A stretch of 64,000 nt of DNA from Armatimonadota bacterium (GTDB lineage Bacteria; Armatimonadota; Fimbriimonadia; Fimbriimonadales; Fimbriimonadaceae). The translations under genes and the position numbers were made by a program. The notes below the pieces were generated by a model. That model did not search any database and had not been told where the DNA came from. It was given only the letters and a program-made list of their open reading frames with translations. Below, one piece after another: positions 1 to 64,000 of the stretch. Every line of letters starts with the position of its first letter. The stretch's first letter is position 1. The DNA lies in assembly GCA_018268315.1 (NCBI GenBank), contig JAFDWU010000002.1, positions 391,638 through 455,637 of the forward strand, read 5' to 3'.

Positions 1-1712
1 AAGCAAACCTTTGCGCGATGGCCCACGTACTGGGAGCCATCCAGAAGCTCGACATAGTAGCCGCTGTCGGTCCAGCCAACGATCTTGTTCAAGTTCTCGA
101 ACGATGAGCGGCGGACGTTCACTTCCAGCACCTGCGCGCGGCGGTAGGACATATAGGCGTGCTCGAACTCTTCGATGGTGCCGGAGCGGATGTCGTACTC
201 CTCGTACTCCATGTCGAAGTTCGCGCGGATGAAAATTCCGCGGCGCATTTCGTGCTCAAGCTCCTCAACATTCTCACCATCGGCCCCAATGATCGCTTCT
301 ACAACAGACGGATGGCATTCGACAAAGAACGCATTGCCCTGATCGCCAATCTTGCGCCACAGATCGCGCTCGATCCACAGGGAAACGGTGTCCTTGCTTG
401 AGATGCGACCGCGGCCGAGGCACATCGGGCACGTGTCGCTGATGGTTTCGGTCACGGATTCGCCTGTGCGCTTGCGCGTCAACTCAACCAGGCCGAGGGA
501 TGAAATCTTTCCAACACGGGTTCGCGCGCGGTCTCGATCCAGGCCGTCAGTGAAGTAGTTGATAACCTTCTTGCGGTCCTCCGCGCCTTCCATGTCGATG
601 AAATCGACCACCACAATGCCGCCCATGTCTCGAAGGCGAAGCTGACGGAGCACTTCCTCAGCAGCTTCCATGTTCGCTCTCAAAATGGTTTCGTTTAGCG
701 AGGTGTTGCCGACCAGCTTGCCGGTGTTGATATCGATGGCGGTAAGTGCTTCCATCTCATCGACCACCAAGTAAGCGCCCGACTTGAGATGCACCTTGTG
801 CTGAAGCAGGCGGGCCAACTCGCGCTCTACGTTGAAGTAGTCGAAAATCGGCACCTCGCCGTCATAGAGCTCGATCTTGTCCTTGAGGTTTGGCGCAACC
901 GCGCTCGCCACAAGGTTGACCTTCTCGTACTCATCGGGGTCGTCGATCACCATCCGCTTGATTTCGTCGCCGAACATATCGCGCAGGGTGCGGAAAAGCA
1001 GAGTCTGGTCGCGGTGGACGCAAGCCGGCGCGCGCATTCGCTTTGCGCCGTTAAGAACCTGAGCCCAAAGCTGGACAAGATACTGAACGTCGGCATGAAG
1101 CTCTTGCTCGGTGCGTCCCTCGCAGTCGGTGCGAAGGATGAGGCCGAAACCTTCGGGGATGATGCGATCTCCCACTCGGCGAAGGCGCTCTCGCTCGGAG
1201 CGATCTTCGATCTTACGGCTGACGCCGACATGATTCGCTTCCGGCATAAGCACCACATATCGGCCGGGCAGGGCAATTCGGGTGGAAACCCGCGCACCCT
1301 TGGTTCCATGTGCGCCCTTGATGACCTGCACCATGAGCTGCTGGCCTGGCTTAAGGAGATCTTTGATCTTGCGGCGGCGCAACTCGCTGCGCTTAAGGCT
1401 GGCGGGGCTGCCATCGTTCTCATCCGGCAGGATGTCGGCGACGTACAGGAAGGCGTTGCGCTCCAGGCCGATGTCCACAAACGCGGCATCCATTCCCGGA
1501 AGCACGTTTTGAACAATTCCCTTGTAGATGGAGCCGACCACTCGCTCCTCGCGCTCAACGCGATACTCCATCAGTTTGCCGTCCTCAAGGAGGGCAATTC
1601 GCGTTTCTCGATTGGAAACGTCAACGACGATTTCGGTTACGTTAGCGCCATGCGTAGGAGTTGAAGCGGTCTTGGGACTCCTGCGGCGACGCCCTTTGAT
1701 ATTTGTAGGCAT
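1..1712 (-). CDS. rng: Ribonuclease E/G family endoribonuclease (3' end outside window)
   Basis: Single-strand endoribonuclease acting in rRNA maturation and mRNA decay. The frame starts at ATG 1712 (MPTNIKGRRRR) and is still open at base 1, so about 570 residues are visible and the C-terminus is cut off by the window. An S1-type RNA-binding domain spans roughly residues 40-135. The DNase I-like catalytic core carries the two metal-binding aspartates, D327 in AIDINTG and D370 in VVDFIDM; their 43-residue spacing equals that of E. coli RNase E D303/D346. The zinc-link CPMC (C428, C431) follows D370 by 58 residues, as in E. coli, which supports dimer-of-dimers assembly. No long extension lies before the S1 domain. 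RNase G and a short RNase E cannot be separated without the missing C-terminus. Confidence 0.95.
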   Translation of the reverse strand, partial: MPTNIKGRRRRSPKTASTPTHGANVTEIVVDVSNRETRIALLEDGKLMEYRVEREERVVGSIYKGIVQNVLPGMDAAFVDIGLERNAFLYVADILPDENDGSPASLKRSELRRRKIKDLLKPGQQLMVQVIKGAHGTKGARVSTRIALPGRYVVLMPEANHVGVSRKIEDRSERERLRRVGDRIIPEGFGLILRTDCEGRTEQELHADVQYLVQLWAQVLNGAKRMRAPACVHRDQTLLFRTLRDMFGDEIKRMVIDDPDEYEKVNLVASAVAPNLKDKIELYDGEVPIFDYFNVERELARLLQHKVHLKSGAYLVVDEMEALTAIDINTGKLVGNTSLNETILRANMEAAEEVLRQLRLRDMGGIVVVDFIDMEGAEDRKKVINYFTDGLDRDRARTRVGKISSLGLVELTRKRTGESVTETISDTCPMCLGRGRISSKDTVSLWIERDLWRKIGDQGNAFFVECHPSVVEAIIGADGENVEELEHEMRRGIFIRANFDMEYEEYDIRSGTIEEFEHAYMSYRRAQVLEVNVRRSSFENLNKIVGWTDSGYYVELLDGSQYVGHRAKVC

Positions 1713-1766
1713 AAAAAGCTTGAAAAGCGGAACGCTTTGACGCCGGTAAGTTTACCTTTGCGAAGC

Positions 1767-1796
1767 TGGTTTCAAGGAGCGGATTTCGACTAAGAT
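1767..1796 (+). promoter_or_regulatory. Predicted promoter of first GYF_2 gene
   Basis: TGGTTT (1767-1772), an 18-nt spacer and TAAGAT (1791-1796). The same arrangement, TGGTTT-N18-TATGAT, precedes the paralogue at 2421, so promoter and gene were duplicated together. The -10 ends 7 nt before GTG 1804, which suggests a leaderless transcript. Confidence 0.5.
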
Positions 1797-1803
1797 GGGG
1801 GCG

Positions 1804-2358
1804 GTGCGTTATTTCGTAATCGGACCTGACGGTGCAGCTTACGGACCCGCAGATGTTGCCACTCTTGCGCAGTGGGCTGCAGAGGGCCGGATTGAAGCAA
1901 GCACTATCCTTCGCGAAGAGGAGAGCGGCGAGACGGTTGAGGCTTCGACGGTCGAGGGAGTCATCGCTAAGACGCAAACCGCGGCTGTACAGAACACGGC
2001 GCCTCCGCTCCTGTTCTCTCCCAGCGTCCAATCTGTATTGCCCCTTGAGGTTGCAAAGAGGTTTAACTGGGGCGCCTTTACGTTCCCTTATTTGTGGGGG
2101 CCATTCCACAATCAACCTAATTTATTGCTTTGGTTCATCCTGTCCTTTTGCTTATCTGGGCCTGGAACGCTCATTCTGTGCTTCTGGGCAGGGGTTAGCG
2201 GAAATAAGTGGGCTTGGGAAAGCGGTCGGTTCAGCACGGTTGAGGAAATGCAGGAGTGCCAAAAGCACTGGAATGTTTGGGGAATCAGCGTGCTTAGCTT
2301 CGTAATGCTCGTCATTCTAGTCAAGCTGGGCCAGGTTATCTACATTTTCAGCCATTGA
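1804..2358 (+). CDS. GYF_2 (DUF4339-like) domain membrane protein, copy 1
   Basis: Small membrane protein of unknown role. Residues 1-50 form a GYF_2-type domain (RYFVIGPDGAAYGPA, then LAQWAAEGRI), a fold thought to bind proline-rich or partner peptides. A linker follows, then a C-terminal half with two hydrophobic segments and the motifs FNWGAF, AWESGRFS and HWNVWG. I start it at GTG 1804 because the next gene begins MRYFVIGPDG at the equivalent codon and a -10-like hexamer ends 7 nt upstream. ATG 1795 is also in frame; the AAGGAG at 1774-1779 is too far from either start. It is a tandem paralogue of the gene at 2421. The C-terminal half resembles small integral-membrane proteins that often carry GYF_2 domains; partner unknown. 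Confidence 0.8.
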   Translation: MRYFVIGPDGAAYGPADVATLAQWAAEGRIEASTILREEESGETVEASTVEGVIAKTQTAAVQNTAPPLLFSPSVQSVLPLEVAKRFNWGAFTFPYLWGPFHNQPNLLLWFILSFCLSGPGTLILCFWAGVSGNKWAWESGRFSTVEEMQECQKHWNVWGISVLSFVMLVILVKLGQVIYIFSH

Positions 2359-2382
2359 TGGACGGGCTCCCCTAACGCTAGC

Positions 2383-2412
2383 TGGTTTCGACAACTCGAT
2401 TTCGACTATGAT
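2383..2412 (+). promoter_or_regulatory. Predicted promoter of second GYF_2 gene
   Basis: TGGTTT (2383-2388), an 18-nt spacer and TATGAT (2407-2412), 8 nt before ATG 2421. It matches the promoter of the upstream paralogue, including the shared run GATTTCGACTA across the -10 region. No Shine-Dalgarno sequence is seen. Confidence 0.5.
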
Positions 2413-2420
2413 AACGAGCA

Positions 2421-3014
2421 ATGCGGTATTTCGTAATCGGACCTGACGGTAGCTCATATGGGCCAGCGGACATCCCCACACTTGCTCAGTGGGCGCAAGA
2501 GAATCGGTTGCAGGCTACGACCATGTTGCGCGAAGAAATGAGCGGCAATAGCGTGGTAGCTTCATCGGTGCCAGGCATTTTCGCCGCACAGGCGCCAACG
2601 ATGTCCGCTCCGACGATGGCCGCTCCCGTTCAGACCGGATATACGCCCGGGATGGCGGCTTATCCGCGCGGCGGCGAGGTGGGCGGAATGCTGCCGGATC
2701 GGCTGGCTCGCAAATTCAGCTGGGGCGCGTTCGGGCTCCACTGGATTTGGGGACTGAACCATAAGAAACCGATCCTCCTCGCAATCATTCCTGTCTCGTG
2801 CATTCCCTTTGGCGGCCTTATAATGGCAATCTGGGCTGGCAAGAACGGCTATCAGTGGGCGTGGGAAAGCGGACGGTTTTCCTCGGTCCAGCACCTTGAA
2901 GAGTGCGAGAAAATATGGGACACCTGGGGAATCGTGATCTTTGTTGTTAGTATAGTGCTTTGCTTCGCATGGTTTGCGGCTGGCGGAATGGCGGCTGCCC
3001 GAGGCGGCGGTTAG
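2421..3014 (+). CDS. GYF_2 (DUF4339-like) domain membrane protein, copy 2
   Basis: Paralogue of the preceding gene (197 aa). The N-terminal GYF_2 domain (RYFVIGPDGSSYGPA) is almost the same. The middle linker is expanded and rich in Ala, Met, Pro and Thr (APTMSAPTMAAP). The C-terminal half keeps FSWGAFGLHWIWG, AWESGRFSS and a final hydrophobic segment, ending in Gly/Ala residues. Two membrane segments are likely (about residues 112-135 and 170-190). Each copy has its own promoter, so they need not be one transcript. Function not recognised. It converges on mscL with a 2-bp gap and no visible terminator hairpin. Confidence 0.8.
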   Translation: MRYFVIGPDGSSYGPADIPTLAQWAQENRLQATTMLREEMSGNSVVASSVPGIFAAQAPTMSAPTMAAPVQTGYTPGMAAYPRGGEVGGMLPDRLARKFSWGAFGLHWIWGLNHKKPILLAIIPVSCIPFGGLIMAIWAGKNGYQWAWESGRFSSVQHLEECEKIWDTWGIVIFVVSIVLCFAWFAAGGMAAARGGG

Positions 3015-3016
3015 GA

Positions 3017-3442
3017 CTACTTCTTCAGCAAGTCGCGGATTTCCATCAGCAGGGCGTCGGTGCTGCTCGGACCGGCTGGCGCCTCTGCCTCTACCGGCTT
3101 CTCCCTCTTCATCTTGTTGAGCGCCTTCACGATCAGGAACACACACATCGCGATGGTAACGAACGCGATGACCGTGTTGATGAAGTTGCCGTAGGCAAGC
3201 ACGTTCGCGCCGTCCTTAACCGCAGCGTCTAGCGAAGCATAGGCCGTGGCGCCAGACTTGCCCGGGTTCAGGACCACGAACGCATTCGCGAAATCGAGCT
3301 TTCCAGGGATGCCGAGAATAGGCATGAGGACGTCTTTCACAATCGAATCGACAATCTTGCCGAAAGCGCCGCCGATGATCACCGCTACTGCGAGGTCCAT
3401 CACGTTGCCCTTCATTGCAAATTCCCTGAATTCTTTCAGCAT
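3017..3442 (-). CDS. mscL: Large-conductance mechanosensitive channel MscL
   Basis: Inner-membrane pentameric channel that opens on membrane tension to release solutes during hypo-osmotic shock. The N-terminus is typical ([20 protein letters not shown]), with the amphipathic helix followed by the Gly/Ala-rich pore-lining TM1 ([13 protein letters not shown]). A periplasmic loop (about residues 45-85), TM2 ([18 protein letters not shown]) and a charged C-terminal helix ([11 protein letters not shown]) complete it. Length 141 aa matches the family. The start is fixed by the family N-terminus. It is convergent with the GYF genes and divergent from the FmdB gene, so probably monocistronic. Confidence 0.97.
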
Positions 3443-3491
3443 GTTGGTTAGGACGACGCAATAGAATTAAGTTGTTCCGAAATCTACGACG

Positions 3492-3815
3492 ATGCCAGTT
3501 TATGAGTACCGGTGCGAAGCCTGCGGGAAGAAGTTCCAAACGCTCGTCGGCGTAACCCAAGACGGGGCAGCCGTCGATTGTCCGGCGTGCCAAAGTCCCC
3601 TGGTTACAAAGCTCGTCAGCCGTTTTATAAGGGGCCGCAACGAGGATGCGCGCATCGACGAAATGGCGGACCGCTTTGAGAACATGACCCAGCCGGAGAG
3701 CTACGTCGAGATGCGAGAATCGATGAAGGAAATGGGCCGAGCGATGGACGAGGATTTTTCCGACGAAATGGAAGAGGCGCTGGAGACAGATCTCGCCGAG
3801 GGCGTTCAGGACTGA
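3492..3815 (+). CDS. FmdB-type zinc ribbon protein
   Basis: Small putative regulatory protein (107 aa). The N-terminal zinc ribbon starts MPVYEYRCEACGKKF, the FmdB signature, with cysteine pairs C8/C11 and C30/C33. The remainder is a charged, mostly helical tail rich in Glu, Asp and Met (for example MRESMKEMGRAMDEDF). FmdB proteins are thought to regulate gene expression or act in metal-dependent protein contexts, but no biochemical role is established. It starts 49 bp from mscL on the other strand. No terminator is evident after it. Confidence 0.9.
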   Translation: MPVYEYRCEACGKKFQTLVGVTQDGAAVDCPACQSPLVTKLVSRFIRGRNEDARIDEMADRFENMTQPESYVEMRESMKEMGRAMDEDFSDEMEEALETDLAEGVQD

Positions 3816-3982
3816 GGCCTTAACGGGATCAAAGTCACTAGTTATTACATTGTAAAGACATCCAAACTCAAAAGCGGCAATTCACCGCCGAGCTTGCTTA
3901 GAGGCGGGCAACTTGCATTCTTATGGCTTTTCCGATTGTTAAGGGAAAGATAAGAAAAGTGCCTGCTTTGCGAAATATCAGG

Positions 3983-4011
3983 TTGACACCCAGGGGGGAG
4001 GGGGGTATCAT
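3983..4011 (+). promoter_or_regulatory. Strong sigma-70 type promoter for speD leader
   Basis: A perfect -35 TTGACA (3983-3988), a 17-nt spacer and -10 TATCAT (4006-4011). The spacer is almost entirely G: two runs of six G separated by one A. The expected start near 4018 would place the structured leader at the very 5' end of the mRNA. Confidence 0.8.
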
Positions 4012-4013
4012 GC

Positions 4014-4097
4014 GCCTTGCGTCACGGGATGACCGTGGTGGCTAAAGGGAGTACACCTCTCCCTTAGGAGAGATCCAAAGGTGTGTAGACGTAAGGC
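4014..4097 (+). ncRNA. Candidate cis-regulatory RNA leader of speD (unassigned class)
   Basis: A compact fold can be drawn by eye. Outer stem P1 pairs 4014-4023 with 4088-4097 (10 bp, one G-U). P2 is the hairpin CACGG/CCGTG (4023-4027/4033-4037) with loop GATGA. P3 pairs 4051-4057 with 4080-4086 and carries an inner hairpin TCTCC/GGAGA with loop CTTA. The single-stranded joiner GTGGCTAAAGGGA and the internal-loop segment GATCCAAA look like possible ligand or tertiary contacts. It sits directly after a strong promoter and about 155 nt before the SAM decarboxylase start. I do not recognise it as any SAM, preQ1, guanidine, TPP or T-box element. Confidence 0.5.
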
Positions 4098-4252
4098 AAA
4101 TGGAACATGGGTGGTTCAGAAGAGAACTCCTTCTCAGCCTGACAGTGAAACCTGTTTTCCCTGCGTCACATGTCTGTCGGTTCGTCGGGTTTCTCGCGCC
4201 GACGCCCTAGGCGTCGTCGTCTGCGAAAGGTCTATACGTGAGGTTAATTTGA
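4098..4252 (+). promoter_or_regulatory. Rest of speD 5' leader with GC-rich hairpin
   Basis: Untranslated leader between the structured domain and the speD start. A perfect GC-rich hairpin lies at 4200-4216 (GACGCC, loop CTA, GGCGTC). It is not followed by a U-tract, so it is not a simple terminator. GAGG ends about 9 nt before TTG 4253 and could serve as ribosome-binding site. No convincing ORF is seen here. Confidence 0.4.
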
Positions 4253-4858
4253 TTGGCAAACATCTTCATCCATGCTAGTGCTCTGGCTAGCGCAGTAATC
4301 GCGTTCCCAACTGGGAGCCAAATTCAACAACGTTTTCGCGGTCTATTTCGCCGCGCACAACCCTCAGAAATTGCGGGCGCGCCCACCCTTTCCCGGGAAG
4401 GCGGCTGGCAGTTCATCCGCTGCGATGATGAATTCGCGTTCGACGAATGGCTTCGTCGAGACGAGCACGGCCTCCCCAACATGATGGGCGAGGAAGATTC
4501 GCTAGGTTCTCACCTACTGATCGAGCTTTATGGCTGCAATGAGCAGAGCCTTAAGCACGAACATTCAGTAGGAAAGGCCATGCGGGATGCCGCCGTGGAA
4601 AGCGAAGCAACCGTCGTTGCCGAGTCCTTCCATGAGTTCAAGCCGTGGGGCGTTTCTGGCGCAGTGATCATCCAAGAATCGCACTACACGATTCACACGT
4701 GGCCCGAGCATAAGTACGCAGCTGTAGACCTGTTCTACTGCGGCGGAACCGTGCAAGTCCACCAAGCCGTGAACCTGCTCCGCAAGCGATTCCAGCCTGA
4801 GCGCATGAAATTTCTTGTCGTGCGCCGCGGACTTCAAAGCGAAGTCACGCACCCCTAG
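4253..4858 (+). CDS. speD: S-adenosylmethionine decarboxylase proenzyme SpeD, N-terminally extended
   Basis: Makes decarboxylated SAM, the aminopropyl donor for spermidine. The prokaryotic class-1b core starts at about residue 85 (LGSHLLIELYGC). It contains the self-cleavage site QESHYTIHTWPE, where S143 becomes the pyruvoyl group, and the following FYCGG. A bare core of about 125 aa would start at ATG 4481, but no Shine-Dalgarno sequence precedes that codon. The frame is open upstream to TTG 4253, which has GAGG at good spacing, giving a 76-residue extension with coding-like composition that the family normally lacks. The true start is therefore uncertain. It is followed by speE, so both steps of spermidine synthesis are together. 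Likely controlled by its leader RNA. Confidence 0.92.
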   Translation: MANIFIHASALASAVIAFPTGSQIQQRFRGLFRRAQPSEIAGAPTLSREGGWQFIRCDDEFAFDEWLRRDEHGLPNMMGEEDSLGSHLLIELYGCNEQSLKHEHSVGKAMRDAAVESEATVVAESFHEFKPWGVSGAVIIQESHYTIHTWPEHKYAAVDLFYCGGTVQVHQAVNLLRKRFQPERMKFLVVRRGLQSEVTHP

Positions 4859-4879
4859 GCCAAGCCTCACTTCTGAATA

Positions 4880-4902
4880 ACCAGCCGTCTCAAACGGCTG
4901 GT
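4880..4902 (+). other. Intercistronic hairpin between speD and speE
   Basis: Perfect 9-bp stem ACCAGCCGT/ACGGCTGGT with loop CTCAA. No U-tract follows, so it is more likely an mRNA processing or stabilising hairpin, or an attenuator, than an intrinsic terminator. Confidence 0.6.
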
Positions 4903-4946
4903 CATTCCCCTGTCCCTACCCGCAAATCTACGGAGAAGAATTTCGA

Positions 4947-5873
4947 ATGACTCAAGCAACCGGAATGTTTGTCGCCGAAACCCACACCTCGGCAGTGACC
5001 TGGCTCTTCACGATCGAAAAAATGATCCTTGAAGGCAAAACGAAATATCAGAACTACCAAATCTGCGAAATCCCCCGCTTTGGCAAGTCGCTGCTGCTGG
5101 ATTACAACATCCAGAGCTCGCTGATGGATGAGTACATCTTCCACGAGTGCATGGTTCAACCGGCCATGACCCTTCACCCGAACCCGCAGAAGGTTGTGGT
5201 GTGCGGCGGTGGCGAAGGCGCAACGCTGCGCGAGGCGCTGAAGCACAACACCGTGAAGCAGGCCACGATGGTGGATATCGACGAAGAGCTCGTCGACATG
5301 GTGAAGGAGCACATGAAGGAATGGCACCAGGGCGCGTTCGACGACCCCCGCTCAACCTTGGTGCACACTGATGCCCGCCAGTGGCTTGTTGATCACAAGG
5401 GCGCAGGCTTTGACGTCATCCTGAGCGATCTGCCAAACCCGCACGAAGATGGACCCGCCCAATTCCTGTTCACGAAGGAATATTTCCAAATCGCCGCCGA
5501 TGCGATGTCTGATGACGGAGTTTTCGCGATGCAGGCAGGCTGCGCTAACGAAAATTATCCCTTCTGCATGGTTTCGATGATCGAAACGCTGGAAAGCATG
5601 AAGGAAGTCTTCCCCTACGTCGCCGGTTATTACGGTATTGTTACGAGCTTCATGATGCCGTGGGGCTTTGTTTTGGCGAGCAAGAAACATGATCCTCTTG
5701 CCCTAACCGAAGCCGAAATCGCCGCCCGGTTCGCAGCTCGCGGGGTTAAGAACCGCTATTACACACCGCGATACCACCATTCGGTGTTCACGCTCCCTGA
5801 ATACTTGCTTGAGGCAAAGCGAGAGCACGCGCGCATCGTAACCGATGCAAACCCGTACAAGTGGGAAGCCTAG
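4947..5873 (+). CDS. speE: Spermidine synthase (polyamine aminopropyltransferase)
   Basis: Transfers the aminopropyl group from decarboxylated SAM to putrescine, making spermidine. An N-terminal beta domain precedes a Rossmann-type core with the diagnostic VVVCGGGEGATLREAL (decarboxylated-SAM site), MVDIDEELVDMVKEHM (acidic residue binding the ligand) and ILSDLPNP (catalytic loop). The length of 308 aa is normal. It lies 88 bp after speD with an intervening hairpin, so the two are probably cotranscribed. Its end overlaps the convergent ATPase gene by 4 bp. SpeE and thermospermine synthase are hard to separate by eye. Confidence 0.95.
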   Translation: MTQATGMFVAETHTSAVTWLFTIEKMILEGKTKYQNYQICEIPRFGKSLLLDYNIQSSLMDEYIFHECMVQPAMTLHPNPQKVVVCGGGEGATLREALKHNTVKQATMVDIDEELVDMVKEHMKEWHQGAFDDPRSTLVHTDARQWLVDHKGAGFDVILSDLPNPHEDGPAQFLFTKEYFQIAADAMSDDGVFAMQAGCANENYPFCMVSMIETLESMKEVFPYVAGYYGIVTSFMMPWGFVLASKKHDPLALTEAEIAARFAARGVKNRYYTPRYHHSVFTLPEYLLEAKREHARIVTDANPYKWEA

Positions 5874-6970
5874 CGGATCGCCAGGCCCGATTCCGGATCA
5901 AACAGCAAGACGCGGTCCGCCTTAATGGCGAACCGCGCTTTGCTTCCCGCCTGAAGGCTGGTCGTGTTCTCCAGCGTCGCCACTAGCTGCTTATCGCCGA
6001 CGTTTAAGTAGGCAACAAACTCGTGCCCAAGGTGCTCCAGCACGTCAACCACGCCCTCGAAGCCGTCGCCGGTAGTTTCGTAAATGCTTTCCGGCCGCAC
6101 GCCAACCATCACCTTCTGGCCAGCCTGCAGTCCATCCGCCTTAACGGCAAGCTTAATCGCGCCGCAGTTCAAGCTGCCTGCCTCTACAGTGCCCTCTAGG
6201 AAGTTAATTGGCGGGGAGCCGATAAAGCTTGCCACGAACATATTGGCCGGGCGTTCGTACACCACCTGGGGCTCGTCGCATTGCTGCAAAAGGCCATCGT
6301 TCATGATGGCCACCCGCTGGCCCATCGTCATCGCCTCAACTTGATCGTGCGTCACGTACACCGTGGTAACCCCCAGCGAGCGGTGCAGGCGCACTAGCTC
6401 GGCGCGGGTTTGAATTCTTAGCTTTGCGTCCAGGTTGGAAAGCGGCTCATCCATCAGGAAGACCTTCGGCTTGCGTACGATCGCCCTCGCAAGCGCCACG
6501 CGCTGGCGCTGACCGCCCGATAGCTGACCTGGACGCCGTTCCAGCAGCCCCTCGATACCCAGCATCCTCGCCACTTCCTTCACCCGCTCGTCGATACTCA
6601 CGCGAACGCGCTTCGCTTCTCCGGCATGGCTGAGTTGCCACCACCAGCTCTTCAGCTCGCGAATCTTCACGCCGAACGCGATGTTCTCGTACACGTTCAT
6701 GTGCGGATACAGCGCGTAGTTCTGAAACACCATCGCGATGTCGCGATCTTTCGGGGCAACATCGTTCACTACGCGGTCGCCAATTCGAATTTGGCCGTCG
6801 GTAATCTCTTCAAGGCCTGCAATCATGCGCAGAGCGGTGGTCTTGCCGCAGCCGGAAGGTCCAACCAGGACCAAGAACTCGCCGTCGGCAATCTGCAAGT
6901 TTAGGTTGTCAACCGCGCGAACCTGCTTGTTGTAAACCTTGCTTACGCCCTCGAATGCTACGCCCGCCAT
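5870..6970 (-). CDS. Carbohydrate ABC importer ATPase (MalK/UgpC/MsmK-like)
   Basis: Energises a CUT1-type sugar importer on the cytoplasmic face. The nucleotide-binding domain has Walker A GPSGCGKTT (about residue 38), signature LSGGQRQR, Walker B VFLMDEP and the switch-histidine VTHDQ. The C-terminal third is the TOBE/MalK regulatory domain (VGVRPESIYE). About 12 extra residues (KSWWWQLSHAGE) sit in the helical subdomain after GVKIREL. The start ATG overlaps the upstream permease stop by one base (TAATG), so it is the last gene of the importer operon. It may also serve other importers, as MsmK-type ATPases do; substrate not predictable. Confidence 0.95.
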   Translation of the reverse strand: MAGVAFEGVSKVYNKQVRAVDNLNLQIADGEFLVLVGPSGCGKTTALRMIAGLEEITDGQIRIGDRVVNDVAPKDRDIAMVFQNYALYPHMNVYENIAFGVKIRELKSWWWQLSHAGEAKRVRVSIDERVKEVARMLGIEGLLERRPGQLSGGQRQRVALARAIVRKPKVFLMDEPLSNLDAKLRIQTRAELVRLHRSLGVTTVYVTHDQVEAMTMGQRVAIMNDGLLQQCDEPQVVYERPANMFVASFIGSPPINFLEGTVEAGSLNCGAIKLAVKADGLQAGQKVMVGVRPESIYETTGDGFEGVVDVLEHLGHEFVAYLNVGDKQLVATLENTTSLQAGSKARFAIKADRVLLFDPESGLAIR

Positions 6971-8769
6971 TACCTGCCCCCCAATCCCGTCAAGGTCACG
7001 CCCTCAAAGAAGTATTTCTGGGCGGTAAAGAAGAGGGCGAGCACGGGAATCATGGTTAGCATGGCGAAGGCCATCAGCAACTCCGGCTCGCTCGATCTAT
7101 CCGAAGCGTAGAGCTGGAGTGCGTACGATATTGGCATATTCTCTGGCGAGTTGATGTAGATGAGTGGCCCCATAAAGTTGTTCCAAACCCCTAGGAAAGT
7201 CCAGATGGCGATGACGGCGAGCGCGGGCTTGATTTGCGGCAGCATCACCGACCAGTACGTCTTCAAATACCCGCAGCCGTCGATCTTGCTGGCGTCTTCT
7301 AGCTCGCTCGGGATTGTGGAGAAGAATTGGCGCAGCAGGAAGATGTTGAACGCGCTGCCGAAGAACGCCGGAACCCAAAGCGGATAAAGCGTATCGATCC
7401 AGCCAAGCTGACGGAAGATGAGGAAGGTGGGCATCAGCGTCACCGCTGCGGGCAGCATCATCGTGCTGACCACCACCATAAATAGGGCGCCTCGGGCGGG
7501 AAACTTCACCCTCGCAAAGGCGTAAGCGACCAGTGATGAGCTTAGCAGCGTGCCCGCAATACCAAGCAAAGCCAGAAGCACGGTGTTCTTGAGGAAAACG
7601 AGGCCGCTGTGAGATTCCGGCGGAAGATATTCCAAGCTTTCAGGGTAGTTTTCCCACCGCAAGCCTGGCACCCGGTAGTTCTCAACCTCGTTCGCCTTTG
7701 CGGTGAAGACCTGGCCCGCCTCGGCCGGAGGATCGGTGACCTGCACGACTCGCGAGCCATCCTCGTTCTCTTTGATCACCCGCCCGGTAATGCGATTGCC
7801 TTGGTAGTTTCCGAAGACCACTGGGATGTTCTGGGCGACCTCCTTAAGTTCGCTTAAGGGTCGCACGGCAGTGCGACCTCGGTACATCTGGGGCCGCTGA
7901 ATATCCATTTTAAGCTGCCCATCGGGCAGCTTTTCGATGACGAGCGCTTGGACGGTTTGGCCCTCAAACTTGAACTCGTAACGAGGGTCTTTCGGGTCGC
8001 GATAAGGGACGGTGACTTGCCGCTTGGGCACCCAGGCAAGGCCGTTCACGGAGACGATGTCGTCGTCTTCCTTAAAGCTGGTCACCAGCGCCCAGAGCAT
8101 GGGCAATCCGAAAACCACGCACCCGGCCAATAGCACCACATGAGCCACCAGCTTTCCGCCCGTGTTGCGGAATCGAACTGCGCGGCCCGCCAGCACCATG
8201 ATGCCAAGCGCGGCAGCGGCAAGGGCCAGCAATGCCGCCGCGCCGGTGGCGGAAATGGGGATGACGCCTCGCACCAGCGTCACGTCGTCGTGGCTCCATC
8301 TCAGAACGCCGTAACCAGCCAGGGCGAAAGCCAGCCAGCATACTGCGAAAAGACGGCGCTGACCGGGTTTTGCGAAGCCAATCGAGCCCTCAACTGAAGC
8401 CCGGAAAAGCTGATAGCCTGCCGCACAGATTCCAACAACCGCGCACCAACCCGCGAACGGCATGATCGGCCACACGATGGGCAGCTTTAGCAATGCGTTT
8501 GCGCTGAAGGCATCCGCCGAACCGGGCGTTTTGGGTATTGCCGTGCCCACAAACAAGCACAAACCGGCGGTTAGGGCGGCAAAAATCGCCGAACGCACGG
8601 TTAGCGCTCGAGCCGGACCAGCGGGAGAAGACAAGCTTTCCAGCCCCCGAAGCACGGCAACGAAGAGCGCGCCGAAACCAACCCAGATCAGGACCGTCGC
8701 CGCCAGGTACAGGAGGTCGGGACTCAGTCTTCCACCTCCTGAAACACCCACTGCTTGCGCAGCCGCCAT
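6970..8769 (-). CDS. Carbohydrate ABC importer permease (MalG-like) with five extra TM segments
   Basis: Second membrane subunit of the CUT1 importer, at 599 aa about twice the usual 280. The C-terminal part (about residue 385 onward) is a standard MalG-like domain with the EAA loop EDASKIDGCGYLKTYW near residue 490 and the ending VTLTGLGGR. Before it, five hydrophobic segments occupy about residues 15-195. The normal MalG TM1 follows (about 208-232), then a roughly 150-residue hydrophilic insert replaces the short external loop before TM2. The insert is beta-rich-looking (PYRDPKDPRYEF, QGNRITGRVI). It overlaps the upstream fusion gene by 46 bp, which implies translational coupling. The role of the extra parts is unknown. 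Confidence 0.9.
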   Translation of the reverse strand: MAAAQAVGVSGGGRLSPDLLYLAATVLIWVGFGALFVAVLRGLESLSSPAGPARALTVRSAIFAALTAGLCLFVGTAIPKTPGSADAFSANALLKLPIVWPIMPFAGWCAVVGICAAGYQLFRASVEGSIGFAKPGQRRLFAVCWLAFALAGYGVLRWSHDDVTLVRGVIPISATGAAALLALAAAALGIMVLAGRAVRFRNTGGKLVAHVVLLAGCVVFGLPMLWALVTSFKEDDDIVSVNGLAWVPKRQVTVPYRDPKDPRYEFKFEGQTVQALVIEKLPDGQLKMDIQRPQMYRGRTAVRPLSELKEVAQNIPVVFGNYQGNRITGRVIKENEDGSRVVQVTDPPAEAGQVFTAKANEVENYRVPGLRWENYPESLEYLPPESHSGLVFLKNTVLLALLGIAGTLLSSSLVAYAFARVKFPARGALFMVVVSTMMLPAAVTLMPTFLIFRQLGWIDTLYPLWVPAFFGSAFNIFLLRQFFSTIPSELEDASKIDGCGYLKTYWSVMLPQIKPALAVIAIWTFLGVWNNFMGPLIYINSPENMPISYALQLYASDRSSEPELLMAFAMLTMIPVLALFFTAQKYFFEGVTLTGLGGR

Positions 8770-11147
8770 TGAATCAGAGTAAGCCCAAGGATGATGAGGA
8801 ACAGCATCCAGGCGAGTGCGCTGGCATATCCCATTTTGAAGTAGGCAAAGCCATTCGCGAACAGGTGATACACCGGCGTGATCATCGAATCCCCCACGCC
8901 CACCGGTCCATCGTCCGATGGCCGCATCACGTAAATGCGGTCGAAATCCTGCACCGCGCCGATAACTCCCATCACGAGGTTGAAGAAGATAAGCGGCGTG
9001 AGTTGAGGAATCGTGATGTTGAAGAACTGGCGACCGGGGCTCGCGCCATCCAGCGCGGCTGCCTCATAAAGCGTAGATGGGACGCCTTTCAGGCCCGCCA
9101 ACCACATGATCATTCCGCTGCCCGCGCCCCACAGTCCCATAACGATCAGTGCGGGCTTCGCCCACGTTTCTGAGCCAATCCAGGGTGGCGCCGCAAGCCC
9201 AAGCCAATGGGTAATCGTGCCCGACCATGCCCCATTCACCAGTCCCGAATTCGGATCGCCGTTCAGAATCCACTTCCAAAGAATGGCGGCGGCAACCGTC
9301 GGCACAATCGCGGGCAGATAGAACATCGTGCGATAAACCCGAATGCCGCGCACCGCGCTGTTCATCAAAAGAGCGACGGCAAGCCCTGTCATCACTCCCA
9401 GCGGAACCCCCATCCCCGCCAGATAGGCGGCGTTGAACAAAGCCTTCGTCACCAGCACCTTGTCGGTGGTGAACATGTCGGCATAGTTCTGGGCGCCTAC
9501 CCAGCGCGCGGGCTGGAGCACCGAGTATTCCGTGAAGCTGAAGAAGAGTGAGGCCAGCATTGGCCCGAGGGTGAAAAGCACAAACCCGAGCAGCCACGGC
9601 GCGATCATCAGATAACCCCAGCGCGCCTCGTGACGGCCCACCGCGCTTAACTTTGCACGCTTATAAGCGCCAACCAAGGTCGCAATGCCTGCGGCAAGCA
9701 CGCCCATGAACATGAACTGGGGCAGCCGCATATCCACCAGCGGGTGTTTCTCGCGGTCAAAGTAAGCATCGAGCTCGCCTTGAACAATACGCCGTCCGTC
9801 GGCGAGCGCGTCTTTCGGCGTCATGCGCCCCAAACAGGCGTTCTCGATCGCTCGGGCGTGCTCCGCCCATAGCCGCTGGCCCACGAAGGTGACGGGCCGC
9901 GTCCGGGCGTGCCGCATCATTTCCGCGTGGGTCGCGAGAGCCTTCGCGAACTTGGGGTCCTTCGGCGTGAGGTTCTTCAGAATCCACTCGTTGGCGGCAA
10001 TCTGCGCCGCCATGCGCGGCATATAGACGTGGCCGCGCTTCACGTTCCAATCGTATTGCGCCTGAGCATCAACGATTCGCCCGCGCAGGCTGGTGGCGAA
10101 CTTGATGTACTCCCATCCGCCGTCCGGGTTCCTTGCCCCTCGGGGGATGGCAAGGCAGAAGCCGCCGCTCCAGGTGACGAACGTGTCCTTCTCGTCCTTG
10201 AACCGCCCCACATGGTTATAGCGATCTGCGGGCACCGGCGCAGGGTCAGTCCCTAGATCGACTCCGCGGCCATATCGCATTAGGTCGTCCAGGGTCCAAT
10301 CGCCATCAATCTTCATCGCCACCTTGCCGACCATGAAGGCGTCGTTCAACCCTCCCGGATAAGCCGCCTGAAAGGCGGATGCCTTCTCGTACCCGCCAAG
10401 CAGCTTGTAGCCATCCACCATGAACTGCAGCGCCTCCACCGCAAACGGGTTATCGAGCGTGCACGTGCGTCCATCGGCTGACATCAGCGGGGCGTTGTTT
10501 TGGAAGGCGAACATGTACAGCCATGAGTTGCCGAAATTCGGAATAAACCCCGCCCGTGTTAGGTTTCCTGCGCTGTCGAATTCAGTCAGGACGCGGGAAT
10601 AGGCCAGCAGTTCATCCCACGTTCGCGGCGCGCGCTCAGGGTCGAGCCCGGCGGCGCGAAGCTCCTTCGCCTTCTCGTGAAACACCCCTCGATTCCAATA
10701 CAGCACGCGGTCATCCGCCCCGGTGGGGATGCTGTAGATATGGCCCTGGTAGGTTCCCTCCTGCCAGGCGGGCGCATAGTATTGCTTCGGCTGGGGGCAG
10801 AACGGGTCCTGCCCAGAATCCCGCGCGATAAGACCATCAAGAGGCAGAAACGCGCCTCGGCTGGCCCAATCGCCAACCGCGAAGCGGTCTTGTACGATCA
10901 CATCGGGGGCGACATTGCCCACAATGCTGGTCATCAGCTTTTGGGGGTCGCGTTTTCCCGCGCCCATGCCGGATAGCCGGACTCGATACTCCGGGTGCAG
11001 GCGTACAAACTCGTTGACCACCGCCTCGGTGCCTTTAGAATCTGGCCCGTAGCTATCGCCCCAGATGACAACGTCCTGCGCGCCAAAAGCTGACGCGCAA
11101 ACAGATAGGGTGAGGAGGAGAAGGCTTCTAAAGGCGATCCGAATCAA
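8724..11147 (-). CDS. Fused sugar-binding protein and ABC permease (MalE-MalF-like fusion)
   Basis: An 807-aa fusion of two normally separate importer subunits. Residues 1-22 are a signal peptide (ending SAFGA) and about 23-430 are a family-1 extracellular solute-binding protein (GTEAVVNEFVRLHPEY, YSIPTGADDRVLYWN). A TM helix near 465-485 leads into a MalF-like permease (IAPWLLGFVLF near 512) with the EAA loop LYEAAALDGASPGRQFF near 693. The binding protein is thus tethered to its own translocator. The start is TTG 11147 with GGAG 6 nt upstream; the nearby ATG is out of frame. Only 24 bp separate it from the upstream response regulator on the same strand, so they are probably one operon. Substrate unknown. 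Confidence 0.92.
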   Translation of the reverse strand: MIRIAFRSLLLLTLSVCASAFGAQDVVIWGDSYGPDSKGTEAVVNEFVRLHPEYRVRLSGMGAGKRDPQKLMTSIVGNVAPDVIVQDRFAVGDWASRGAFLPLDGLIARDSGQDPFCPQPKQYYAPAWQEGTYQGHIYSIPTGADDRVLYWNRGVFHEKAKELRAAGLDPERAPRTWDELLAYSRVLTEFDSAGNLTRAGFIPNFGNSWLYMFAFQNNAPLMSADGRTCTLDNPFAVEALQFMVDGYKLLGGYEKASAFQAAYPGGLNDAFMVGKVAMKIDGDWTLDDLMRYGRGVDLGTDPAPVPADRYNHVGRFKDEKDTFVTWSGGFCLAIPRGARNPDGGWEYIKFATSLRGRIVDAQAQYDWNVKRGHVYMPRMAAQIAANEWILKNLTPKDPKFAKALATHAEMMRHARTRPVTFVGQRLWAEHARAIENACLGRMTPKDALADGRRIVQGELDAYFDREKHPLVDMRLPQFMFMGVLAAGIATLVGAYKRAKLSAVGRHEARWGYLMIAPWLLGFVLFTLGPMLASLFFSFTEYSVLQPARWVGAQNYADMFTTDKVLVTKALFNAAYLAGMGVPLGVMTGLAVALLMNSAVRGIRVYRTMFYLPAIVPTVAAAILWKWILNGDPNSGLVNGAWSGTITHWLGLAAPPWIGSETWAKPALIVMGLWGAGSGMIMWLAGLKGVPSTLYEAAALDGASPGRQFFNITIPQLTPLIFFNLVMGVIGAVQDFDRIYVMRPSDDGPVGVGDSMITPVYHLFANGFAYFKMGYASALAWMLFLIILGLTLIQWRLRKQWVFQEVED

Positions 11148-11171
11148 CCCATTCTCCGGGCAGTTCGAGAC

Positions 11172-11834
11172 TTAGAGCTTATCCGCCATGCGCGAGCGCA
11201 CCGCCTTCATCGCCGCTTCCGTTCGGCTGTTCACCTGCAACGCCTTCAGAATGTTGGAGACGTGGTTCTTCACCGTCTTCTCCGCAATCCCCAGCTTGAG
11301 GGCAATTTCCTTATTTCGCTGGCCCTGGGCGATGTGATCAAGAATCTCCTGCTCGCGATCGCTCAGCACGTAAAGCTCAGAGTCGTCGGTTTCCTCATCC
11401 TCTTTCACACGGCGGAAGTCTTCGAGCACCTTGGTGGCAATTCGGGGCGTGATCTTCGCCTCGCCCTTCATAGCAAGGCGTACCGCCTCGATGACATCCT
11501 GCGGGGTTGAGGTCTTGAGAAGGTAACCCAAAGCGCCGGCTCGGAAAGCCTCGTAAACCGTGTCGTCGTCCTCGCGAACGGTGAGGATGACGATGCGCAC
11601 ATCCTTCTCCTGGCGGGTGAGGCGACGAGTGAGCTCGATGCCGCTTACACGCGGCATGTTGATGTCGGTCAGCAGCACGTCGGGCGGATCGGCAAGGCAA
11701 GCGTCGAGCGCCTCTTGGCCATCTTTGCAAAGGGCCAAGACTTCGCATTCCGGCATCAATGTGAAGGTCCGCTGAAGGGCGCTTCTGTAAGGAGCTTCGT
11801 CGTCAGCTACAACAATCCGGATTTTGGGCGGCAT
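11172..11834 (-). CDS. NarL/LuxR-family response regulator (no adjacent kinase)
   Basis: DNA-binding regulator activated by phosphorylation. The receiver domain (1-120) has the acidic pair D11/D12, phospho-acceptor D57 in LLTDINMP, and the switch lysine in YLLKTS. The C-terminal LuxR-type helix-turn-helix (about 153-210) includes LSDREQEILDHIAQG and KTVKNHVSNILKAL. An acidic linker (KEDEETDDSE) joins the two. It leads the sugar importer operon, 24 bp before the binding-protein/permease fusion, which suggests that it regulates this importer. No histidine kinase is present in the window, so its partner is encoded elsewhere. A -10 hexamer lies 7 nt before the ATG. Confidence 0.95.
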   Translation of the reverse strand: MPPKIRIVVADDEAPYRSALQRTFTLMPECEVLALCKDGQEALDACLADPPDVLLTDINMPRVSGIELTRRLTRQEKDVRIVILTVREDDDTVYEAFRAGALGYLLKTSTPQDVIEAVRLAMKGEAKITPRIATKVLEDFRRVKEDEETDDSELYVLSDREQEILDHIAQGQRNKEIALKLGIAEKTVKNHVSNILKALQVNSRTEAAMKAVRSRMADKL

Positions 11835-11841
11835 GAAGCGC

Positions 11842-11847
11842 AGTATA
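11842..11847 (-). promoter_or_regulatory. -10 element of response regulator, leaderless candidate
   Basis: TATACT read on the minus strand, with 7 nt between it and ATG 11834. No Shine-Dalgarno sequence is seen upstream of the ATG and no good -35. Confidence 0.45.
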
Positions 11848-11901
11848 ACTCGTGGAAAGGCTAGAGTACACTCACGCAGGTCTTAAGGGCCGCACGCTCG
11901 A

Positions 11902-12882
11902 ATGAACTTGGCAATTCAAGAACAAGCCCAACAATTAATGCACGAGTTCCGAAATGCCAGTTCGGTTCTTATCGGCACCCACCTCAATCCGGACGGCGAT
12001 GCCCTCGGGAGCGCGCTCGCCGCTTCCCTATTCCTGGATGGACTCGGGGTTGCCAACGAGGTGCTGTGCCACCACGCGCCCCCGAAGAACATGGAGTTCC
12101 TGCCCGGCATCTCGCGAGTACGCCAGAGGCCGAAAGAGGAAAAACACGACCTGGCCCTGATCTTGGATTTGGAATCCCTGGAGCGCCTGGGTAGCACGGA
12201 GCCTTACTTCGTCGAGTGTCCGCGAATGGTCGTGATCGACCACCATCTGCCCCACCACTCGCCGGGCGATTTAAGACTTGTCGATACAAGCGCAGCCGCC
12301 ACCGCCGCCATCCTGGGCCGGTTGCTGTTAGCCTCCGGTGAGAAAATCACACCAGAAATTGCAACCTGCCTGCTAACCGGCATCGTGACCGACACCGGCA
12401 GTTTTCGCTTCCGCAACACAAATTCCGAAGCCCTGAGCCTTGCCGCCTCCCTGCTGGAAGTCGGTGGCAACATCAATTTGATAAGCGAAGAGGTCTTCCA
12501 GAAGCGACCGTATTCTTCCGTTCGGCTCTACGGCCACATGCTGGATACGATGTCGATGGAGGCTAATAACCAGCTTTGCTACAGCCGAATCCACTTCGAA
12601 GATTTCCAGGTGACGGGCGCGACCGATGAAGACACCGAAGGCTTTGTAAACGAACTGCTGTCGATCGACACCGTGCAGATTGCCTTCCTCGCCCGCGAGG
12701 CGAAGCCGGGCAAGATTCGGGTGAGCATGCGCTCTCGCAACAATTACGATGTGGCAAAGGTCGCCCAAGAATTCGGAGGCGGCGGCCACCGCAACGCCGC
12801 TGGGTGCACGTTCGAAGACTCAATGGAGGATGCCGTGGCCCAATTGGTTCCGAGGCTGAAAGCATGCTTGGCGTCCTCGTAA
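11902..12882 (+). CDS. nrnA: DHH/DHHA1 phosphoesterase, NrnA-like oligoribonuclease/pAp phosphatase
   Basis: Degrades short oligoribonucleotides (nanoRNA) and dephosphorylates 3',5'-pAp in the cytoplasm. The N-terminal DHH domain shows THLNPDGDALGSALA, LILDLE and the namesake VVIDHHLPHHSPGDL. The C-terminal DHHA1 domain carries the substrate-binding GGGGHRNAAGCTF. At 326 aa the length fits NrnA. It overlaps truB by 19 bp; nrnA-truB neighbours are common in bacteria, often with rbfA upstream, but rbfA is absent here. A possible -10 TACACT lies at 11867-11872. Confidence 0.93.
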   Translation: MNLAIQEQAQQLMHEFRNASSVLIGTHLNPDGDALGSALAASLFLDGLGVANEVLCHHAPPKNMEFLPGISRVRQRPKEEKHDLALILDLESLERLGSTEPYFVECPRMVVIDHHLPHHSPGDLRLVDTSAAATAAILGRLLLASGEKITPEIATCLLTGIVTDTGSFRFRNTNSEALSLAASLLEVGGNINLISEEVFQKRPYSSVRLYGHMLDTMSMEANNQLCYSRIHFEDFQVTGATDEDTEGFVNELLSIDTVQIAFLAREAKPGKIRVSMRSRNNYDVAKVAQEFGGGGHRNAAGCTFEDSMEDAVAQLVPRLKACLASS

Positions 12883-13730
12883 TTCGCAAGGAAACCGGCT
12901 GCACTTCGCACGATATCGTCAACCGGGTGCGCAAAGTGTTTGGCACCAAGCGCGTTGGCCATGCCGGCACGCTTGATCCCCAAGCTTCCGGCGTGTTGGT
13001 GGTGGCAGTCGGGCCCGCAACCCGCTTCCTGCAATACCTGCCTTTGGAGCCCAAGGGCTACGTGGCCGATTTCACCTTCGGCGCTGCAACTTCAACCTAC
13101 GACTTGGAAGGCGAAGTCACCTTCACCGGCCCCGTCCCGACCGACATTCGGGCAGCGGTAGAAGAAATGCGGCCGCAATTTATGGGCCTGATCGAGCAGC
13201 TTCCGCCGATGTTCAGCGCGGTGAAGCTGAACGGCAAGCCGCTGTACGCCTATGCCCGTCAGGGCAAAGAATTGGATCGCGAGCCGCGCACCGTTCACGT
13301 CGGCGCTTTCGATATCCTTGGCGGCGAGGGGAACACCTTGCGCATCGAAATCGAGTGCTCCGGGGGCACTTACATCCGCTCGCTGGCTCACGACCTGGGT
13401 CAAGCGCTAGGATGCGGCGCCCACCTTTCGCGCCTGGAACGCACAAGAGTCGGCAAGTTCTTTCTGAAAGACGCGGTGGCGCTAGAAAACCTGAAAATGG
13501 AGGATCTGATCCCCCTGAAGGAAGCTCTCCCCCCGATGCCACTGCTCGATTTGAACCCAACCCAGACCGCCTACATCCGCGACGGGCGGACGCTGATCCT
13601 GAACGACATGCCGGAGGCGAAGCTGATCGGGCTCGTTGGAGATAATGGCCAGGTAGTGGGTATTGGGAGGCGTCACGGCAACGTCCTGCAGCCGGACTGC
13701 GTTATACCCATTGAGGCAGGCATTGTTTGA
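12864..13730 (+). CDS. truB: tRNA pseudouridine(55) synthase TruB
   Basis: Converts U55 of the tRNA T-loop to pseudouridine. The start is ATG 12864 (MLGVLVIRKETG), where family homology begins; the longer in-frame ORF from 12804 only adds sequence inside nrnA. The catalytic aspartate is D38 in VGHAGTLDPQASGVL. The TruB KMDK-like substrate segment (AVKLNGKPLYAYARQG) and the ECSGGTYIRSLAHDLG motif follow. A C-terminal PUA-like part ends at IPIEAGIV. At 288 aa the length is normal. It is coupled upstream to nrnA and downstream to the DUF2752 gene by overlaps. Confidence 0.96.
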   Translation: MLGVLVIRKETGCTSHDIVNRVRKVFGTKRVGHAGTLDPQASGVLVVAVGPATRFLQYLPLEPKGYVADFTFGAATSTYDLEGEVTFTGPVPTDIRAAVEEMRPQFMGLIEQLPPMFSAVKLNGKPLYAYARQGKELDREPRTVHVGAFDILGGEGNTLRIEIECSGGTYIRSLAHDLGQALGCGAHLSRLERTRVGKFFLKDAVALENLKMEDLIPLKEALPPMPLLDLNPTQTAYIRDGRTLILNDMPEAKLIGLVGDNGQVVGIGRRHGNVLQPDCVIPIEAGIV

Positions 13731-14214
13731 ACCCGTTCCCAGCCGTCGATTTCTGTGGCCGCAGGCGCTCTACTTTTCAGCGTGGGCGGGCATGGTGGCG
13801 ATTGGCATTGCCCTAAAGCCAAACCCGGATGGGCACGGAACCCACACCCAACTCGGCTTTGCGCCCTGTCCCTCTGTTCTGCTCTTCCACCGACCATGTC
13901 CCGGCTGCGGACTCACCACCAGTTTCAGCGCGCTGCTTCACGGCAACCTGCCGCTGGCGTTCCACGCCCATCTACTGGGGCCGCCCTTCTTCGTGTTCCT
14001 TACGGTGATCGCCCTGGCCTGCGCGCGTGGCTTTTGGCAAGGGATGCGGTTCCGAATCGATGTGCCGCCAACCAGCCGCTTGATGAATTGGGTTCTGGCG
14101 GTTTTCGTGATTTACGGCTTTGGGCGTTTTGCCGTAATGAGCAACTACTCGGCGGGCACGGCGGCGGAGTTCAAGGACGCCGGCAGATTCTGGGTCAGTT
14201 CGTCGAGGAAGTAA
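13723..14214 (+). CDS. DUF2752 family membrane protein
   Basis: Small membrane protein of unknown function (163 aa). The DUF2752 signature is FHRPCPGCGLTTSFSALLHG, with CPGCG and a following helix. TM segments lie at about residues 9-27, 80-102 and 122-142. I start it at TTG 13723, which overlaps the truB stop by 8 bp and has GAGG 6 nt upstream; the longer ORF start lies inside truB. Its last 70 bp overlap the 3' end of dapF on the other strand, so both C-termini are encoded by the same DNA. The last 15 or so residues (FKDAGRFWVSSSRK) may be poorly constrained. Confidence 0.8.
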   Translation: MFEPVPSRRFLWPQALYFSAWAGMVAIGIALKPNPDGHGTHTQLGFAPCPSVLLFHRPCPGCGLTTSFSALLHGNLPLAFHAHLLGPPFFVFLTVIALACARGFWQGMRFRIDVPPTSRLMNWVLAVFVIYGFGRFAVMSNYSAGTAAEFKDAGRFWVSSSRK

Positions 14215-15050
14215 TCGCCCTCAAACACAATCTGCGCCCGGCCCGATACCTTGATCGGCGCATTCCAAGCATCCATCCGGATTTCCAGCTGGCCACCTTT
14301 GCTTTCCACTTGCACGGTGCCGCCGCGATTCTTCCTTCGCAGATAATCCGCAACCGCCGCGCTTGAGCCGGTTCCGCAGCCAAACGTTTCGCCCACGCCA
14401 CGCTCCCAAATCCGCAGTTTCAGGCTGTTCTCCGCGACTTCCTGCGACCAGATAATGCTGGTGCGTGCAGGAAAGCGGGGGTCAACCTCAAGGCGAGGGC
14501 TCACTGCCAGGAATGTGTCTTCATCGGGTAGCGAGGCAATTGGCAAAACCACGTGGGTGCTACCGGTTGTGAGCGCGCTTCCGAAAAGGTGGATCGGCAT
14601 GCCGTCGATCATGTCCACGAACATCGACACGTTGTAAAGCTCGGCGATACCGGTATGCGGCACGTCGTCCGGCGCGTAACTGGCCCGCCCGAGAGTTGAG
14701 GTGATCATGCCGATGGGGTTGACCTCAATTGGAATATCCTGCCCGCCGTGCTGAATCGTGAACTGGCTGGCAACCCAACCATGCGCGCACGCATACTCGG
14801 CCGCGCAACGGATGCCGTTGCCGCAAAAGTCTTCCGTCCCGTCGGGGTTGAACATCCGAAGCTTCACGCTGTTCTCGCCGGACTTTGAGACCACCAGCAA
14901 GCCATCTGACCCAACGCCAAAATGGCGTTCACTGGTGAGCACCGCGATCTTGGCAAGCATGTGCTCGCGGTCAGAAGGCAAGCCTGGGATGTCAGCTTCT
15001 TCGACAAGCACGAAGTCGTTGCCGATGGATTCGACCTTCGTGAACCTCAT
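14145..15050 (-). CDS. dapF: Diaminopimelate epimerase
   Basis: Interconverts LL- and meso-diaminopimelate for lysine and peptidoglycan synthesis. The two catalytic cysteines are visible: C76 in DFCGNGIRC and C225 in ETFGCGTGSSAA. The family N-terminus (FTKVESIGNDFVLV) and the GSDGLLV and FNPDGTE motifs are intact. The C-terminal extension past FEGDYFLDEL (about 17 residues) overlaps the convergent DUF2752 gene. It starts 1 bp after the stop of the 655-aa unknown gene, so it is cotranscribed with it and perhaps with the peptide-type ABC ATPase upstream. Confidence 0.96.
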   Translation of the reverse strand: MRFTKVESIGNDFVLVEEADIPGLPSDREHMLAKIAVLTSERHFGVGSDGLLVVSKSGENSVKLRMFNPDGTEDFCGNGIRCAAEYACAHGWVASQFTIQHGGQDIPIEVNPIGMITSTLGRASYAPDDVPHTGIAELYNVSMFVDMIDGMPIHLFGSALTTGSTHVVLPIASLPDEDTFLAVSPRLEVDPRFPARTSIIWSQEVAENSLKLRIWERGVGETFGCGTGSSAAVADYLRRKNRGGTVQVESKGGQLEIRMDAWNAPIKVSGRAQIVFEGDYFLDELTQNLPASLNSAAVPAE

Positions 15051-15051
15051 T

Positions 15052-17019
15052 TCAGACTAGGGGCTCCAAATAGCATTGCGCGGTGGCAATTGTACGCCGG
15101 AACCACTCGCCATCGGGTGAGACTAGCGGAAACCACCAGGCGCTGGGGCGGCGGTTTGCGTTCGCAAGTCCCTTGCTGGCAGTGATGGCGACCTTGATAA
15201 TCTCCAGCCGCTCGCGCTCGGCGTTGCGCTCGATCTCCTCTCGGCGATGATGAAGCTGCATCACATGCTCCGAGCGCACGTACGCTTCTTGGCGCTTAAG
15301 CGATTCTTTCGCTTCATGCAACAACTGGCGGTTCTGGGCAAGCAGATCATGGATTCGATGGCCGTACTCCTCGCGCTTGGCAAGCGCTTCAGGGGTTGGA
15401 GTCTTTTCGAAAATCTCAGCGCGGAAGTGATTGCCCTTCTCCTTTTCCAGATTGGCAAGGTTCTGCTTCTGCTCTCTTAGCTGCGCGTAGATCGCATGGC
15501 GCTCGGTACGGAATCGCTGAATCTCTTCCTGCATCGCCTTGAGCTCTTCAAGCAGCTCTCGATACGTGCCGCGCACCGCCTGCCACTCCGGATGGCCGTA
15601 CTCGACCAGCTTTTCAATGAGATCGCCGGAACTGCGAGCCGCCCCGAGATCGCAAAGTCGTTGGCACTGGGTGTCCTTGGTCGCCCGCCAGCTTCCCGCG
15701 AACTGTTTCGCCGAGATGTGCTCCTCCGGGAAAGCGCTGGCAATCGAATCCGGCAGTTGGAAGTTGGCGTCTACGCCCTCCAATGCATCCCAAATTTCGT
15801 AGCGAATTCGCAGAATCGGGTTCAGTTCCAGCGGGTGGCCGATCTCGGCAAGCTTGGCGTGGAACTTGATCGCGTTCTTCACGTAAGGACTCGCCCCTTC
15901 GTGGAAAACAAATGAGAATTCGCGGGCAAGCGTACCGATGAGGGTGACCGCCTTGCCGACGATCACGCAATCGGGGCCAAACTTGCGCTCCAGCGCTACG
16001 GCAAACTCAGTCAGGCTCTCGATCGGCTTGGAAAAGCTGAGGAAACTCGGTTTCGGCGTCTCGATGACCGCGCCGCGGGTGCCTAAGCGGATGGTGCCGC
16101 GGCCGACGCCGGGGATGACGGCATCGAACGGGATCGCGCCGGTGCCGAACTTGTGCAGATCGAAGATACCGGAGCCCTTGATCGCCTCGTTATAAGCCTC
16201 GCAAACCTGCTCGCGGGTTCGATAATCCACGAACAGCTTCAAGAGATCGAAGCGGGGCAAATCGCAGGTGGTCGAGTTAAAGCGAAGCAGTTCGGTGGTG
16301 ACAGTGGCATGGACATCCACGTCGTCGCCGGCAAGATAGCGGTAAATCTCGCTCAGCAGCGTGCGATACCAGTCCGTGAGCGACGCATTCTGGTTCGCGG
16401 CTTCCGCGGAATCGCAAATAAGCCGAAGGAACTGATCCGCGCGCTCCTGCGCGGCGGCCCTATCCTCGGGCGCAAACGATTGAACGCTGAGATCAAGCGC
16501 CCATTTCAGGGTTGAGAAAAGCTCAGCAAATACGCCGCGAAGCGGAACGTCGGCGGCAATCGGGGCGGTATCGCCCAAAGCGACGATTCCACGCCAGCCC
16601 CACGCCTCGGTGGCCGAGTCGAGCAGGTCGGGGTCGTTCTTGGAAAGCTTGGCAATTCGAAGTCCGGCGGAAGCCAGGGATTCTCGCGTGATAACCGTCT
16701 CGGAGCCGAACAGAGCCGAAAACTCGGCGGAGGCGCTCCACAGGCCCTTCGTCTTGGTGTCGTTATGGGGGAAAGCTTTGAACTCACCCTTCGCCATTTT
16801 GCCGCGGGGCAACTTGGCGAAGTAGTCCGTGTCGTGAACGCCCGCGACGAACTTCTGGCCGGTGTTCAGCTTCTGGAGCGCAATGGCGACCCCCACCTTC
16901 ATCGGCTCATCCCAAAAAACGGTTTGGCCAAGCGCAAGCAATTTGGCGCTTGGGGATTGTCGCTTTAGCTCCTCAAGCGCCTGGGCAAGGGTTAACCGGG
17001 TACACGCGGCCTCGTTCAA
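15052..17019 (-). CDS. Large hypothetical protein with C-terminal coiled coil
   Basis: 655 aa, not recognised. No signal peptide or TM segment is seen, so it is probably cytoplasmic. The N-terminal half is globular, with an early conserved-looking block (ALGQTVFWDEPMK, VHDTDYFAKLPRG). A middle part contains LPRFDLLKLFVDYRTREQ and VIPGVGRGTIRLG. From about residue 485 to 615 it is a long charged helix or coiled coil (ELLEELKAMQEEIQRFRTER through RREEIERNAERERLEII), then a short hydrophobic C-terminus. The start is TTG 17019 with AGGAAG 7-8 nt upstream. It sits between a peptide-type ABC ATPase (33 bp upstream) and dapF (1 bp downstream), pointing to a peptide or cell-wall context only by position. 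Confidence 0.75.
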   Translation of the reverse strand: MNEAACTRLTLAQALEELKRQSPSAKLLALGQTVFWDEPMKVGVAIALQKLNTGQKFVAGVHDTDYFAKLPRGKMAKGEFKAFPHNDTKTKGLWSASAEFSALFGSETVITRESLASAGLRIAKLSKNDPDLLDSATEAWGWRGIVALGDTAPIAADVPLRGVFAELFSTLKWALDLSVQSFAPEDRAAAQERADQFLRLICDSAEAANQNASLTDWYRTLLSEIYRYLAGDDVDVHATVTTELLRFNSTTCDLPRFDLLKLFVDYRTREQVCEAYNEAIKGSGIFDLHKFGTGAIPFDAVIPGVGRGTIRLGTRGAVIETPKPSFLSFSKPIESLTEFAVALERKFGPDCVIVGKAVTLIGTLAREFSFVFHEGASPYVKNAIKFHAKLAEIGHPLELNPILRIRYEIWDALEGVDANFQLPDSIASAFPEEHISAKQFAGSWRATKDTQCQRLCDLGAARSSGDLIEKLVEYGHPEWQAVRGTYRELLEELKAMQEEIQRFRTERHAIYAQLREQKQNLANLEKEKGNHFRAEIFEKTPTPEALAKREEYGHRIHDLLAQNRQLLHEAKESLKRQEAYVRSEHVMQLHHRREEIERNAERERLEIIKVAITASKGLANANRRPSAWWFPLVSPDGEWFRRTIATAQCYLEPLV

Positions 17020-17052
17020 CGTTTGTCTTCCTACGTCACTTAAAATGAAACG

Positions 17053-18033
17053 TTATTCGTGTTTGGTTCCAACTGTTTCGCTTAATTGCAAGATTTCCTC
17101 TTTCCGCCAGCATGCAGCCTGGCGGGTTGGATCTAGCGGAAGCAAGTGCGGCTCCTGGTCGCACTTATCAACTCTATACTCGCAGCGGGGGGCGAACTTG
17201 CATCCTTCCGGCATGTTTGAGAACAGCGGCGGCTGCCCGCTGATCGATTCTAGCCGAGTGGCGCCCACGCTTGGCAGCGCGCCAAGCAGCGCCTTGGTGT
17301 AGGGCATCGCGGGATGTCTGAGGACGTCGGCGGTGTTGCCGACCTCCACAATCTCTCCCGCATAGAACACCGCTACGCGGTGGGAGATTGCGCCAATCGC
17401 TCCGATGTCATGGGAGATGAACATGATCGCGGTCTTGTCCTTCTCTTCAAGATCGCGTAGCAGCCTTAGGATTTGGGCTTGCAGGGTTACGTCGAGGGCG
17501 GTAGTGGGCTCATCGGCGATGAGCACTTTGGGCCTGCACGCAAAGGCGATGGCGATGACGATGCGCTGGCGCTGGCCGCCGCTTAACTGGTGCGGATATT
17601 TACGCGCGGAGCTTTCTGGCGAGGGCACCCCCACTTCGCCAATCATCTCGATGGCGCGCTGGCGCGCCTGCTGCTTATTCAGCGGCTGGTGAAGCTGGAT
17701 CGCCTCCGCGATCTGGTCGCCCACCCGCATCATTGGGTTAAGACTGGTGAAGGGGTCTTGCATCACGAGCGCGATTTCCGAGCCGCGTATCTCTCTGTAA
17801 TCTCTCTCTGATAGGCCGACCAGTTCTTTGCCTTCCAGCTTGATGGAGCCGCCGGTGACGCGCCCCGGCGCTTGGATCATGCCCATGAGGGCAAAGCCGG
17901 TCATCGACTTCCCGCAGCCGGACTCGCCCACGACGCCGAGCGTCTCGCCTGCGTTGAGGTCAAAGCTCACGCCACGCAGGATTTTCACTGGCCCGAAGGA
18001 GACTTCGAGGTCGCGGACTTCCAGAATCGCCAC
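17053..18033 (-). CDS. Peptide-type ABC transporter ATPase (OppD/DppD family)
   Basis: ATPase of a di/oligopeptide or nickel-type importer. It shows Walker A GESGCGKSM, signature LSGGQRQRIVIA, Walker B VLIADEPTTALD and switch FISHD. The oligopeptide-type C-terminal extension carries its cysteine cluster (CKFAPRCEYRVDKCDQEPH), which in this family can hold an iron-sulfur centre. It starts at GTG 18033 (VAILEVRDLEV). No permease, binding protein or second ATPase is adjacent, so it is an orphan that probably pairs with subunits encoded elsewhere. It is followed within 33 bp by the 655-aa unknown gene and dapF. Confidence 0.93.
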   Translation of the reverse strand: MAILEVRDLEVSFGPVKILRGVSFDLNAGETLGVVGESGCGKSMTGFALMGMIQAPGRVTGGSIKLEGKELVGLSERDYREIRGSEIALVMQDPFTSLNPMMRVGDQIAEAIQLHQPLNKQQARQRAIEMIGEVGVPSPESSARKYPHQLSGGQRQRIVIAIAFACRPKVLIADEPTTALDVTLQAQILRLLRDLEEKDKTAIMFISHDIGAIGAISHRVAVFYAGEIVEVGNTADVLRHPAMPYTKALLGALPSVGATRLESISGQPPLFSNMPEGCKFAPRCEYRVDKCDQEPHLLPLDPTRQAACWRKEEILQLSETVGTKHE

Positions 18034-18110
18034 GAGAGCAATCTTGGCATATTGAGCTGGTCACGGGTCCTTCTTTCCGCCTAGTGTTGCGCCGTTCAGT
18101 ATCTTGTCCC

Positions 18111-18171
18111 GCCGCCGTTCACCCACCCTCCCTCGGCAGCGGCCAGTGGCCGCTTCCTCCCAACGGCGGCG
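18111..18171 (+). repeat. Inverted repeat element, left copy (61 bp)
   Basis: GC-rich 61-bp sequence that matches, in inverted orientation, 18347-18407. The shared core includes CCTCGGCAGCGGC and GCCGCTTCCTCCC, and the unit has an internal palindrome (GCGGCC, AGT, GGCCGC) and GCCGCC/GGCGGC ends. It resembles a REP-type palindromic unit. Confidence 0.75.
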
Positions 18172-18346
18172 CCGGAAGGGAGACTGCTTGTCTTCTAGAA
18201 AGCCTGAAACATGAAATCCACGGGGCTAGTCCGTGTTTGTAGACCAAGTGATAGAGATGAAATTCTCTGCACTATTCGTGGTAGCGAACCTGGTGGCAAA
18301 GGGGAGTAGCTATGAGCAGCAGCTGTAGCTCAATCCTCCGAAGGGA
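18172..18346. other. Structured spacer between the inverted repeats
   Basis: 175 bp with no convincing ORF. Two hairpins are visible: CACGG/CCGTG at 18219-18235 and a two-part stem AGTG..AGAGA/TCTCT.CACT at 18247-18273. Short AGCT motifs near 18308-18330 could also pair. It could be a small RNA, or the body of a non-autonomous mobile element bounded by the flanking repeats. Confidence 0.4.
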
Positions 18347-18407
18347 CGCCGCCGCGGGAGGAAGCGGCGGAGCCGCTGCCGAGGGTGGGTGGGTAAAGGC
18401 GGCGGCG
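18347..18407 (-). repeat. Inverted repeat element, right copy (61 bp)
   Basis: Reverse-complement partner of 18111-18171, differing at a limited number of positions and by small indels. Together they bound a 297-bp segment. No transposase or RAYT gene lies in the window, so any mobility would depend on genes elsewhere. From here to hemW at 18578 I see only AC-rich, apparently non-coding sequence. Confidence 0.75.
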
Positions 18408-18564
18408 TCCAAAGCCGAACGCCCATCAGAAAACCACCATATTCAAATCCACGAAGCGATAACCGCACTAAAGGCCGCCACATCAAGGCCCCGGCAAAAG
18501 AGCAAACGCCGGATCCAAAAACCACCCGGATTAGAGAGCAACCAACCCGCCGCAGCAAACCGAA

Positions 18565-18570
18565 TACACT
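18565..18570 (+). promoter_or_regulatory. -10 element of hemW, leaderless candidate
   Basis: TACACT ending 7 nt before ATG 18578, with no Shine-Dalgarno sequence between or upstream. It fits the pattern seen at other genes in the window. Confidence 0.45.
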
Positions 18571-18577
18571 CTCTCCC

Positions 18578-19693
18578 ATGCAGCCCGTGGCGGTCTACGT
18601 CCATATCCCCTTCTGCCCGACCAAATGCGGCTACTGCGACTTCAATTCCTACGCGATGGAGGGCGAGATCATGGAGCGCACCACCCGCGCCATCCTCCAG
18701 GACCTGGAAACCAGCCCCGCCAAGGGCCGCCCCGCCAAAACCATCTTCTTCGGCGGCGGAACCCCCACCCACATCCCCAAAGAGCAGCTCACTTCCATCC
18801 TCAAGAAGGTGATGGAAGTCCATCCGCCAATCGAAGGCGCGGAGATCACCAGCGAGGCAAATCCCGGCACCATCGACGCCGAGAAGTTCGCGGCCATGCG
18901 CGAGGCAGGCTTCAACCGACTCTCGCTTGGCGCGCAAAGCTTCAAACCCGAAGACCTCATAAGGCTCGGAAGAATCCATCAAGCAAACGAGATTGAACGC
19001 GCGGTGAAGCTGGCAAGAGAAGCCGGGTTCACCCGAATAAACCTCGACCTGATGTTCGCCCTCCCCGGCCAGACAAGAAAAGCATGGCAGCACAACCTGG
19101 AAGCGGCCCTCGCGCTCCAGCCCGAGCATCTCTCGCTTTACTGCCTCACCCTCGAACCCAATACCCCCTTCTACAAGCAACAGCTTCGCGGCGAACTCAT
19201 CCAGCCGGATGAAGAGGAGCAACGCGCGATGTACGAAGCCTGCGAAGAGCTTCTAGGTAGGCATGGCCTGCTTCCATACGAGATCAGCAACTATGCTAAG
19301 CCCGGCGAGGAGTGCCAGCACAACCTTTGCTACTGGCGCGGGGAGGAGTACGCCGGGTACGGCCCCGGCGCGGTCGGCGCGCTGAACATCGAAGGTCAGC
19401 GTTTACGGACGACCCGCATCAAGCACCCCGTGCATTACAGCGCGGCGCTGGAAACCGGCGCAAGCCCGAACTGCGAAGAGGAAATACTTGGCGCAAAGGA
19501 GCTGAATGCCGAGCGAATCATGTTGGGCATCCGGCTGAACGAAACGCTGAACCTCGAAGGGCTCAAGCTTGACCAGAAAGGGCTGGACACGATTCTAGCC
19601 AGAGGCTGGGCTACGCAGGACGCGGGCGGATTGCAATTAACGAAAGAAGGTCGGCATTTCTGCTCCGAAGTCGCAGTTGCCCTGCTTCCCTAA
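18578..19693 (+). CDS. hemW: Radical SAM heme chaperone HemW
   Basis: HemN-like radical SAM protein of the HemW class, a heme-binding chaperone thought to deliver heme to respiratory proteins. The iron-sulfur motif is FCPTKCGYCDF (CX3CX2C), with Phe in place of the extra HemN cysteine. FGGGTPTHIP, the SLGAQSF motif and INLDLMFALPGQT follow, and the C-terminal HemN domain ends the protein. I place the start at ATG 18578 (MQPVAVYVHIPF), where homology begins, giving 371 aa; the longer in-frame ORF from 18389 adds a low-complexity Lys/Pro/Arg stretch that overlaps the repeat element. It is followed by a GHL10-like gene. Confidence 0.95.
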   Translation: MQPVAVYVHIPFCPTKCGYCDFNSYAMEGEIMERTTRAILQDLETSPAKGRPAKTIFFGGGTPTHIPKEQLTSILKKVMEVHPPIEGAEITSEANPGTIDAEKFAAMREAGFNRLSLGAQSFKPEDLIRLGRIHQANEIERAVKLAREAGFTRINLDLMFALPGQTRKAWQHNLEAALALQPEHLSLYCLTLEPNTPFYKQQLRGELIQPDEEEQRAMYEACEELLGRHGLLPYEISNYAKPGEECQHNLCYWRGEEYAGYGPGAVGALNIEGQRLRTTRIKHPVHYSAALETGASPNCEEEILGAKELNAERIMLGIRLNETLNLEGLKLDQKGLDTILARGWATQDAGGLQLTKEGRHFCSEVAVALLP

Positions 19694-19721
19694 CCCTTGC
19701 CCGGCTCGTCCTCATACTTTA

Positions 19722-21377
19722 ATGATCCCGCTGCTGGCTTTGCTCCTCTCCACCCCGCAAGGGCGCTTTCAACCGCTGCCGAGCATCGGGGATTACCCGC
19801 CGGTGGTGCTGGACCGCCAGCTTCACGAGGATAACCCGACTCTCCCTAGCTACATGCAAGGGCGAGTCATCTGGGTGGATGGCACCGCCAACCTGGCCGC
19901 TTGCTCTTCAGAAGAGAACATCCGACATTTGGTGGCCAACGTGCGCGATGCCGGGTTCAACACCGTGGTCTATGATGTCAAGCCGATTGTTGGCTACACC
20001 CTCTACCCCAGCCGCCTGACCGCCCAGCTAACCGACTGGCAGGGCCAAACGATGCCCAAGGGCTTCGATCCGCTCAAGGAGATGATCAACCAGTGCCACT
20101 TCGCGGGCTTGCGGCTGCTGGTCTCGCTGAATGCGTTCAGCGAGGGACATGGCAAGTTCGGCAAGGGGCCGGGTTATCAGCGGCCAGATTGGCAGACCAC
20201 CATCCTGCGGGGAACGCCGTACGCAAAGATAGGCGGACTGACGTTTCCTCTAACTGAGAAACCAAACGCCGCGCCGCCCGCCGGATTCGCGGCAACCTTC
20301 ACCACCAAAGAGGCGCTCGCGGATATTCCTCCCGCCGATGTCGTCTTTGTTTCGGCAAGCGGCGTCACCGCGAAGCGGTGGATGCGGAATGGATACGCGG
20401 TGGTGGGCAAGGGTCTGCCCCACACCCACGGCCTAAAGGTGTTGCTGAGGCTGGAGCCCAAGCGTGAAACTGCCGCCACCAACCAAGAGCAATTTCCCTT
20501 GATGGTGAACCCACACTCGCTGGACGTTCGCGACCGCGAGCTTGAATTCGTGCGCGAAATCGCCAGCCAGTACCCCATCGATGGGCTGCTCTACGACGAC
20601 CGCTTCCGCTTCGCGAACCTGTGCGCTGACTTCTCGGACGAGACTCTCGCCTCGTTCGCCCATTCCCTTCGTAAGCCACGTGTTCAAATGGAGCAGGTTC
20701 TGACCAGAACACTCAACCCGAATGGGGTGAGGGGAATCAAGCCGGGACCGCTGTTCGATGCGTGGATCGCCTTCCGCTCGCAAGCCCTGAAGGCGTACGT
20801 TCAGCGGGCAAGCGTCCTCATGAGGGCGCTCCGGCCCAACGCCAGCTTCGGCCTCTACGTGGGTTCGAATTACCCCGACTACCAAGCGTTCGGCGCAAAC
20901 TACGGCGACCCCCAGACCAACGCAGGCTTCTGGTTCCTAACCCCCGAGTACCGCGCTGAATCCGTGGCGCGCCAGCTAGACCTTCTCATCAGCGGCTGCT
21001 ACTACACCACCGCCACCGTGAATCAGGCGCTTCAGGATGGCAAACCGTTGGGTCAAAACGTGGAAGCCGCCGCATCACTTGCCAACTCGGTGATCGCCCA
21101 CAACTGCTGGCACTACGCGGGCATCATGCTCAGCTCATTTCAGGATGACCCCGATGGTCTAGCCAGCGCGCTCCAAGCGGCGATGGGAAGTTCACAGGGC
21201 GTGATGGTGTTCGATTACAGCCACCGGTTTGAAGACTTCCTGCCAGTGTTCAAAGCCTTGTTCAAGAACGGGGCAGTTGCCCCCGACGGCATGAAGTCAT
21301 ACACCTCGTGGCTACGCCAGCAGCCGAAGCCCAAGCGCGTGATCCTAACCGGCGGCTCAGTTGGCGCCGGCCACTAG
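19722..21377 (+). CDS. Secreted GHL10-like glycoside hydrolase-related protein
   Basis: 551-aa probable secreted protein. The start is ATG 19722, 28 bp after hemW, with a short hydrophobic N-terminus (MIPLLALLLS). The body resembles a TIM-barrel of the GHL10/DUF4015-type: RDAGFNTVVYDVKP, GFDPLKEMINQCHFAGLRLLV, VSLNAFSEGH, then DGLLYDDRFRFANL and LRPNASFGLYVGSNYPDY. Two acidic residues in YDDRF are reasonable active-site candidates by analogy, but this is inference. Substrate unknown. Its 3' end overlaps glpX by 4 bp on the opposite strand. Confidence 0.75.
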   Translation: MIPLLALLLSTPQGRFQPLPSIGDYPPVVLDRQLHEDNPTLPSYMQGRVIWVDGTANLAACSSEENIRHLVANVRDAGFNTVVYDVKPIVGYTLYPSRLTAQLTDWQGQTMPKGFDPLKEMINQCHFAGLRLLVSLNAFSEGHGKFGKGPGYQRPDWQTTILRGTPYAKIGGLTFPLTEKPNAAPPAGFAATFTTKEALADIPPADVVFVSASGVTAKRWMRNGYAVVGKGLPHTHGLKVLLRLEPKRETAATNQEQFPLMVNPHSLDVRDRELEFVREIASQYPIDGLLYDDRFRFANLCADFSDETLASFAHSLRKPRVQMEQVLTRTLNPNGVRGIKPGPLFDAWIAFRSQALKAYVQRASVLMRALRPNASFGLYVGSNYPDYQAFGANYGDPQTNAGFWFLTPEYRAESVARQLDLLISGCYYTTATVNQALQDGKPLGQNVEAAASLANSVIAHNCWHYAGIMLSSFQDDPDGLASALQAAMGSSQGVMVFDYSHRFEDFLPVFKALFKNGAVAPDGMKSYTSWLRQQPKPKRVILTGGSVGAGH

Positions 21378-22360
21378 GCTTCGTACTGTTCGGGGCGGCG
21401 GTGAATCGTTTCGATTCGGCGGATTACGCCTTCCTTCGCTCGCATGATGATCGATTCGGTAATCGCATAGCCTCGTCGATACTTGACGCCAGCAAGGAGA
21501 TCGCCGGTCGTGATACCGGTTGCGGCGAACATTACGTTGCCATTGGCAAGGTCTTTTGTTTCGAATACGCGATCGAGATCGCCGCCGACCATCTTCTCCG
21601 CGCGTTCCCGCATCTCTTCCTTCGGGAATTTCAAGCGGGCCTGCATTTCGCCGCCGAAGCAAGTAACTGCCGCCGCCGTAATAACGCCTTCCGGCGCGCC
21701 GCCAATTCCCATCAGAGCGTCCACGTTGCCATCGGGATCAAGCGCGGCAATCGCAACCGAAAGGTCGCCATCGCTCACCAGGTGCACCCGGCTTCCCGTC
21801 TCGCGGATTTCTCTAATCAAATCTTCGTGTCGCGGGCGGTCGAGTAGGCCGATGATCAACTCGTCAACATCCTTGCCAAGCGCCTTCGCCATCATGCGCA
21901 GGTTTAACCGCACGGGAACGGTGATATCCACCACGCCCACACACTCGGGGCCAACCACCAGCTTTTCCATGTAGCAATCGGGCGCGTGCATCAGGAAGCC
22001 GTCCTTCTCCGGCGCGGCGGCAAGCACGGAAATTGCATTCGGCAAACCGTTGGCGCATAGGTTTGTGCCTTCAAGCGGATCGACCGCAATCTGGATGGCA
22101 GCGCCGTCGCCGGTGCCGAGCTTCTCGCCAATGTATAGCATCGGGGCTTCGTCGCGTTCGCCTTCGCCGATCACAATCGTGCCCTTCATGTCGATGCGGC
22201 CGAGTTCACGCCGCATGGCGGTACACGCCGCATCGTCTGCGCCGTTTCGGTCGCCCTTGCCCACCCACCGGGAGCATGCGAGGGCCGCCGATTCCGTTAC
22301 GCGAAGGAAGTCGACGGTGGTTTGATAATCTTGTTCGTGTTGGCTCTTGGCCGCTGGCAT
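21374..22360 (-). CDS. glpX: Class II fructose-1,6-bisphosphatase GlpX
   Basis: Hydrolyses fructose-1,6-bisphosphate in gluconeogenesis; the enzyme is lithium-sensitive and metal-dependent. Motifs are IVIGEGERDEAPMLYIGE, the inositol-phosphatase-type DPLEGTNLCANG, and MGIGGAPEGVITAAA. The length of 328 aa is typical. TAAACT ends 6 nt before the ATG, suggesting a leaderless mRNA. It is convergent with the GHL10-like gene. No class I fbp is in the window. Confidence 0.96.
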   Translation of the reverse strand: MPAAKSQHEQDYQTTVDFLRVTESAALACSRWVGKGDRNGADDAACTAMRRELGRIDMKGTIVIGEGERDEAPMLYIGEKLGTGDGAAIQIAVDPLEGTNLCANGLPNAISVLAAAPEKDGFLMHAPDCYMEKLVVGPECVGVVDITVPVRLNLRMMAKALGKDVDELIIGLLDRPRHEDLIREIRETGSRVHLVSDGDLSVAIAALDPDGNVDALMGIGGAPEGVITAAAVTCFGGEMQARLKFPKEEMRERAEKMVGGDLDRVFETKDLANGNVMFAATGITTGDLLAGVKYRRGYAITESIIMRAKEGVIRRIETIHRRPEQYEA

Positions 22361-22366
22361 AGCGCC

Positions 22367-22372
22367 AGTTTA
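22367..22372 (-). promoter_or_regulatory. -10 element of glpX, leaderless candidate
   Basis: TAAACT on the minus strand, 6 nt before ATG 22360, without any Shine-Dalgarno sequence. Confidence 0.4.
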
Positions 22373-22380
22373 CAACAGAG

Positions 22381-22803
22381 CTACGCTTCAGGTTCGATAG
22401 TGAAGCTAGAAGTCACCTCAGGGGCGGCTCTCAGAGTCGCAACAACCGAGCAATACTTCTCATCGCTAAGCTGAACGCTGCGCGCAACCGCCGCATGATC
22501 AAGCTTTTTGCCCTTTACAATGTGCTTAATTTCTATTTTCAAATAGGGCCTTGGATACTCGCCTTCCGGCGCGCGATGCCCGACAACCTCGATTCGATAA
22601 TCCGAAAACTCCTGTTGCTTCTTCTTAAGAATGCTGACCACATCCATCGCGCTGCACGCGCCAACGGCGGCAAGCAGCGTCTCCATCGGCGACGGGCCAA
22701 GATTTGTGCCGCCGAAATCCGGGTGAGAATCCATGATGATGCTGTTGCCAGACGGCGGAACCGCCTCAAACGCCATGCCGCCTTTCCACTGAACGGTAAC
22801 CAT
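22381..22803 (-). CDS. OsmC/Ohr family peroxiredoxin-like protein
   Basis: Thiol-dependent peroxide or hydroperoxide reductase family protein (140 aa). The two expected cysteines are present, one in VGACSAMDVVSIL and one in SDEKYCSVVATL, after the NLGPSPMETLLAAV segment. ATG 22803 is preferred; the in-frame TTG 22815 abuts AGGAG with no spacing. The closest subgroup is the general OsmC-like (YhfA-type) proteins rather than Ohr, judged from the motif style. Upstream it is divergent from the M24 peptidase. Confidence 0.9.
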   Translation of the reverse strand: MVTVQWKGGMAFEAVPPSGNSIIMDSHPDFGGTNLGPSPMETLLAAVGACSAMDVVSILKKKQQEFSDYRIEVVGHRAPEGEYPRPYLKIEIKHIVKGKKLDHAAVARSVQLSDEKYCSVVATLRAAPEVTSSFTIEPEA

Positions 22804-22850
22804 TACTCTTTCCAACTCCTAGGCCCCCGCTTGCCGTTGCGACTGAGGTT

Positions 22851-22856
22851 CATAAT
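22851..22856 (+). promoter_or_regulatory. -10 element of M24 peptidase, leaderless candidate
   Basis: CATAAT ending 6 nt before GTG 22863. The nearest GAGG is 14 nt from the start, too far to act as a normal ribosome-binding site. Confidence 0.45.
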
Positions 22857-22862
22857 AGGGGC

Positions 22863-23951
22863 GTGTTCGAGAGGATATCCATTCTTGGCAAAGCTCTGAA
22901 GGACAACGGAGCCGACGTGTTTCTGGCCACCCACCCCATCACGATGGGTTACCTGTGCGGCCTATTCGAGGACGGCCATGAGCGATTGCTAACCCTTGCC
23001 ATCCATTCAAGCGGCGAATACCGGTTGCTCTGCCCGGCGCTCACCGAAGCGCAGGCGAGACGCGTTGGCCTGGAAGAAGTGGTAACCCACACCGATAGCG
23101 ACAATGCCTTCGACCTCATTCGAGATCTCGCAGGAGATTGGAACCTCAAGACCGCAGTCGTTGCCGTAGACGCCGAGATGCGGGCCGATATCTTGCTGGG
23201 AATTCAGGACGTTCTTCCGGCGGCGCTGTTCCGCCCTGGACAGGCGATCCTTGCGGAGCTGATGGCGGTTAAATCGCTAGATGAACTGGACCTCATGCAG
23301 AAATCGGGAGCAATCGCGGACGCCGCATTCCAGGCTGTCCTTCCGAAGCTGCAAGCAGGGATGACCGAGAGCGAAGTAGTTAGTTTGCTTGAATCTGAGA
23401 TGACCAAGCGGGATGGAGTCCCGCTCTTTGCCATCGCCGCCACCGGCGCGATGGGCGCTGAGCCCCACCATCGGTCTGACGGCACGATTCTTCGCGAGGG
23501 CGATGTCCTGATCCTTGACTTCGGATGCACCTACAAGGGTTATTGCAGCGACATCACGCGGACGGTGGCCATCGGCAAGGCGAGCGAAGAGGCACACAAG
23601 GTGTACCGAACCGTATGGCGCGCCCACGAGGCGGCAAGGCACGCCGTGAAAGAAGGCGTGAGTGGGGCGGAGATCGATCGCAAAGCCAGGGCCGTCATCG
23701 AAGACGCGGGCATGGGAAGGTATTTCATCCATCGCACTGGGCACGGCATCGGGATGCGGGCTCACGAGGACCCGAATATCGCTTCAAGCAACAATGAACC
23801 GCTGGTAATGGGCAACTGCTTCAGCATTGAGCCCGGCGTCTACCGCCCCGGCGAGTTCGGCGTGCGAATCGAAAATATTTACTCAGTCGGCCGCGATGGC
23901 GCGGTTTCAATGAATGAACCGCCCAGCGAAATTCTGATCGAAGTGCTTTAG
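22863..23951 (+). CDS. M24 family metallopeptidase (Xaa-Pro aminopeptidase/PepQ-like)
   Basis: Cytoplasmic dinuclear-metal peptidase, probably releasing N-terminal residues next to proline. The creatinase-type N-terminal domain covers about residues 1-130. The catalytic pita-bread domain holds the five metal ligands: two Asp in LDFGCTYKGYCSDITRT, His in HRTGHGIG, Glu in SIEPGVY and Glu in GVRIEN. It starts at GTG 22863 with no Shine-Dalgarno sequence but a -10 six bases upstream. The 3' end overlaps the convergent PEP-CTERM gene by 4 bp. Confidence 0.95.
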   Translation: MFERISILGKALKDNGADVFLATHPITMGYLCGLFEDGHERLLTLAIHSSGEYRLLCPALTEAQARRVGLEEVVTHTDSDNAFDLIRDLAGDWNLKTAVVAVDAEMRADILLGIQDVLPAALFRPGQAILAELMAVKSLDELDLMQKSGAIADAAFQAVLPKLQAGMTESEVVSLLESEMTKRDGVPLFAIAATGAMGAEPHHRSDGTILREGDVLILDFGCTYKGYCSDITRTVAIGKASEEAHKVYRTVWRAHEAARHAVKEGVSGAEIDRKARAVIEDAGMGRYFIHRTGHGIGMRAHEDPNIASSNNEPLVMGNCFSIEPGVYRPGEFGVRIENIYSVGRDGAVSMNEPPSEILIEVL

Positions 23952-24709
23952 CTGCGCTTCCTGGCGACTAGATAAGCGCCAGCGCCAGCAAGGATCAGGA
24001 ACGATGCAGGTTCCGGCACCGGTGGGGGTGGCCCGCCCGATCCTCCGCCAGGAGGGATTATTCCGATGATCGGCAGAAAGATTAAGCCAATCGGAATCCG
24101 AGGCTGGAAAGGAGGCGAAAATATTTGCGGCGCTTCTTCGGGCGGAATTTCGGTTGGAACTTCAACGGGGATCTGTTGCGCCAGTATTGGTTCGCCCGCC
24201 TTTTGATCATCCGGCGTATTCTCAGCAGCAAAATTCTCGCTGTCGGGGAACTTGAGGTCATGTTCGTTGCCCGCCAAGCGCTCGTCAATCGGAACGCTGA
24301 TCACCTTCTTGGGTCCAAGGGTTAGCGGATTGCCGCACTTTCCCCAAAGCACTTGATTGCCATCTCGATCAACGTAGACCGTCTCGCCCTTATGGATCGT
24401 AAGGCGACGAACGCGGATTAGGCCGCTGCTGGGAACGTTGTAGACCAGTGTCTCGACATCCTTTTGAATGACCTTGGGTCGAAGCTCGTTAAGGTAGATG
24501 CGCAACTCGCGACGAGTCATGCCGAAGTGGCGAAGATATCTATCTCGCACCTCGGAATCGTTATCGACTTGCGCCACAAGCTGCCGAACGCTATGCACCG
24601 GCCTGCGAAGGAAAGAGTTAGGCGGCATTGCAACCGCATCCAAGCTCACACTAAGGACACAAGCAAACAGAACAGCTTTTGTGGCAAGCCTCATGTTTGG
24701 CTTGACCAT
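23948..24709 (-). CDS. PEP-CTERM sorted surface protein, copy 1
   Basis: Exported protein (253 aa) of unknown function. It has an N-terminal signal peptide (MRLATKAVLFACVLSVSL, cut near AVAM), a conserved globular part (YLRHFGMTRRELR, LVYNVPSSGLIRVRRL, CGNPLTLGPKKVISVP), a Pro/Glu-rich linker and a Gly/Pro stretch. The C-terminal PEP-CTERM anchor is VPEPASFLILAGAGAYLVA plus basic residues. Such proteins are cut and sorted by an exosortase, usually in exopolysaccharide-producing bacteria; no exosortase gene is in the window. It is a paralogue of the gene at 24795. Confidence 0.88.
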   Translation of the reverse strand: MVKPNMRLATKAVLFACVLSVSLDAVAMPPNSFLRRPVHSVRQLVAQVDNDSEVRDRYLRHFGMTRRELRIYLNELRPKVIQKDVETLVYNVPSSGLIRVRRLTIHKGETVYVDRDGNQVLWGKCGNPLTLGPKKVISVPIDERLAGNEHDLKFPDSENFAAENTPDDQKAGEPILAQQIPVEVPTEIPPEEAPQIFSPPFQPRIPIGLIFLPIIGIIPPGGGSGGPPPPVPEPASFLILAGAGAYLVARKRS

Positions 24710-24737
24710 TTATTGTATTTGACGCCATTTTCAAGCC

Positions 24738-24787
24738 AAAAGGTCCCTGGACTTCGCGGGGGGAAGCAACCTACGAATCCAGGGACC
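24738..24787 (-). terminator. Intrinsic terminator after second PEP-CTERM gene
   Basis: On the minus strand a perfect 10-bp stem (GGTCCCTGGA/TCCAGGGACC, arms 24778-24787 and 24742-24751) with a 26-nt loop is followed by TTTT. It lies 8 bp after the stop of the 24795-25601 gene and so separates the two PEP-CTERM paralogues. Confidence 0.8.
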
Positions 24788-24794
24788 GGTTTCT

Positions 24795-25601
24795 CTAGCT
24801 ACGCCGCTTGGTTGCGATCAGGTAGGCGGCGGCGCCGGCTAGGATCAGGAACGGAGCGGGCTCCGGCACCGGAGGGGGCGGGTTGCCAGGATTATCGGGG
24901 GGCCCGCTGCCGCCGCCGCTTGAGCCGCCATGGTGCAGTAAGCCGATAATGGGTAGCCCGAACAGGCCAATGGGGAAGCCTGGGCGGGGGTTGGAGGTGA
25001 TCGTTTGAGGGGCTTCGTGGAGCGGAGTGTCGGTAGGAGTATCGGTTGGCGGGTTATCCGGCATCATTTGCGCCATCGCAGGCTCATCGTTGCTGGTCGC
25101 CTCAGGTGCGTTTTCGGCCACGAAGTTATCGGCATCGGGGATGTTCATGTCGTGGAGGTTGCCCAAAATATGCGCTTCCACCGGCACGCTCACCACTCGC
25201 TTAGGACCAAGAGTTAGCGGATTGCCGCAGAGACCACGAATAACGCGATTGCCTTTCGTGTCTACGAGCACAACCTCGCCCTTGTGAAGTTTCAGACGCC
25301 GAACTCGGATGAGCCCGGAGACCGGCACATTGTAAACAAGAGAATAGGCGTCCTGCTTCATAACGGTCGCATGGAGCTCCGCAAAATAGTTAGAGAGCTC
25401 ACGACGCGTCATCCCAAAGTGGCGAAGATACCTATCCCGCACTTCAGAATCGCTATTCACTTGGGCCACGAGTTGGCTGGTTGACTTCACTGGCTTGCGA
25501 AGGAAAGAGTTTGGCGGCATTGCAACCGCGCTCATACTCAAACACAGTGCAAGTACAAACAGAGCACTTTTCGTGGCAAGCCTAATCCTTGGCTTGATCA
25601 T
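24795..25601 (-). CDS. PEP-CTERM sorted surface protein, copy 2
   Basis: 268-aa paralogue of the gene at 23948, alike along the whole length: signal peptide RLATKSALFVLALCLSMSA, YLRHFGMTRREL, LVYNVPVSGLIRVRRLKL and CGNPLTLGPKRVVSVP. The linker is longer and Asp/Pro/Thr-rich, followed by a Gly/Ser/Pro tract. The sorting tail is VPEPAPFLILAGAAAYLIA followed by TKRRS; the residue after PEPA is Pro rather than Ser. It ends at an intrinsic terminator. Both copies keep the same single Cys (CGNPLTLGP), which may be structural. Function unknown. Confidence 0.88.
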   Translation of the reverse strand: MIKPRIRLATKSALFVLALCLSMSAVAMPPNSFLRKPVKSTSQLVAQVNSDSEVRDRYLRHFGMTRRELSNYFAELHATVMKQDAYSLVYNVPVSGLIRVRRLKLHKGEVVLVDTKGNRVIRGLCGNPLTLGPKRVVSVPVEAHILGNLHDMNIPDADNFVAENAPEATSNDEPAMAQMMPDNPPTDTPTDTPLHEAPQTITSNPRPGFPIGLFGLPIIGLLHHGGSSGGGSGPPDNPGNPPPPVPEPAPFLILAGAAAYLIATKRRS

Positions 25602-25666
25602 GCAAAGCTTGTTCGCATAAAGGGTGCCAAACGCGGAGCCCGGAAAACTCCCAGCAATCTGACCGG

Positions 25667-26395
25667 CTAGTCCGGCAGATCGATTTCTTGCTCGGCGATG
25701 CCGTATTCCCGCCGCATGCGCTGATGGCGCTCGATCAGGTTGAGGGCATCCTGAGCCGCGGCTTGCTCAGCTTCCTTTTTAGAGCGCCCCGTTCCCTCAC
25801 CCATCACCTCATGATCAAACGACACTTGCACATGGAAGCGCTTGTCGTGGGCGGCCCCAACTTCTGAAGTCACCTTATACTGCGGAGTCTTGCGCCATAG
25901 CCCCTGCGCCATCTCTTGCAGCTTCGACTTATAGTCATTTGGGTTCACATCGCCCGCGCTGACGATCATGAGATAGGGATGGAGCTGTTCCAGCACGAAC
26001 CAACGGGCAACATCAAGTCCCGATTCGAGGTAAATCCCTCCGATGATGGCCTCAAGAACGTCCGCGAGTATCGATGGTCGCTTCCGTCCGCCGGTGGTTT
26101 CCTCGCTAACCGAAAGGGTTATGAATTCGCTAAGGCCAAGCTTAAGGGCAGCCTCAGCGAGCGGACCTTCCTGCACAACGCTCGATTTCGCCTTAGAAAG
26201 CATCCCCTGATCCCAGTCAGGATGATGTTCGTACAAATATTCGGCAATGACAAGGCCCAGCACGGAGTCACCAAAGAACTCCAGCCGCTCGTAGCTCTTC
26301 AGGACATTGTCTGCCGCCGAGCGGTGATGCGTGGCTATGCGAAACAGTTCCTCGTCTTTGAGGGGAATCGCGGTGGGAATCATGTTCTTAGACAA
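25667..26395 (-). CDS. rnc: Ribonuclease III
   Basis: Double-strand-specific endoribonuclease for rRNA processing and mRNA turnover. The N-terminal endonuclease domain carries the signature ERLEFFGDSVLGLVIAEYL, and the second acidic site lies in LADVLEAIIGGIYLESG. The C-terminal dsRNA-binding domain (about residues 160-230) includes DYKSKLQEMAQ and GEGTGRSKKEAEQAAAQDAL. Length 242 aa is typical. The start at 26395 overlaps the aminotransferase gene end by 16 bp; ATG 26383 is an alternative. It is cotranscribed with the upstream aminotransferase. Confidence 0.96.
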   Translation of the reverse strand: MSKNMIPTAIPLKDEELFRIATHHRSAADNVLKSYERLEFFGDSVLGLVIAEYLYEHHPDWDQGMLSKAKSSVVQEGPLAEAALKLGLSEFITLSVSEETTGGRKRPSILADVLEAIIGGIYLESGLDVARWFVLEQLHPYLMIVSAGDVNPNDYKSKLQEMAQGLWRKTPQYKVTSEVGAAHDKRFHVQVSFDHEVMGEGTGRSKKEAEQAAAQDALNLIERHQRMRREYGIAEQEIDLPD

Positions 26396-27567
26396 CTGAG
26401 GGTCTCGGCAAGACGCCTTACTCCCTCTTTGATCGCCTCCCGACTGTTTGCATAACTCAGGCGAATGTGTCCCGGACCCTCAAATACCGAGCCCGGCACC
26501 GCTGCCACTTTGGCATGATGCAACAGATACTCGGTAAGCGCGATATCATCTGCCACCTTGCCGCCAAGAAATTCGCCGACGCGCACGAAGTGATAGAACG
26601 CTCCGCCCGGCTTCCCGACCCCGACCCCTGGAATTTGGCTGAGAAGAGATGCCATCAAGTCCCGGCGCGCCATAAACTCTTCTCGCATTGCCTCCACGTC
26701 TTCCGGTGGCATCTGAAGGCCCTTGAGCGCCCCGTATTGGATGAAGGTGTTGACATTGCCCGTAACCTGCTCTTGGTAAGTCGTCATCGCCGCCATGATG
26801 TCCCTGGGGCCCGCAACGAAGCCGATCCTCCACCCGGTCATCGAATAGGTCTTCGACCAACCTCCGATTGTAAGAGTTCGTGCGGCGGCATCGTCCGAAA
26901 TGGAAGCGATTGAGACATGCTTGCCTTCGTAAACCAGCTTCTCGTAGATCTCATCCGCAACAATCCAAAGATCGTGCTCCTTGGCCAGCCGCGCAATCTC
27001 GGCGACTATTTCCCTTGGATAGATCGCGCCCGTTGGGTTATTCGGCGAATTGAACAGGATTGCCTTGGTCTTGGGTCCGATAGCGGCTTCGATATCCTTG
27101 GGCTGGGGAATAAACCCATTGTCAGCAGAGCAATGGACAACCTTCGCGACCCCTCCCGCGAGTTCTATCTGCTGTAGGTAGGTCGCCCATAGCGGCGCGA
27201 ACACCACCACTTCATCGCCGGGGTTGATAAGGACCTGCAAAACGGAGAAGATCGCCTGCTTTGCCCCGTTCGAAATCACGATTTGATCTGCGGCAACATG
27301 AATTCCGTTTTCCCGCACCAGCTTCAACGCAGTTGCTTCCCGCAGCTCCTTTAGGCCACAGGTGGCCGAATACTTGGTTTTGCCTGCGCGCAGGGCGTCG
27401 ATCGCCGCATCGCAAATCGGTGATGGGGTGTCGAAATCAGGTTCGCCCGCGCCGAAAGAAATGACATCTTCGCCCGCAGCCTTCATTGCCGCAGCCTTAG
27501 CGGTCATCGCGAGGGTGGGCGATGGCTGCAAAAGGCGCGTTCGCGCGGCCATAGCGGGGGGTTGCAC
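26380..27567 (-). CDS. Class I pyridoxal-phosphate aminotransferase (aspartate aminotransferase-like)
   Basis: Transfers amino groups between amino acids and 2-oxo acids, probably aspartate/glutamate. Motifs are VISFGAGEPDFDTP, the NNPTGA loop (FNSPNNPTGAIYP), the VADEIYEKLVY cofactor-binding block, the Schiff-base lysine in GGWSKTYSMTGWRIGF, and a C-terminal Arg in HIRLSYANS. The start is probably GTG 27567, because TAGAAT ends 7 nt upstream; ATG 27552 (MAARTRLL) is the alternative and has no Shine-Dalgarno sequence. It runs divergently from the FecCD permease and leads into rnc by overlap. It may also act on prephenate, as some close relatives do. Confidence 0.93.
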   Translation of the reverse strand: MQPPAMAARTRLLQPSPTLAMTAKAAAMKAAGEDVISFGAGEPDFDTPSPICDAAIDALRAGKTKYSATCGLKELREATALKLVRENGIHVAADQIVISNGAKQAIFSVLQVLINPGDEVVVFAPLWATYLQQIELAGGVAKVVHCSADNGFIPQPKDIEAAIGPKTKAILFNSPNNPTGAIYPREIVAEIARLAKEHDLWIVADEIYEKLVYEGKHVSIASISDDAAARTLTIGGWSKTYSMTGWRIGFVAGPRDIMAAMTTYQEQVTGNVNTFIQYGALKGLQMPPEDVEAMREEFMARRDLMASLLSQIPGVGVGKPGGAFYHFVRVGEFLGGKVADDIALTEYLLHHAKVAAVPGSVFEGPGHIRLSYANSREAIKEGVRRLAETLSCLRT

Positions 27568-27574
27568 AGCTTGG

Positions 27575-27595
27575 ATTCTACCTTCCGGCTATAAT
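27575..27595. promoter_or_regulatory. Divergent leaderless promoter pair
   Basis: Minus strand: TAGAAT (27575-27580), 7 nt before GTG 27567 of the aminotransferase. Plus strand: TATAAT (27590-27595), 6 nt before GTG 27602 of the FecCD permease. The two starts are only 34 bp apart, so the promoters face away from each other with overlapping upstream regions. Confidence 0.55.
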
Positions 27596-27601
27596 CTCGC
27601 C

Positions 27602-28624
27602 GTGTCGAACCTAGGACAGGCCCAGCGGTACCGCCTTGTGGTGAGCAGCCTTGTCGCTGCAACCCTTGCCGCAGTGGTGCTCCACGTGGGGCTCGGCAGT
27701 TCCCAGCTTCTTTCTCCGCTTACCGTGCTGCGAGAGCTCCTATCCGGCCCGAACGGAAGCGGAACCGATAACTTCGTTGTCTGGACGCTCCGCCTGCCGC
27801 GTGCCAGCGCCGCGCTCCTCGTCGGCGGCATTCTTGCCGCGGGTGGATGTGTCGCTCAGGCCCTGTTCCGCAACCCTCTCGCCGAGCCCTATACGCTTGG
27901 TGTAAGTTCCGGCGCGGCAATCGGCGGCGTCCTGCTGATGACCCTTGCGCCAGCCATGCCCTATCTCCAATTTGCTTTCCCCGTAGCGGGATTCATTGGC
28001 GGGCTGGGGGCTTTGCTGCTTGTGCTTGCCCTAACGCGATCCGCCACCGGATTTCAGTCTGGCAGCGTCCTTCTTGCCGGCACGTTGGTGGGCGGGTTCC
28101 TGGCGGCCGCGTTGTCGCTGACTCTCATCGCTGCTCAAAACGACACGAACAAGGTTCTGCGTTGGCTGCTTGGCAGCCTCACGCCCATGTTTTGGCCACG
28201 CGTGCTTCTCCTCCTGGTTGCCCTCGTGGTAGGGGTCGCTGTCATTTGGCGGCAACTCTTCGCGCTGAACGCGCTTTCGGTTGGCGAAGACACCGCCCGA
28301 TCACTAGGCATCGACAGCCGCCGGGTTGGCATGATATTAATGCTCGTCACCACCTTCATGGTCTCGATTGCGGTTGGCTCGGTGGGCATTATCGGTTTTC
28401 TGGGCCTGATCGCTCCTCATTTGGGGCGGCGACTGGTTGGCACCGATTGGCCCCAAGTCTTTCCGGTAGCAACGCTCCTTGGCATGATCCTTCTTCTGCT
28501 TTCAGATGCCCTTGCTCAGCGAACGATCCTTCAAACGGAGCTGCCGGTTGGAGCGGTCACTGCAATACTGGGCGCTCCGACTCTTCTCGTCTTGCTGCGC
28601 AAGCAGGGCGCGGGAATCGGCTAG
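27602..28624 (+). CDS. FecCD family ABC permease (siderophore/cobalamin type), orphan
   Basis: Membrane subunit of a BtuC/FecCD-type importer for iron-siderophore, heme or cobalamin (340 aa). About ten TM helices are seen, with the family motifs LRLPRASAALLVGGILAAGG, NPLAEPYTLGVSSGAAIGG, and the ATPase-contact region SVGIIGFLGLIAPHLGRRLVG. I start it at GTG 27602 (VSNLGQAQRYR); a perfect TATAAT ends 6 nt upstream, whereas the longer ORF would run through the divergent aminotransferase gene. No binding protein or ATPase follows, which is unusual as these three genes are normally together. Confidence 0.9.
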   Translation: MSNLGQAQRYRLVVSSLVAATLAAVVLHVGLGSSQLLSPLTVLRELLSGPNGSGTDNFVVWTLRLPRASAALLVGGILAAGGCVAQALFRNPLAEPYTLGVSSGAAIGGVLLMTLAPAMPYLQFAFPVAGFIGGLGALLLVLALTRSATGFQSGSVLLAGTLVGGFLAAALSLTLIAAQNDTNKVLRWLLGSLTPMFWPRVLLLLVALVVGVAVIWRQLFALNALSVGEDTARSLGIDSRRVGMILMLVTTFMVSIAVGSVGIIGFLGLIAPHLGRRLVGTDWPQVFPVATLLGMILLLLSDALAQRTILQTELPVGAVTAILGAPTLLVLLRKQGAGIG

Positions 28625-28711
28625 CGTCGCCAAAGCAGAATATCCCCGGTTACAGTTGGGAACAGCCGTGGTTAGCGGGCAAACAATTGGAGTTGCGCTT
28701 GTTCCCGAGGC

Positions 28712-29872
28712 TTAGGTTCGATCCTTCTCAGCGACTGTCCAAAGGCGGACCAGCTTATCCTGACCACCGGCGGCAAGCAGCGCTCCGTCCGGGCTGAAAC
28801 CTACCGTGGTGATTGGGCGGCTGCTGGCTTCAAGCCGAACGTGGCCGAGGCCCTTCGCTGCGTTCCAAAGCCCAACCGATCCATCGCGTGATCCGCTGGC
28901 AAGGAGCCAGTTGTTCGGATGGAAGACCAGAGATTCGATCGGCTTCTCGTGGCCGAAAAGCACTTTGCTGAGCTTGCCGGTGCGAAGATCGAAGATGCGA
29001 ACCGAAAGGTCAACGGAAGCGGCGGCAAGACTTGCACCGTCGTTGCTGAAGGCAAGCGCGGTGATCGTTCCACGAACGCTATGCAGCGTCTGCAGGATTG
29101 CGCCGGTAGCGGCGCTCCAAAGCTTGATCGAGGTATCCGAGGAGCCGGTTGCAAGCACCTTGCTATCGGCAGACCAAGCTAAGGCGGTTACCGAATCCGA
29201 ATGCTCGTACTTCTTCAGCCTTTCCTCGCCGGTGTAGCCGTCGGCGATGGTAAGCGAGTGCTGAACGGCGCCCATGGCGACGTGTCGTCCATCGGGCGAG
29301 ATTGCCACCGCGCAAACCCAATCCTCGTGGTTCATGCGCCAGGAATCAACATGGTTATCGTTCAAGTGCCAGTAGGAAATCAGGTTCTCAGCGGCTCCCG
29401 CAGCGGCCAGGCGGCCCTCAGGAAACGCGCGAAGCGTAGAGACCACGCCGGAATCGAGCTTTGCTCGGCGGCGGTACTCGCCCGTCGCCATATTCCACCA
29501 AAGGATTTCGTTATCGAATGCGCTGGAGATCAGCTCGCCGGTATCGGGAGCGAAGGTAAGCGCATAAATCGGGGTGGCATGACCCTTCAGCCGCGCCGCA
29601 AGCTTGACTTGCAGAGGCTCGTAGGTCGGCGCCTTGTCCTCGATCTCCAGAGTTCCACCGGCAAGCGCGGCATCGTATTCCACACGCTTATCGGTGTTAA
29701 TCAAGGTCTCGAACGCCTCGTTAATGCGAGCCATGCGCTCATGCGAGCCAGGATCACGACTGACGTCGGGGTGATGCTCCCGGGCAAGCCGCCTGTAGGC
29801 CCGTCGGAGTGTCTCAGTATCAGCGCTAGGGGCGACACCCAGCACTTCATAGTAGGTAGCTAAGGTTTTCAA
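28712..29872 (-). CDS. J-domain (DnaJ-like) and WD40 beta-propeller fusion protein
   Basis: 386 aa. Residues 1-70 are a J domain (YYEVLGVAPSADTETLRRAY) with the HPD motif at 34-36, which stimulates DnaK. From about residue 95 to the end, roughly seven WD40 repeats form a probable propeller; examples are LKGHATPIYALTFAPDTGEL, SSDTSIKLWSAATG, and VDLSVRIFDLRTGKL. The fusion implies a DnaK co-chaperone with a protein-docking platform. The start is TTG 29872 (MKTLATYYEV), where the J domain begins; no clear ribosome-binding site is seen. It is convergent with the FecCD gene, with an 87-bp gap that holds no terminator. Confidence 0.9.
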   Translation of the reverse strand: MKTLATYYEVLGVAPSADTETLRRAYRRLAREHHPDVSRDPGSHERMARINEAFETLINTDKRVEYDAALAGGTLEIEDKAPTYEPLQVKLAARLKGHATPIYALTFAPDTGELISSAFDNEILWWNMATGEYRRRAKLDSGVVSTLRAFPEGRLAAAGAAENLISYWHLNDNHVDSWRMNHEDWVCAVAISPDGRHVAMGAVQHSLTIADGYTGEERLKKYEHSDSVTALAWSADSKVLATGSSDTSIKLWSAATGAILQTLHSVRGTITALAFSNDGASLAAASVDLSVRIFDLRTGKLSKVLFGHEKPIESLVFHPNNWLLASGSRDGSVGLWNAAKGLGHVRLEASSRPITTVGFSPDGALLAAGGQDKLVRLWTVAEKDRT

Positions 29873-29980
29873 CGCAAATCTTCAGGTGAGTGCAACGTGA
29901 CGAAGCCCGGCGCTCCCTTACGAAGAATTACGTCGAATCAAGGGGATTTATCGCGCTGGGCCCGCCCAAAACTGCGGCGC

Positions 29981-30721
29981 TCAACGGAGGAATAGTTTAT
30001 CCTCAAGGTCACCCTTTTTGAGCGGTTTTATCGCACCATCTGTGAAAAGAACCAGGGCAATTCCATCACTTTCTACTGTTTTATTGTCTAAATCGACCCT
30101 TGTTGCCCCTCGATAGCGAAAATCGACATCGGGAACGCCTTTCCAAAGGCTGGGAGGGCTCACAAAACCGTAATCATAAAACTGCCCATCGCCTTTCGCC
30201 CACTGAGCGTTGACGTAAACACTGGACGCGAACATCACGGTTTCGCCCGGATGGCTTAGCTGCGACAGCTCCGCTGGGTTTTGCGAATGATTAAACGATT
30301 CGTAGTTGCCCGTCGCGCATGCATCGCTGCCCAACGTGCACCAGTTATAGCCAAAGCCGGTTCCATCGCCCAGGTAAGGCTTGTAATTGGCGGACGGATC
30401 GCGGAAAGTCGGCCCCTTCAAGTAGGGATAGAAAACGCCGGTTTTCGGGTCCGTGTGCTTTGAGTCGTCAACCTCGCCGAACCATGCGTGGATGCTGTGG
30501 TCTCGCGCTTCCATCGCGGGCGGAAATCGATCCTCGTTGTCCATCAAATACAGGTGTGAAGCCTTGCCCAGTTGGTTGAGAGACTGCGTGGCCATTAGCT
30601 GGAAGCCGGCGCTGCGCGCGGTTTTGAGTACCGGAGAAATGACCGCCATCGTTGCCGCCGTTATCGCAACGGTTTGCACAACGCTAAGTAGATTGAAGCC
30701 TGCTCTCTTACTTGACCGCAT
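29981..30721 (-). CDS. Divergent prepilin-like protein (DUF1559-type architecture)
   Basis: 246 aa. The N-terminus is a type IV prepilin-like signal: basic MRSSKRAG followed by a hydrophobic helix (FNLLSVVQTVAITAATMAVI). The usual Glu at position +5 is replaced: after the cleavage Gly the mature start reads FNLLS. The C-terminal part resembles the H-X9-DG/DUF1559-like or prepilin-type proteins of Planctomycetes and Armatimonadota (SQLSHPGETVMFASSV, ALVLFTDGAIKPL). A good AGGGA lies 4 nt before the ATG. It could be a minor pseudopilin or a secreted protein that only borrows the N-terminal architecture. Confidence 0.75.
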   Translation of the reverse strand: MRSSKRAGFNLLSVVQTVAITAATMAVISPVLKTARSAGFQLMATQSLNQLGKASHLYLMDNEDRFPPAMEARDHSIHAWFGEVDDSKHTDPKTGVFYPYLKGPTFRDPSANYKPYLGDGTGFGYNWCTLGSDACATGNYESFNHSQNPAELSQLSHPGETVMFASSVYVNAQWAKGDGQFYDYGFVSPPSLWKGVPDVDFRYRGATRVDLDNKTVESDGIALVLFTDGAIKPLKKGDLEDKLFLR

Positions 30722-30775
30722 GGAATCCCTGGCTTCCGGCTAAATGCCGACAAGACCAAGGATTTGGGTTCCATT

Positions 30776-32119
30776 TCAGGCACGAATAAGGGCCAGCAAT
30801 TCTGCCGTTTTCTCTTCCAGCAGGGCTCGATTTGCCCTGGTTTCCACGTTTAGCCGGATCACCGGCTCCGTGTTGGAAGAGCGCAAATTGAATCTCCAGT
30901 CGGGGAACTCGATGCTGATACCGTCCACTTTGCTGACCTGGCCATCTTTGAATTTCGCCTCAACCCGTGCGATTGCCGCAACCGGGTCCTCAACCACGGA
31001 ATTAACCTCGCCCGAGCACGGGTAGTTCTCAATCATCTCGTTTACGAGATCGCCAAGCGTTCGGCCGGTCTGGTTCACCAGGCTCGCCACCAGCAGGAAC
31101 GGGATCATGCCGCTATCGCAGTACCAGTGGGCTTTGAAATAGTGGTGGGCGCTCATTTCGCCGCCGTAAACGCAGTCTTCGGCGCGCATCTTCTCCTTGA
31201 TGAAGGCGTGCCCGCTCTTGCACAGCACCCCGCGTCCACCCAGCTTCTTGATGATATCCAGCGTATTCCAGGTTAAACGGGGGTCGTAAACGATGCCGCT
31301 GCCCGGCTGCGCCATCAGCACCGCCTGAGCAAGAAGCCCAACAATGTAATAGCCTTCGATGAAATTGCCGTACTCATCAAAGAAGAAGCACCGGTCGTAG
31401 TCGCCATCCCACGCCACGCCGAAATCGAAATTGCCCGACTTCATCGCGTTCACCGCGTTTTGCCGAGACTCAACCAGGATCGGGTTGGGAACGCCGTTCG
31501 GGAAGTTGCCGTCAGGCTCGAACTGGAGCTTGGTTGCCTCAAGCGGCAGATGGGGCAACAGCGCGTTGCAGGCAACCCCCGCCGCGCCATTCCCGGCATC
31601 CAGCAGCACCTTCTGGCGCCCAAGCTGGCTTGGCTTTACCACGTTCAGCAGATGCGCTACGAAGTCTTTGTAAACGTCCTGGCTTGAAACCCGGCCCGCA
31701 CCCTTGCGCTCCCATTTCTGCTCAAACGCGCGGCGCTCAATCGAATTCAAGCCGGTATCGCTTGAGATAGGACGGCTCTCTGCACGCACCATCTTCATCC
31801 CGTTGTACTCCGGTGGGTTGTGGCTTGCGGTAATCATGATGCCGCCGTCATAGCCGTAGTGGGCGGTGGCGAAATAGACCATCTCGGTGCCCACCAAATC
31901 GAGTAGCACGACATCCACCCCAGCGTCGGTTAAGCCTGAGGTCAGGGCTGAACCTAAAGCGGGGCCGCTTAGGCGGATATCCCAGCCGATGCAGACTGTT
32001 TTCGCACCCGTCTCATCGGCATACGCTCGCCCGATCTGATACGCAATGTCTGCATTTAATTCACTCGGCACCTTGCCGCGAACGTCGTACGCTTTGAAGC
32101 ATGCCAAGAACTCGCCCAT
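30776..32119 (-). CDS. Phosphomannomutase/phosphoglucomutase
   Basis: Interconverts hexose 6- and 1-phosphates (mannose and glucose) to supply GDP-mannose and UDP-glucose for surface polysaccharides. Domain 1 has the phosphoserine loop ITASHNPPEYNGMKMV, the metal-binding loop is WDGDYDRCFF, the sugar loop is GGEMSAHHYFK, and the phosphate-binding loop is FNLRSSNTEPVIRLNVE. The 447-aa length is typical of the PMM/PGM (AlgC-like) subfamily. Its start overlaps the cinA stop by one base (TAATG), so the two are translationally coupled. Confidence 0.94.
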   Translation of the reverse strand: MGEFLACFKAYDVRGKVPSELNADIAYQIGRAYADETGAKTVCIGWDIRLSGPALGSALTSGLTDAGVDVVLLDLVGTEMVYFATAHYGYDGGIMITASHNPPEYNGMKMVRAESRPISSDTGLNSIERRAFEQKWERKGAGRVSSQDVYKDFVAHLLNVVKPSQLGRQKVLLDAGNGAAGVACNALLPHLPLEATKLQFEPDGNFPNGVPNPILVESRQNAVNAMKSGNFDFGVAWDGDYDRCFFFDEYGNFIEGYYIVGLLAQAVLMAQPGSGIVYDPRLTWNTLDIIKKLGGRGVLCKSGHAFIKEKMRAEDCVYGGEMSAHHYFKAHWYCDSGMIPFLLVASLVNQTGRTLGDLVNEMIENYPCSGEVNSVVEDPVAAIARVEAKFKDGQVSKVDGISIEFPDWRFNLRSSNTEPVIRLNVETRANRALLEEKTAELLALIRA

Positions 32120-33387
32120 TACGCTTTGTTTACCTTAACCTTAAGAACCTCTTCGCGAAGCATGACCAGAGCCTGCTGACAGGCGCGGAACCGAATCTGC
32201 TCGCGGCTTCCGCGATATTGAAGCTCCTCGGCCTCAGTTCCGCTTTCTGAATCTATGGCGATACAGACGTAGCCGACCGGCTTATTGTCGACATCAACCG
32301 TCGGCCCCGCGTTTCCTACAACTCCGACACCGAAGCTAGTCCCCAGCTTCTGGCGCACGCTCTTGGCCAGCTGAATAGCCGCCCATGGGGAAACCGGCCC
32401 CTCTTCCGCGAGCTTTGCCCGATCGAGTCCCAAGAGGGCTTCCTTTGCAGCTACCGAATAGGGCAGCACGCCTCCGCCAAAAACCTTCGATGACCCCGGC
32501 ACGCTGGTAAGCCGAGCAGCCACTAAGCCCGCAGTCATGCTCTCAGCGGTTGCCACAGTGAGTCCCCGCTCGCTCATTTCGGTGATCATCGCTTCCTCAA
32601 GCGTCGTACTGTTAATGCCGTACACCGCCGAGCCTAGGCGACTTTTGATCTCTGCCGCCACTGGCTCGATGATCGCCTCCGCTGCCTCTTTGCTGGCCGC
32701 CGAGGCGGTGACCCGCAGGTGCACTTCCGCAGGCTGGGCGTAGGGCGCAACCGTAGGGTTTGTGCCTTCCATCAGGTCCAGCAGCATCTGCTCAACCGTA
32801 CTCTCGCCCAATCCGCAAATCCGCAGGATGTGCGAGTGGATCACTTGGGATCCTGATAGCCGTTCCAGAATCGCGAGCGCGGGACCCTGCATCATCGGCT
32901 CGAACTCCATCTTCGGCCCGGGTAGGGCAATCACGGTTTTGCCATTCTTGCGGCAGTGCAAGCCAGGGGCAGTCCCGTTGGGGTTCTCAATCAACTCCGC
33001 GCTTTCGGGTCTTTGGGCTTGACGCAGTATCGATTCCTGCCAAGGCAGCTTGCGCCGTTCAAAGATGTCCCGCAGCTTGGTTTCCATCGCCGGGTCGATC
33101 ACGAGCTCATCGCCCAGCGCCGCCGCGATGGCATCTCTCGTCAGGTCATCCTGAGTCGGTCCAAGGCCACCGATGGCAATCACGACATCCGCGCGACTCA
33201 GCGCCTCTTTGAGAACGCCAACAATGCGCTCGAAATTATCACCCACCGTGCTGCGCCGCTGGCAGCCAATTCCCGCCTGGGCAAGGACCCGTGCGGCGGT
33301 GGCGGCGTGGGTATCCACGATCTGGCCAAGCAGCAGTTCGGTGCCTACGGAAACGACTTCGGCGCTAAAGCGTGGAGAGTCTGGCAT
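32119..33387 (-). CDS. cinA: CinA family protein (nicotinamide-nucleotide amidohydrolase)
   Basis: Two-domain CinA of about 422 aa. The N-terminal MoCF-like domain (about 1-170; VVSVGTELLLGQIVDTHAA, IAIGGLGPTQDDLTRD) corresponds to the ADP-ribose pyrophosphatase side. The C-terminal PncC domain (about 265-415; TVATAESMTAGLVAARLTSV, GGGVLPYSVAAKEALLGL) deamidates NMN in pyridine-nucleotide recycling. The start is ATG 33387 (MPDSPRFSAEVV) with AAGGGA 5 nt upstream; the longer ORF overlaps the upstream gene. It lies 2 bp after the parvulin-like gene and 1 bp overlaps phosphomannomutase. Confidence 0.95.
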   Translation of the reverse strand: MPDSPRFSAEVVSVGTELLLGQIVDTHAATAARVLAQAGIGCQRRSTVGDNFERIVGVLKEALSRADVVIAIGGLGPTQDDLTRDAIAAALGDELVIDPAMETKLRDIFERRKLPWQESILRQAQRPESAELIENPNGTAPGLHCRKNGKTVIALPGPKMEFEPMMQGPALAILERLSGSQVIHSHILRICGLGESTVEQMLLDLMEGTNPTVAPYAQPAEVHLRVTASAASKEAAEAIIEPVAAEIKSRLGSAVYGINSTTLEEAMITEMSERGLTVATAESMTAGLVAARLTSVPGSSKVFGGGVLPYSVAAKEALLGLDRAKLAEEGPVSPWAAIQLAKSVRQKLGTSFGVGVVGNAGPTVDVDNKPVGYVCIAIDSESGTEAEELQYRGSREQIRFRACQQALVMLREEVLKVKVNKA

Positions 33388-33389
33388 TG

Positions 33390-34247
33390 CTATCCCTTGA
33401 GTGGAGTGGCCCACGTGTATTCAATCTTCGTATCCTTCTGCAGTTTCATCAGCACCTCGCGCTGGCGCATCGCGCGATAGCCTTTTCGGAGTTCTTCAAG
33501 CTCACCGGCTTTGGCTGAGGTTCCGGAAGCTTCCAGCTTGAATATCTGGATGCCGCTCGCGGTTTGGGCGGGCGTCGTGTACTCGCCCGGCTTGAGCTTC
33601 CCAAGTTCGGTCGCAACCGACTTAGGAAACGCAGAAAAGTTCTTCCAGCCGATAGAGCCGTCCGCTTTCAAAACGTTGGGATCAGTGGTCGCCCCCTTAA
33701 GGACGGTTGCCCACGCCTCGCCTTTCTTGAGCCGGGCCAGGGCGTCATCCGCGCGGCGAATCGCCTCAATGAGAGCGGGACTCTGCTCGTTCACAGGTTT
33801 GAAAATGATCGTCGCCACCTTCACGTAGCTCTTGGGATCAAAACCTACATCGGAAAGCTTGTTGAGCAGCAACTCTGCTTTCACGGAAAGATAAAGCTTG
33901 CTGGATGTGAATTGCTGGGCGGCGAGCGCCTGCTCAAATGTCTTGCCCACCGGCAAAGTCTTGACGATGTCTTGCTTCTTCTTCTGGTAAGCCGCGTTGA
34001 TCTCCGTTTCGGAGGCGGTGATTCCGGCTTTCTGGGCTTCCTGCAGCAGAGAGATATAGGCGGCGACGTCGTGCGCAACCGCGTCATAGCCCCAATCCCA
34101 CAGAAGACTTGAAAATTGGCTCGCAGTAATGCCCTTGCCGTTGACCTTCAACACAACCGTTTCGGGAGCCGGAACTTTTCGAATGTTTGAGGAGGGAATT
34201 GCGAGTGGACCAACCAGTTGACCAAGGAGCAGCGCCGCTAAAACCAT
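33390..34247 (-). CDS. Secreted parvulin-type peptidyl-prolyl isomerase/SurA-like chaperone
   Basis: 285-aa exported folding factor. The signal peptide is MVLAALLLGQLVGPLAIP. A SurA-N-like helical part follows (VLKVNGKGITASQFSSLLWD, ITASETEINAAYQKKK) and then a parvulin domain at about residues 160-260, with GSIGWKNFSAF and LKPGEYTTPAQTASGIQIFKL as the typical sequence. The start is ATG 34247 with AGGTG 8 nt upstream; the ORF's longer version would cross the divergent moxR start. It is the first gene of the operon with cinA and phosphomannomutase. Confidence 0.88.
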   Translation of the reverse strand: MVLAALLLGQLVGPLAIPSSNIRKVPAPETVVLKVNGKGITASQFSSLLWDWGYDAVAHDVAAYISLLQEAQKAGITASETEINAAYQKKKQDIVKTLPVGKTFEQALAAQQFTSSKLYLSVKAELLLNKLSDVGFDPKSYVKVATIIFKPVNEQSPALIEAIRRADDALARLKKGEAWATVLKGATTDPNVLKADGSIGWKNFSAFPKSVATELGKLKPGEYTTPAQTASGIQIFKLEASGTSAKAGELEELRKGYRAMRQREVLMKLQKDTKIEYTWATPLKG

Positions 34248-34308
34248 ATTTGAAACACCTAGCTGCGTCAGTTTATCCGGAAGGCCAAGGTACGATAATC
34301 CGTCATCT

Positions 34309-35256
34309 ATGAATGTTGAGGAGGCCGGAAGGGCCATTAGCGCGGAAGTTGGCAAAGTCATTTCCGGTCAATTCGAAGTTATAGAGCAGTTGCTCGTGGC
34401 CATCCTTGCCGATGGGCATGTGCTGCTGGAGGGCGTTCCCGGCGTCGCGAAGACGCTGATGGTGCGCTCGCTTGCGCGCGCGATGAGCCTAGAGTATGGG
34501 CGCATCCAGTTCACGCCAGACCTGATGCCTAGCGACGTCATCGGCACCATGGTGCTGAACCAGAAGACATCCGAATTTGAACTAAGAACCGGCCCAGTTT
34601 TTGTTGGCATTTTGCTGGCAGATGAAATCAACCGCACGCCGCCCAAGACCCAATCGGCACTGCTGGAAGCGATGGAGGAGCGCAAGGTCACGTTGGACGG
34701 TAAACCACTTGATCTTCCTAAACCGTTCCTCGTCTTCGCCACCCAAAACCCAATCGATTTTGAAGGCACCTACCCCTTACCCGAAGCGCAGCAAGACCGG
34801 TTCCTTCTGAAAGTTCTGGTTGACTATCCAGAGCCCGCTCAGGAAATCGAAGTGCTGAAGCGGCACCATAGCGGTTTCAAGCCGCAGAACCTTGACGAAG
34901 CGGGAATAAAACACGTTCTTTCCGGCGAGCAGCTTGATGAATTGCGTAAGCAGGTGCAAGGTGTCACCGTTGAGGACAAAAGCTTCGACTACATCCAGGC
35001 CATCGTCGCAGCGACTCGAAAGTCGCACGATATCCTGGTGGGCGCCTCTCCTCGCGCTGGCATCGCGCTGCTGAACTGCGGCAAAGCAATTGCCGCCTTG
35101 CGCGGACGGGCATATGTGATTCCGGACGACATCAAGCAGCTTTCTCTCGGCGTGCTACGGCACCGTATCCTGCTTCGGCCGGAGGCTGAACTGGAAGGAT
35201 TAACCGCAGATCGCGTACTTACCGCTCTTGTGGAAGCGCAACCGGTTCCCCGATAA
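34309..35256 (+). CDS. MoxR family AAA+ ATPase
   Basis: Putative chaperone ATPase that assists metal-centre insertion or complex assembly, often with a VWA-domain partner. It shows Walker A EGVPGVAKTLMVRSLA, Walker B VGILLADEINRTPPKTQSAL, sensor FLVFATQNPIDFEGTYPLPE and the arginine-finger region EAQQDRFLLKV. Length 315 aa is typical. No DUF58 or VWA gene follows, unlike most MoxR operons; instead an ABC exporter ATPase starts 18 bp downstream. GATAAT lies 9 nt before the start ATG. Confidence 0.95.
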   Translation: MNVEEAGRAISAEVGKVISGQFEVIEQLLVAILADGHVLLEGVPGVAKTLMVRSLARAMSLEYGRIQFTPDLMPSDVIGTMVLNQKTSEFELRTGPVFVGILLADEINRTPPKTQSALLEAMEERKVTLDGKPLDLPKPFLVFATQNPIDFEGTYPLPEAQQDRFLLKVLVDYPEPAQEIEVLKRHHSGFKPQNLDEAGIKHVLSGEQLDELRKQVQGVTVEDKSFDYIQAIVAATRKSHDILVGASPRAGIALLNCGKAIAALRGRAYVIPDDIKQLSLGVLRHRILLRPEAELEGLTADRVLTALVEAQPVPR

Positions 35257-35274
35257 CGACGTTGAGGAAGTAGG

Positions 35275-36018
35275 TTGCTTCAAACTTTTCAGCTCGTTAA
35301 GCAATACAAGAAACATCGCGCGCTCGATGGCCTTGACCTCACGTTGAACCCGGGTGAAATTGTTGGGTTGCTTGGCCCGAACGGCGCGGGCAAGACCACA
35401 GCTTTACGCTGCATCGCGGGGATTTTGCGTCCCACTTCTGGGCAAGTGTTGATCAACGGCTTTGATGTAGTGGCTGACCAGGCCAAGGCCAAAGCGGGGC
35501 TCGCATTCGTTCCTGAAGTCCCTTCCCTTTACGAATTGCTAACCGTCGATGAGCACCTGCGCTTCGTTGCCATGTGCTTCAAAACGCTGGATACCTACGA
35601 GGCAAAACGAGATGAACTCCTCACTCGCTATGCCTTGATGGAGAAGAAGGACGCATTGGTTGCCACCCTCTCGAAGGGTATGCGGCAGAAGCTGTCAGTC
35701 GCCTGCGCAATGATTCACAACGCGAACGTGTTCCTGTTCGATGAGCCGATGATCGGCATCGACCCGGCCGGCGTTGCGGAGCTAAAGCAAGAGATGCTGC
35801 GAGTGAAAGAGAGCGGCGCATCGATTCTGGTGTCCACCCACTTGCTCGATACTGCGGAGAAGCTCTGTGATCGCGTGATCATTCTCGCCCGTGGGCGTAA
35901 GGTCGCGGAAGGCACTCTTGAGCAACTGCGCTTGCTCAGCGGCAGCGAGGGCCGCAGCCTTGAGGATGTATTCCTCAAGCTCACATCAGAAAGCAATGCA
36001 AGCTTTGATCTTTCTTAG
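35275..36018 (+). CDS. ABC exporter ATPase
   Basis: 247 aa nucleotide-binding subunit of a membrane exporter. It has Walker A GPNGAGKTTALRCIAG, the Q-loop, the signature TLSKGMRQKLSVACA (LSKGM variant of LSGGQ), Walker B VFLFDEPMIGIDP and the switch His in VSTHLLD. It starts at TTG 35275, with GAGGAAGTAGG just upstream. Its last 23 bp overlap the permease gene at 35996, so the pair is translationally coupled. The substrate is unknown. The 3' part is Ser/Arg-rich (GSEGRSLEDVFLKL). Confidence 0.93.
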   Translation: MLQTFQLVKQYKKHRALDGLDLTLNPGEIVGLLGPNGAGKTTALRCIAGILRPTSGQVLINGFDVVADQAKAKAGLAFVPEVPSLYELLTVDEHLRFVAMCFKTLDTYEAKRDELLTRYALMEKKDALVATLSKGMRQKLSVACAMIHNANVFLFDEPMIGIDPAGVAELKQEMLRVKESGASILVSTHLLDTAEKLCDRVIILARGRKVAEGTLEQLRLLSGSEGRSLEDVFLKLTSESNASFDLS

Positions 36019-37690
36019 TGTTCGTTCTATTTTGAACGGAGTAAAGCGCGCGGTCACCGATGCCAAGCGGCTGATCGGGCTAATTTTTCTTATCGGATAC
36101 TACATATATCTCTTCGGAATGCGGTTCATTATTGGGTCGCCGAGTTCACCAGGACGATTCCCGGCCGGCAGCGGGCGTTTCCACATGCCGGAACCAGCGC
36201 AGATTCAAGGCACGCTGTTCATCCTTTTCGCCGGGCTCTCGCTCATCTTCAGTTTGATGGGATCGGTAAGGACGCTTGTGAGGGCGCCCGATGTGGATGT
36301 GCTCTTCCCAACGCCGGTTTCGCCGAAGACCGTGCTCGCATTCAAGATGTTCAGGGAATACCTAGCGACTCTGCTCCTCCCGCTCATTTTTGGGTTGCTG
36401 TCCTGGCGCAACACAAAGAACATCGTGCTTTCCGCGTTCCGAGATTTTCCTGAAAGCGGTGGCATGGCGTTCCGAGCCCTAACGATCGCGTTCCTCCTCC
36501 TATCGCTCTTCTGGGTTTGCACAAATCAGGCAATCAGCCTGTTCATTAACCGATCCGATGAGAGCAGCGACCGGCGACGTAAAGCCTGGATTGCATTCAC
36601 CATCGGCGCACAAGTCTTTAATGTCGCTTATATATGGTTTCGCATCTATTCCCACGCGGGATTCTTTGAGATCGCAAACGATCCGATCCTGCGCATTCTC
36701 TTCTTCCCGGCCACCCTCGCCAGCTCAATCGTCGCCGGCCCCTTAACTAGCAACATGCTCCTCAGCTACTCCTGCGTGGTCTTGCTCATGGGCCTAACCG
36801 CGTTTGCACTGTGGCTCGCAATGGCTCAGTCGCCTTGGATGTACGACCAGGCCGCGACGATGAGCGAGTCGGTCAATACGAGAAGGGCGCTGCAAAGGCA
36901 GGGAGACGCCGCCTCACTCATCGCCGAACATGTGCGCTCAGGCAAGATGAAGTATCGAACCGAGCGATGGTACACCCGGCTCAGGTTCAACGGCCCCGGG
37001 GGGCTGATTTGGAAGCAACTCGTTCTCCAAATCCGCACGATCGGGCTAATGGTTGGCATTCTCAGCACAGTTGCGCTTTTCGTTGGCGGATTGATTTTGT
37101 ATGGCATGTCCACCGATAACCCAGAGGCCGTGCAGGCGGCCTCTGGCAATATCTTTTTTGCGGTAGGCATGGTGGGCACGTTCATCATCACCACCACCGC
37201 CTCGCAGATGACCTTCATGGAGGTGCTAAGGCGCGTCGATCTCCAGAAGCCCCTACCCTTTGCCCCGCCAACCATCATCGCCTACGAAATCATCTCGAAC
37301 GGGATTCTTGTTCTGCCTCTCCTGACAGCCAATTTCCTTGCTGCCCTCGTCGTCAATTGGCAGAACTGGCCGGCAGCGCTCGGCACTCTCATTGCTGGGC
37401 CGGGCACAGCAATCTGGCTGTCCAGCGTGATTTTCCTAATCACCATCCTTTTTCCTGACTTGGACGACCCCACCCAACGAGGTTTTCGCGGCGTGATGAG
37501 CCTGATTGCCCTTGCAGTTCTTGCAATCCCGGGAGCTGCGGCTTTTGGTGGGGCCCTTTTCCTTCTGCGTGGCTCACCGTACGCGATCTTGGTTGCAGCA
37601 GCAGCCCTCGGCGTCATTCAACTGCTGATGGCGCTTGCAATATCGATCGCCGGAGGCGGCATGTACGGTTCTTTCAACCCAAGCGAGTAG
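35996..37690 (+). CDS. ABC exporter permease (putative ABC_export family)
   Basis: 564-aa polytopic membrane protein, partner of the preceding ATPase. It begins at ATG 35996 (MQALIFLSVRSILNGVKRAV). The long in-frame ORF from 35891 adds only sequence inside the ATPase gene. About 12 hydrophobic segments are visible, for example LIGLIFLIGYYIYLFGMRFI and TVALFVGGLILYGM. The cytosolic loop around RSGKMKYRTERWYTR is basic. It resembles putative ABC exporters (PF16962-type) that move peptides or lipids, but no substrate can be named. Confidence 0.85.
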   Translation: MQALIFLSVRSILNGVKRAVTDAKRLIGLIFLIGYYIYLFGMRFIIGSPSSPGRFPAGSGRFHMPEPAQIQGTLFILFAGLSLIFSLMGSVRTLVRAPDVDVLFPTPVSPKTVLAFKMFREYLATLLLPLIFGLLSWRNTKNIVLSAFRDFPESGGMAFRALTIAFLLLSLFWVCTNQAISLFINRSDESSDRRRKAWIAFTIGAQVFNVAYIWFRIYSHAGFFEIANDPILRILFFPATLASSIVAGPLTSNMLLSYSCVVLLMGLTAFALWLAMAQSPWMYDQAATMSESVNTRRALQRQGDAASLIAEHVRSGKMKYRTERWYTRLRFNGPGGLIWKQLVLQIRTIGLMVGILSTVALFVGGLILYGMSTDNPEAVQAASGNIFFAVGMVGTFIITTTASQMTFMEVLRRVDLQKPLPFAPPTIIAYEIISNGILVLPLLTANFLAALVVNWQNWPAALGTLIAGPGTAIWLSSVIFLITILFPDLDDPTQRGFRGVMSLIALAVLAIPGAAAFGGALFLLRGSPYAILVAAAALGVIQLLMALAISIAGGGMYGSFNPSE

Positions 37691-37740
37691 AATCTGTCGG
37701 GAACTCCTGAGCGTCAAGGAATGTTCAGGCAACCGACGGT

Positions 37741-38841
37741 ATGCGAGGATCAACGAAAGGCATTATAGTTTTCGCGGTGGGCATTGGCGCCGCCTATGGT
37801 GGCTGGAACATGTACGCCGGCTACAGGGTTGCGAACATGCACTTCGATCCCATCAAACCAGGTCGCGTGAATCTTCTCGGCGTTGAACTCAAGAGTGGAT
37901 TCCGGATCATTGTCGCAAACCAGATGGCCCAGCTTGTGCAAGGCGCAAGCACGAAGATGGGAAGCGCTTCCGCTGAGGGCGAATCGGACGAAGGCTCGAA
38001 GAAGCGCCTGAAGATCAAGGAAATGCTTCAATCGTTGCAAGGCAACGAGGAAGCGCTCGGCGAGTTTGTCGCATCCGTAAACGACCTCAAAGAAGAAGAT
38101 TTGCCCGTCATCAAAATCATCTGGAAAGCTGAAGACTTAAAGAAAGCGCTTGATGGGGATGCAGCCCTTCAAGAGAAACTGGTCAAAGACTTGAATGTAA
38201 AGCTCGACGGAACGCCCATCCCCGAGCTGCGAACTCGCGCGCTTGAAAATGGCATCTGCATCCAGCTTTCTGTGCCGGTCAGGACCAACGTCGGGGCCGA
38301 AGTCAAGACCCTTCACGGGAACGTCCTCATTCCTTTCAAGCCAAGGCTCATGCAAGCCGTAGAGGCGCGTTATCGTGATAAAGCTGGAGCTGACAAGACA
38401 ATGCAGCTAGGCTATTACCAAGAAGAGGCCAAGAATGTTCTTGAGGGGAAGAAAGAAAAGCAAGATGTAGCCAAGGACATCCGGGCGCTTATCTCGCCCG
38501 AGAGCCTGACGAAGCTGTCCGATGAGCCAACCCGCATCCTCGAAAACGCGAAAGTCGTCATCAACGAGAGCATGGTTACGAAGGCCACCCTCGAGACCGA
38601 CGATACGAACGCAGGTAAGCGCTACACGCTCAACATTGGCCTAACGGAAGAGGGCGCTAATAGACTCTGGCAATATAGCAGGAATCGAGTAGGAAATCAG
38701 TTACTTCTGATTGTCAACGGTGCCGCGATTGCCGCGCCAAGGGTAGAACACGAATTAACTCAGCAACAGTTGCAAATCACTCAGTTAGAGGATAAATGGC
38801 TCGCCGAATCAGCGGTAAACGAGATCAACAAGGGAAAATAG
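37741..38841 (+). CDS. SecD periplasmic P1-head-like protein, membrane-anchored
   Basis: 366 aa with one N-terminal TM (GIIVFAVGIGAAYGGWNMY). The C-terminal third resembles the head of the first periplasmic domain of SecD/SecDF: ATLETDDTNAGKRYTLNIGL, then TEEGANRLWQYSRNRVGNQL and LIVNGAAIAAPRVEHELTQ. The six TM helices of a real SecD are absent, so it is a stand-alone P1-like protein. The middle is helical and charged (KKRLKIKEMLQSLQGNEEAL). It lies 50 bp after the ABC exporter and 10 bp before a lipoprotein gene, so it may be part of a secretion-related operon. Role unknown. Confidence 0.75.
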   Translation: MRGSTKGIIVFAVGIGAAYGGWNMYAGYRVANMHFDPIKPGRVNLLGVELKSGFRIIVANQMAQLVQGASTKMGSASAEGESDEGSKKRLKIKEMLQSLQGNEEALGEFVASVNDLKEEDLPVIKIIWKAEDLKKALDGDAALQEKLVKDLNVKLDGTPIPELRTRALENGICIQLSVPVRTNVGAEVKTLHGNVLIPFKPRLMQAVEARYRDKAGADKTMQLGYYQEEAKNVLEGKKEKQDVAKDIRALISPESLTKLSDEPTRILENAKVVINESMVTKATLETDDTNAGKRYTLNIGLTEEGANRLWQYSRNRVGNQLLLIVNGAAIAAPRVEHELTQQQLQITQLEDKWLAESAVNEINKGK

Positions 38842-38851
38842 TAAACACTAT

Positions 38852-39628
38852 ATGAATATCCGTACCAGTGCAATTTCAATTTTAGCGGCCGTCGCGGTGG
38901 TGGGATGCCAATCTGGCTCAACCAGCGGAGATACAGCCGGCGCCAAAGGCGGATCAGCCGCCTCCACTGAAGCCAAAGTCGCTCCCGTCGATCTCGCTTC
39001 GCTGACTGCAGAGACATTGATGCCCTTCCAAGAAGGCAACCAATGGGTCTACGAAGTCGAAACCACCATCCAGGCGGGCAACAACCGCCGCACCAACCAA
39101 GCCAACCTGACCTACAAGATCGTTAAGGTGGAGAAAGATGGCGATGGCACCCTCGCGACATTTGAAATTTACAACGGCGATAAGCTCGCGGACAAGCAGG
39201 TTTGGCGTGAGGATGCAAAAGGTATCTATCAGGTGGCAATGGGCCAGGATCTGAAGAAATACACTTCCCCCCAGCCGATGATCCTGTTCCCGGTTAAGGA
39301 AGGCGATACGTTCAGCTGGAAAGGGACGGGGCTTGTGCCAACGGGGAAGACGGGACCGATTGAAGCGCAAAACCATGTGTTGGGATCGCAAGAAGTCGAT
39401 ACACGAATGGGCCGTCTAGCAGGCGTTGCCATTGAAAGCACATCAAACTTCTCGTTCATGGCATCACCCGGAAAGGGCAAGCCTGAGCAATTGGTGAAAG
39501 GCAAGACGGACGGCACTGTTTGGCTTGCGCCCAAACTTGGCCTCATCCGCAGTGCTCAAAGAATCATGGCCGGTCAGGTTGGCTTTGCCCAAACCTTGCG
39601 CCTAAAATCCTTCACCGGAAAACAATGA
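38852..39628 (+). CDS. Predicted lipoprotein of unknown function, 258 aa
   Basis: The N-terminus is a lipoprotein signal with lipobox AVVGC (C19), followed by a Ser/Gly/Ala-rich linker (QSGSTSGDTAGAKGGSAAST). The body is beta-rich, with PFQEGNQWVYEVETT, ILFPVKEGDTFSWKGTG and DGTVWLAPKLGLIRS; this is the style of surface lipoproteins of the FimB/YcfL-like or DUF3108-type kind. It follows the SecD-like gene by 10 bp and overlaps the next lipoprotein gene by 4 bp (ATGA). The two lipoproteins are likely partners. Confidence 0.7.
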   Translation: MNIRTSAISILAAVAVVGCQSGSTSGDTAGAKGGSAASTEAKVAPVDLASLTAETLMPFQEGNQWVYEVETTIQAGNNRRTNQANLTYKIVKVEKDGDGTLATFEIYNGDKLADKQVWREDAKGIYQVAMGQDLKKYTSPQPMILFPVKEGDTFSWKGTGLVPTGKTGPIEAQNHVLGSQEVDTRMGRLAGVAIESTSNFSFMASPGKGKPEQLVKGKTDGTVWLAPKLGLIRSAQRIMAGQVGFAQTLRLKSFTGKQ

Positions 39629-40302
39629 CTTGGAGCCTTGCTCGCAGCTCCCTTTTAATCGCATTGGCGGTATCGGTAGGCCTGTGCTCCACTCTTTCCT
39701 GCACCAAGAAGAGTGGAGCGCCTACGCCGACTGGTGAAGACGGTCCCGATGCGGATGCCACTGCCGCTCCTCGTCACCTTGGCGCATTGCCCAAAGATCT
39801 TTCTGAAATAAGCCTCACCCCCAAGGAAAAGGGCGCAATGCGGATATTGGCGTTTGGCAAGAAGATCCCGGTGGATTTCAACTGGGCGAAAGACCGTGAA
39901 TCCATGACCTTGGAGTTGTGGGCCGATGAGGAGCGGATCGACCGCGAAGTTTTTGCCGAATCCGCCGCCGGTATCGCGCTCGTGGACGGATCAGACAGCG
40001 CGTTTAATCCGCCTATCCCTCTGCTCCCAAAATCCGGTGCAGTGACAGGCAGTGTAGCGTGGAAGGGCGCCTCCCGGTTCAACAACCTAAACCTTGCGGG
40101 CGAAGCCAAAGTGAGCTACCAGCCGGATACGGCGACGGTAGGCATCGATCAAGTGAGCGGGCTCAGGGTGCAAGTGGACTTGACTGTTGACACTGGCAAA
40201 GGAACAAGCAAGAGGGTGTTCAAGTATTGGTTTTCGCCCGGCCTAGGTCTCGTGAAACGAGACATCGAAAAGGGCGTCTCGATTGAACGGTCTGACTTAT
40301 GA
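39625..40302 (+). CDS. Predicted lipoprotein of unknown function, 225 aa
   Basis: The start is ATG 39625, overlapping the previous stop (ATGA). The N-terminal signal MTWSLARSSLLIALAVSVGL ends at a plausible lipid-attachment cysteine, C26 in STLSC; C21 is another candidate, so processing is less clear than in its neighbour. A short Pro/Thr linker precedes a globular domain with no recognised motif (SEISLTPKEKGAMRILAFG, VSGLRVQVDLTVDTG, YWFSPGLGLVKRDI). It overlaps rodA by 4 bp, so the pair is in one operon with rodA and may be envelope-related. Confidence 0.7.
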   Translation: MTWSLARSSLLIALAVSVGLCSTLSCTKKSGAPTPTGEDGPDADATAAPRHLGALPKDLSEISLTPKEKGAMRILAFGKKIPVDFNWAKDRESMTLELWADEERIDREVFAESAAGIALVDGSDSAFNPPIPLLPKSGAVTGSVAWKGASRFNNLNLAGEAKVSYQPDTATVGIDQVSGLRVQVDLTVDTGKGTSKRVFKYWFSPGLGLVKRDIEKGVSIERSDL

Positions 40303-41435
40303 CGGCGACTAATCTTCCCCCGGGTGGCATGACCGTTCAGCGGGGAAAGCGCGATCTCTTTCGCATTAGCGATCCCTTCTTGCTGCTTTCTGCGGCTATC
40401 CTCATCGCCTTCGGACTCGCCCTAATCTTCAGTGAGGGCTTCAGCCGAGGAGACCTGAGCAGTTTTCGCAAGCAGATGGTGTTCTTTGCGATCGGGCTCA
40501 TCCCTTTCGGGCTATTCCTACGCATCCATCCAAGATCTTGGATTCACCTCAGTTCCTACCTTTATGGCCTCAACCTGCTGATGCTAAGTGCTGTGCTGGT
40601 CGTGGGCAGGCGATCGCATAACGCGCAAAGGTGGATTGAGTTTCACGGCTTCGAGTTTCAGCCAAGCGAAATGGCCAAGCTGCTGATCATCCTCACTCTT
40701 GCCGCCTTCTTCCTCAATCGGCGGGATCAAATCCACAAGTTCTCGACGTTTGCCTTGTCCTTCCTGCACGTCCTTGTGCCTCTGGTGCTCATCATGAAGC
40801 AACCAAGCCTCGGAGCGTCCTTGGTTCTGCTTGCCACCTGGCTTTCAATCTGTTTGGTCGCCCAGGTTCCCTTGAAATTTGTTTTAGGCTCCGGCGGCGC
40901 AATTGTCCTGATGCTTGTGATGGCGATTCAATTTCAGTGGCTGAAGCCTTACCAGTTGGAACGGGTCGAGGGCTTGATGCATGGCAACAGCCAATCAAAC
41001 AAGTATCAGGCGTTACGCGCCGAGATCGCATTTGGTTCCGGCGGGCTTGGAGGCACGGGATACCTAAAGGGCGAGCAGAAGCGGGGCGGCTACATCCCGG
41101 AACAAAACACGGACTTCATCTTCACCGTTATGGGCGAGGAGGGTGGATTGGTGGGCTGCACGCTCGTGCTTGCCGCGTTTGGATTTCTCTTCTACCGCAT
41201 TTGGCTCGTGGTGGTAGGAACACAAGACCTGTACTACCGGATGATCGCCGCCGGCATTCTCGGCCTTCTCGCTTTCCACACTTTTGTTAATCTAGGGATG
41301 GTGCTCCAACTGCTGCCCGTTGTTGGGCAATGGCTGCCATTCTTAAGCTACGGAGGAACCGCACTATGGTTATGCATGGCGTGCATTGGATTGCTTCTGA
41401 GCGTTCGATCCCAAGAAATACCGAAAATGTATTAG
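40299..41435 (+). CDS. rodA: RodA/FtsW family peptidoglycan polymerase
   Basis: Polytopic SEDS-family glycan polymerase for cell-wall elongation or division (378 aa). About ten TM helices are seen, with LLMLSAVLVVGRRSHNAQRW, FQPSEMAKLLIILTLA, IPEQNTDFIFTVMGEEGG and the C-terminal LPFLSYGGTALW. RodA is preferred over FtsW because it lies outside a dcw cluster and has the RodA-like spacing, but FtsW cannot be excluded. It starts ATGA-coupled to the lipoprotein genes upstream; ftsK follows 67 bp downstream with its own promoter. Confidence 0.9.
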   Translation: MTATNLPPGGMTVQRGKRDLFRISDPFLLLSAAILIAFGLALIFSEGFSRGDLSSFRKQMVFFAIGLIPFGLFLRIHPRSWIHLSSYLYGLNLLMLSAVLVVGRRSHNAQRWIEFHGFEFQPSEMAKLLIILTLAAFFLNRRDQIHKFSTFALSFLHVLVPLVLIMKQPSLGASLVLLATWLSICLVAQVPLKFVLGSGGAIVLMLVMAIQFQWLKPYQLERVEGLMHGNSQSNKYQALRAEIAFGSGGLGGTGYLKGEQKRGGYIPEQNTDFIFTVMGEEGGLVGCTLVLAAFGFLFYRIWLVVVGTQDLYYRMIAAGILGLLAFHTFVNLGMVLQLLPVVGQWLPFLSYGGTALWLCMACIGLLLSVRSQEIPKMY

Positions 41436-41455
41436 CTCCTATACATTCCTGGCTG

Positions 41456-41461
41456 TATAAT
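41456..41461 (+). promoter_or_regulatory. -10 element upstream of ftsK
   Basis: Perfect TATAAT at 41456-41461 in the 67-bp rodA-ftsK gap; the -35 is weak (TTAGCT, 18-nt spacer). It would give a leader of about 35 nt. Confidence 0.45.
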
Positions 41462-41502
41462 CGTCTTACTGCCAGGGATTTGGTGGTAAGGAACATTTCA
41501 GG

Positions 41503-43680
41503 ATGAAAACCAGCACACGAACGCCGGTACGCCGTCGCGCTGAGCCGACCCCTCCCGCCCATCGAGGCTCCGAGTATCTTGGCATCTTCGTTTTTGCCTT
41601 AGCGGTCATTACAGGATTGTCCCTGGTGCTGAGCAATACCGGCATCTTCGGCCAGTTCTTCTCCTCTGTTTTCAGCCTGTTTTTTGGCAAAGGCGCCTTT
41701 GCCGCGCCGGTGCTTATTGCCCTGATCGGCTATGCGATGATTTCCGGAAAGAAGGCGCTTACGCTTACGCACTTCACTTTCGGGCTCATGCTCATCTTCC
41801 TATCCTTCCTCGGCGCGCTTGCGCGCGATGGCTCCGGCGACTTCTTGGATGTATCAAGTGCTTCCACCAGCGGAGGTTATGTAGGCGCAGTTATAGCATG
41901 GGCGTTTCACGGCCTCTTTGGTGAGGCGCGTTTCGTTGCGCTTGGTGCAGTCGGCATGGTTGGCATCCTTCTTTGCGCGAATATGTCGCTGAAGACCATG
42001 ACTCGGTTCTTGGTAGACCATTCGCGAAATGCGCGCGCCGACCGCCCCGAGCGACCGTTAAAGCAAGCAAGCACCCACGCCGTGGTTAGCCCTACTCAAG
42101 AGAGGATGGTTGGCAACTTCCGAGGCGACGACCAACCGGAGGAGGGCCGAGCAAAGCCAGCGCCTGTCTTCAAGGAGACCGCTGCCCAGGCAAGCTACAA
42201 CCTAGAAAGCGGGAGCCCGAAGGAGGGCTACCAACTGCCGCCTATTACTCTGCTTTCCGAACCGGCAAACCGGCCAAAGAGGAGTCAGCAGGAGATGCAG
42301 CGAAATATCGAGCGGCTTGAGGGGACGCTCGAAGAATTCGGCATCGATGCGAATGTTGTTGAGGTTGCCGCCGGCCCCACCGTCACCCGCTACGAAATCC
42401 AGCTTGGCCCCGGCATCAAGGTTTCTCGCATCGTTAACCTAGCCGATAACATCGCAATGAACCTAGCGGCATCGCATGTGCGCGTTGAGGCGCCGATTCC
42501 TGGGAAGGCGGCGATTGGCGTTGAGGTTCCAAACGCCCAACCCAATCCGGTCCTGCTGAGAGAAGTCTGCGATAGCAAAGTGTTCATGGAGAGCGCTTCG
42601 CGCCTTACCATCGCGCTGGGCCAGGACGTCAGCGGCGAAAACAAGTTTGCCGATCTTACGCGGATGCCTCACCTATTGATCGGTGGCGCGACGAACAGCG
42701 GAAAGTCAATCGGCCTCACCAGCATCATCATGAGCCTGCTGGTGCGGAACACGCCAAAGGATGTCCGGATGGTGATGATCGACCCTAAGCGGGTCGAGTT
42801 GACCATGTTCGACAACATCCCGCACTTGATGTGCCCGGTCATTCGAGATGTAAAGGAAGCACCCCTCGTTCTGCGCGCAGTTCAGCGCGAGATGGACCGC
42901 CGATACGATCTATTCTCCGAGAACTCGGTGCGAAACATTGAAGGCTGGAACGCCAAGGCCAGTTTCCAAGACAAGATGCCCTACATTGTTGTGGTCATCG
43001 ACGAGCTAGCCGATCTCATGATGCAGAGCGCGCAAGAGGTTGAAACCTCCATCTGTCGCCTAGCCCAGCTTGCGCGAGCAACGGGCATCCACCTGGTCAT
43101 CGCCACCCAGAGGCCGTCTGTTGACGTCATCACGGGCACTATCAAGGCCAATATCGCTTCGCGCATCGCCTTCACGGTCTCGTCCCAGATTGACTCGCGG
43201 ACGATTCTGGACCAAAAGGGCGCCGAATCCCTTATTGGCCGCGGCGACATGCTCTTTCTTCCGGTGGATGCCTCAAAGCCCGTGCGTATCCAAGGATGCT
43301 TTGTTTCAGAAGCCGAGATTGAGCGAGTGTGCAACTTCTGGCGCGCACAAGAAACGCCACACTTCACGCTTCAGCCGATCGAGGATGTTCAGGACCCACG
43401 GCGTGAAGCAGGTGATATTGGCGACAATGCGGATCCCCTGTGGGAAGAGTCCGTCCGCTGGGTAGTGGACCGCGGACAGGCATCGACATCAATGCTTCAA
43501 CGCCGGTTCTCGATTGGATTCCAACGTGCGTCTAGGCTATTGGACCTAATGGAGGAACGCGGAGTTGTCGGCCAAAGAGATGGCCCTCGCCCCCGAGAAG
43601 TCCTTATTGGCCACAGTGATTTAGATTCCGTTTTCGGTGGCGGATCACGCTATGAGACCGGTTGGGTCGACGAAGACTGA
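41503..43680 (+). CDS. ftsK: DNA translocase FtsK/SpoIIIE
   Basis: Pumps chromosomal DNA across the division septum (725 aa). Four N-terminal TM segments (about 25-165) are followed by a short linker (about 170-250), much shorter than in E. coli. The motor domain carries the FtsK-type Walker A LIGGATNSGKSIGL, MVMIDPKRVELTMF, the Walker B VVVIDELADLMM and ARATGIHLVIATQRPSVDVI. The gamma winged-helix domain at the end (WVVDRGQASTSMLQRRFSIG) recognises KOPS-type orientation sites. It has an own promoter after rodA. Confidence 0.97.
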   Translation: MKTSTRTPVRRRAEPTPPAHRGSEYLGIFVFALAVITGLSLVLSNTGIFGQFFSSVFSLFFGKGAFAAPVLIALIGYAMISGKKALTLTHFTFGLMLIFLSFLGALARDGSGDFLDVSSASTSGGYVGAVIAWAFHGLFGEARFVALGAVGMVGILLCANMSLKTMTRFLVDHSRNARADRPERPLKQASTHAVVSPTQERMVGNFRGDDQPEEGRAKPAPVFKETAAQASYNLESGSPKEGYQLPPITLLSEPANRPKRSQQEMQRNIERLEGTLEEFGIDANVVEVAAGPTVTRYEIQLGPGIKVSRIVNLADNIAMNLAASHVRVEAPIPGKAAIGVEVPNAQPNPVLLREVCDSKVFMESASRLTIALGQDVSGENKFADLTRMPHLLIGGATNSGKSIGLTSIIMSLLVRNTPKDVRMVMIDPKRVELTMFDNIPHLMCPVIRDVKEAPLVLRAVQREMDRRYDLFSENSVRNIEGWNAKASFQDKMPYIVVVIDELADLMMQSAQEVETSICRLAQLARATGIHLVIATQRPSVDVITGTIKANIASRIAFTVSSQIDSRTILDQKGAESLIGRGDMLFLPVDASKPVRIQGCFVSEAEIERVCNFWRAQETPHFTLQPIEDVQDPRREAGDIGDNADPLWEESVRWVVDRGQASTSMLQRRFSIGFQRASRLLDLMEERGVVGQRDGPRPREVLIGHSDLDSVFGGGSRYETGWVDED

Positions 43681-43778
43681 CATTTAAGTCGGATTTTCTG
43701 TGCTCACTTCATAATGCGCTGAACCATTGGGGTTACGAATCGTTCTAGGATTTGTATCCAATTTTTTGAGTTGATATT

Positions 43779-43982
43779 ATGAATCGAGCTTCCAACCTAA
43801 TTTTAATGACCGCAATTGTAGCTTCCATCAGTACCCGTCAGGCCTATGGCTACCTTGATCCGGGCTCAGGAAGCTTCCTTCTTCAAATGGTCGTCGCCGG
43901 CGTGTTGGGCGGGCTTTATACGATGAAAGCCACGATCCGTAGCGTCACCAGCGGCCTCCTGCGAAAGTCTCGCGCTAAGTGA
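43779..43982 (+). CDS. Small membrane protein with YLDPGSGS motif
   Basis: 67 aa, two hydrophobic segments. The N-terminus looks like a signal or anchor (LILMTAIVASIST), and the conserved core is YGYLDPGSGSFLLQMVVAGVLGG, followed by a basic tail (SGLLRKSRAK). Small proteins with this YLDPG motif recur beside polysaccharide or sulfatase-type genes; I know of no assigned function. The stop overlaps the GTG start of the downstream methyltransferase gene (GTGA). No clear promoter or strong ribosome-binding site is seen in the 98-bp gap from ftsK. Confidence 0.75.
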   Translation: MNRASNLILMTAIVASISTRQAYGYLDPGSGSFLLQMVVAGVLGGLYTMKATIRSVTSGLLRKSRAK

Positions 43983-45370
43983 CAACTCAGACGCCTGAAC
44001 GGTCAGGGCCACTGGCATCCTCATTCAGAGATCCGAGCGGATACCTGATTCATATTGATGGACGCCTTTGTCGGTTGGTAAAAGCCGTCTACGCCGCGCA
44101 TTACGACCGCTTGATGGAGAGCGGTTTGTACGCCGAACTCTCGGACAGCGGTTTATTAGTCCGCCATGAAGAAATAGCCTTGCCCTCAGGGCTTGGCGAA
44201 GATGCTTACAAACTTCTAAGACCGGAGCTAGTTCCGTTCATCAGCTACCCCTATGAATGGTGCTTCAGTCAGTATCGCGACGCAGCCCTTCTGACCCTCG
44301 ACATCGCTGAGAGAGCAATCGCGGCGGATATGGTGCTGAAGGACGCAAGCGCCTATAACGTGCAGTTCATAGGCAACCGTCCTGTCTTCATTGACACCCT
44401 GTCGTTTGAGCAGTACGACGCGACCAAGCCCTGGATAGCCTACGGCCAGTTCTGTCGGCACTTCCTCGCTCCGCTACTTTTGATGAGCCACGATGATGCG
44501 CGGCTAAACAAGTTGATGAGAAGTTTCATCGATGGAGTACCGCTTGATCTTGCTTCTAAGCTTCTTCCGGGTTCCACTAGGTTTTCTCCAGGAATCCTCC
44601 TCCACATTCACCAGCATGCCGCCTCTGAATTGAAGCAGGTAAATGCGCGAGAGCCATCAAGCGCGCCTACGCGCGCCTTTGGCAAGAATGCGATGCTCGG
44701 CTTGCTTGACAGCTTGAAGGGTCTGATCAAGAAGCTTTCCCCTCCCGGAGGCAAGACCGAATGGGGCGATTATTACAGCGACACAAATTACACCGAAGCT
44801 GGCTTCGAAGCTAAGAAGCAGTTGGTGAAGGAATTTCTTGCCGAAGTTAAGCCAGGAGTCGCTTGGGATCTGGGCGCCAACACGGGAGTTATGAGCCAGA
44901 TTGCAGTCGAGGCTGGTAACTACGTGGTTGCGTTCGATATCGACGCGAATGCGGTCGAGCGTAATTATGCTCGCCCGAAGCAATCCACCTTGATTCCACT
45001 GATCCAGGACTTTTCAAACCCATCTGCCTCAATCGGATGGGCTAACGCCGAACGCCCAGGGCTCATGCAGAGAGGGCCAGCCGACACGCTTCTTGCGCTT
45101 GCCGTAATCCACCACTTGGCGATTGGGAATAACGTACCCCTTCCCCAGATCGCCGATTGGTTCGCCGATCTTGGTAAGAACTTGATCATTGAGTTTGTGC
45201 CCAAGCACGACAGCCAGGTGAAACGCCTGCTCCTTCACCGCGAGGACATTTTCACGACTTACGACCAAGCGAACTTCGAGGAGGTGATGACAAAGCGATG
45301 GAAGATGATCCGAAAAGCGTCGATTTCAGAAACCGAAAGAACGCTCTATTTGTTCGAGCGAAAAAGCTAA
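43979..45370 (+). CDS. Kinase-like N-terminal domain fused to class I SAM methyltransferase (NoeA-like)
   Basis: 463 aa, start GTG 43979. The N-terminal half (about 1-225) has a kinase-like block, VLKDASAYNVQFIGNRPVF followed by IDTLSFE, which resembles the DxxxxN and Mg-binding D motifs of small-molecule kinases. The C-terminal half is a Rossmann methyltransferase: AWDLGANTGVMSQIAVEAG is motif I, VVAFDIDANAVE motif II, LLALAVIHHLAIG the catalytic-region motif. The arrangement matches NoeA-like proteins of Nod-factor and polysaccharide gene clusters. It overlaps both neighbours, the YLDPG protein (4 bp) and the sulfatase-like gene (73 bp). The substrate is probably a glycan or lipid; inference only. 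Confidence 0.8.
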   Translation: MTTQTPERSGPLASSFRDPSGYLIHIDGRLCRLVKAVYAAHYDRLMESGLYAELSDSGLLVRHEEIALPSGLGEDAYKLLRPELVPFISYPYEWCFSQYRDAALLTLDIAERAIAADMVLKDASAYNVQFIGNRPVFIDTLSFEQYDATKPWIAYGQFCRHFLAPLLLMSHDDARLNKLMRSFIDGVPLDLASKLLPGSTRFSPGILLHIHQHAASELKQVNAREPSSAPTRAFGKNAMLGLLDSLKGLIKKLSPPGGKTEWGDYYSDTNYTEAGFEAKKQLVKEFLAEVKPGVAWDLGANTGVMSQIAVEAGNYVVAFDIDANAVERNYARPKQSTLIPLIQDFSNPSASIGWANAERPGLMQRGPADTLLALAVIHHLAIGNNVPLPQIADWFADLGKNLIIEFVPKHDSQVKRLLLHREDIFTTYDQANFEEVMTKRWKMIRKASISETERTLYLFERKS

Positions 45371-46938
45371 GCGCAGCCCTCCCCATCTTCCCGGTCTTCT
45401 TTGCCGCGTATCCGATTCTCTCGATCTATTCGGCGAACGCAAACACGATCCTGATAAGCGAAGTCTATCGGCCCATGGCGGTAGCCGGCGTTTTACTATT
45501 GGCTGTCTGGTCCCTGCTGTGGGCGATCCTGCGCAATCCGCACCGAGCCGCCATTCTCACAACCATGGTGTTTCTCTCAATCTTCATGTATGGCATCGTC
45601 CTGGATGCACTAAGGAGGAACAACGTCATCCTCGCCATAGTCGGCATAGAGAACTACCCCTATATCTTTTGGACTCTGGCACTCGCAGTAACCGGGATGC
45701 TTTTCTGGAAAGCCGGCCCGGCGGTGACCAAGAAGATGACAGTTTTTGGCGGGCTTGTGCTTGTAGCAGCCGCAGTTCCGATTGCTCTGCGGCATGATGG
45801 ACCTAAGTCAAGCAATACCGGCAGAGGAAATTCCCCATTCTTTCAGGCACCTAAGGTCGAAGCAAAAAACAAGCCAGACGTGTACTTCATCGTCCTTGAC
45901 GGGCATGGGCGAGAAGACAGCCTCAAGAAGTACATCCAGACCGACACCAGCAGCTTTACAGCCGATTTGCAGGCAATGGGCTTCCGAGTTCTTCCCAAAT
46001 CAAACTCAACTTACTGCCAAACGGAGCTCTCCATCAGCGCTGCTTTGAATGGCCTGCCCCTAGACCAACTGATACCGGCGTTCAATCCCCAATCGACGGA
46101 TCGGTTTATCCTCCGTCAAATGATCGATCAAAGCGGTAGCGCGGCTTTTCTGAACAGGATGGGTTACTCGGTTGCGGCAATCGATTCCGGCTATTATGGG
46201 GTCAGTTTCAAGCATGCCGACGTCCGTAACACCAGAATAACAGGGCTCTCTAACTTCGAGACGCTGTTAGCCGGGCTTACCCCTTTTCACAATTTGTCAC
46301 TCGTGCGCAACTCTGAGCGCAGGGCCTATATCCAGAATGCCCTCAGGAACCTCACGGACATTACGTCGCGATCCGGTCACCCATCATTCGTGATGTGCCA
46401 CATCCTGTGCCCGCACCCAGACTTCGTTTTTTCGGCGTCCGGTGAGGACACGAAGCTGCGAGTTGCCGATGAGCTTGCTGATGGCAACACCTACTTTGCA
46501 GTTGGGGGAACACCTGAGAGCTACCGTGCCGGCTACTCGGGACAAGTTAAGTACATCGATGACCAGATTAGGAACGCCCTGCGGGCGATCATCAATGCGT
46601 CCCATGGGAACGTCGTGATCTTTCTTGTGGGAGACCACGGTTCAAAGCTATACATGGACAACGATGACATCCATAACACCGATCCCAGGGAGTGCTTCGC
46701 GAATCTATGCGCAATCTATGGTCCTGACGAACTAAAGAACGCTTATAAGGACGACAGCACGCTCGTCAACCTGCTCCCCATTGGCTTTAACACCTTGTTC
46801 GGAACCAGCTTTCCAACTTATCCCGACCGCAGCTACTACTCCACCTGGGAGCTACCCTATGTGTTCACCGACGTCACCAACAAGCTCAACAGCACGGCGC
46901 CGGTGCCATCGGTTCCACCCGCGTATAAGCCCAAGTAA
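45298..46938 (+). CDS. Membrane-anchored sulfatase/alkaline-phosphatase-fold protein
   Basis: 546 aa. Five hydrophobic segments cover about residues 24-165 (LPIFPVFFAAYPILSIYSA first); the soluble C-terminal domain has the alkaline phosphatase superfamily fold. DVYFIVLDGHGREDSL gives the first metal ligand and FLVGDHGSKLYMDND the second Asp-His pair; TYCQTELSISAALNGLPL probably contains the nucleophile region, and SFVMCHILCPHPDFVF the further histidine. Such proteins transfer or remove sulfate, phosphoethanolamine or phosphoglycerol on surface glycans. The start ATG 45298 lies inside the methyltransferase gene (73-bp overlap), with GAGGAGGTGA 10 nt upstream. Probably acts at the outer face of the inner membrane. 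Confidence 0.8.
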   Translation: MEDDPKSVDFRNRKNALFVRAKKLSAALPIFPVFFAAYPILSIYSANANTILISEVYRPMAVAGVLLLAVWSLLWAILRNPHRAAILTTMVFLSIFMYGIVLDALRRNNVILAIVGIENYPYIFWTLALAVTGMLFWKAGPAVTKKMTVFGGLVLVAAAVPIALRHDGPKSSNTGRGNSPFFQAPKVEAKNKPDVYFIVLDGHGREDSLKKYIQTDTSSFTADLQAMGFRVLPKSNSTYCQTELSISAALNGLPLDQLIPAFNPQSTDRFILRQMIDQSGSAAFLNRMGYSVAAIDSGYYGVSFKHADVRNTRITGLSNFETLLAGLTPFHNLSLVRNSERRAYIQNALRNLTDITSRSGHPSFVMCHILCPHPDFVFSASGEDTKLRVADELADGNTYFAVGGTPESYRAGYSGQVKYIDDQIRNALRAIINASHGNVVIFLVGDHGSKLYMDNDDIHNTDPRECFANLCAIYGPDELKNAYKDDSTLVNLLPIGFNTLFGTSFPTYPDRSYYSTWELPYVFTDVTNKLNSTAPVPSVPPAYKPK

Positions 46939-46941
46939 GCA

Positions 46942-48459
46942 TTAGCCGACGGAGCCTTCAAGGCTCACGCCAAGGAGCTTCTGAGCCTCGACGGCAAACT
47001 CCATTGGTAGCTCTCTGAAGACGTCCTTGCAGAAGCCGCTGACGATCATATTCACGGCGTCTTCCGTGGGAATCCCGCGCTGGCTGCAGTAGAAAATCTG
47101 GTCCTCGCCAATCTTGGACGTTGAGGCTTCGTGCTCAACCGTCGCGGTTGGGTTCTTCACTTCGATATACGGGAACGTGTGCGCGCCACAACGGTCGCCC
47201 ATCAGCATCGAATCGCACTGGCTGTAATTGCGCGCGTTCTCCGCGCCTGCGTTGATCTTCACTAGCCCGCGGTACGTGTTCTGGCCGTGCCCGGCGCTAA
47301 TACCCTTGGCCACAATCGTCGAGCGGGTGTTCTTGCCAATGTGGATCATCTTCGTGCCGGTATCTGCCTGCTGCCGGTTAGCGGTAAGTGCAACGCTGTA
47401 GAACTCCCCAATGGAGTCATCACCCTGCAAAATCACGCTCGGGTACTTCCAAGTGATCGAGGAGCCCGTTTCAACCTGAGTCCAGGTGATCTTCGACGCC
47501 TTGCCCTGGCACTTGCCACGCTTCGTAACGAAGTTGTAAATTCCGCCCTTGCCCTCTTTGTCGCCGGGGTACCAGTTCTGGACGGTGCTGTACTTAATGG
47601 TTGCGTTATCGCCCGCGGCAACAAGCTCAACCACTGCCGCGTGAAGCTGGTTCTCATCGCGCATCGGGGCGGTGCAGCCTTCGAGGTAGCTCACATAAGC
47701 GCCTTCCTCGGCGATGATGAGAGTTCGCTCGAACTGGCCGGTCTTCTCCGCATTGATTCGGAAATAGGTGCTGAGCTCCATCGGGCAGCGAACGCCCTTG
47801 GGGATGTAAACGAACGAGCCATCCGAGAAGACGGCGGAGTTCAAAGTCGCATAGTAGTTGTCGCTGTACGGCACCACCGAGCCGAGATACTTCTGAACCA
47901 GCTCAGGGTGATCCTTCACTGCTTCTTGGATCGAACAGAAGATGACGCCGATCTCTTTCAGCTTCTCTTTGAAGGTGGTGACCACGCTCACGCTATCGAA
48001 GACAGCGTCAACCGCGACGCCGGAAAGCGGGATCTGACGGGCATCAGCTGCGGAGGGCGCGGCGCCCTTCACATTCAGCAGAACCTTCTGCTCGTCCACC
48101 GGAATACCGAGCTTTTCAAAGGTGCGAAGGATCTCTGGATCGGCCTCATCAAGGCTATTCAGAACCGGCTTCATGCGCGGCGCCGAGTAGTAGATGATGT
48201 CTTGCAGGTTCACCGGCGGGTACTTGACGTTCGGCCAGTGAGGCTCCGTCATTGTTTGAAGCTTTCGGTAAGCCTTCAGTCGCCATTCAAGCAGCCATTC
48301 CGGCTCATTCTTCTTCTTGGAAATCGTGCGGACGACGTCTTCGTTCAGTCCCGGTGCAAGCTGATCGGCGTCGACATCGACAGACCATCCATGCTCGTAC
48401 TCGCGGTTGGCAAATTGCTCTAATAACGCTGTGCTAGCGTCAAGTTCCTGTTCACTCAT
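46942..48459 (-). CDS. sufB: Fe-S cluster assembly protein SufB
   Basis: Scaffold subunit of the SufBC2D complex that builds iron-sulfur clusters (505 aa). Family blocks are [56 protein letters not shown] and [20 protein letters not shown] near its centre; the C-terminal part includes [20 protein letters not shown] and the final [10 protein letters not shown]. Downstream on this strand the window shows no sufC, sufD or sufS, so the operon is split or ends here; it is convergent with the sulfatase-like gene with a 3-bp gap. The short intergenic region to hutH (111 bp) carries a TAGAAT-like -10 for this strand near 48516, unproven. Confidence 0.96.
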
Positions 48460-48570
48460 GTTGTTTTAGCGTCAACGTCCACCAGGCAGCACCTGCATCA
48501 CGCGCGCTCTTTCTATTCTATACGAAACCGTGCAGATAAAACTGATGCCGGGGAGAGTAAATTCAACGCT

Positions 48571-50064
48571 ATGCTCTCGCTCTCTGGCCAATCGCTGACC
48601 CTTGAAGAACTCGAAGAGGTTGCCTATCGAGGGCGAGTCGTCTCGCTCGATTCCGCTGCACGCAAGGAAATGGAACGAAGCCTTGCCGTGGTTCGCGACA
48701 TTGTTGAGAGCAACAACCGGATTTATGGCGTAAACACAGGGTTTGGTCGCCTATCCGACGTCAGCGTGGGCCATGACGAGTTGAAGGCGCTACAGCTTAA
48801 CTTGGTCCGTTCACACGCCTGTGGAGTTGGGCAGCCCCTCAGCGAGCCAGAGACCCGCGCGATGCTGTTGCTGCGAGCGAACGTGCTTGCCAAGGGCCTG
48901 ACGGGCGCAAGGCCGGTTGTCGCGGAGACCCTGCTGCTGATGCTGAATCGCGGTGTGCTTCCGGTGGTGCCGGAAAAAGGCTCGGTAGGCGCTAGCGGAG
49001 ACCTCGCCCCCCTCGCCCATCTTGCCCTCACCGCCCTCGGCGAAGGCGAAGCCTTCTACAAGGGCGTCCGCATGCCTTCCGCCGAGGCGATGAAGCTGGC
49101 CGGCATTGAGACGATTCACTTGGAGGCCAAAGAAGGGCTGGCGATGCTGAACGGCACGCAGGCAATTCTTGCCTTGGGCGGCTTAGCTCTCGCGCGGGGC
49201 CTTCGCGCGGTCCGTTCTGCCACGACGGCGGGCGCGATGTCCCTGGAAGCTCTCATGGGCACTCCTGCCGCATTCGACGAAAGGCTGCACCTGGCTCGCC
49301 CCCACCCCGGCCAAATCGCCGTAGCAGCACACCTGCGCTCCCTGCTCGCCGATAGCGAGATTCGAGAATCGCATCGAGAGAACGACCCGCGTGTGCAAGA
49401 TGCCTATTCCTTGCGCTGCATGCCCCAGGTTCATGGCGCAGTCCTCGACACACTTAGCCATGCCAAGCGAGTGGTTGAGATCGAAATGGGCTCGGCAACC
49501 GATAACCCCATCGTCTTCCCTGAAACCGGCGAGGTCATCAGCGGCGGCAACTTCCACGGCGCGCCGGTCGCCCAAGTAATGGATTTCGCCGCCATCGCGC
49601 TCACCGATCTTGGCGCGATCAGCGAGCGCCGTATCGACCGCCTGGTGAACCCAGATGCCAACGAAGGCATGCCCGCCTTCCTCTCGCCTAGCGCGGGGGT
49701 CAGCAGCGGATTCATGATCGCCCAGGTCACCGCGGCGGCGCTGCTGGCCGAGTGTCGGGTGCTTTCCCATCCTTCTTCGGTGGACAGCGTCCCCACATCC
49801 GGCGGCAAAGAGGACCATGTCTCAATGGGAACTACCGGCGCAGCAAAGCTGCGAACAGTTGTCGAAAACGTGGAAACGATCATCGGCATCGAGTTCATGT
49901 GCGCTGCTCAGGGACTGGAGTTCCGCAAGCCGTTGCGTCCGGGCAAAGCGGTTGAGAGCGTGTACCAAGATATCCGCAAGCGAGTGGCGCCCCTCCAGGA
50001 AGACCGCATCCTCTCGGGCGACATCGCCGCCCTCGCCGAGTTCGTGCGAGACCTACGGGTTTAA
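48571..50064 (+). CDS. hutH: Histidine ammonia-lyase
   Basis: First step of histidine breakdown: histidine to urocanate plus ammonia. The autocatalytic MIO cofactor forms from A141-S142-G143 in GSVGASGDLAPLAH. IYGVNTGFGRLSDV and EMGSATDNPIVFPETG confirm the family, and the length (497 aa) is typical. GGGGAGAG lies near 48550, about 15 nt before the ATG. It is divergent from sufB and is the first gene of the hut cluster, followed by an aquaporin and hutU-hutG-hutI on the same strand. Confidence 0.97.
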   Translation: MLSLSGQSLTLEELEEVAYRGRVVSLDSAARKEMERSLAVVRDIVESNNRIYGVNTGFGRLSDVSVGHDELKALQLNLVRSHACGVGQPLSEPETRAMLLLRANVLAKGLTGARPVVAETLLLMLNRGVLPVVPEKGSVGASGDLAPLAHLALTALGEGEAFYKGVRMPSAEAMKLAGIETIHLEAKEGLAMLNGTQAILALGGLALARGLRAVRSATTAGAMSLEALMGTPAAFDERLHLARPHPGQIAVAAHLRSLLADSEIRESHRENDPRVQDAYSLRCMPQVHGAVLDTLSHAKRVVEIEMGSATDNPIVFPETGEVISGGNFHGAPVAQVMDFAAIALTDLGAISERRIDRLVNPDANEGMPAFLSPSAGVSSGFMIAQVTAAALLAECRVLSHPSSVDSVPTSGGKEDHVSMGTTGAAKLRTVVENVETIIGIEFMCAAQGLEFRKPLRPGKAVESVYQDIRKRVAPLQEDRILSGDIAALAEFVRDLRV

Positions 50065-50099
50065 CTCGAAGCGGCTCAAACGACTTTTGCTACGTCCTT

Positions 50100-50117
50100 G
50101 CTGTAACTGGTTACAGC
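50100..50117 (+). promoter_or_regulatory. Perfect palindrome abutting the aquaporin start
   Basis: GCTGTAAC-TG-GTTACAGC, 8-bp arms, immediately before ATG 50118. It could be an operator for a dimeric repressor or, in RNA, a hairpin covering the start. No Shine-Dalgarno sequence is visible for the aquaporin. It does not recur as a perfect copy upstream of the other hut genes. Confidence 0.65.
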
Positions 50118-50744
50118 ATGAAACTGCTCTGCGAATTTGTCGGAACGTTCCTCTTTTTACTTGTCATCTCGATCACGCCCGATGGTCCGACCAAAGCGAT
50201 GGTCATCGGCACGATCTTGATGGTGATGGTCTTCATGGGGGGCGCCTTCTCCGGCGCTCACTATAATCCGGCCGTCACCTTGGGCGTCGCGCTTCGCAAG
50301 AAGATGCCCGCGGGCGATGTGATTCCCTACATGCTGGTTCAATTTGCCGCCGGCGTTTCCGCTTTCCTTGTCGGCTGGTGGCTTACCAACAAGACTCCGG
50401 GCATCGCCCCCGCTCTCGACGCAACCATTCCCCAAGCACTGATAACGGAGATGATCTTCACCTTCGGCCTTGTTATGACGGTGCTTTGCGTAACCTCCCC
50501 CCAGAACAAGGGGAACAGCTACTTTGGCCTTGCCATCGGCTTTTTCATCTTCGCGGCGGCTTCCGCCGGAGGGCCGATTTCCGGCGGCGCTTTCAACCCC
50601 GCGGTTGGGCTTTCCGCCACGCTTGTTAAAGCATTAGTAGGTGGAGGCAACTGGAGCCACCTCTGGCTCTACATCGCCGGGCCCTTCGTCGGCGCGATCC
50701 TTGCCGCACTGGTGTACGGCGAGATCAACCGCGAAGACCGCTAG
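50118..50744 (+). CDS. Aquaporin/MIP family channel with non-canonical selectivity filter
   Basis: 208-aa channel with six TM helices and both half-helix motifs: FSGAHYNPAVTLG and SGGAFNPAVGLS. In water channels and GlpF the second motif is NPAR; here the arginine of the ar/R filter is Val. By alignment on the preceding Pro, the H5 filter position also appears to be Ala rather than His or Gly. A wider, less polar pore is therefore expected, as in plant TIPs with NPAV, which conduct ammonia, urea or peroxide. It lies between hutH and hutU on the same strand. A role in moving ammonia or formamide made by histidine catabolism is inference from position. Confidence 0.88.
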   Translation: MKLLCEFVGTFLFLLVISITPDGPTKAMVIGTILMVMVFMGGAFSGAHYNPAVTLGVALRKKMPAGDVIPYMLVQFAAGVSAFLVGWWLTNKTPGIAPALDATIPQALITEMIFTFGLVMTVLCVTSPQNKGNSYFGLAIGFFIFAAASAGGPISGGAFNPAVGLSATLVKALVGGGNWSHLWLYIAGPFVGAILAALVYGEINREDR

Positions 50745-50764
50745 GTTCGGTCACAGCAAGTTCG

Positions 50765-50770
50765 GATAAC
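50765..50770 (+). promoter_or_regulatory. -10-like element upstream of hutU, leaderless candidate
   Basis: GATAAC ending 8 nt before ATG 50779 in the 34-bp gap; weaker than the other leaderless candidates. Confidence 0.3.
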
Positions 50771-50778
50771 ATGAAGGC

Positions 50779-52437
50779 ATGTCGCTAACGACGCCTACCC
50801 CCGCGCGCTCGGGGATGACGCTTTCTTGCAAAGGGTGGCACCAGGAAGCCGCTCTTCGAATGCTCCTTAACAACCTCCACCCGGATGTTGCCGAGCGGCC
50901 CGACGACCTCGTGGTGTACGGCGGCACCGGAAAAGCCGCCCGCAATAAGGAGTGCTTTGAGGCGATCGTCCGCACACTTCAGGAGCTCGAGAACGATGAG
51001 ACGCTCCTAATCCAGTCCGGGAAGCCGGTAGGCGTTTTGCGGACCCACGAGTACTCCCCGCGCGTGCTACTTTGCAACTCGAATCTGGTTGGCAAGTGGT
51101 CGAACTGGGATGAGTTTCACCGGCTGGAGAAGCTTGGCCTGATGATGTACGGTCAGATGACGGCGGGCTCGTGGATTTATATTGGCAGCCAAGGCATCGT
51201 GCAGGGCACCTATGAGACTTTCGCCGCTGCCGCCGAGCGCCACTTCGGCGGATCGCTGAAAGGAAAGTTTGTTTTGTCAGGCGGAATGGGGGGCATGGGC
51301 GGCGCTCAGCCTCTTGCCGCCACCATGAACGGCGCGGTGTTTGTCGGCATTGACGTTGATCGCTCGCGAATTGAAAAGCGGCTGCACACGCGCTACTGCG
51401 ATGTTCTCGCTGAGTCGCTTGACCATGCATTAGAACTGGTGGAGGAATGCAAAGCCCAGCAGAAGGCGCTTTCCATCGGCCTGGTGGGCAACTGCGCCGT
51501 GGTTCTGCCGGAGCTAGTTCGGCGCGGGGTTATTCCCGACGTCGTGACTGACCAAACCAGCGCCCACGACCCACTTAACGGCTACGTGCCGAAGGGGCTC
51601 TCGATGGACGAAGCCGCCGCTCTGCGAAAGGACGACCCTGAGGGCTATGTGAAGCGCTCCATGGCCTCCATGGCCGAGCATGTAAGCGCGATGCTTGAGA
51701 TGCAACGCCAGGGTGCGATCGCTTTCGACTACGGCAACAACATCCGCACGATGGCGCATGATGCGGGCGTCGCCAACGCATTTGATATCCCCGGCTTCGT
51801 ACCGGAATACATCCGGCCCCTGTTCTGCGAAGGAAAGGGTCCCTTCCGGTGGGCGGCGCTTTCCGGCGATCCGGAGGACATCTTCCGGACCGACAAGCTG
51901 GCAGGAGAACTCTTCCCGAAAAACGAAGGCTTGCAGCGCTGGATCGCGCTTGCGAAAGAGCGCATCGCCTTCCAGGGCCTGCCTGCCCGCATCTGCTGGC
52001 TCGGATACGGCGAACGCGCCGAGATGGGAATGGCCATCAATCGCCTGGTCGCCAAGGGCGAGATCAAAGCGCCCATCGTGATTGGCCGCGACCATCTCGA
52101 TTGCGGCTCGGTGGCTTCGCCCTATCGCGAGACGGAAGGAATGAAGGACACCAGCGACGCGGTTGCCGATTGGCCCCTGCTGAACGCCCTTGTGAACACC
52201 GCCGCTGGCGCTTCGTGGGTCTCGATCCACAACGGCGGCGGGGTTGGCATCGGCTACAGCCAGCACGCGGGAATGGTGGTGGTCGCCGATGGCACGGCGG
52301 AAATGGACAAGCGATTGGAGCGTGTGCTGACCAGCGATCCCGGCATGGGAGTGCTGCGGCACGTGGACGCCGGATACGAGATCGCAAACGATACCGCAGC
52401 AAAGAAGGGAGTGAAGATTCCCATGCGGGGCAAATAG
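50779..52437 (+). CDS. hutU: Urocanate hydratase
   Basis: NAD-dependent hydration of urocanate to imidazolonepropionate (552 aa, typical). Motifs are [39 protein letters not shown] (dinucleotide-binding region), [18 protein letters not shown] and the active-site region [13 protein letters not shown], with [14 protein letters not shown] near the end. It is directly followed by hutG, whose TTG start abuts the stop codon, so the genes are cotranscribed. Confidence 0.97.
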
Positions 52438-53322
52438 TTGCTCTTCAACGATCCGCATTGGCTTCGCGCCTCCGAGTGGCTGTCTCGGGCAAAGACAGGC
52501 GGCGTTGGAATCATGGGTGTGCCCCTGAACGCCTCGATTTCGCCAGGCAGGTGCGATCTGGCCCCCGGCGCCATTCGCGAAGCCCTTACCCGTTTCTCGC
52601 CTTACGATCCGGGCGCGGACCTCGATGTTTCAACTCTCGGCATCAAGGACTGGGGCGATCTGCATGTTTCAACCGCGAGAGAAAGTGTGGCGACCATTGC
52701 GGACGCTCTTGAACTGCCGCTGCAACAATCCGAGGCGATGGTGCTGCTAGGCGGCGACAACGCGATTACCCGCCCAGGGGTCCGGGCGCTTGGTCGGATT
52801 GACCGCGTTGGGCTGATCACGTTCGACGCCCATTTCGACCTGCGCGATCTCTCACTCGGCTACATCAACGGCAACCCCATTCGCGCTCTACTCGATGACG
52901 GCTTGCCGGGCAGCCAGATCGTGCAAATTGGAATTCAGGCGTTTGCCAATTCTGCGCCGTATGGCGCAGTCGCCCGCGAAGCGGGCATTGAATTCGTGAC
53001 CGCGCCGCGAGTGCATGCTGAAGGCATCGGCCACCATGTTGAGCGGGCGCTGGTGAAGCTCTCGGAAGCGGTCGATGCGATCTACATCGACCTCGATATC
53101 GACGTGCTTGATCGGTCTTTCGCTCCTGCTTGCCCTGGTTCCCGACCCGGCGGCCTGATGCCCTGGCAGCTTAGAGAAGCAGTAAGGATTTGCGGGCGCC
53201 ACCACAAGGTGCGGATGATGGATATCGTAGAAATCGACCCCCGGAATGATGTCGCCGACAGCACCGTTCTGAATGCGGCGGCATGCCTGCTTGAGTTCTG
53301 CGCCGGAGTTCGCGAACGGTGA
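52438..53322 (+). CDS. hutG: Arginase-family formimidoylglutamase with Asn at a metal-ligand position
   Basis: Hydrolyses formimino-glutamate to glutamate and formamide. It has the arginase-fold metal motifs FDAHFDLRD (D130, H132, D134) and DLDIDVLD (D220, D222). The first motif is GGDNA, where canonical arginases have GGDHS; N108 replaces the usual metal-binding His. Some formimidoylglutamases are known with Asn at this position, so it need not be inactive. The start TTG 52438 directly follows the hutU stop. It overlaps hutI by 4 bp (GTGA). Its position in the hut order hutH-hutU-hutG-hutI supports the assignment over arginase or agmatinase. Confidence 0.9.
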
Positions 53323-54545
53323 ACCGCCTCGCGGTTCTGAACTGCGGCCAGCTAGTCACGCTTGCGGGTCCCCCTTCTCGCCGCGGCGGGCAAATGCGCG
53401 ACCTCGCTATTGTCGAGAACGGCGGTGTCTTAATCGAGGGCGATCGCATTGTGGCGGTAGGCCACTCAGCAGAAATTGATGCCGTGGGCGCCGAAATCAT
53501 CGGCGCCCAGGGGCGCGTTGCGACCCCCGGCCTAGTGGATTGCCACACCCATGCCTTCGTCGGCAACCGACAAAACGAATTTCAAATGCGCGCGCAAGGG
53601 CGCAGTTACGAGGAGATCGCCGCCGCAGGTGGTGGCATCCTGAACTCGGTGAAAGCCGTTCGGGCGGCAACGCCAGCAGAAATTCGCGCGTCATTGAAGC
53701 TGCACTTGGAATGGTGCTTGAAGTGCGGAAGCACCACCGTGGAGGTGAAATCCGGCTACGGCCTGGACCTTCCAAACGAACTGAAGCTTCTAAGGGCAAT
53801 CACCGAACACGCCGGGTCCCCAAGAGCAATTCCAACCTTCCTCGGTCTTCACGCGATCCCGCCCGAGTTCAAGGGAAACCGGGAAGGCTACGTTGATCTC
53901 ATTCTGAACGAGGTCCTTCCCGAAGTCGCCAAGCAGGGACTAGCCCAATTTGCCGACATCTTCGTTGAGCAGAACTATTTCACGCCGGGCGACGCCGAAA
54001 AACTTGCCGCCGCCTGCAAACAGCACGGGCTGAAGCTGCGAATGCACGTGGATCAACTCACCGATGGAAACGGGGCGCAGCTCGCCGTCGAACTCGGCGC
54101 GGTCAGCGCCGAGCATCTGGAGCAAACGAGCGCCGCCGGCGCGAAGAGGCTGGGCGAATCCGAGACCTGCGCCGTGATCGTGCCCGCCAGCGTATTCGGC
54201 CTAACGAAGACAACCTATCCAAACGGCCGGCTGCTTATCGATAGCGGCGCGATTCTGGCGCTCGCCACTGATTTCAACCCAGGCTCATCGCCCACACCAA
54301 GCCTTCCCTTCGCAATGACGCTCGCCGTCCACAGTTGCGGTCTCACCGCCGAAGAAGCTTTGACCGCCTGCACCGTCAATGCCGCCTACAGTCTTGGCCT
54401 CAGCCACGAGATCGGCAGTCTTGAGCCGGGCAAACGGGCGGACTTGGTTCTGTGGGATGTAAGCGATGTCGCCGAGATTCCTTATTACTTCGGCGCGCCG
54501 CTGGTCCATACGGTTATCGCTGGCGGACAGCCTGTCACCCTCTAG
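53319..54545 (+). CDS. hutI: Imidazolonepropionase
   Basis: Amidohydrolase that opens the imidazolone ring, giving formimino-glutamate (408 aa). It has the metal-binding VDCHTHAFVGNRQNEFQMR, KSGYGLDLPNELK, the FLGLHAIPPEFK histidine, the RMHVDQLTDGNGAQLAVELG segment and the catalytic Asp in ALATDFNPGSSPT. It starts at GTG 53319, overlapping the hutG stop. It is the last hut gene in the cluster; a short exported protein follows 35 bp downstream. Together with the three other enzymes it gives the complete four-step route to glutamate and formamide. Confidence 0.97.
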   Translation: MNRLAVLNCGQLVTLAGPPSRRGGQMRDLAIVENGGVLIEGDRIVAVGHSAEIDAVGAEIIGAQGRVATPGLVDCHTHAFVGNRQNEFQMRAQGRSYEEIAAAGGGILNSVKAVRAATPAEIRASLKLHLEWCLKCGSTTVEVKSGYGLDLPNELKLLRAITEHAGSPRAIPTFLGLHAIPPEFKGNREGYVDLILNEVLPEVAKQGLAQFADIFVEQNYFTPGDAEKLAAACKQHGLKLRMHVDQLTDGNGAQLAVELGAVSAEHLEQTSAAGAKRLGESETCAVIVPASVFGLTKTTYPNGRLLIDSGAILALATDFNPGSSPTPSLPFAMTLAVHSCGLTAEEALTACTVNAAYSLGLSHEIGSLEPGKRADLVLWDVSDVAEIPYYFGAPLVHTVIAGGQPVTL

Positions 54546-54580
54546 CTGTATCTTTGGCTTCGGTTCCTTGGTGGCCTAAG

Positions 54581-55057
54581 ATGAAGGACATGCTTGCCTT
54601 TATCGCTGCCCTCGTTCTCACCGCCCAAGCTGCTAGCCAAAAGTCGGCCCTCGATTTCTGGGTCGGCTCATGGGATGTCTACTCAGGCAAGGACCTTGAC
54701 GGCCACGACATGGTGGAAAAATCACTGGATGGCAACGCCATAACCGAACGCTGGAAAGGCGTCTCGCCCGGCGACGAAGGCATGAGCCTGTTCTACTACC
54801 GCCCGTTCCTCGGCTCTTGGAAGCAGGTTTGGGTGACGCCAGTGGGAATGTACAAAGAGAAGGAGTCGGAGCTAGTACCTGGCGGCATCCGGTTCACGGG
54901 CAAGGCGTTCGGCCCGAAGGGGCGAACGATCGACGACCGCACAACGCTCACATTGAACCCGGACGGAACCGTGCGACAAGTGATCGAAAGATCCAAAGAT
55001 GGCGGAAAGACTTGGGAAGTTGGGTACGACGCGATCTACCGCCGCTCGAAGGGCTGA
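54581..55057 (+). CDS. Small exported protein of unknown function (DUF1579-like)
   Basis: 158 aa. The signal peptide is MKDMLAFIAALVLTAQA, cut near AAS. The mature part has FWVGSWDVYSGKDLDGHDMV and ITERWKGVSPGDEGMSLFYY, reminiscent of DUF1579-type beta-barrel proteins. The start is ATG 54581; the in-frame ORF from 54452 runs inside hutI. It lies 35 bp after hutI and is convergent with map (1-bp gap). Function unknown; possibly cotranscribed with hut by chance. Confidence 0.75.
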   Translation: MKDMLAFIAALVLTAQAASQKSALDFWVGSWDVYSGKDLDGHDMVEKSLDGNAITERWKGVSPGDEGMSLFYYRPFLGSWKQVWVTPVGMYKEKESELVPGGIRFTGKAFGPKGRTIDDRTTLTLNPDGTVRQVIERSKDGGKTWEVGYDAIYRRSKG

Positions 55058-55058
55058 G

Positions 55059-55811
55059 CTATTCCAGGGTCAGGATTTCCGGCCCGGCTTTTGTAATCGC
55101 CACCGTGTGCTCGAAGTGGGCGGAAAGCTTGCCGTCGGCAGTCTTGATGGTCCAGCCATCGTCTAGCTGGTTCACCCGGTAAGTTCCCTGGTTGATCATC
55201 GGCTCGATGCAGATGGTCATGCCTTCTCTCAGGACGTCGCCGGTGTGAGGGCGGCCGAAATTCGGGATCGCGTGCGGCTCCTCGTGTAGTTGGCGCCCGA
55301 TGCCGTGACCAACAAGGTCGCGGACAACGCCATAGCCGAACGACTCCACATACTTCTGCACCGCATGAGCGATGTCGCCAACCCGGTTGCCAACCCGCGC
55401 CTTCGCGATGCCCTGGTACAAGGCTTCCTTCGTCACACTTAACAGCCTGGTGGCATCCTTCGAAACTTCGCCCACCGCGTACGTCCAGGCGCCATCGGCA
55501 TGAAAGCCGTTTCGGTAAACCCCCATGTCAAGGCTGATCACATCGCCTTCCTGAAGGGGAATGTCGTTGGGAATGCCATGGACAACGGTGTCGTTAACGG
55601 AAATACAGGTGTTCGCGGGAAAGCCGCGATAGTTCAGGAAGCTGGGAATGCCTCCGGCGTCGGCGACGATCTTGGCGGCCAGAAGGTCAAGCTGCTTGGG
55701 CGTGGTTTTGCCGGGAACGATCGCCTCCGACATTTCTCGAAGGCAACGGGCAACAACGCGCCCGTTCTCGCGAATGATTTCGATTTCGCTGCGCGACTTT
55801 AACTCGATCAT
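55059..55811 (-). CDS. map: Methionine aminopeptidase, type I
   Basis: Removes the N-terminal Met of new proteins. M24 metal ligands are in VISLDMGVYRNGFHADGAW (two Asp), GHGIGRQLHEEPHAIPNFG (His), CIEPMINQ (Glu) and SAHFEHTVAIT (Glu). Length 250 aa is normal. It overlaps adk by 4 bp and is the last gene of the spc-secY-adk-map operon; no infA, rpmJ or rpsM follows in the window, so the usual alpha operon is elsewhere. Confidence 0.97.
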   Translation of the reverse strand: MIELKSRSEIEIIRENGRVVARCLREMSEAIVPGKTTPKQLDLLAAKIVADAGGIPSFLNYRGFPANTCISVNDTVVHGIPNDIPLQEGDVISLDMGVYRNGFHADGAWTYAVGEVSKDATRLLSVTKEALYQGIAKARVGNRVGDIAHAVQKYVESFGYGVVRDLVGHGIGRQLHEEPHAIPNFGRPHTGDVLREGMTICIEPMINQGTYRVNQLDDGWTIKTADGKLSAHFEHTVAITKAGPEILTLE

Positions 55812-56455
55812 GCCCGGACAGCCTTGGCAATCTGAGCGTAAACATCTTCCTGAGCAAGTCCGGCGTTGATCCGGCGCAAGATGCCGCGCTGCTCATAGTA
55901 GTTCACCACCGGCAGGGTGCTTTCGCGGAAGACGGCAAGACGCCGGATGATCGTCTCCGGGCGGTCGTCCTCGCGGATTATCAGCTCATGCTTGCAGCGG
56001 TCGCAAATTCCGTCAACCTCAGGCGGGCGGGACTCAAGATGATAAACCTCGCCGCAGTTCGGGCAGCTTCGGCGCTTACCGAGGCGATCAACCACCACTT
56101 GGTCGTCGACTTCCATCGAGATCACGGCCTCGATTTCCATGCCGCTGACGTCCAAAATGCCGTCAAGCGCTTCCGCTTGGGGCACCGTGCGGGGAAAGCC
56201 GTCAAGAAGGAATCCGCCCTTCGAAACATCCGGCTGCTGCAAGCGGCCAGAGATCATGCGGATAACGATGTCGTCGGGAACGAGCTCGCCGCGCTCCATG
56301 TAGCCCTGAGCGAGCGTGCCAAGCTCCGTTTCGTTGCGAAGCTCTGCTCGGAAGATGTCACCGGAAGAGATGGCGATCGGGCCCAACCGCTCCTGAATGA
56401 GCGCGGCCTGAGTGCCTTTACCTACTCCCGGTGGGCCGACCAGAATGAGACGCAT
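55808..56455 (-). CDS. adk: Adenylate kinase (zinc LID type)
   Basis: Interconverts 2 ADP with ATP and AMP. The P-loop is GPPGVGKGTQAA, the AMP-binding region GGFLLDGFPRTVPQAEAL. The LID contains a four-cysteine zinc site (CPNC and CDRC). At 215 aa it is the long form. Operon position between secY and map is conserved among bacteria. Confidence 0.97.
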   Translation of the reverse strand: MRLILVGPPGVGKGTQAALIQERLGPIAISSGDIFRAELRNETELGTLAQGYMERGELVPDDIVIRMISGRLQQPDVSKGGFLLDGFPRTVPQAEALDGILDVSGMEIEAVISMEVDDQVVVDRLGKRRSCPNCGEVYHLESRPPEVDGICDRCKHELIIREDDRPETIIRRLAVFRESTLPVVNYYEQRGILRRINAGLAQEDVYAQIAKAVRA

Positions 56456-56464
56456 CGAATTACG

Positions 56465-57814
56465 TTAGCTCCCATACTGCTTCATCAGCAGGTTCGATTC
56501 AATTTGGCGCATGGTTTCAAGGGCCACGCTTACAACGATGAGAAGGGTGGTGCCACCGATGATGCTAAGGCGATAGACGCCGGTGATCGCAGGTCCCACA
56601 TACTGCACAAGCGCAATGATCGCAAGGAAGACTGCGCCCATGAACGTAATGCGGCTAAGCACGCCATCTAGGAAGTCACGGGTCTGCTTGCCCGGCCTTA
56701 CACCCGGCACCATCGAGCCCTGTCGCTTCAAGTTATCGGCAATGTCCTCCACGTTGTACTGCACCGCCGTGTAGAAGTAGCTGAACGCGAAGATCAGCGT
56801 GGTGTAGATGCCGCAGGCAACCAAGTTCTTGGGCCATCGGCCAAGCGGGTTCAGCCATTCGCCGATAGCCATGAGCGTTTCGGAAAATACAGAGCCGCGC
56901 GGCGCCATGCTGGCGAACTGGGCCGGCAAGTACATCAGCGAGATTGCGAAGATGATTGGGATAACGCCCACGAGGTTAAGCGTGAACGGCAGATAGCTCG
57001 TTCGCCCGCCTACGACCTTCGTTCCGATGTTTCGCCGCATATGCTGAACTGGAATTCGGCGCTGGGCGATGGTGAAGAAGACCGTGAACCAAGTTGAAGC
57101 AAGGAATACCGCGACCAGGATCGCGACTTGCCACCAAGCAACCACGCCATCTTGCAGACCCTGCCAAAGCCTTTCGGTCTGGTTGGGAAGCGAAACGATG
57201 ATGCCCGCGAAGATCATTAGCGAGACGCCGTTTCCGATGCCGCGCTCGGTGATCTGCTCGCCAAGCCAGAGGATGAACATCGCGCCCGCAGTCCAGAAGG
57301 ACAGAACGATCAGGCGATCGCCAAGCGAGAGCGCGTGGCCAAGGCCACCAGAAAACATTTGAAGGAATCCGCTGCCCTGCAGGAAGCAGAGGGCGAGGCT
57401 GAGAAGACGAGTCTTCTTTGCCTGACGGTTGCGGAAGTCCTGGCCTCCCTCCTGCATCTCCTTCTTGGCAGCCGGGCTCGACTGCGTAAGGATCTGCATG
57501 ATGATCGAAGCCGTGATGTACGGGTTCAGACCAAGGGAGAAGATGGAGATGCGCCGCAGCGCGCCACCACCGAAGGTGTTAATAAGATCGAAGAAGGCGT
57601 TGCTTTGCAGCTTCGTGCTGAGTTCCGCCGACGAGATGCCGGGGATCGGCACCGGAATGTGGACGCCCAGAACGAAAACGCCGAACATGGCAAGAACGAA
57701 CAGGATTCGCGCTCGCAAATCCTCGTCTTGCCATGCTAATCGAAAGGTTTGGCTTAGCGGAAGCGATAAACCCTTATCGCCAGATCCGCCGTCGAAGCCA
57801 CCCAGCATGCTCAC
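56465..57814 (-). CDS. secY: Preprotein translocase subunit SecY
   Basis: Central pore of the Sec translocon, ten TM helices (449 aa). Motifs are IPVPIPGISSAELS, FGGGALRRISIFSLGLNPYI, the plug region, the KxxE-like IAQRRIPVQHMRRNIGTKVV loop (ribosome/SecA contact) and the C-terminal SLIGGTTLLIVVSVALETMR-like end. The start ATG overlaps the rplO stop (ATGA). Adk starts 9 bp downstream. Confidence 0.97.
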   Translation of the reverse strand: MSMLGGFDGGSGDKGLSLPLSQTFRLAWQDEDLRARILFVLAMFGVFVLGVHIPVPIPGISSAELSTKLQSNAFFDLINTFGGGALRRISIFSLGLNPYITASIIMQILTQSSPAAKKEMQEGGQDFRNRQAKKTRLLSLALCFLQGSGFLQMFSGGLGHALSLGDRLIVLSFWTAGAMFILWLGEQITERGIGNGVSLMIFAGIIVSLPNQTERLWQGLQDGVVAWWQVAILVAVFLASTWFTVFFTIAQRRIPVQHMRRNIGTKVVGGRTSYLPFTLNLVGVIPIIFAISLMYLPAQFASMAPRGSVFSETLMAIGEWLNPLGRWPKNLVACGIYTTLIFAFSYFYTAVQYNVEDIADNLKRQGSMVPGVRPGKQTRDFLDGVLSRITFMGAVFLAIIALVQYVGPAITGVYRLSIIGGTTLLIVVSVALETMRQIESNLLMKQYGS

Positions 57815-58251
57815 AGAGTGATCGCCTCTCCACCTTTCGCGGCAATTGCTTCCGCAGCTGACTTACTGAACTTGTGCGCAGAGACCTTCAGCTTCTTCGT
57901 AAGCTCGCCGAAGCCAAGAATCTTCACGCCATCCTTCACGCCCGGGATAAGGCCGGTAGCGATGATCTTTTCGATCGTCACTTCTTCGCCCGCCTTGAAG
58001 AACTTCTCCAGGTCGTCCAGGTTCAGAATTGCGTATTCCTTGTGGTTAACGTTTCGGAAGCCCTTCTTTACCGGAAGTCGGCGATGGATCGGGGTCTGGC
58101 CGCCTTCAAAATTCGGGTGAATTTGTCGGCGAGCCTTCTGGCCCTTCGTTCCGCGAGTTGCGGTTTTGCCCATGCCGCTACCGATGCCGCGCGCAATGCG
58201 GCGCTTACGGAAGCTGCTTCCTTCTGAAGGATTAAACTCGTTCAGTTTCAC
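57811..58251 (-). CDS. rplO: 50S ribosomal protein L15
   Basis: 146 aa, typical of L15. The Gly/Lys/Arg-rich N-terminus (RRIARGIGSGMGKTATRGTK, then GQKARRQIHPNFEGGQTPI) and the C-terminal ILGFGELTKKLKVSAHKFSK are diagnostic. It lies between rpmD and secY with 4-bp overlaps on both sides, which indicates tight translational coupling. Confidence 0.97.
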   Translation of the reverse strand: MKLNEFNPSEGSSFRKRRIARGIGSGMGKTATRGTKGQKARRQIHPNFEGGQTPIHRRLPVKKGFRNVNHKEYAILNLDDLEKFFKAGEEVTIEKIIATGLIPGVKDGVKILGFGELTKKLKVSAHKFSKSAAEAIAAKGGEAITL

Positions 58252-58709
58252 TTCTTCTTCTCCTGACTCTTCTTGGCGGGAGCCTTCGCCGCAGGCTTAG
58301 CTGCCGGCTTTGCGGCAGGGGCCCTCTTTGCGGTTGGCTCGGCGTCTTTCTTAGTCGTACTCTTTGCAGGCGCGGCTTTCTCCACGGTAGGACTCTTGGC
58401 CTCTGCCTTTACCGGCTTCGGCTCTGCCTTTGCCTTCGGAGCGGCCTTCTCAGCCTTCGGCGCGGAACCCTGCTGCTTGCGGTACGCGGCCACCTTCTGG
58501 CGGCGGCGCGGACGCACGTCGCCTTCGGCGATCGGAGTCACCTCAAGCATGTGTCGAACGTGCTGGATCATGCCCTGAATCGTAGGCGTATCCTCGTGAT
58601 CGACTTCCTGGCGAATCTTGCGAAGCCCAAGTGCGGCAACCGTTGCCCGATTGCGCGGGGTTTGCGCCACCGTGCTCTTGACTAACTTAATTCGTAGAAA
58701 AGTGGGCAT
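58248..58709 (-). CDS. rpmD: 50S ribosomal protein L30 with long Lys/Ala/Pro tail
   Basis: 153 aa, of which only about residues 1-58 are L30 (MPTFLRIKLVKSTVAQTPRN, GLRKIRQEVDHEDTPTIQGM). From about residue 70 on the protein is a low-complexity tail of Lys, Ala, Pro and Glu (PKAEKAAPKAKAEPKPVKAE, PAAKPAAKPAAKAPAKK), similar to histone H1-like tails. L30 is normally about 60 aa. The frame runs through the tail without interruption and ends 4 bp inside rplO, so the tail is real. Its role is unknown; RNA or membrane contacts are possible. Confidence 0.9.
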   Translation of the reverse strand: MPTFLRIKLVKSTVAQTPRNRATVAALGLRKIRQEVDHEDTPTIQGMIQHVRHMLEVTPIAEGDVRPRRRQKVAAYRKQQGSAPKAEKAAPKAKAEPKPVKAEAKSPTVEKAAPAKSTTKKDAEPTAKRAPAAKPAAKPAAKAPAKKSQEKKK

Positions 58710-59271
58710 TGTCTGCTTCCTCCTTACGTGCTCGCTCTAGCCACGGCACCAACTCCTTCGCTTCCAGTCCTCGCTGCTTGGCAGCGGCTTCCGGCGAGCT
58801 AAGGCTCTGGAACGCCTTGATGGTGGCGTAAGCCATGTTGATGGCGTTTCGGCTGCCAAGGCTCTTCGAAAGCACGTCGTGAATGCCTGCCGCTTCAAGG
58901 CAAGCGCGCACTGCGCCACCGGCTTTGACGCCGGTACCGGCTGCCGCCGGTCGAAGAACGATCTGCGAAGTGCCGCTGATGGCGACGATCTCGTGAGGGA
59001 TCGTGGAGCCGATCATCGGAACCATAAACATCGCCTTGCGGGCCGCTTCCTCAGCCTTTCGGATTGCATCCGGAATGCCTCGGGCCTTTCCAAGACCAAC
59101 GCCTACGCTGCCTTTGTTATCGCCAACAACCACCAGGATGGACCAAGACATCGTCTTGCCGCCCTTGTGGGTCTTCGAAACTTTGTTTGTGCGGATCACG
59201 CGGACATCAAGCTGAGGTCCTTCGGTGTTCCTGCTTTCGCGTTTACCGCTCATGCGGTTCATCATCTTCAT
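58687..59271 (-). CDS. rpsE: 30S ribosomal protein S5
   Basis: 194 aa. The N-terminal RNA-binding domain carries VVVGDNKGSVGVGLGKARGI, and the C-terminal domain carries GAVRACLEAAGIHDVLSKSL and MAYATIKAFQSL. It overlaps the rpmD start by 23 bp and the rplR stop by one base (TAATG). A short Asn/Arg/Glu N-terminal extension ([18 protein letters not shown]) precedes the S5 domain. Confidence 0.97.
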   Translation of the reverse strand: MKMMNRMSGKRESRNTEGPQLDVRVIRTNKVSKTHKGGKTMSWSILVVVGDNKGSVGVGLGKARGIPDAIRKAEEAARKAMFMVPMIGSTIPHEIVAISGTSQIVLRPAAAGTGVKAGGAVRACLEAAGIHDVLSKSLGSRNAINMAYATIKAFQSLSSPEAAAKQRGLEAKELVPWLERARKEEADNAHFSTN

Positions 59272-59624
59272 TAGAACTCCAGCCCTCCCTCGCGAGCGCC
59301 TTCTGCAAGGCTTGCCACGCGACCGGCGTAGCGGAATCCGCCGCGATCAAACACCGCCGACTTGATGCCTGCCGCCTTCGCCTTCTCCGCCAGCTTAGTG
59401 CCAACTTCCTTAGCGCCGGCCAGGTTGCCGCCGTTCTTCATGCCCTTCTCCTGACTGCTGCAAGCCACGATGGTGTGGCCCACGGTGTCGTCGATGAGCT
59501 GAGCGTAAATATGATTAAGGCTCCGGAAAACCGCTAGGCGAGGCCGAGCGGCAGTTCCTTCGACTTTCTTGCGCAGCCGGTTATGGCGCGCAACTCTTAA
59601 TTCTTCTCGAGTCTTAGTTGCCAT
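59271..59624 (-). CDS. rplR: 50S ribosomal protein L18
   Basis: 117 aa; 5S rRNA-binding protein. Conserved segments are [34 protein letters not shown] and the C-terminal [20 protein letters not shown]. It is in the order rplF-rplR-rpsE of the spc operon. Confidence 0.97.
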
Positions 59625-59635
59625 TCTGCCCTCCT

Positions 59636-60199
59636 TTATTTCTTAGCGGCCGCCCTCTTACCGGCTTTCAGCTTAACGGTCTCGCCCTGATAGCGAATAC
59701 CCTTGCCCTTGTACGGCTCAGGCTTTCGCACCTTGCGAATATCGGCAGCAAGCTGCCCGACCTTGGCTTTGTCGATGCCGCTTACGATGACCTGCATCGT
59801 TCGCGACTTGTCGTCCGCTTTAACTTCGAAATTCACTCCGTCAACCGCTTGAATCCTCACCGGGTGCGAATAGCCCATGCTTAGAAGCAGGTTTCGACCC
59901 TCAAGTTGAGCGCGGTAGCCGACGCCGATGACTTCCAGCGTCTTGCTGTGGCCCTTCGTTACGCCCTCAACCATATTGTTGATAAGCGTTCGCGCAAGGC
60001 CGTGCTGGCTTCGAGCGCGGCGAAGGTTGTCCGGCCGAGTTACCTTAACGATGTTCTCTTCCTGAGCGACCGTAAGCTCGCGAGCGATCTGCTCCTTGAG
60101 CTCGCCCTTCGGGCCCTTGACGGTAACCACGTTCATCGCGTCAACCGAGATAGTGACGTTCGCGGGGAGTGTAATGCCCATTTGACCAATTCGCGACAT
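59636..60199 (-). CDS. rplF: 50S ribosomal protein L6
   Basis: 187 aa, two L6 domains. [20 protein letters not shown] begins it; the signature [20 protein letters not shown] lies near the C-terminus, followed by KRAAAKK. The start overlaps the rpsH stop by one base. Between it and rplR lie 11 bp with GGAGGGC, a strong ribosome-binding site for rplR. Confidence 0.97.
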
Positions 60200-60594
60200 T
60201 AATACACCTCACACAGGACTTCGCCGCCGATCTTGCGCTTGCGCGCCTCTCGGTCGGTCATCAGTCCTTGGCTCGTGGAAATGATTCGCGTGGCAAGGCC
60301 GTTTCGCAACGGCTTCAGCTCCGTAGTCTGGCGATAGTCTCGCAGACCCGGCTTGCTGATGCGATCAATTCGCTTCAGGATGGGTTGTCGTTTCTCGTCG
60401 TAGCTGACCACCATTTTCAGAAGCGGAAACTTAGCTTCTGTAGTGACTTCGTAGCCCCGAAGGTAACCCTCGGAGACGAGAATCTTAACGATTTCTTCTT
60501 TGATTTTGCTGTGCGGAGCCTGTACGGTTATCTGCTTCGCCCGGGAGGCGTTGCGGATGCGCGTCAATAGGTCCGCGATAGGATCGCTGTGCAT
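60199..60594 (-). CDS. rpsH: 30S ribosomal protein S8
   Basis: 131 aa. MHSDPIADLLTRIRNASRAK is the family N-terminus; the C-terminal signature is GLATRIISTSQGLMTDREAR ending in GGEVLCEVY. In E. coli S8 is the repressor of this operon by binding the spc mRNA, but no such site can be claimed here. It is 13 bp downstream of rpsN with AAGGAGG in between. Confidence 0.97.
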   Translation of the reverse strand: MHSDPIADLLTRIRNASRAKQITVQAPHSKIKEEIVKILVSEGYLRGYEVTTEAKFPLLKMVVSYDEKRQPILKRIDRISKPGLRDYRQTTELKPLRNGLATRIISTSQGLMTDREARKRKIGGEVLCEVY

Positions 60595-60607
60595 GGTTGA
60601 TTCCTCC

Positions 60608-60793
60608 TTACCAGCTGGACTTCTTCACACCTGGGAGCTGGCCCTGGTGCGCAAGTTCGCGCAAACAGATTCGGCAGACGCCGAAGAATCGGAAATAACC
60701 GGCCGCTCTTCCGCAGATGGAGCAGCGATTGTAAGCCCTGGTTTTGAACTTGGGCTTAAGCCTTTGTTTGTTTCTAAGACATTCTTTTGCCAT
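60608..60793 (-). CDS. rpsN: 30S ribosomal protein S14, zinc-binding type
   Basis: 61 aa type-Z S14. The zinc ribbon cysteines are C24/C27 (CSIC) and C40/C43 (CRIC), followed by the typical ending LPGVKKSSW. This is the first gene of the ribosomal cluster in the window. Upstream, where rplE (L5) and rplX/rplN are usually found, are unrelated hypothetical genes on the same strand; the spc operon is thus split here. Confidence 0.97.
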
Positions 60794-60899
60794 ATATGTT
60801 TCGTTCCCCGCCGTTCTCGAGTGGGTTCAGCGTTTCGCCTGGCTGGCGGCGCTGCTACCCTCGTGGCAGAATTGTGCGGCCCTGGTGAGCCGGAGGAAG

Positions 60900-60929
60900 A
60901 CTGTACCCGAACTCAGGCGAGTTTGGCAA
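60900..60929 (-). promoter_or_regulatory. Predicted promoter for split spc operon
   Basis: On the minus strand TTGCCA (60924-60929), an 18-nt spacer and TACAGT (60900-60905). It would give a leader of about 100 nt before rpsN, long enough for S8- or L-protein feedback control. The 171-bp gap 60794-60964 shows no ORF. Confidence 0.45.
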
Positions 60930-60964
60930 CATCAACCCAGGTTGCAGCAGTTCCTGGGCTTGGC

Positions 60965-61456
60965 TTAGCGAGCACGCCTCTTCGCTGCAAGGGTCAGACG
61001 GATGAACGGCCCCGGCGCGGAGAGGATTTCCCACACCACCGCCCAAGTTGAGATGTGGCGCAGCCAGCTCTCGGCGAACTCCTCGTCCATGTTTCGGATG
61101 ACGATCTGAATCAGGTCTAGCTGGCCAGTGGATGCGTGGCAAAGGCACGGAAGCGCCCGCGATCGCCGACCTTGCAGCACCGCAGTTGCCGCCCGCATCA
61201 CTTCAACCTCATTGGTGAGCGAGAGAACATGGGTTCCCGCCGTCGCCACTGCCTGCTCGCCGCTATCAGTTAGAAGGCCAAGCAGAACCATCTCGGCGTC
61301 CTCTTTCAAGAACTCAGTTCGGTTCAGCAGCTCTGATTCGATATCGAAGACGTCCGCCCCGATATTGGCCGGAATGGGCTTTAGCCCGAAATAGTAAGCC
61401 AACAGAACCCGGCTTTCTAGCCCGCGCAAAGCGTCCGATGGTGTTCTGCTGCTCAT
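60965..61456 (-). CDS. Hypothetical protein, 163 aa
   Basis: No recognised domain. Mostly helical in appearance, with AMP-like segments (EDAEMVLLGLLTDSGEQAVA) and EEFAESWLRHISTWAVVWE. No signal peptide or TM. The ATG overlaps the stop of the upstream 61453 gene (ATGA), so the two are coupled and probably function together. It sits just upstream of the ribosomal cluster on the same strand; read-through into rpsN is possible. Confidence 0.65.
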   Translation of the reverse strand: MSSRTPSDALRGLESRVLLAYYFGLKPIPANIGADVFDIESELLNRTEFLKEDAEMVLLGLLTDSGEQAVATAGTHVLSLTNEVEVMRAATAVLQGRRSRALPCLCHASTGQLDLIQIVIRNMDEEFAESWLRHISTWAVVWEILSAPGPFIRLTLAAKRRAR

Positions 61457-62040
61457 GGGCCGATTAAAGTCCGAATCTCTGAGAGGAGCAAAAGAAGGTC
61501 TTGCTGACTGACCGTAGAAGATTCAAGAAAGTCAAGGCATCGGCACTCTACCTCGGTTCGGGTTAGATCACTTGGCCACAGATTCGCTGGCGCCTGGTTA
61601 GCAAGCTTGGGTTCCTTCAGAACGTCGGTCAGAGTCCTGTGCCAGAAGCGGAGCCGGTCGCGCTCATTCAGCTCGGACGGCCAATCCGGGATCCGTTTCG
61701 CCATCTGCGGATAGAGCAGGAACGGTTTGTCGCTCTCGGCGGCATATTTGGCTCCATCAATCAGCTCTAAGATTGGCTCTTCGACTCTGGCTTCGAGAGC
61801 CGTAAGGTCTCGGGCGGCCGCCAATATTTCCAGGTCGGTGTAAGTCATCCAAGAGCGGTGGAAAAAGGCCCCCCGCGAACTGCCCGAGTAGCCGTGATCA
61901 ACCATTCTATCGAGAACCCAGATCTGCCAGGCGTCGGTACCGAGAATGCTTCGCGCAGAATCGGAGGCGAATTCAAGCGTGATCTCCTGATCAATGAGGA
62001 GGTCAAAGAGTTCGGCAACGGAAGTGTTCTTAAGACTCAT
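61453..62040 (-). CDS. Hypothetical protein, 195 aa
   Basis: No recognised domain. Helical, with the conserved-looking segments SVAELFDLLIDQEITLEFAS, AWQIWVLDRMVDHGYSGSS and RTEVECRCLDFLESSTVSQQ. The start is ATG 62040 (MSLKNTSVAEL), 16 bp after the upstream stop; in-frame GTG 62079 would overlap the upstream gene. It overlaps the 60965 gene by 4 bp. The two may be a small system of the lineage. Confidence 0.6.
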   Translation of the reverse strand: MSLKNTSVAELFDLLIDQEITLEFASDSARSILGTDAWQIWVLDRMVDHGYSGSSRGAFFHRSWMTYTDLEILAAARDLTALEARVEEPILELIDGAKYAAESDKPFLLYPQMAKRIPDWPSELNERDRLRFWHRTLTDVLKEPKLANQAPANLWPSDLTRTEVECRCLDFLESSTVSQQDLLLLLSEIRTLIGP

Positions 62041-62056
62041 GCTACAACCGGTCTTA

Positions 62057-62368
62057 CTAGCTACTCTTGCCGTCCCCACTGTGCGGCGTATCTAGCGGTC
62101 CATCCTTTGGTGTCGGTGGGTTCAAAGCGAGGTTCCCAAAGACATTGAAGATGGGTATGACGACAAGGCAGAAAATAACCCCGCTGGCGGTGGAGTCAAG
62201 GAAGAAGTGGCTGGTTAGCGCAAACAGAATCATGGTGGCCGCTGACACCGCACAGCCGACGCTCGCGCGCTCGCCTCTGCTCCAATCGCGAAAGAACGGC
62301 GCCAGACGGAACTGAAGGAAGATCGAAATTGGAAAGCAGGCAAAGAAAGCAAGGAGTTCGACCAGCAA
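62057..62368 (-). CDS. Small membrane protein, 103 aa
   Basis: Three hydrophobic segments (LLAFFACFPISIFLQF, VSAATMILFALTSHFFL, GVIFCLVVIPIFNVFGNLAL) and a hydrophilic Pro/Gly/Asp tail. It starts at TTG 62368 with AGGTG 6 nt upstream. Function unknown. It is in a run of small same-strand genes (62057-62368, 61453, 60965) that is probably one operon. Confidence 0.6.
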   Translation of the reverse strand: MLVELLAFFACFPISIFLQFRLAPFFRDWSRGERASVGCAVSAATMILFALTSHFFLDSTASGVIFCLVVIPIFNVFGNLALNPPTPKDGPLDTPHSGDGKSS

Positions 62369-62471
62369 GATATCACCTAAGCCCTTAAGGATCTGTCACT
62401 TCGAAAATGGACACCGCCACCCATCATCCTGTCCATCATCCTAAAGAGTCTCCGCCTGACAATTACCGCGC

Positions 62472-63194
62472 TTATTTATTCTCAACCAGCACCGCCGCGT
62501 CCATGTCACGGTTATTCGCAAACTCGGCGTAAACCGCAATGACGACCCCGTCCTGATACTCATCCCGCTCAAATGCAGGAGGCGGCGTGATAGTGACCGT
62601 GTGCGCTTGACCGTGCAAATTGCGCCAATCCAGCCCCGGGAGCTCCTGCGTGAAGTCGCGTTTATCCTCAGAGGGTGGTGGAGTATAGGCCGACTTGAGG
62701 CCACTTAAGCCGGGCACAAACTCGTCGCCTGCCCCCTCGAAGCAGTTCTCAATTTCGCGACACGCTTCGGATTGCGGGCCATTACTAACAGATAGCCGTA
62801 CCCGATTTCCTCCCCAATCCCGCACAGGGTCTTTGTGCGCGCACTCGACCGCCTGAATGTAACCCATCGGCTGACCAATGCGGCCAAACTTTGAAGCAAG
62901 CCTAACCCTGTATATCACGTTCTTCCAGCGCTCATCGCTTAGCTCTGGATTCAAATCGTATGGCTGTCTGTAAAGCAGCGTAATCGACTCCGGAGATCCG
63001 CCATAGACATAAGTGTTCTTTCGCCAAACGTTATAAGCGTAAGTCGTCGGCGTATAGCGAATCGGATCGCTAGCAGAGTGGTACATCAACTTGGCAAGAG
63101 CCGAAAATGCGAACGAAAGCCGCACGACCATAGCCCAGATCGCCGGGCGAGGCGGGGTGTCATCGTCGTCTAAAAGGCTGTAGTCGGAATACAT
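62472..63194 (-). CDS. Hypothetical membrane-anchored protein, 240 aa (tandem paralogue A)
   Basis: An acidic N-terminal tail (SLLDDDDTPPRP) is followed by one probable TM (AIWAMVVRLSFAFSALAKLM). The rest is soluble: TYVYGGSPESITLLYRQPYD, then SDERWKNVIYRVRLASKFGR. It ends EYQDGVVIAVYAEFANNRDM. The ending matches the paralogue at 63233 (VVGVYAEFSSKKEASSAVL), as does TYVY vs TYIY and SDERWKNVI vs SAADWASLI. The function is unknown. Confidence 0.65.
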   Translation of the reverse strand: MYSDYSLLDDDDTPPRPAIWAMVVRLSFAFSALAKLMYHSASDPIRYTPTTYAYNVWRKNTYVYGGSPESITLLYRQPYDLNPELSDERWKNVIYRVRLASKFGRIGQPMGYIQAVECAHKDPVRDWGGNRVRLSVSNGPQSEACREIENCFEGAGDEFVPGLSGLKSAYTPPPSEDKRDFTQELPGLDWRNLHGQAHTVTITPPPAFERDEYQDGVVIAVYAEFANNRDMDAAVLVENK

Positions 63195-63232
63195 TTTAGA
63201 AGTTGATCAGGCGCGGAGAGCTTCGTTCAGGA

Positions 63233-63898
63233 CTACGGCGGAAGCAGTGGGGAGGCCACCGGGTGCAACACTGCCGATGATGCCTCCTTCTTCGATGAGA
63301 ACTCTGCATAGACCCCAACGACATAACCCTGTTCATAGAAATCGCTTTCGTAGATGGGCTTTGGTTCGATCTCGACGTACCTGATGCGCGAGGCTAATTT
63401 GTCCCAAACCCGTGGCGCGTAGTCATTCGGCTGCTGGCAAAAATGGGTTAAGACATCCTTACAGAGCAATACCTTGCTAACTGGCCCATCCCAAACCTCG
63501 GCATCGCTAAGGGTTCCAGAGCCAACTTTCTTCTCGATTTGGTAGTGCCGCCCACTCCAGGTGGCGGGATGGAGGCCGCTGAGACCAACGGCGATCAGAA
63601 GGTACCCATCATGACCTCCAGTGTAAGCAAGCGAAGCCACGCAACGGTCAACAGCAATAAGGGATGCCCAATCGGCAGCGCTCAACTCAGGAATTGAACT
63701 GTATCGTGCGTCGTAAATGTAAGTATCTGTCTGCTTACCTTGCGGGATATCAGAGGCAACCTCGCTATCAGCGCGAGATCGCGCCGAAACAAAGTATTTA
63801 GTTACAATTGGGTCGATCGGGACAAGGCCCGCAAGCCCGAGTCCGAGTGGGACGGCAAGCCACGCTCGCTTTCTTCCTAGACTCCTGAATACTCTCAT
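63233..63898 (-). CDS. Hypothetical membrane-anchored protein, 221 aa (tandem paralogue B)
   Basis: Paralogue of the gene at 62472. It has a basic start and one TM (RKRAWLAVPLGLGLAGLVPI), then TYIYDARYSSIPELSAADWA and a C-terminal YEQGYVVGVYAEFSSKKEAS. The start ATG 63898 has GGGAAG 8 nt upstream; ATG 63925 is in frame and has TATCCT 6 nt upstream, so a leaderless longer form is possible. The gap to the 62472 gene is 38 bp. Cysteines near LLCKDVLTHFCQQ are not shared with paralogue A. Confidence 0.65.
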   Translation of the reverse strand: MRVFRSLGRKRAWLAVPLGLGLAGLVPIDPIVTKYFVSARSRADSEVASDIPQGKQTDTYIYDARYSSIPELSAADWASLIAVDRCVASLAYTGGHDGYLLIAVGLSGLHPATWSGRHYQIEKKVGSGTLSDAEVWDGPVSKVLLCKDVLTHFCQQPNDYAPRVWDKLASRIRYVEIEPKPIYESDFYEQGYVVGVYAEFSSKKEASSAVLHPVASPLLPP

Positions 63899-63951
63899 CT
63901 TAACGTCTTCCCGTTCGTGAAGCATTTTGCAAGGATAGAGCCCACGCAGCG

Positions 63952-64000
63952 TTACTCTTCATTCCAGACTTTTCTATCGAGCAACTCGCCCCAAGGCACA
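63952..64000 (-). CDS. C-terminal end of a gene running off the window
   Basis: An open frame enters from beyond 64000 and ends at TAA 63952-63954, reading VPWGELLDRKVWNEE. The 15 residues are protein-like, but too short to identify. Other frames are also open over this length, so the call is tentative. Confidence 0.3.
   Translation of the reverse strand, partial: VPWGELLDRKVWNEE

Follow-up and report, generated by a model that had tools for sequence, protein, structure and literature searches.

An aquaporin with an arginine-free I-A-G-V filter among the hut genes of an Armatimonadota bacterium as a member of a known, functionally uncharacterised group

The window, a stretch of 64,000 nucleotides from the genome of an Armatimonadota bacterium, carries an aquaporin gene within a hut operon, and the encoded protein is best read as a further member of the already known, functionally uncharacterised group of IAGV aquaporins. 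Regarding its role, we consider it probable, albeit with reservations, that the protein serves a general function as a passive channel, letting through water and small neutral solutes, and that its position among the hut genes arose by rearrangement. The initial annotation had placed the gene between hutH and hutU, an arrangement confirmed by profile matches to both neighbors. The locus comprises the following features:

48571..50064, + strand: hutH, histidine ammonia-lyase (TIGR01225, 685 bits)
50099..50118, no strand assigned: perfect 9-bp inverted repeat TGCTGTAAC-TG-GTTACAGCA, whose final base is the A of the aquaporin start codon
50118..50744, + strand: I-A-G-V filter aquaporin (MIP family), complete ORF starting with ATG, 208 aa, assigned by Pfam, alignment and predicted fold
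50779..52437, + strand: hutU, urocanate hydratase (TIGR01228, 936 bits)
52438..53322, + strand: hutG, formimidoylglutamase of the arginase family with a GGDN motif (3m1r match; below the NCBIfam cut-off)
53319..54545, + strand: hutI, imidazolonepropionase (TIGR01224, 407 bits)

The genes thus run in the order hutH, aquaporin, hutU, hutG and hutI on the forward strand, with 53 bp between hutH and the aquaporin, 34 bp between the aquaporin and hutU, 0 bp between hutU and hutG, and a 4-bp overlap of hutG and hutI. A consensus scan revealed neither a sigma-70 promoter nor a terminator between hutH and the aquaporin, which may simply be co-transcribed with the hut genes. Beyond hutI, an ORF of 201 aa (54452-55057), whose listed start overlaps the hutI end, displayed no Pfam or NCBIfam match.

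The HutG score in NCBIfam was 149 bits, whereas 229 are needed; its closest solved structure is the formimidoylglutamase 3m1r (E 1.8e-40), and its best solved relative being such an enzyme, the hut pathway probably releases formamide, as the initial annotation had proposed. HutG displays GGDN where arginase-family enzymes mostly have GGDH, and the GGDN motif is common to the HutG proteins of relatives and to 3m1r. The tight same-strand placement of the aquaporin, together with formamide as a likely product, would be in agreement with a channel recruited specifically to the hut pathway, releasing from the cell the ammonia produced by HutH and the formamide produced by HutG; given the distribution of the linkage described below, we regard such a recruitment as unlikely.

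The aquaporin ORF matched the Pfam MIP profile (PF00230) with 116 bits, the cut-off being 25, and both NPA motifs are present. An AlphaFold2 model (mean pLDDT 94.9) displayed six long and two half helices and superposed over the whole chain on solved aquaporins (Z about 30), so that the MIP domain, the two NPA half-helices and the six membrane helices of the MIP/aquaporin superfamily are all found in this protein. The predicted fold does not point to any one substrate. Filter positions were assigned in two ways, by residue alignment to AtTIP2;1 (5i32) and AqpM (2evu), and by counting from the NPA motifs, yielding Ile30 (H2), Ala148 (H5), Gly157 (LE1) and Val163 (LE2), a filter without arginine, aromatic residue or histidine:

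50205..50207, + strand: H2, Ile30 (Phe in AqpZ, His in TIPs; Ile in 89 of 93 relatives)
50265..50273, + strand: first NPA motif, Asn50-Pro51-Ala52
50559..50561, + strand: H5, Ala148 (Ala in 85 of 93 relatives)
50595..50606, + strand: second NPA followed by Val163 (NPAV), LE2

The alignment upheld two observations of the initial annotation, namely the valine that follows the second NPA in the place of the filter arginine, and the alanine at H5; with the Ile at H2, to which that annotation did not refer, the filter has lost its aromatic residue as well. Conversely, its appeal to plant TIPs carrying Val at this position as conductors of ammonia, urea or peroxide is weaker than claimed. AtTIP1;1 and AtTIP1;2 are listed urea channels and the TIP2s ammonia channels (PMC1866351), and in AtTIP2;1, the ammonia channel of known structure, the contacts to ammonia are made by His63, His131, Gly194 and Arg200 (PMC4814140); that is, it keeps the arginine and uses two histidines. 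The two proteins have in common their fold (Z 30.5; 1.4 A over 201 residues, at 31 percent identity), a Gly at LE1 and an aliphatic residue at H5. However, AtTIP2;1 has His63, Ile185, Arg200 and the loop-C His131 where, in the residue alignment, the window protein has Ile30, Ala148, Val163 and Pro94, respectively, so that of the ammonia contacts the latter has the Gly only, and the combination of His at H2, Arg at LE2 and a loop-C His of plant TIP-type ammonia channels (PMC4814140) is absent from it. E. coli AqpZ (1rc2) is alike in fold and NPA motifs, whereas its filter is Phe-His-Thr-Arg; the window protein differs from the water-selective Phe-His-x-Arg type and scored 62 bits against the NCBIfam AqpZ model, which needs 256. 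Likewise, Ile and Val occupy the positions of the Trp at H2 and the Arg at LE2 that characterize GlpF-type aquaglyceroporins. The four residues do coincide with the IAGV filter of prokaryotic aquaporins as defined in PMC6912568.

A literature search for IAGV aquaporins retrieved the work of Tong et al. (2019) and no transport assay of any member. Their paper (PMC6912568) describes such proteins from Planctomycetota and Verrucomicrobiota, lists IAGV filters for Singulisphaera, Isosphaera, Methylacidiphilum and Opitutus, and treats the function of these channels as unclear. The published proteins have the same four filter residues, and the clade studied here has relatives from both phyla; in the gene tree it takes in an Opitutus sp. 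and Planctomycetaceae loci, which may share descent with the published IAGV proteins. In contrast, the published members are listed without a hut context, whereas the window protein belongs to a hut operon and is divergent, its best identity being about 55-58 percent.

A genome scan recovered at least 558 relatives; 93 members were aligned for the filter counts. The exact I-A-G-V combination was present in 76 of these 93, and judging from the alignment NPAV is no chance slip, because 89 of the 93 clade members retain Val at LE2; one of the scan patterns contained NPAV, which biases the counts for LE1 and LE2, whereas neither pattern covered H2 or H5. Val at LE2 was also found in all 12 nearest orthologues recovered by the first whole-protein search, which was free of this bias. 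Among the listed matches, loci belonged to Planctomycetota, Verrucomicrobiota, Bacteroidota, Actinomycetota, Gemmatimonadota, Chloroflexota, Acidobacteriota, Pseudomonadota and others. Within Armatimonadota the clade is carried by 25 genomes, its limit being marked by a gap in E-values from 1e-70 to 1e-43. In the gene tree, the I-A-G-V clade is set apart by a branch with 99 percent support from NPAR aquaporins found in the same families; among the latter is the second aquaporin of the genome under study (G000:C1:1001211-1001837), a conventional NPAR protein. Plasmid-borne sequences were considered as close kin and rejected, the best plasmid match having 45 percent identity and most being near 30 percent; S. 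meliloti AqpS, from an arsenic operon, was also considered.

An experimental parallel to this filter is rat AQP1 H180A/R195V, which kept its water permeability and gained permeability to NH3 and urea (Beitz et al. 2006, as described in PMC3621907). The mutant shares with the window protein the Ala at H5 and the Val at LE2; it differs in keeping Phe56 at H2 and in being engineered rather than natural. By analogy, permeation of NH3 or formamide would be plausible in the window protein, which lends some support to recruitment by the hut pathway. On the other hand, the double mutant AQP4 H201A/R216A has a wide pore, yet passed neither urea nor glycerol (PMC6937295), which makes filter residues poor predictors of solutes. 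Retained water permeability, as described in PMC3621907 for AQP1 mutants with such substitutions, would also suit a plain water channel serving osmotic adjustment, in which the odd filter changes little. This reading, too, we regard as unlikely: a conventional NPAR aquaporin is already encoded in the genome, the water role of the group was left open by Tong et al. (PMC6912568), and the strong conservation of the filter over many phyla suggests selection for more than plain water flow. We favor a tetrameric, passive channel whose filter consists of small, mostly apolar residues. The loss of the arginine, the histidine and the aromatic residue would leave this filter wider and uncharged, and could allow water to pass down its gradient along with small neutral solutes, the candidates being ammonia, urea, formamide, glycerol and hydrogen peroxide; the IAGV group would then serve some general physiological need.

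The linkage to hut genes was private to the genome under study. Flanks of up to 7-8 kb around the aquaporin contained no hut gene in any of the other 24 orthologues from Armatimonadota, while hutU is present elsewhere in the genome in 21 of the 24; in the three others (G051, G142 and G176), which have the orthologue, hutU was not found, which also speaks against a channel dedicated to the hut pathway. Reciprocally, no aquaporin was found in 20 hut loci of relatives. Two genomes (G020 and G017) have hutH and hutU adjacent, with 75-80 bp between them, and in G020 the orthologue sits on a different contig from this pair. Over the wider collection, hut genes occurred in 2 of 80 loci, at 7 and 9 kb, in a set where contigs were often short and 6 kb were available on both sides in 33 of the 80 only, so that some hut linkage may be missed. 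The L098 locus deserves mention. Its aquaporin is one of two that group with the window protein in the gene tree (88 percent), and about 7 kb upstream of it lie hutU, a hutF-like gene and hutI; this would favor a tie to the hut pathway, but several unrelated genes intervene.

The initial annotation had proposed that a recurrence of NPAV aquaporins next to hut genes in other genomes be checked, and had named a lack of co-occurrence in relatives as evidence against its proposal; within Armatimonadota, such a lack is what the 24 orthologues displayed. Of its suggested channel for hut waste solutes, the part that stands is that a conserved filter without arginine could pass small neutral solutes, and the part left unsupported is the role in histidine breakdown. 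We infer that the gene was probably relocated recently, landing between hutH and hutU by rearrangement in this lineage. Since its neighbors elsewhere are unrelated, the hut position says little about what the channel carries. A more ambitious proposal, in which the IAGV aquaporins constitute a distinct class for ammonia and small neutral solutes, one of which was recruited into a histidine operon in order to vent ammonia and formamide, seems to us quite unlikely.

Co-occurrence was assessed in 85 genomes of the same family, 23 with the aquaporin and 62 without. Before tree correction, hutU was present in 22/23 genomes with the aquaporin vs 36/62 without it (Fisher p 6e-4), an association expected from a hut-specific channel. 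The ammonium transporter Amt displayed the opposite pattern (4/23 vs 42/62; Fisher p 5e-5, before tree correction), which would fit an ammonia channel standing in for Amt, an explanation that we deem highly improbable. Glycerol kinase follows a pattern like that of Amt (2/23 vs 31/62; Fisher p 4e-4, before tree correction), which points to shared ancestry, and the genome under study has an Amt of its own (G000:C2:490846-492033). Moreover, on the rpoB tree the aquaporin changes seven times only, and supported branches yield five independent pairs; with so few, none of the associations of hutU, Amt and glycerol kinase could reach significance there. The anticorrelation with Amt was accordingly discarded as evidence of ammonia transport (median sign-test p 1), and common descent may account for each of the three associations, which are leads only. 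Amt was not found in 39 of the 85 family genomes, some of them incomplete, and was present in 14/14 control genomes.

The relevance of these findings lies in the group rather than in the locus: the hut placement adds little because relatives do not share it, whereas the I-A-G-V group has been conserved in bacteria of many phyla and has a natural filter resembling that of the AQP1 mutants described in PMC3621907 as leaking ammonia and urea. A transport assay on one member would reveal the selectivity of such a filter.

The inverted repeat at 50099-50118 could be an operator or a start-codon hairpin. As a shared operator it was rejected: its core has no second exact match anywhere in its own genome, the repeat was not found upstream of 23 orthologues, and perfect inverted repeats of this kind occur in seven places within the window.

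No recurring neighbor of the clade was found among the 93 loci, the commonest families lying near the aquaporin in 5 of them. In four Bacteroidota loci (L109, L116, L145 and L168), a peroxiredoxin-like gene, named by eye, divergently adjoins the IAGV aquaporin. This arrangement, together with the known existence of a Streptococcus aquaporin that exports H2O2 (PMC6912568), would suit a channel for hydrogen peroxide or gas, which we consider very unlikely, as this neighbor occurs in 4 of 93 loci only, all from one phylum, and in none from Armatimonadota. An aldo/keto reductase-like gene, also named by eye, is found close to the aquaporin in five loci from different phyla (L117, L149, L164, L166 and L174), and in four of them it is adjacent to the aquaporin and on the same strand.
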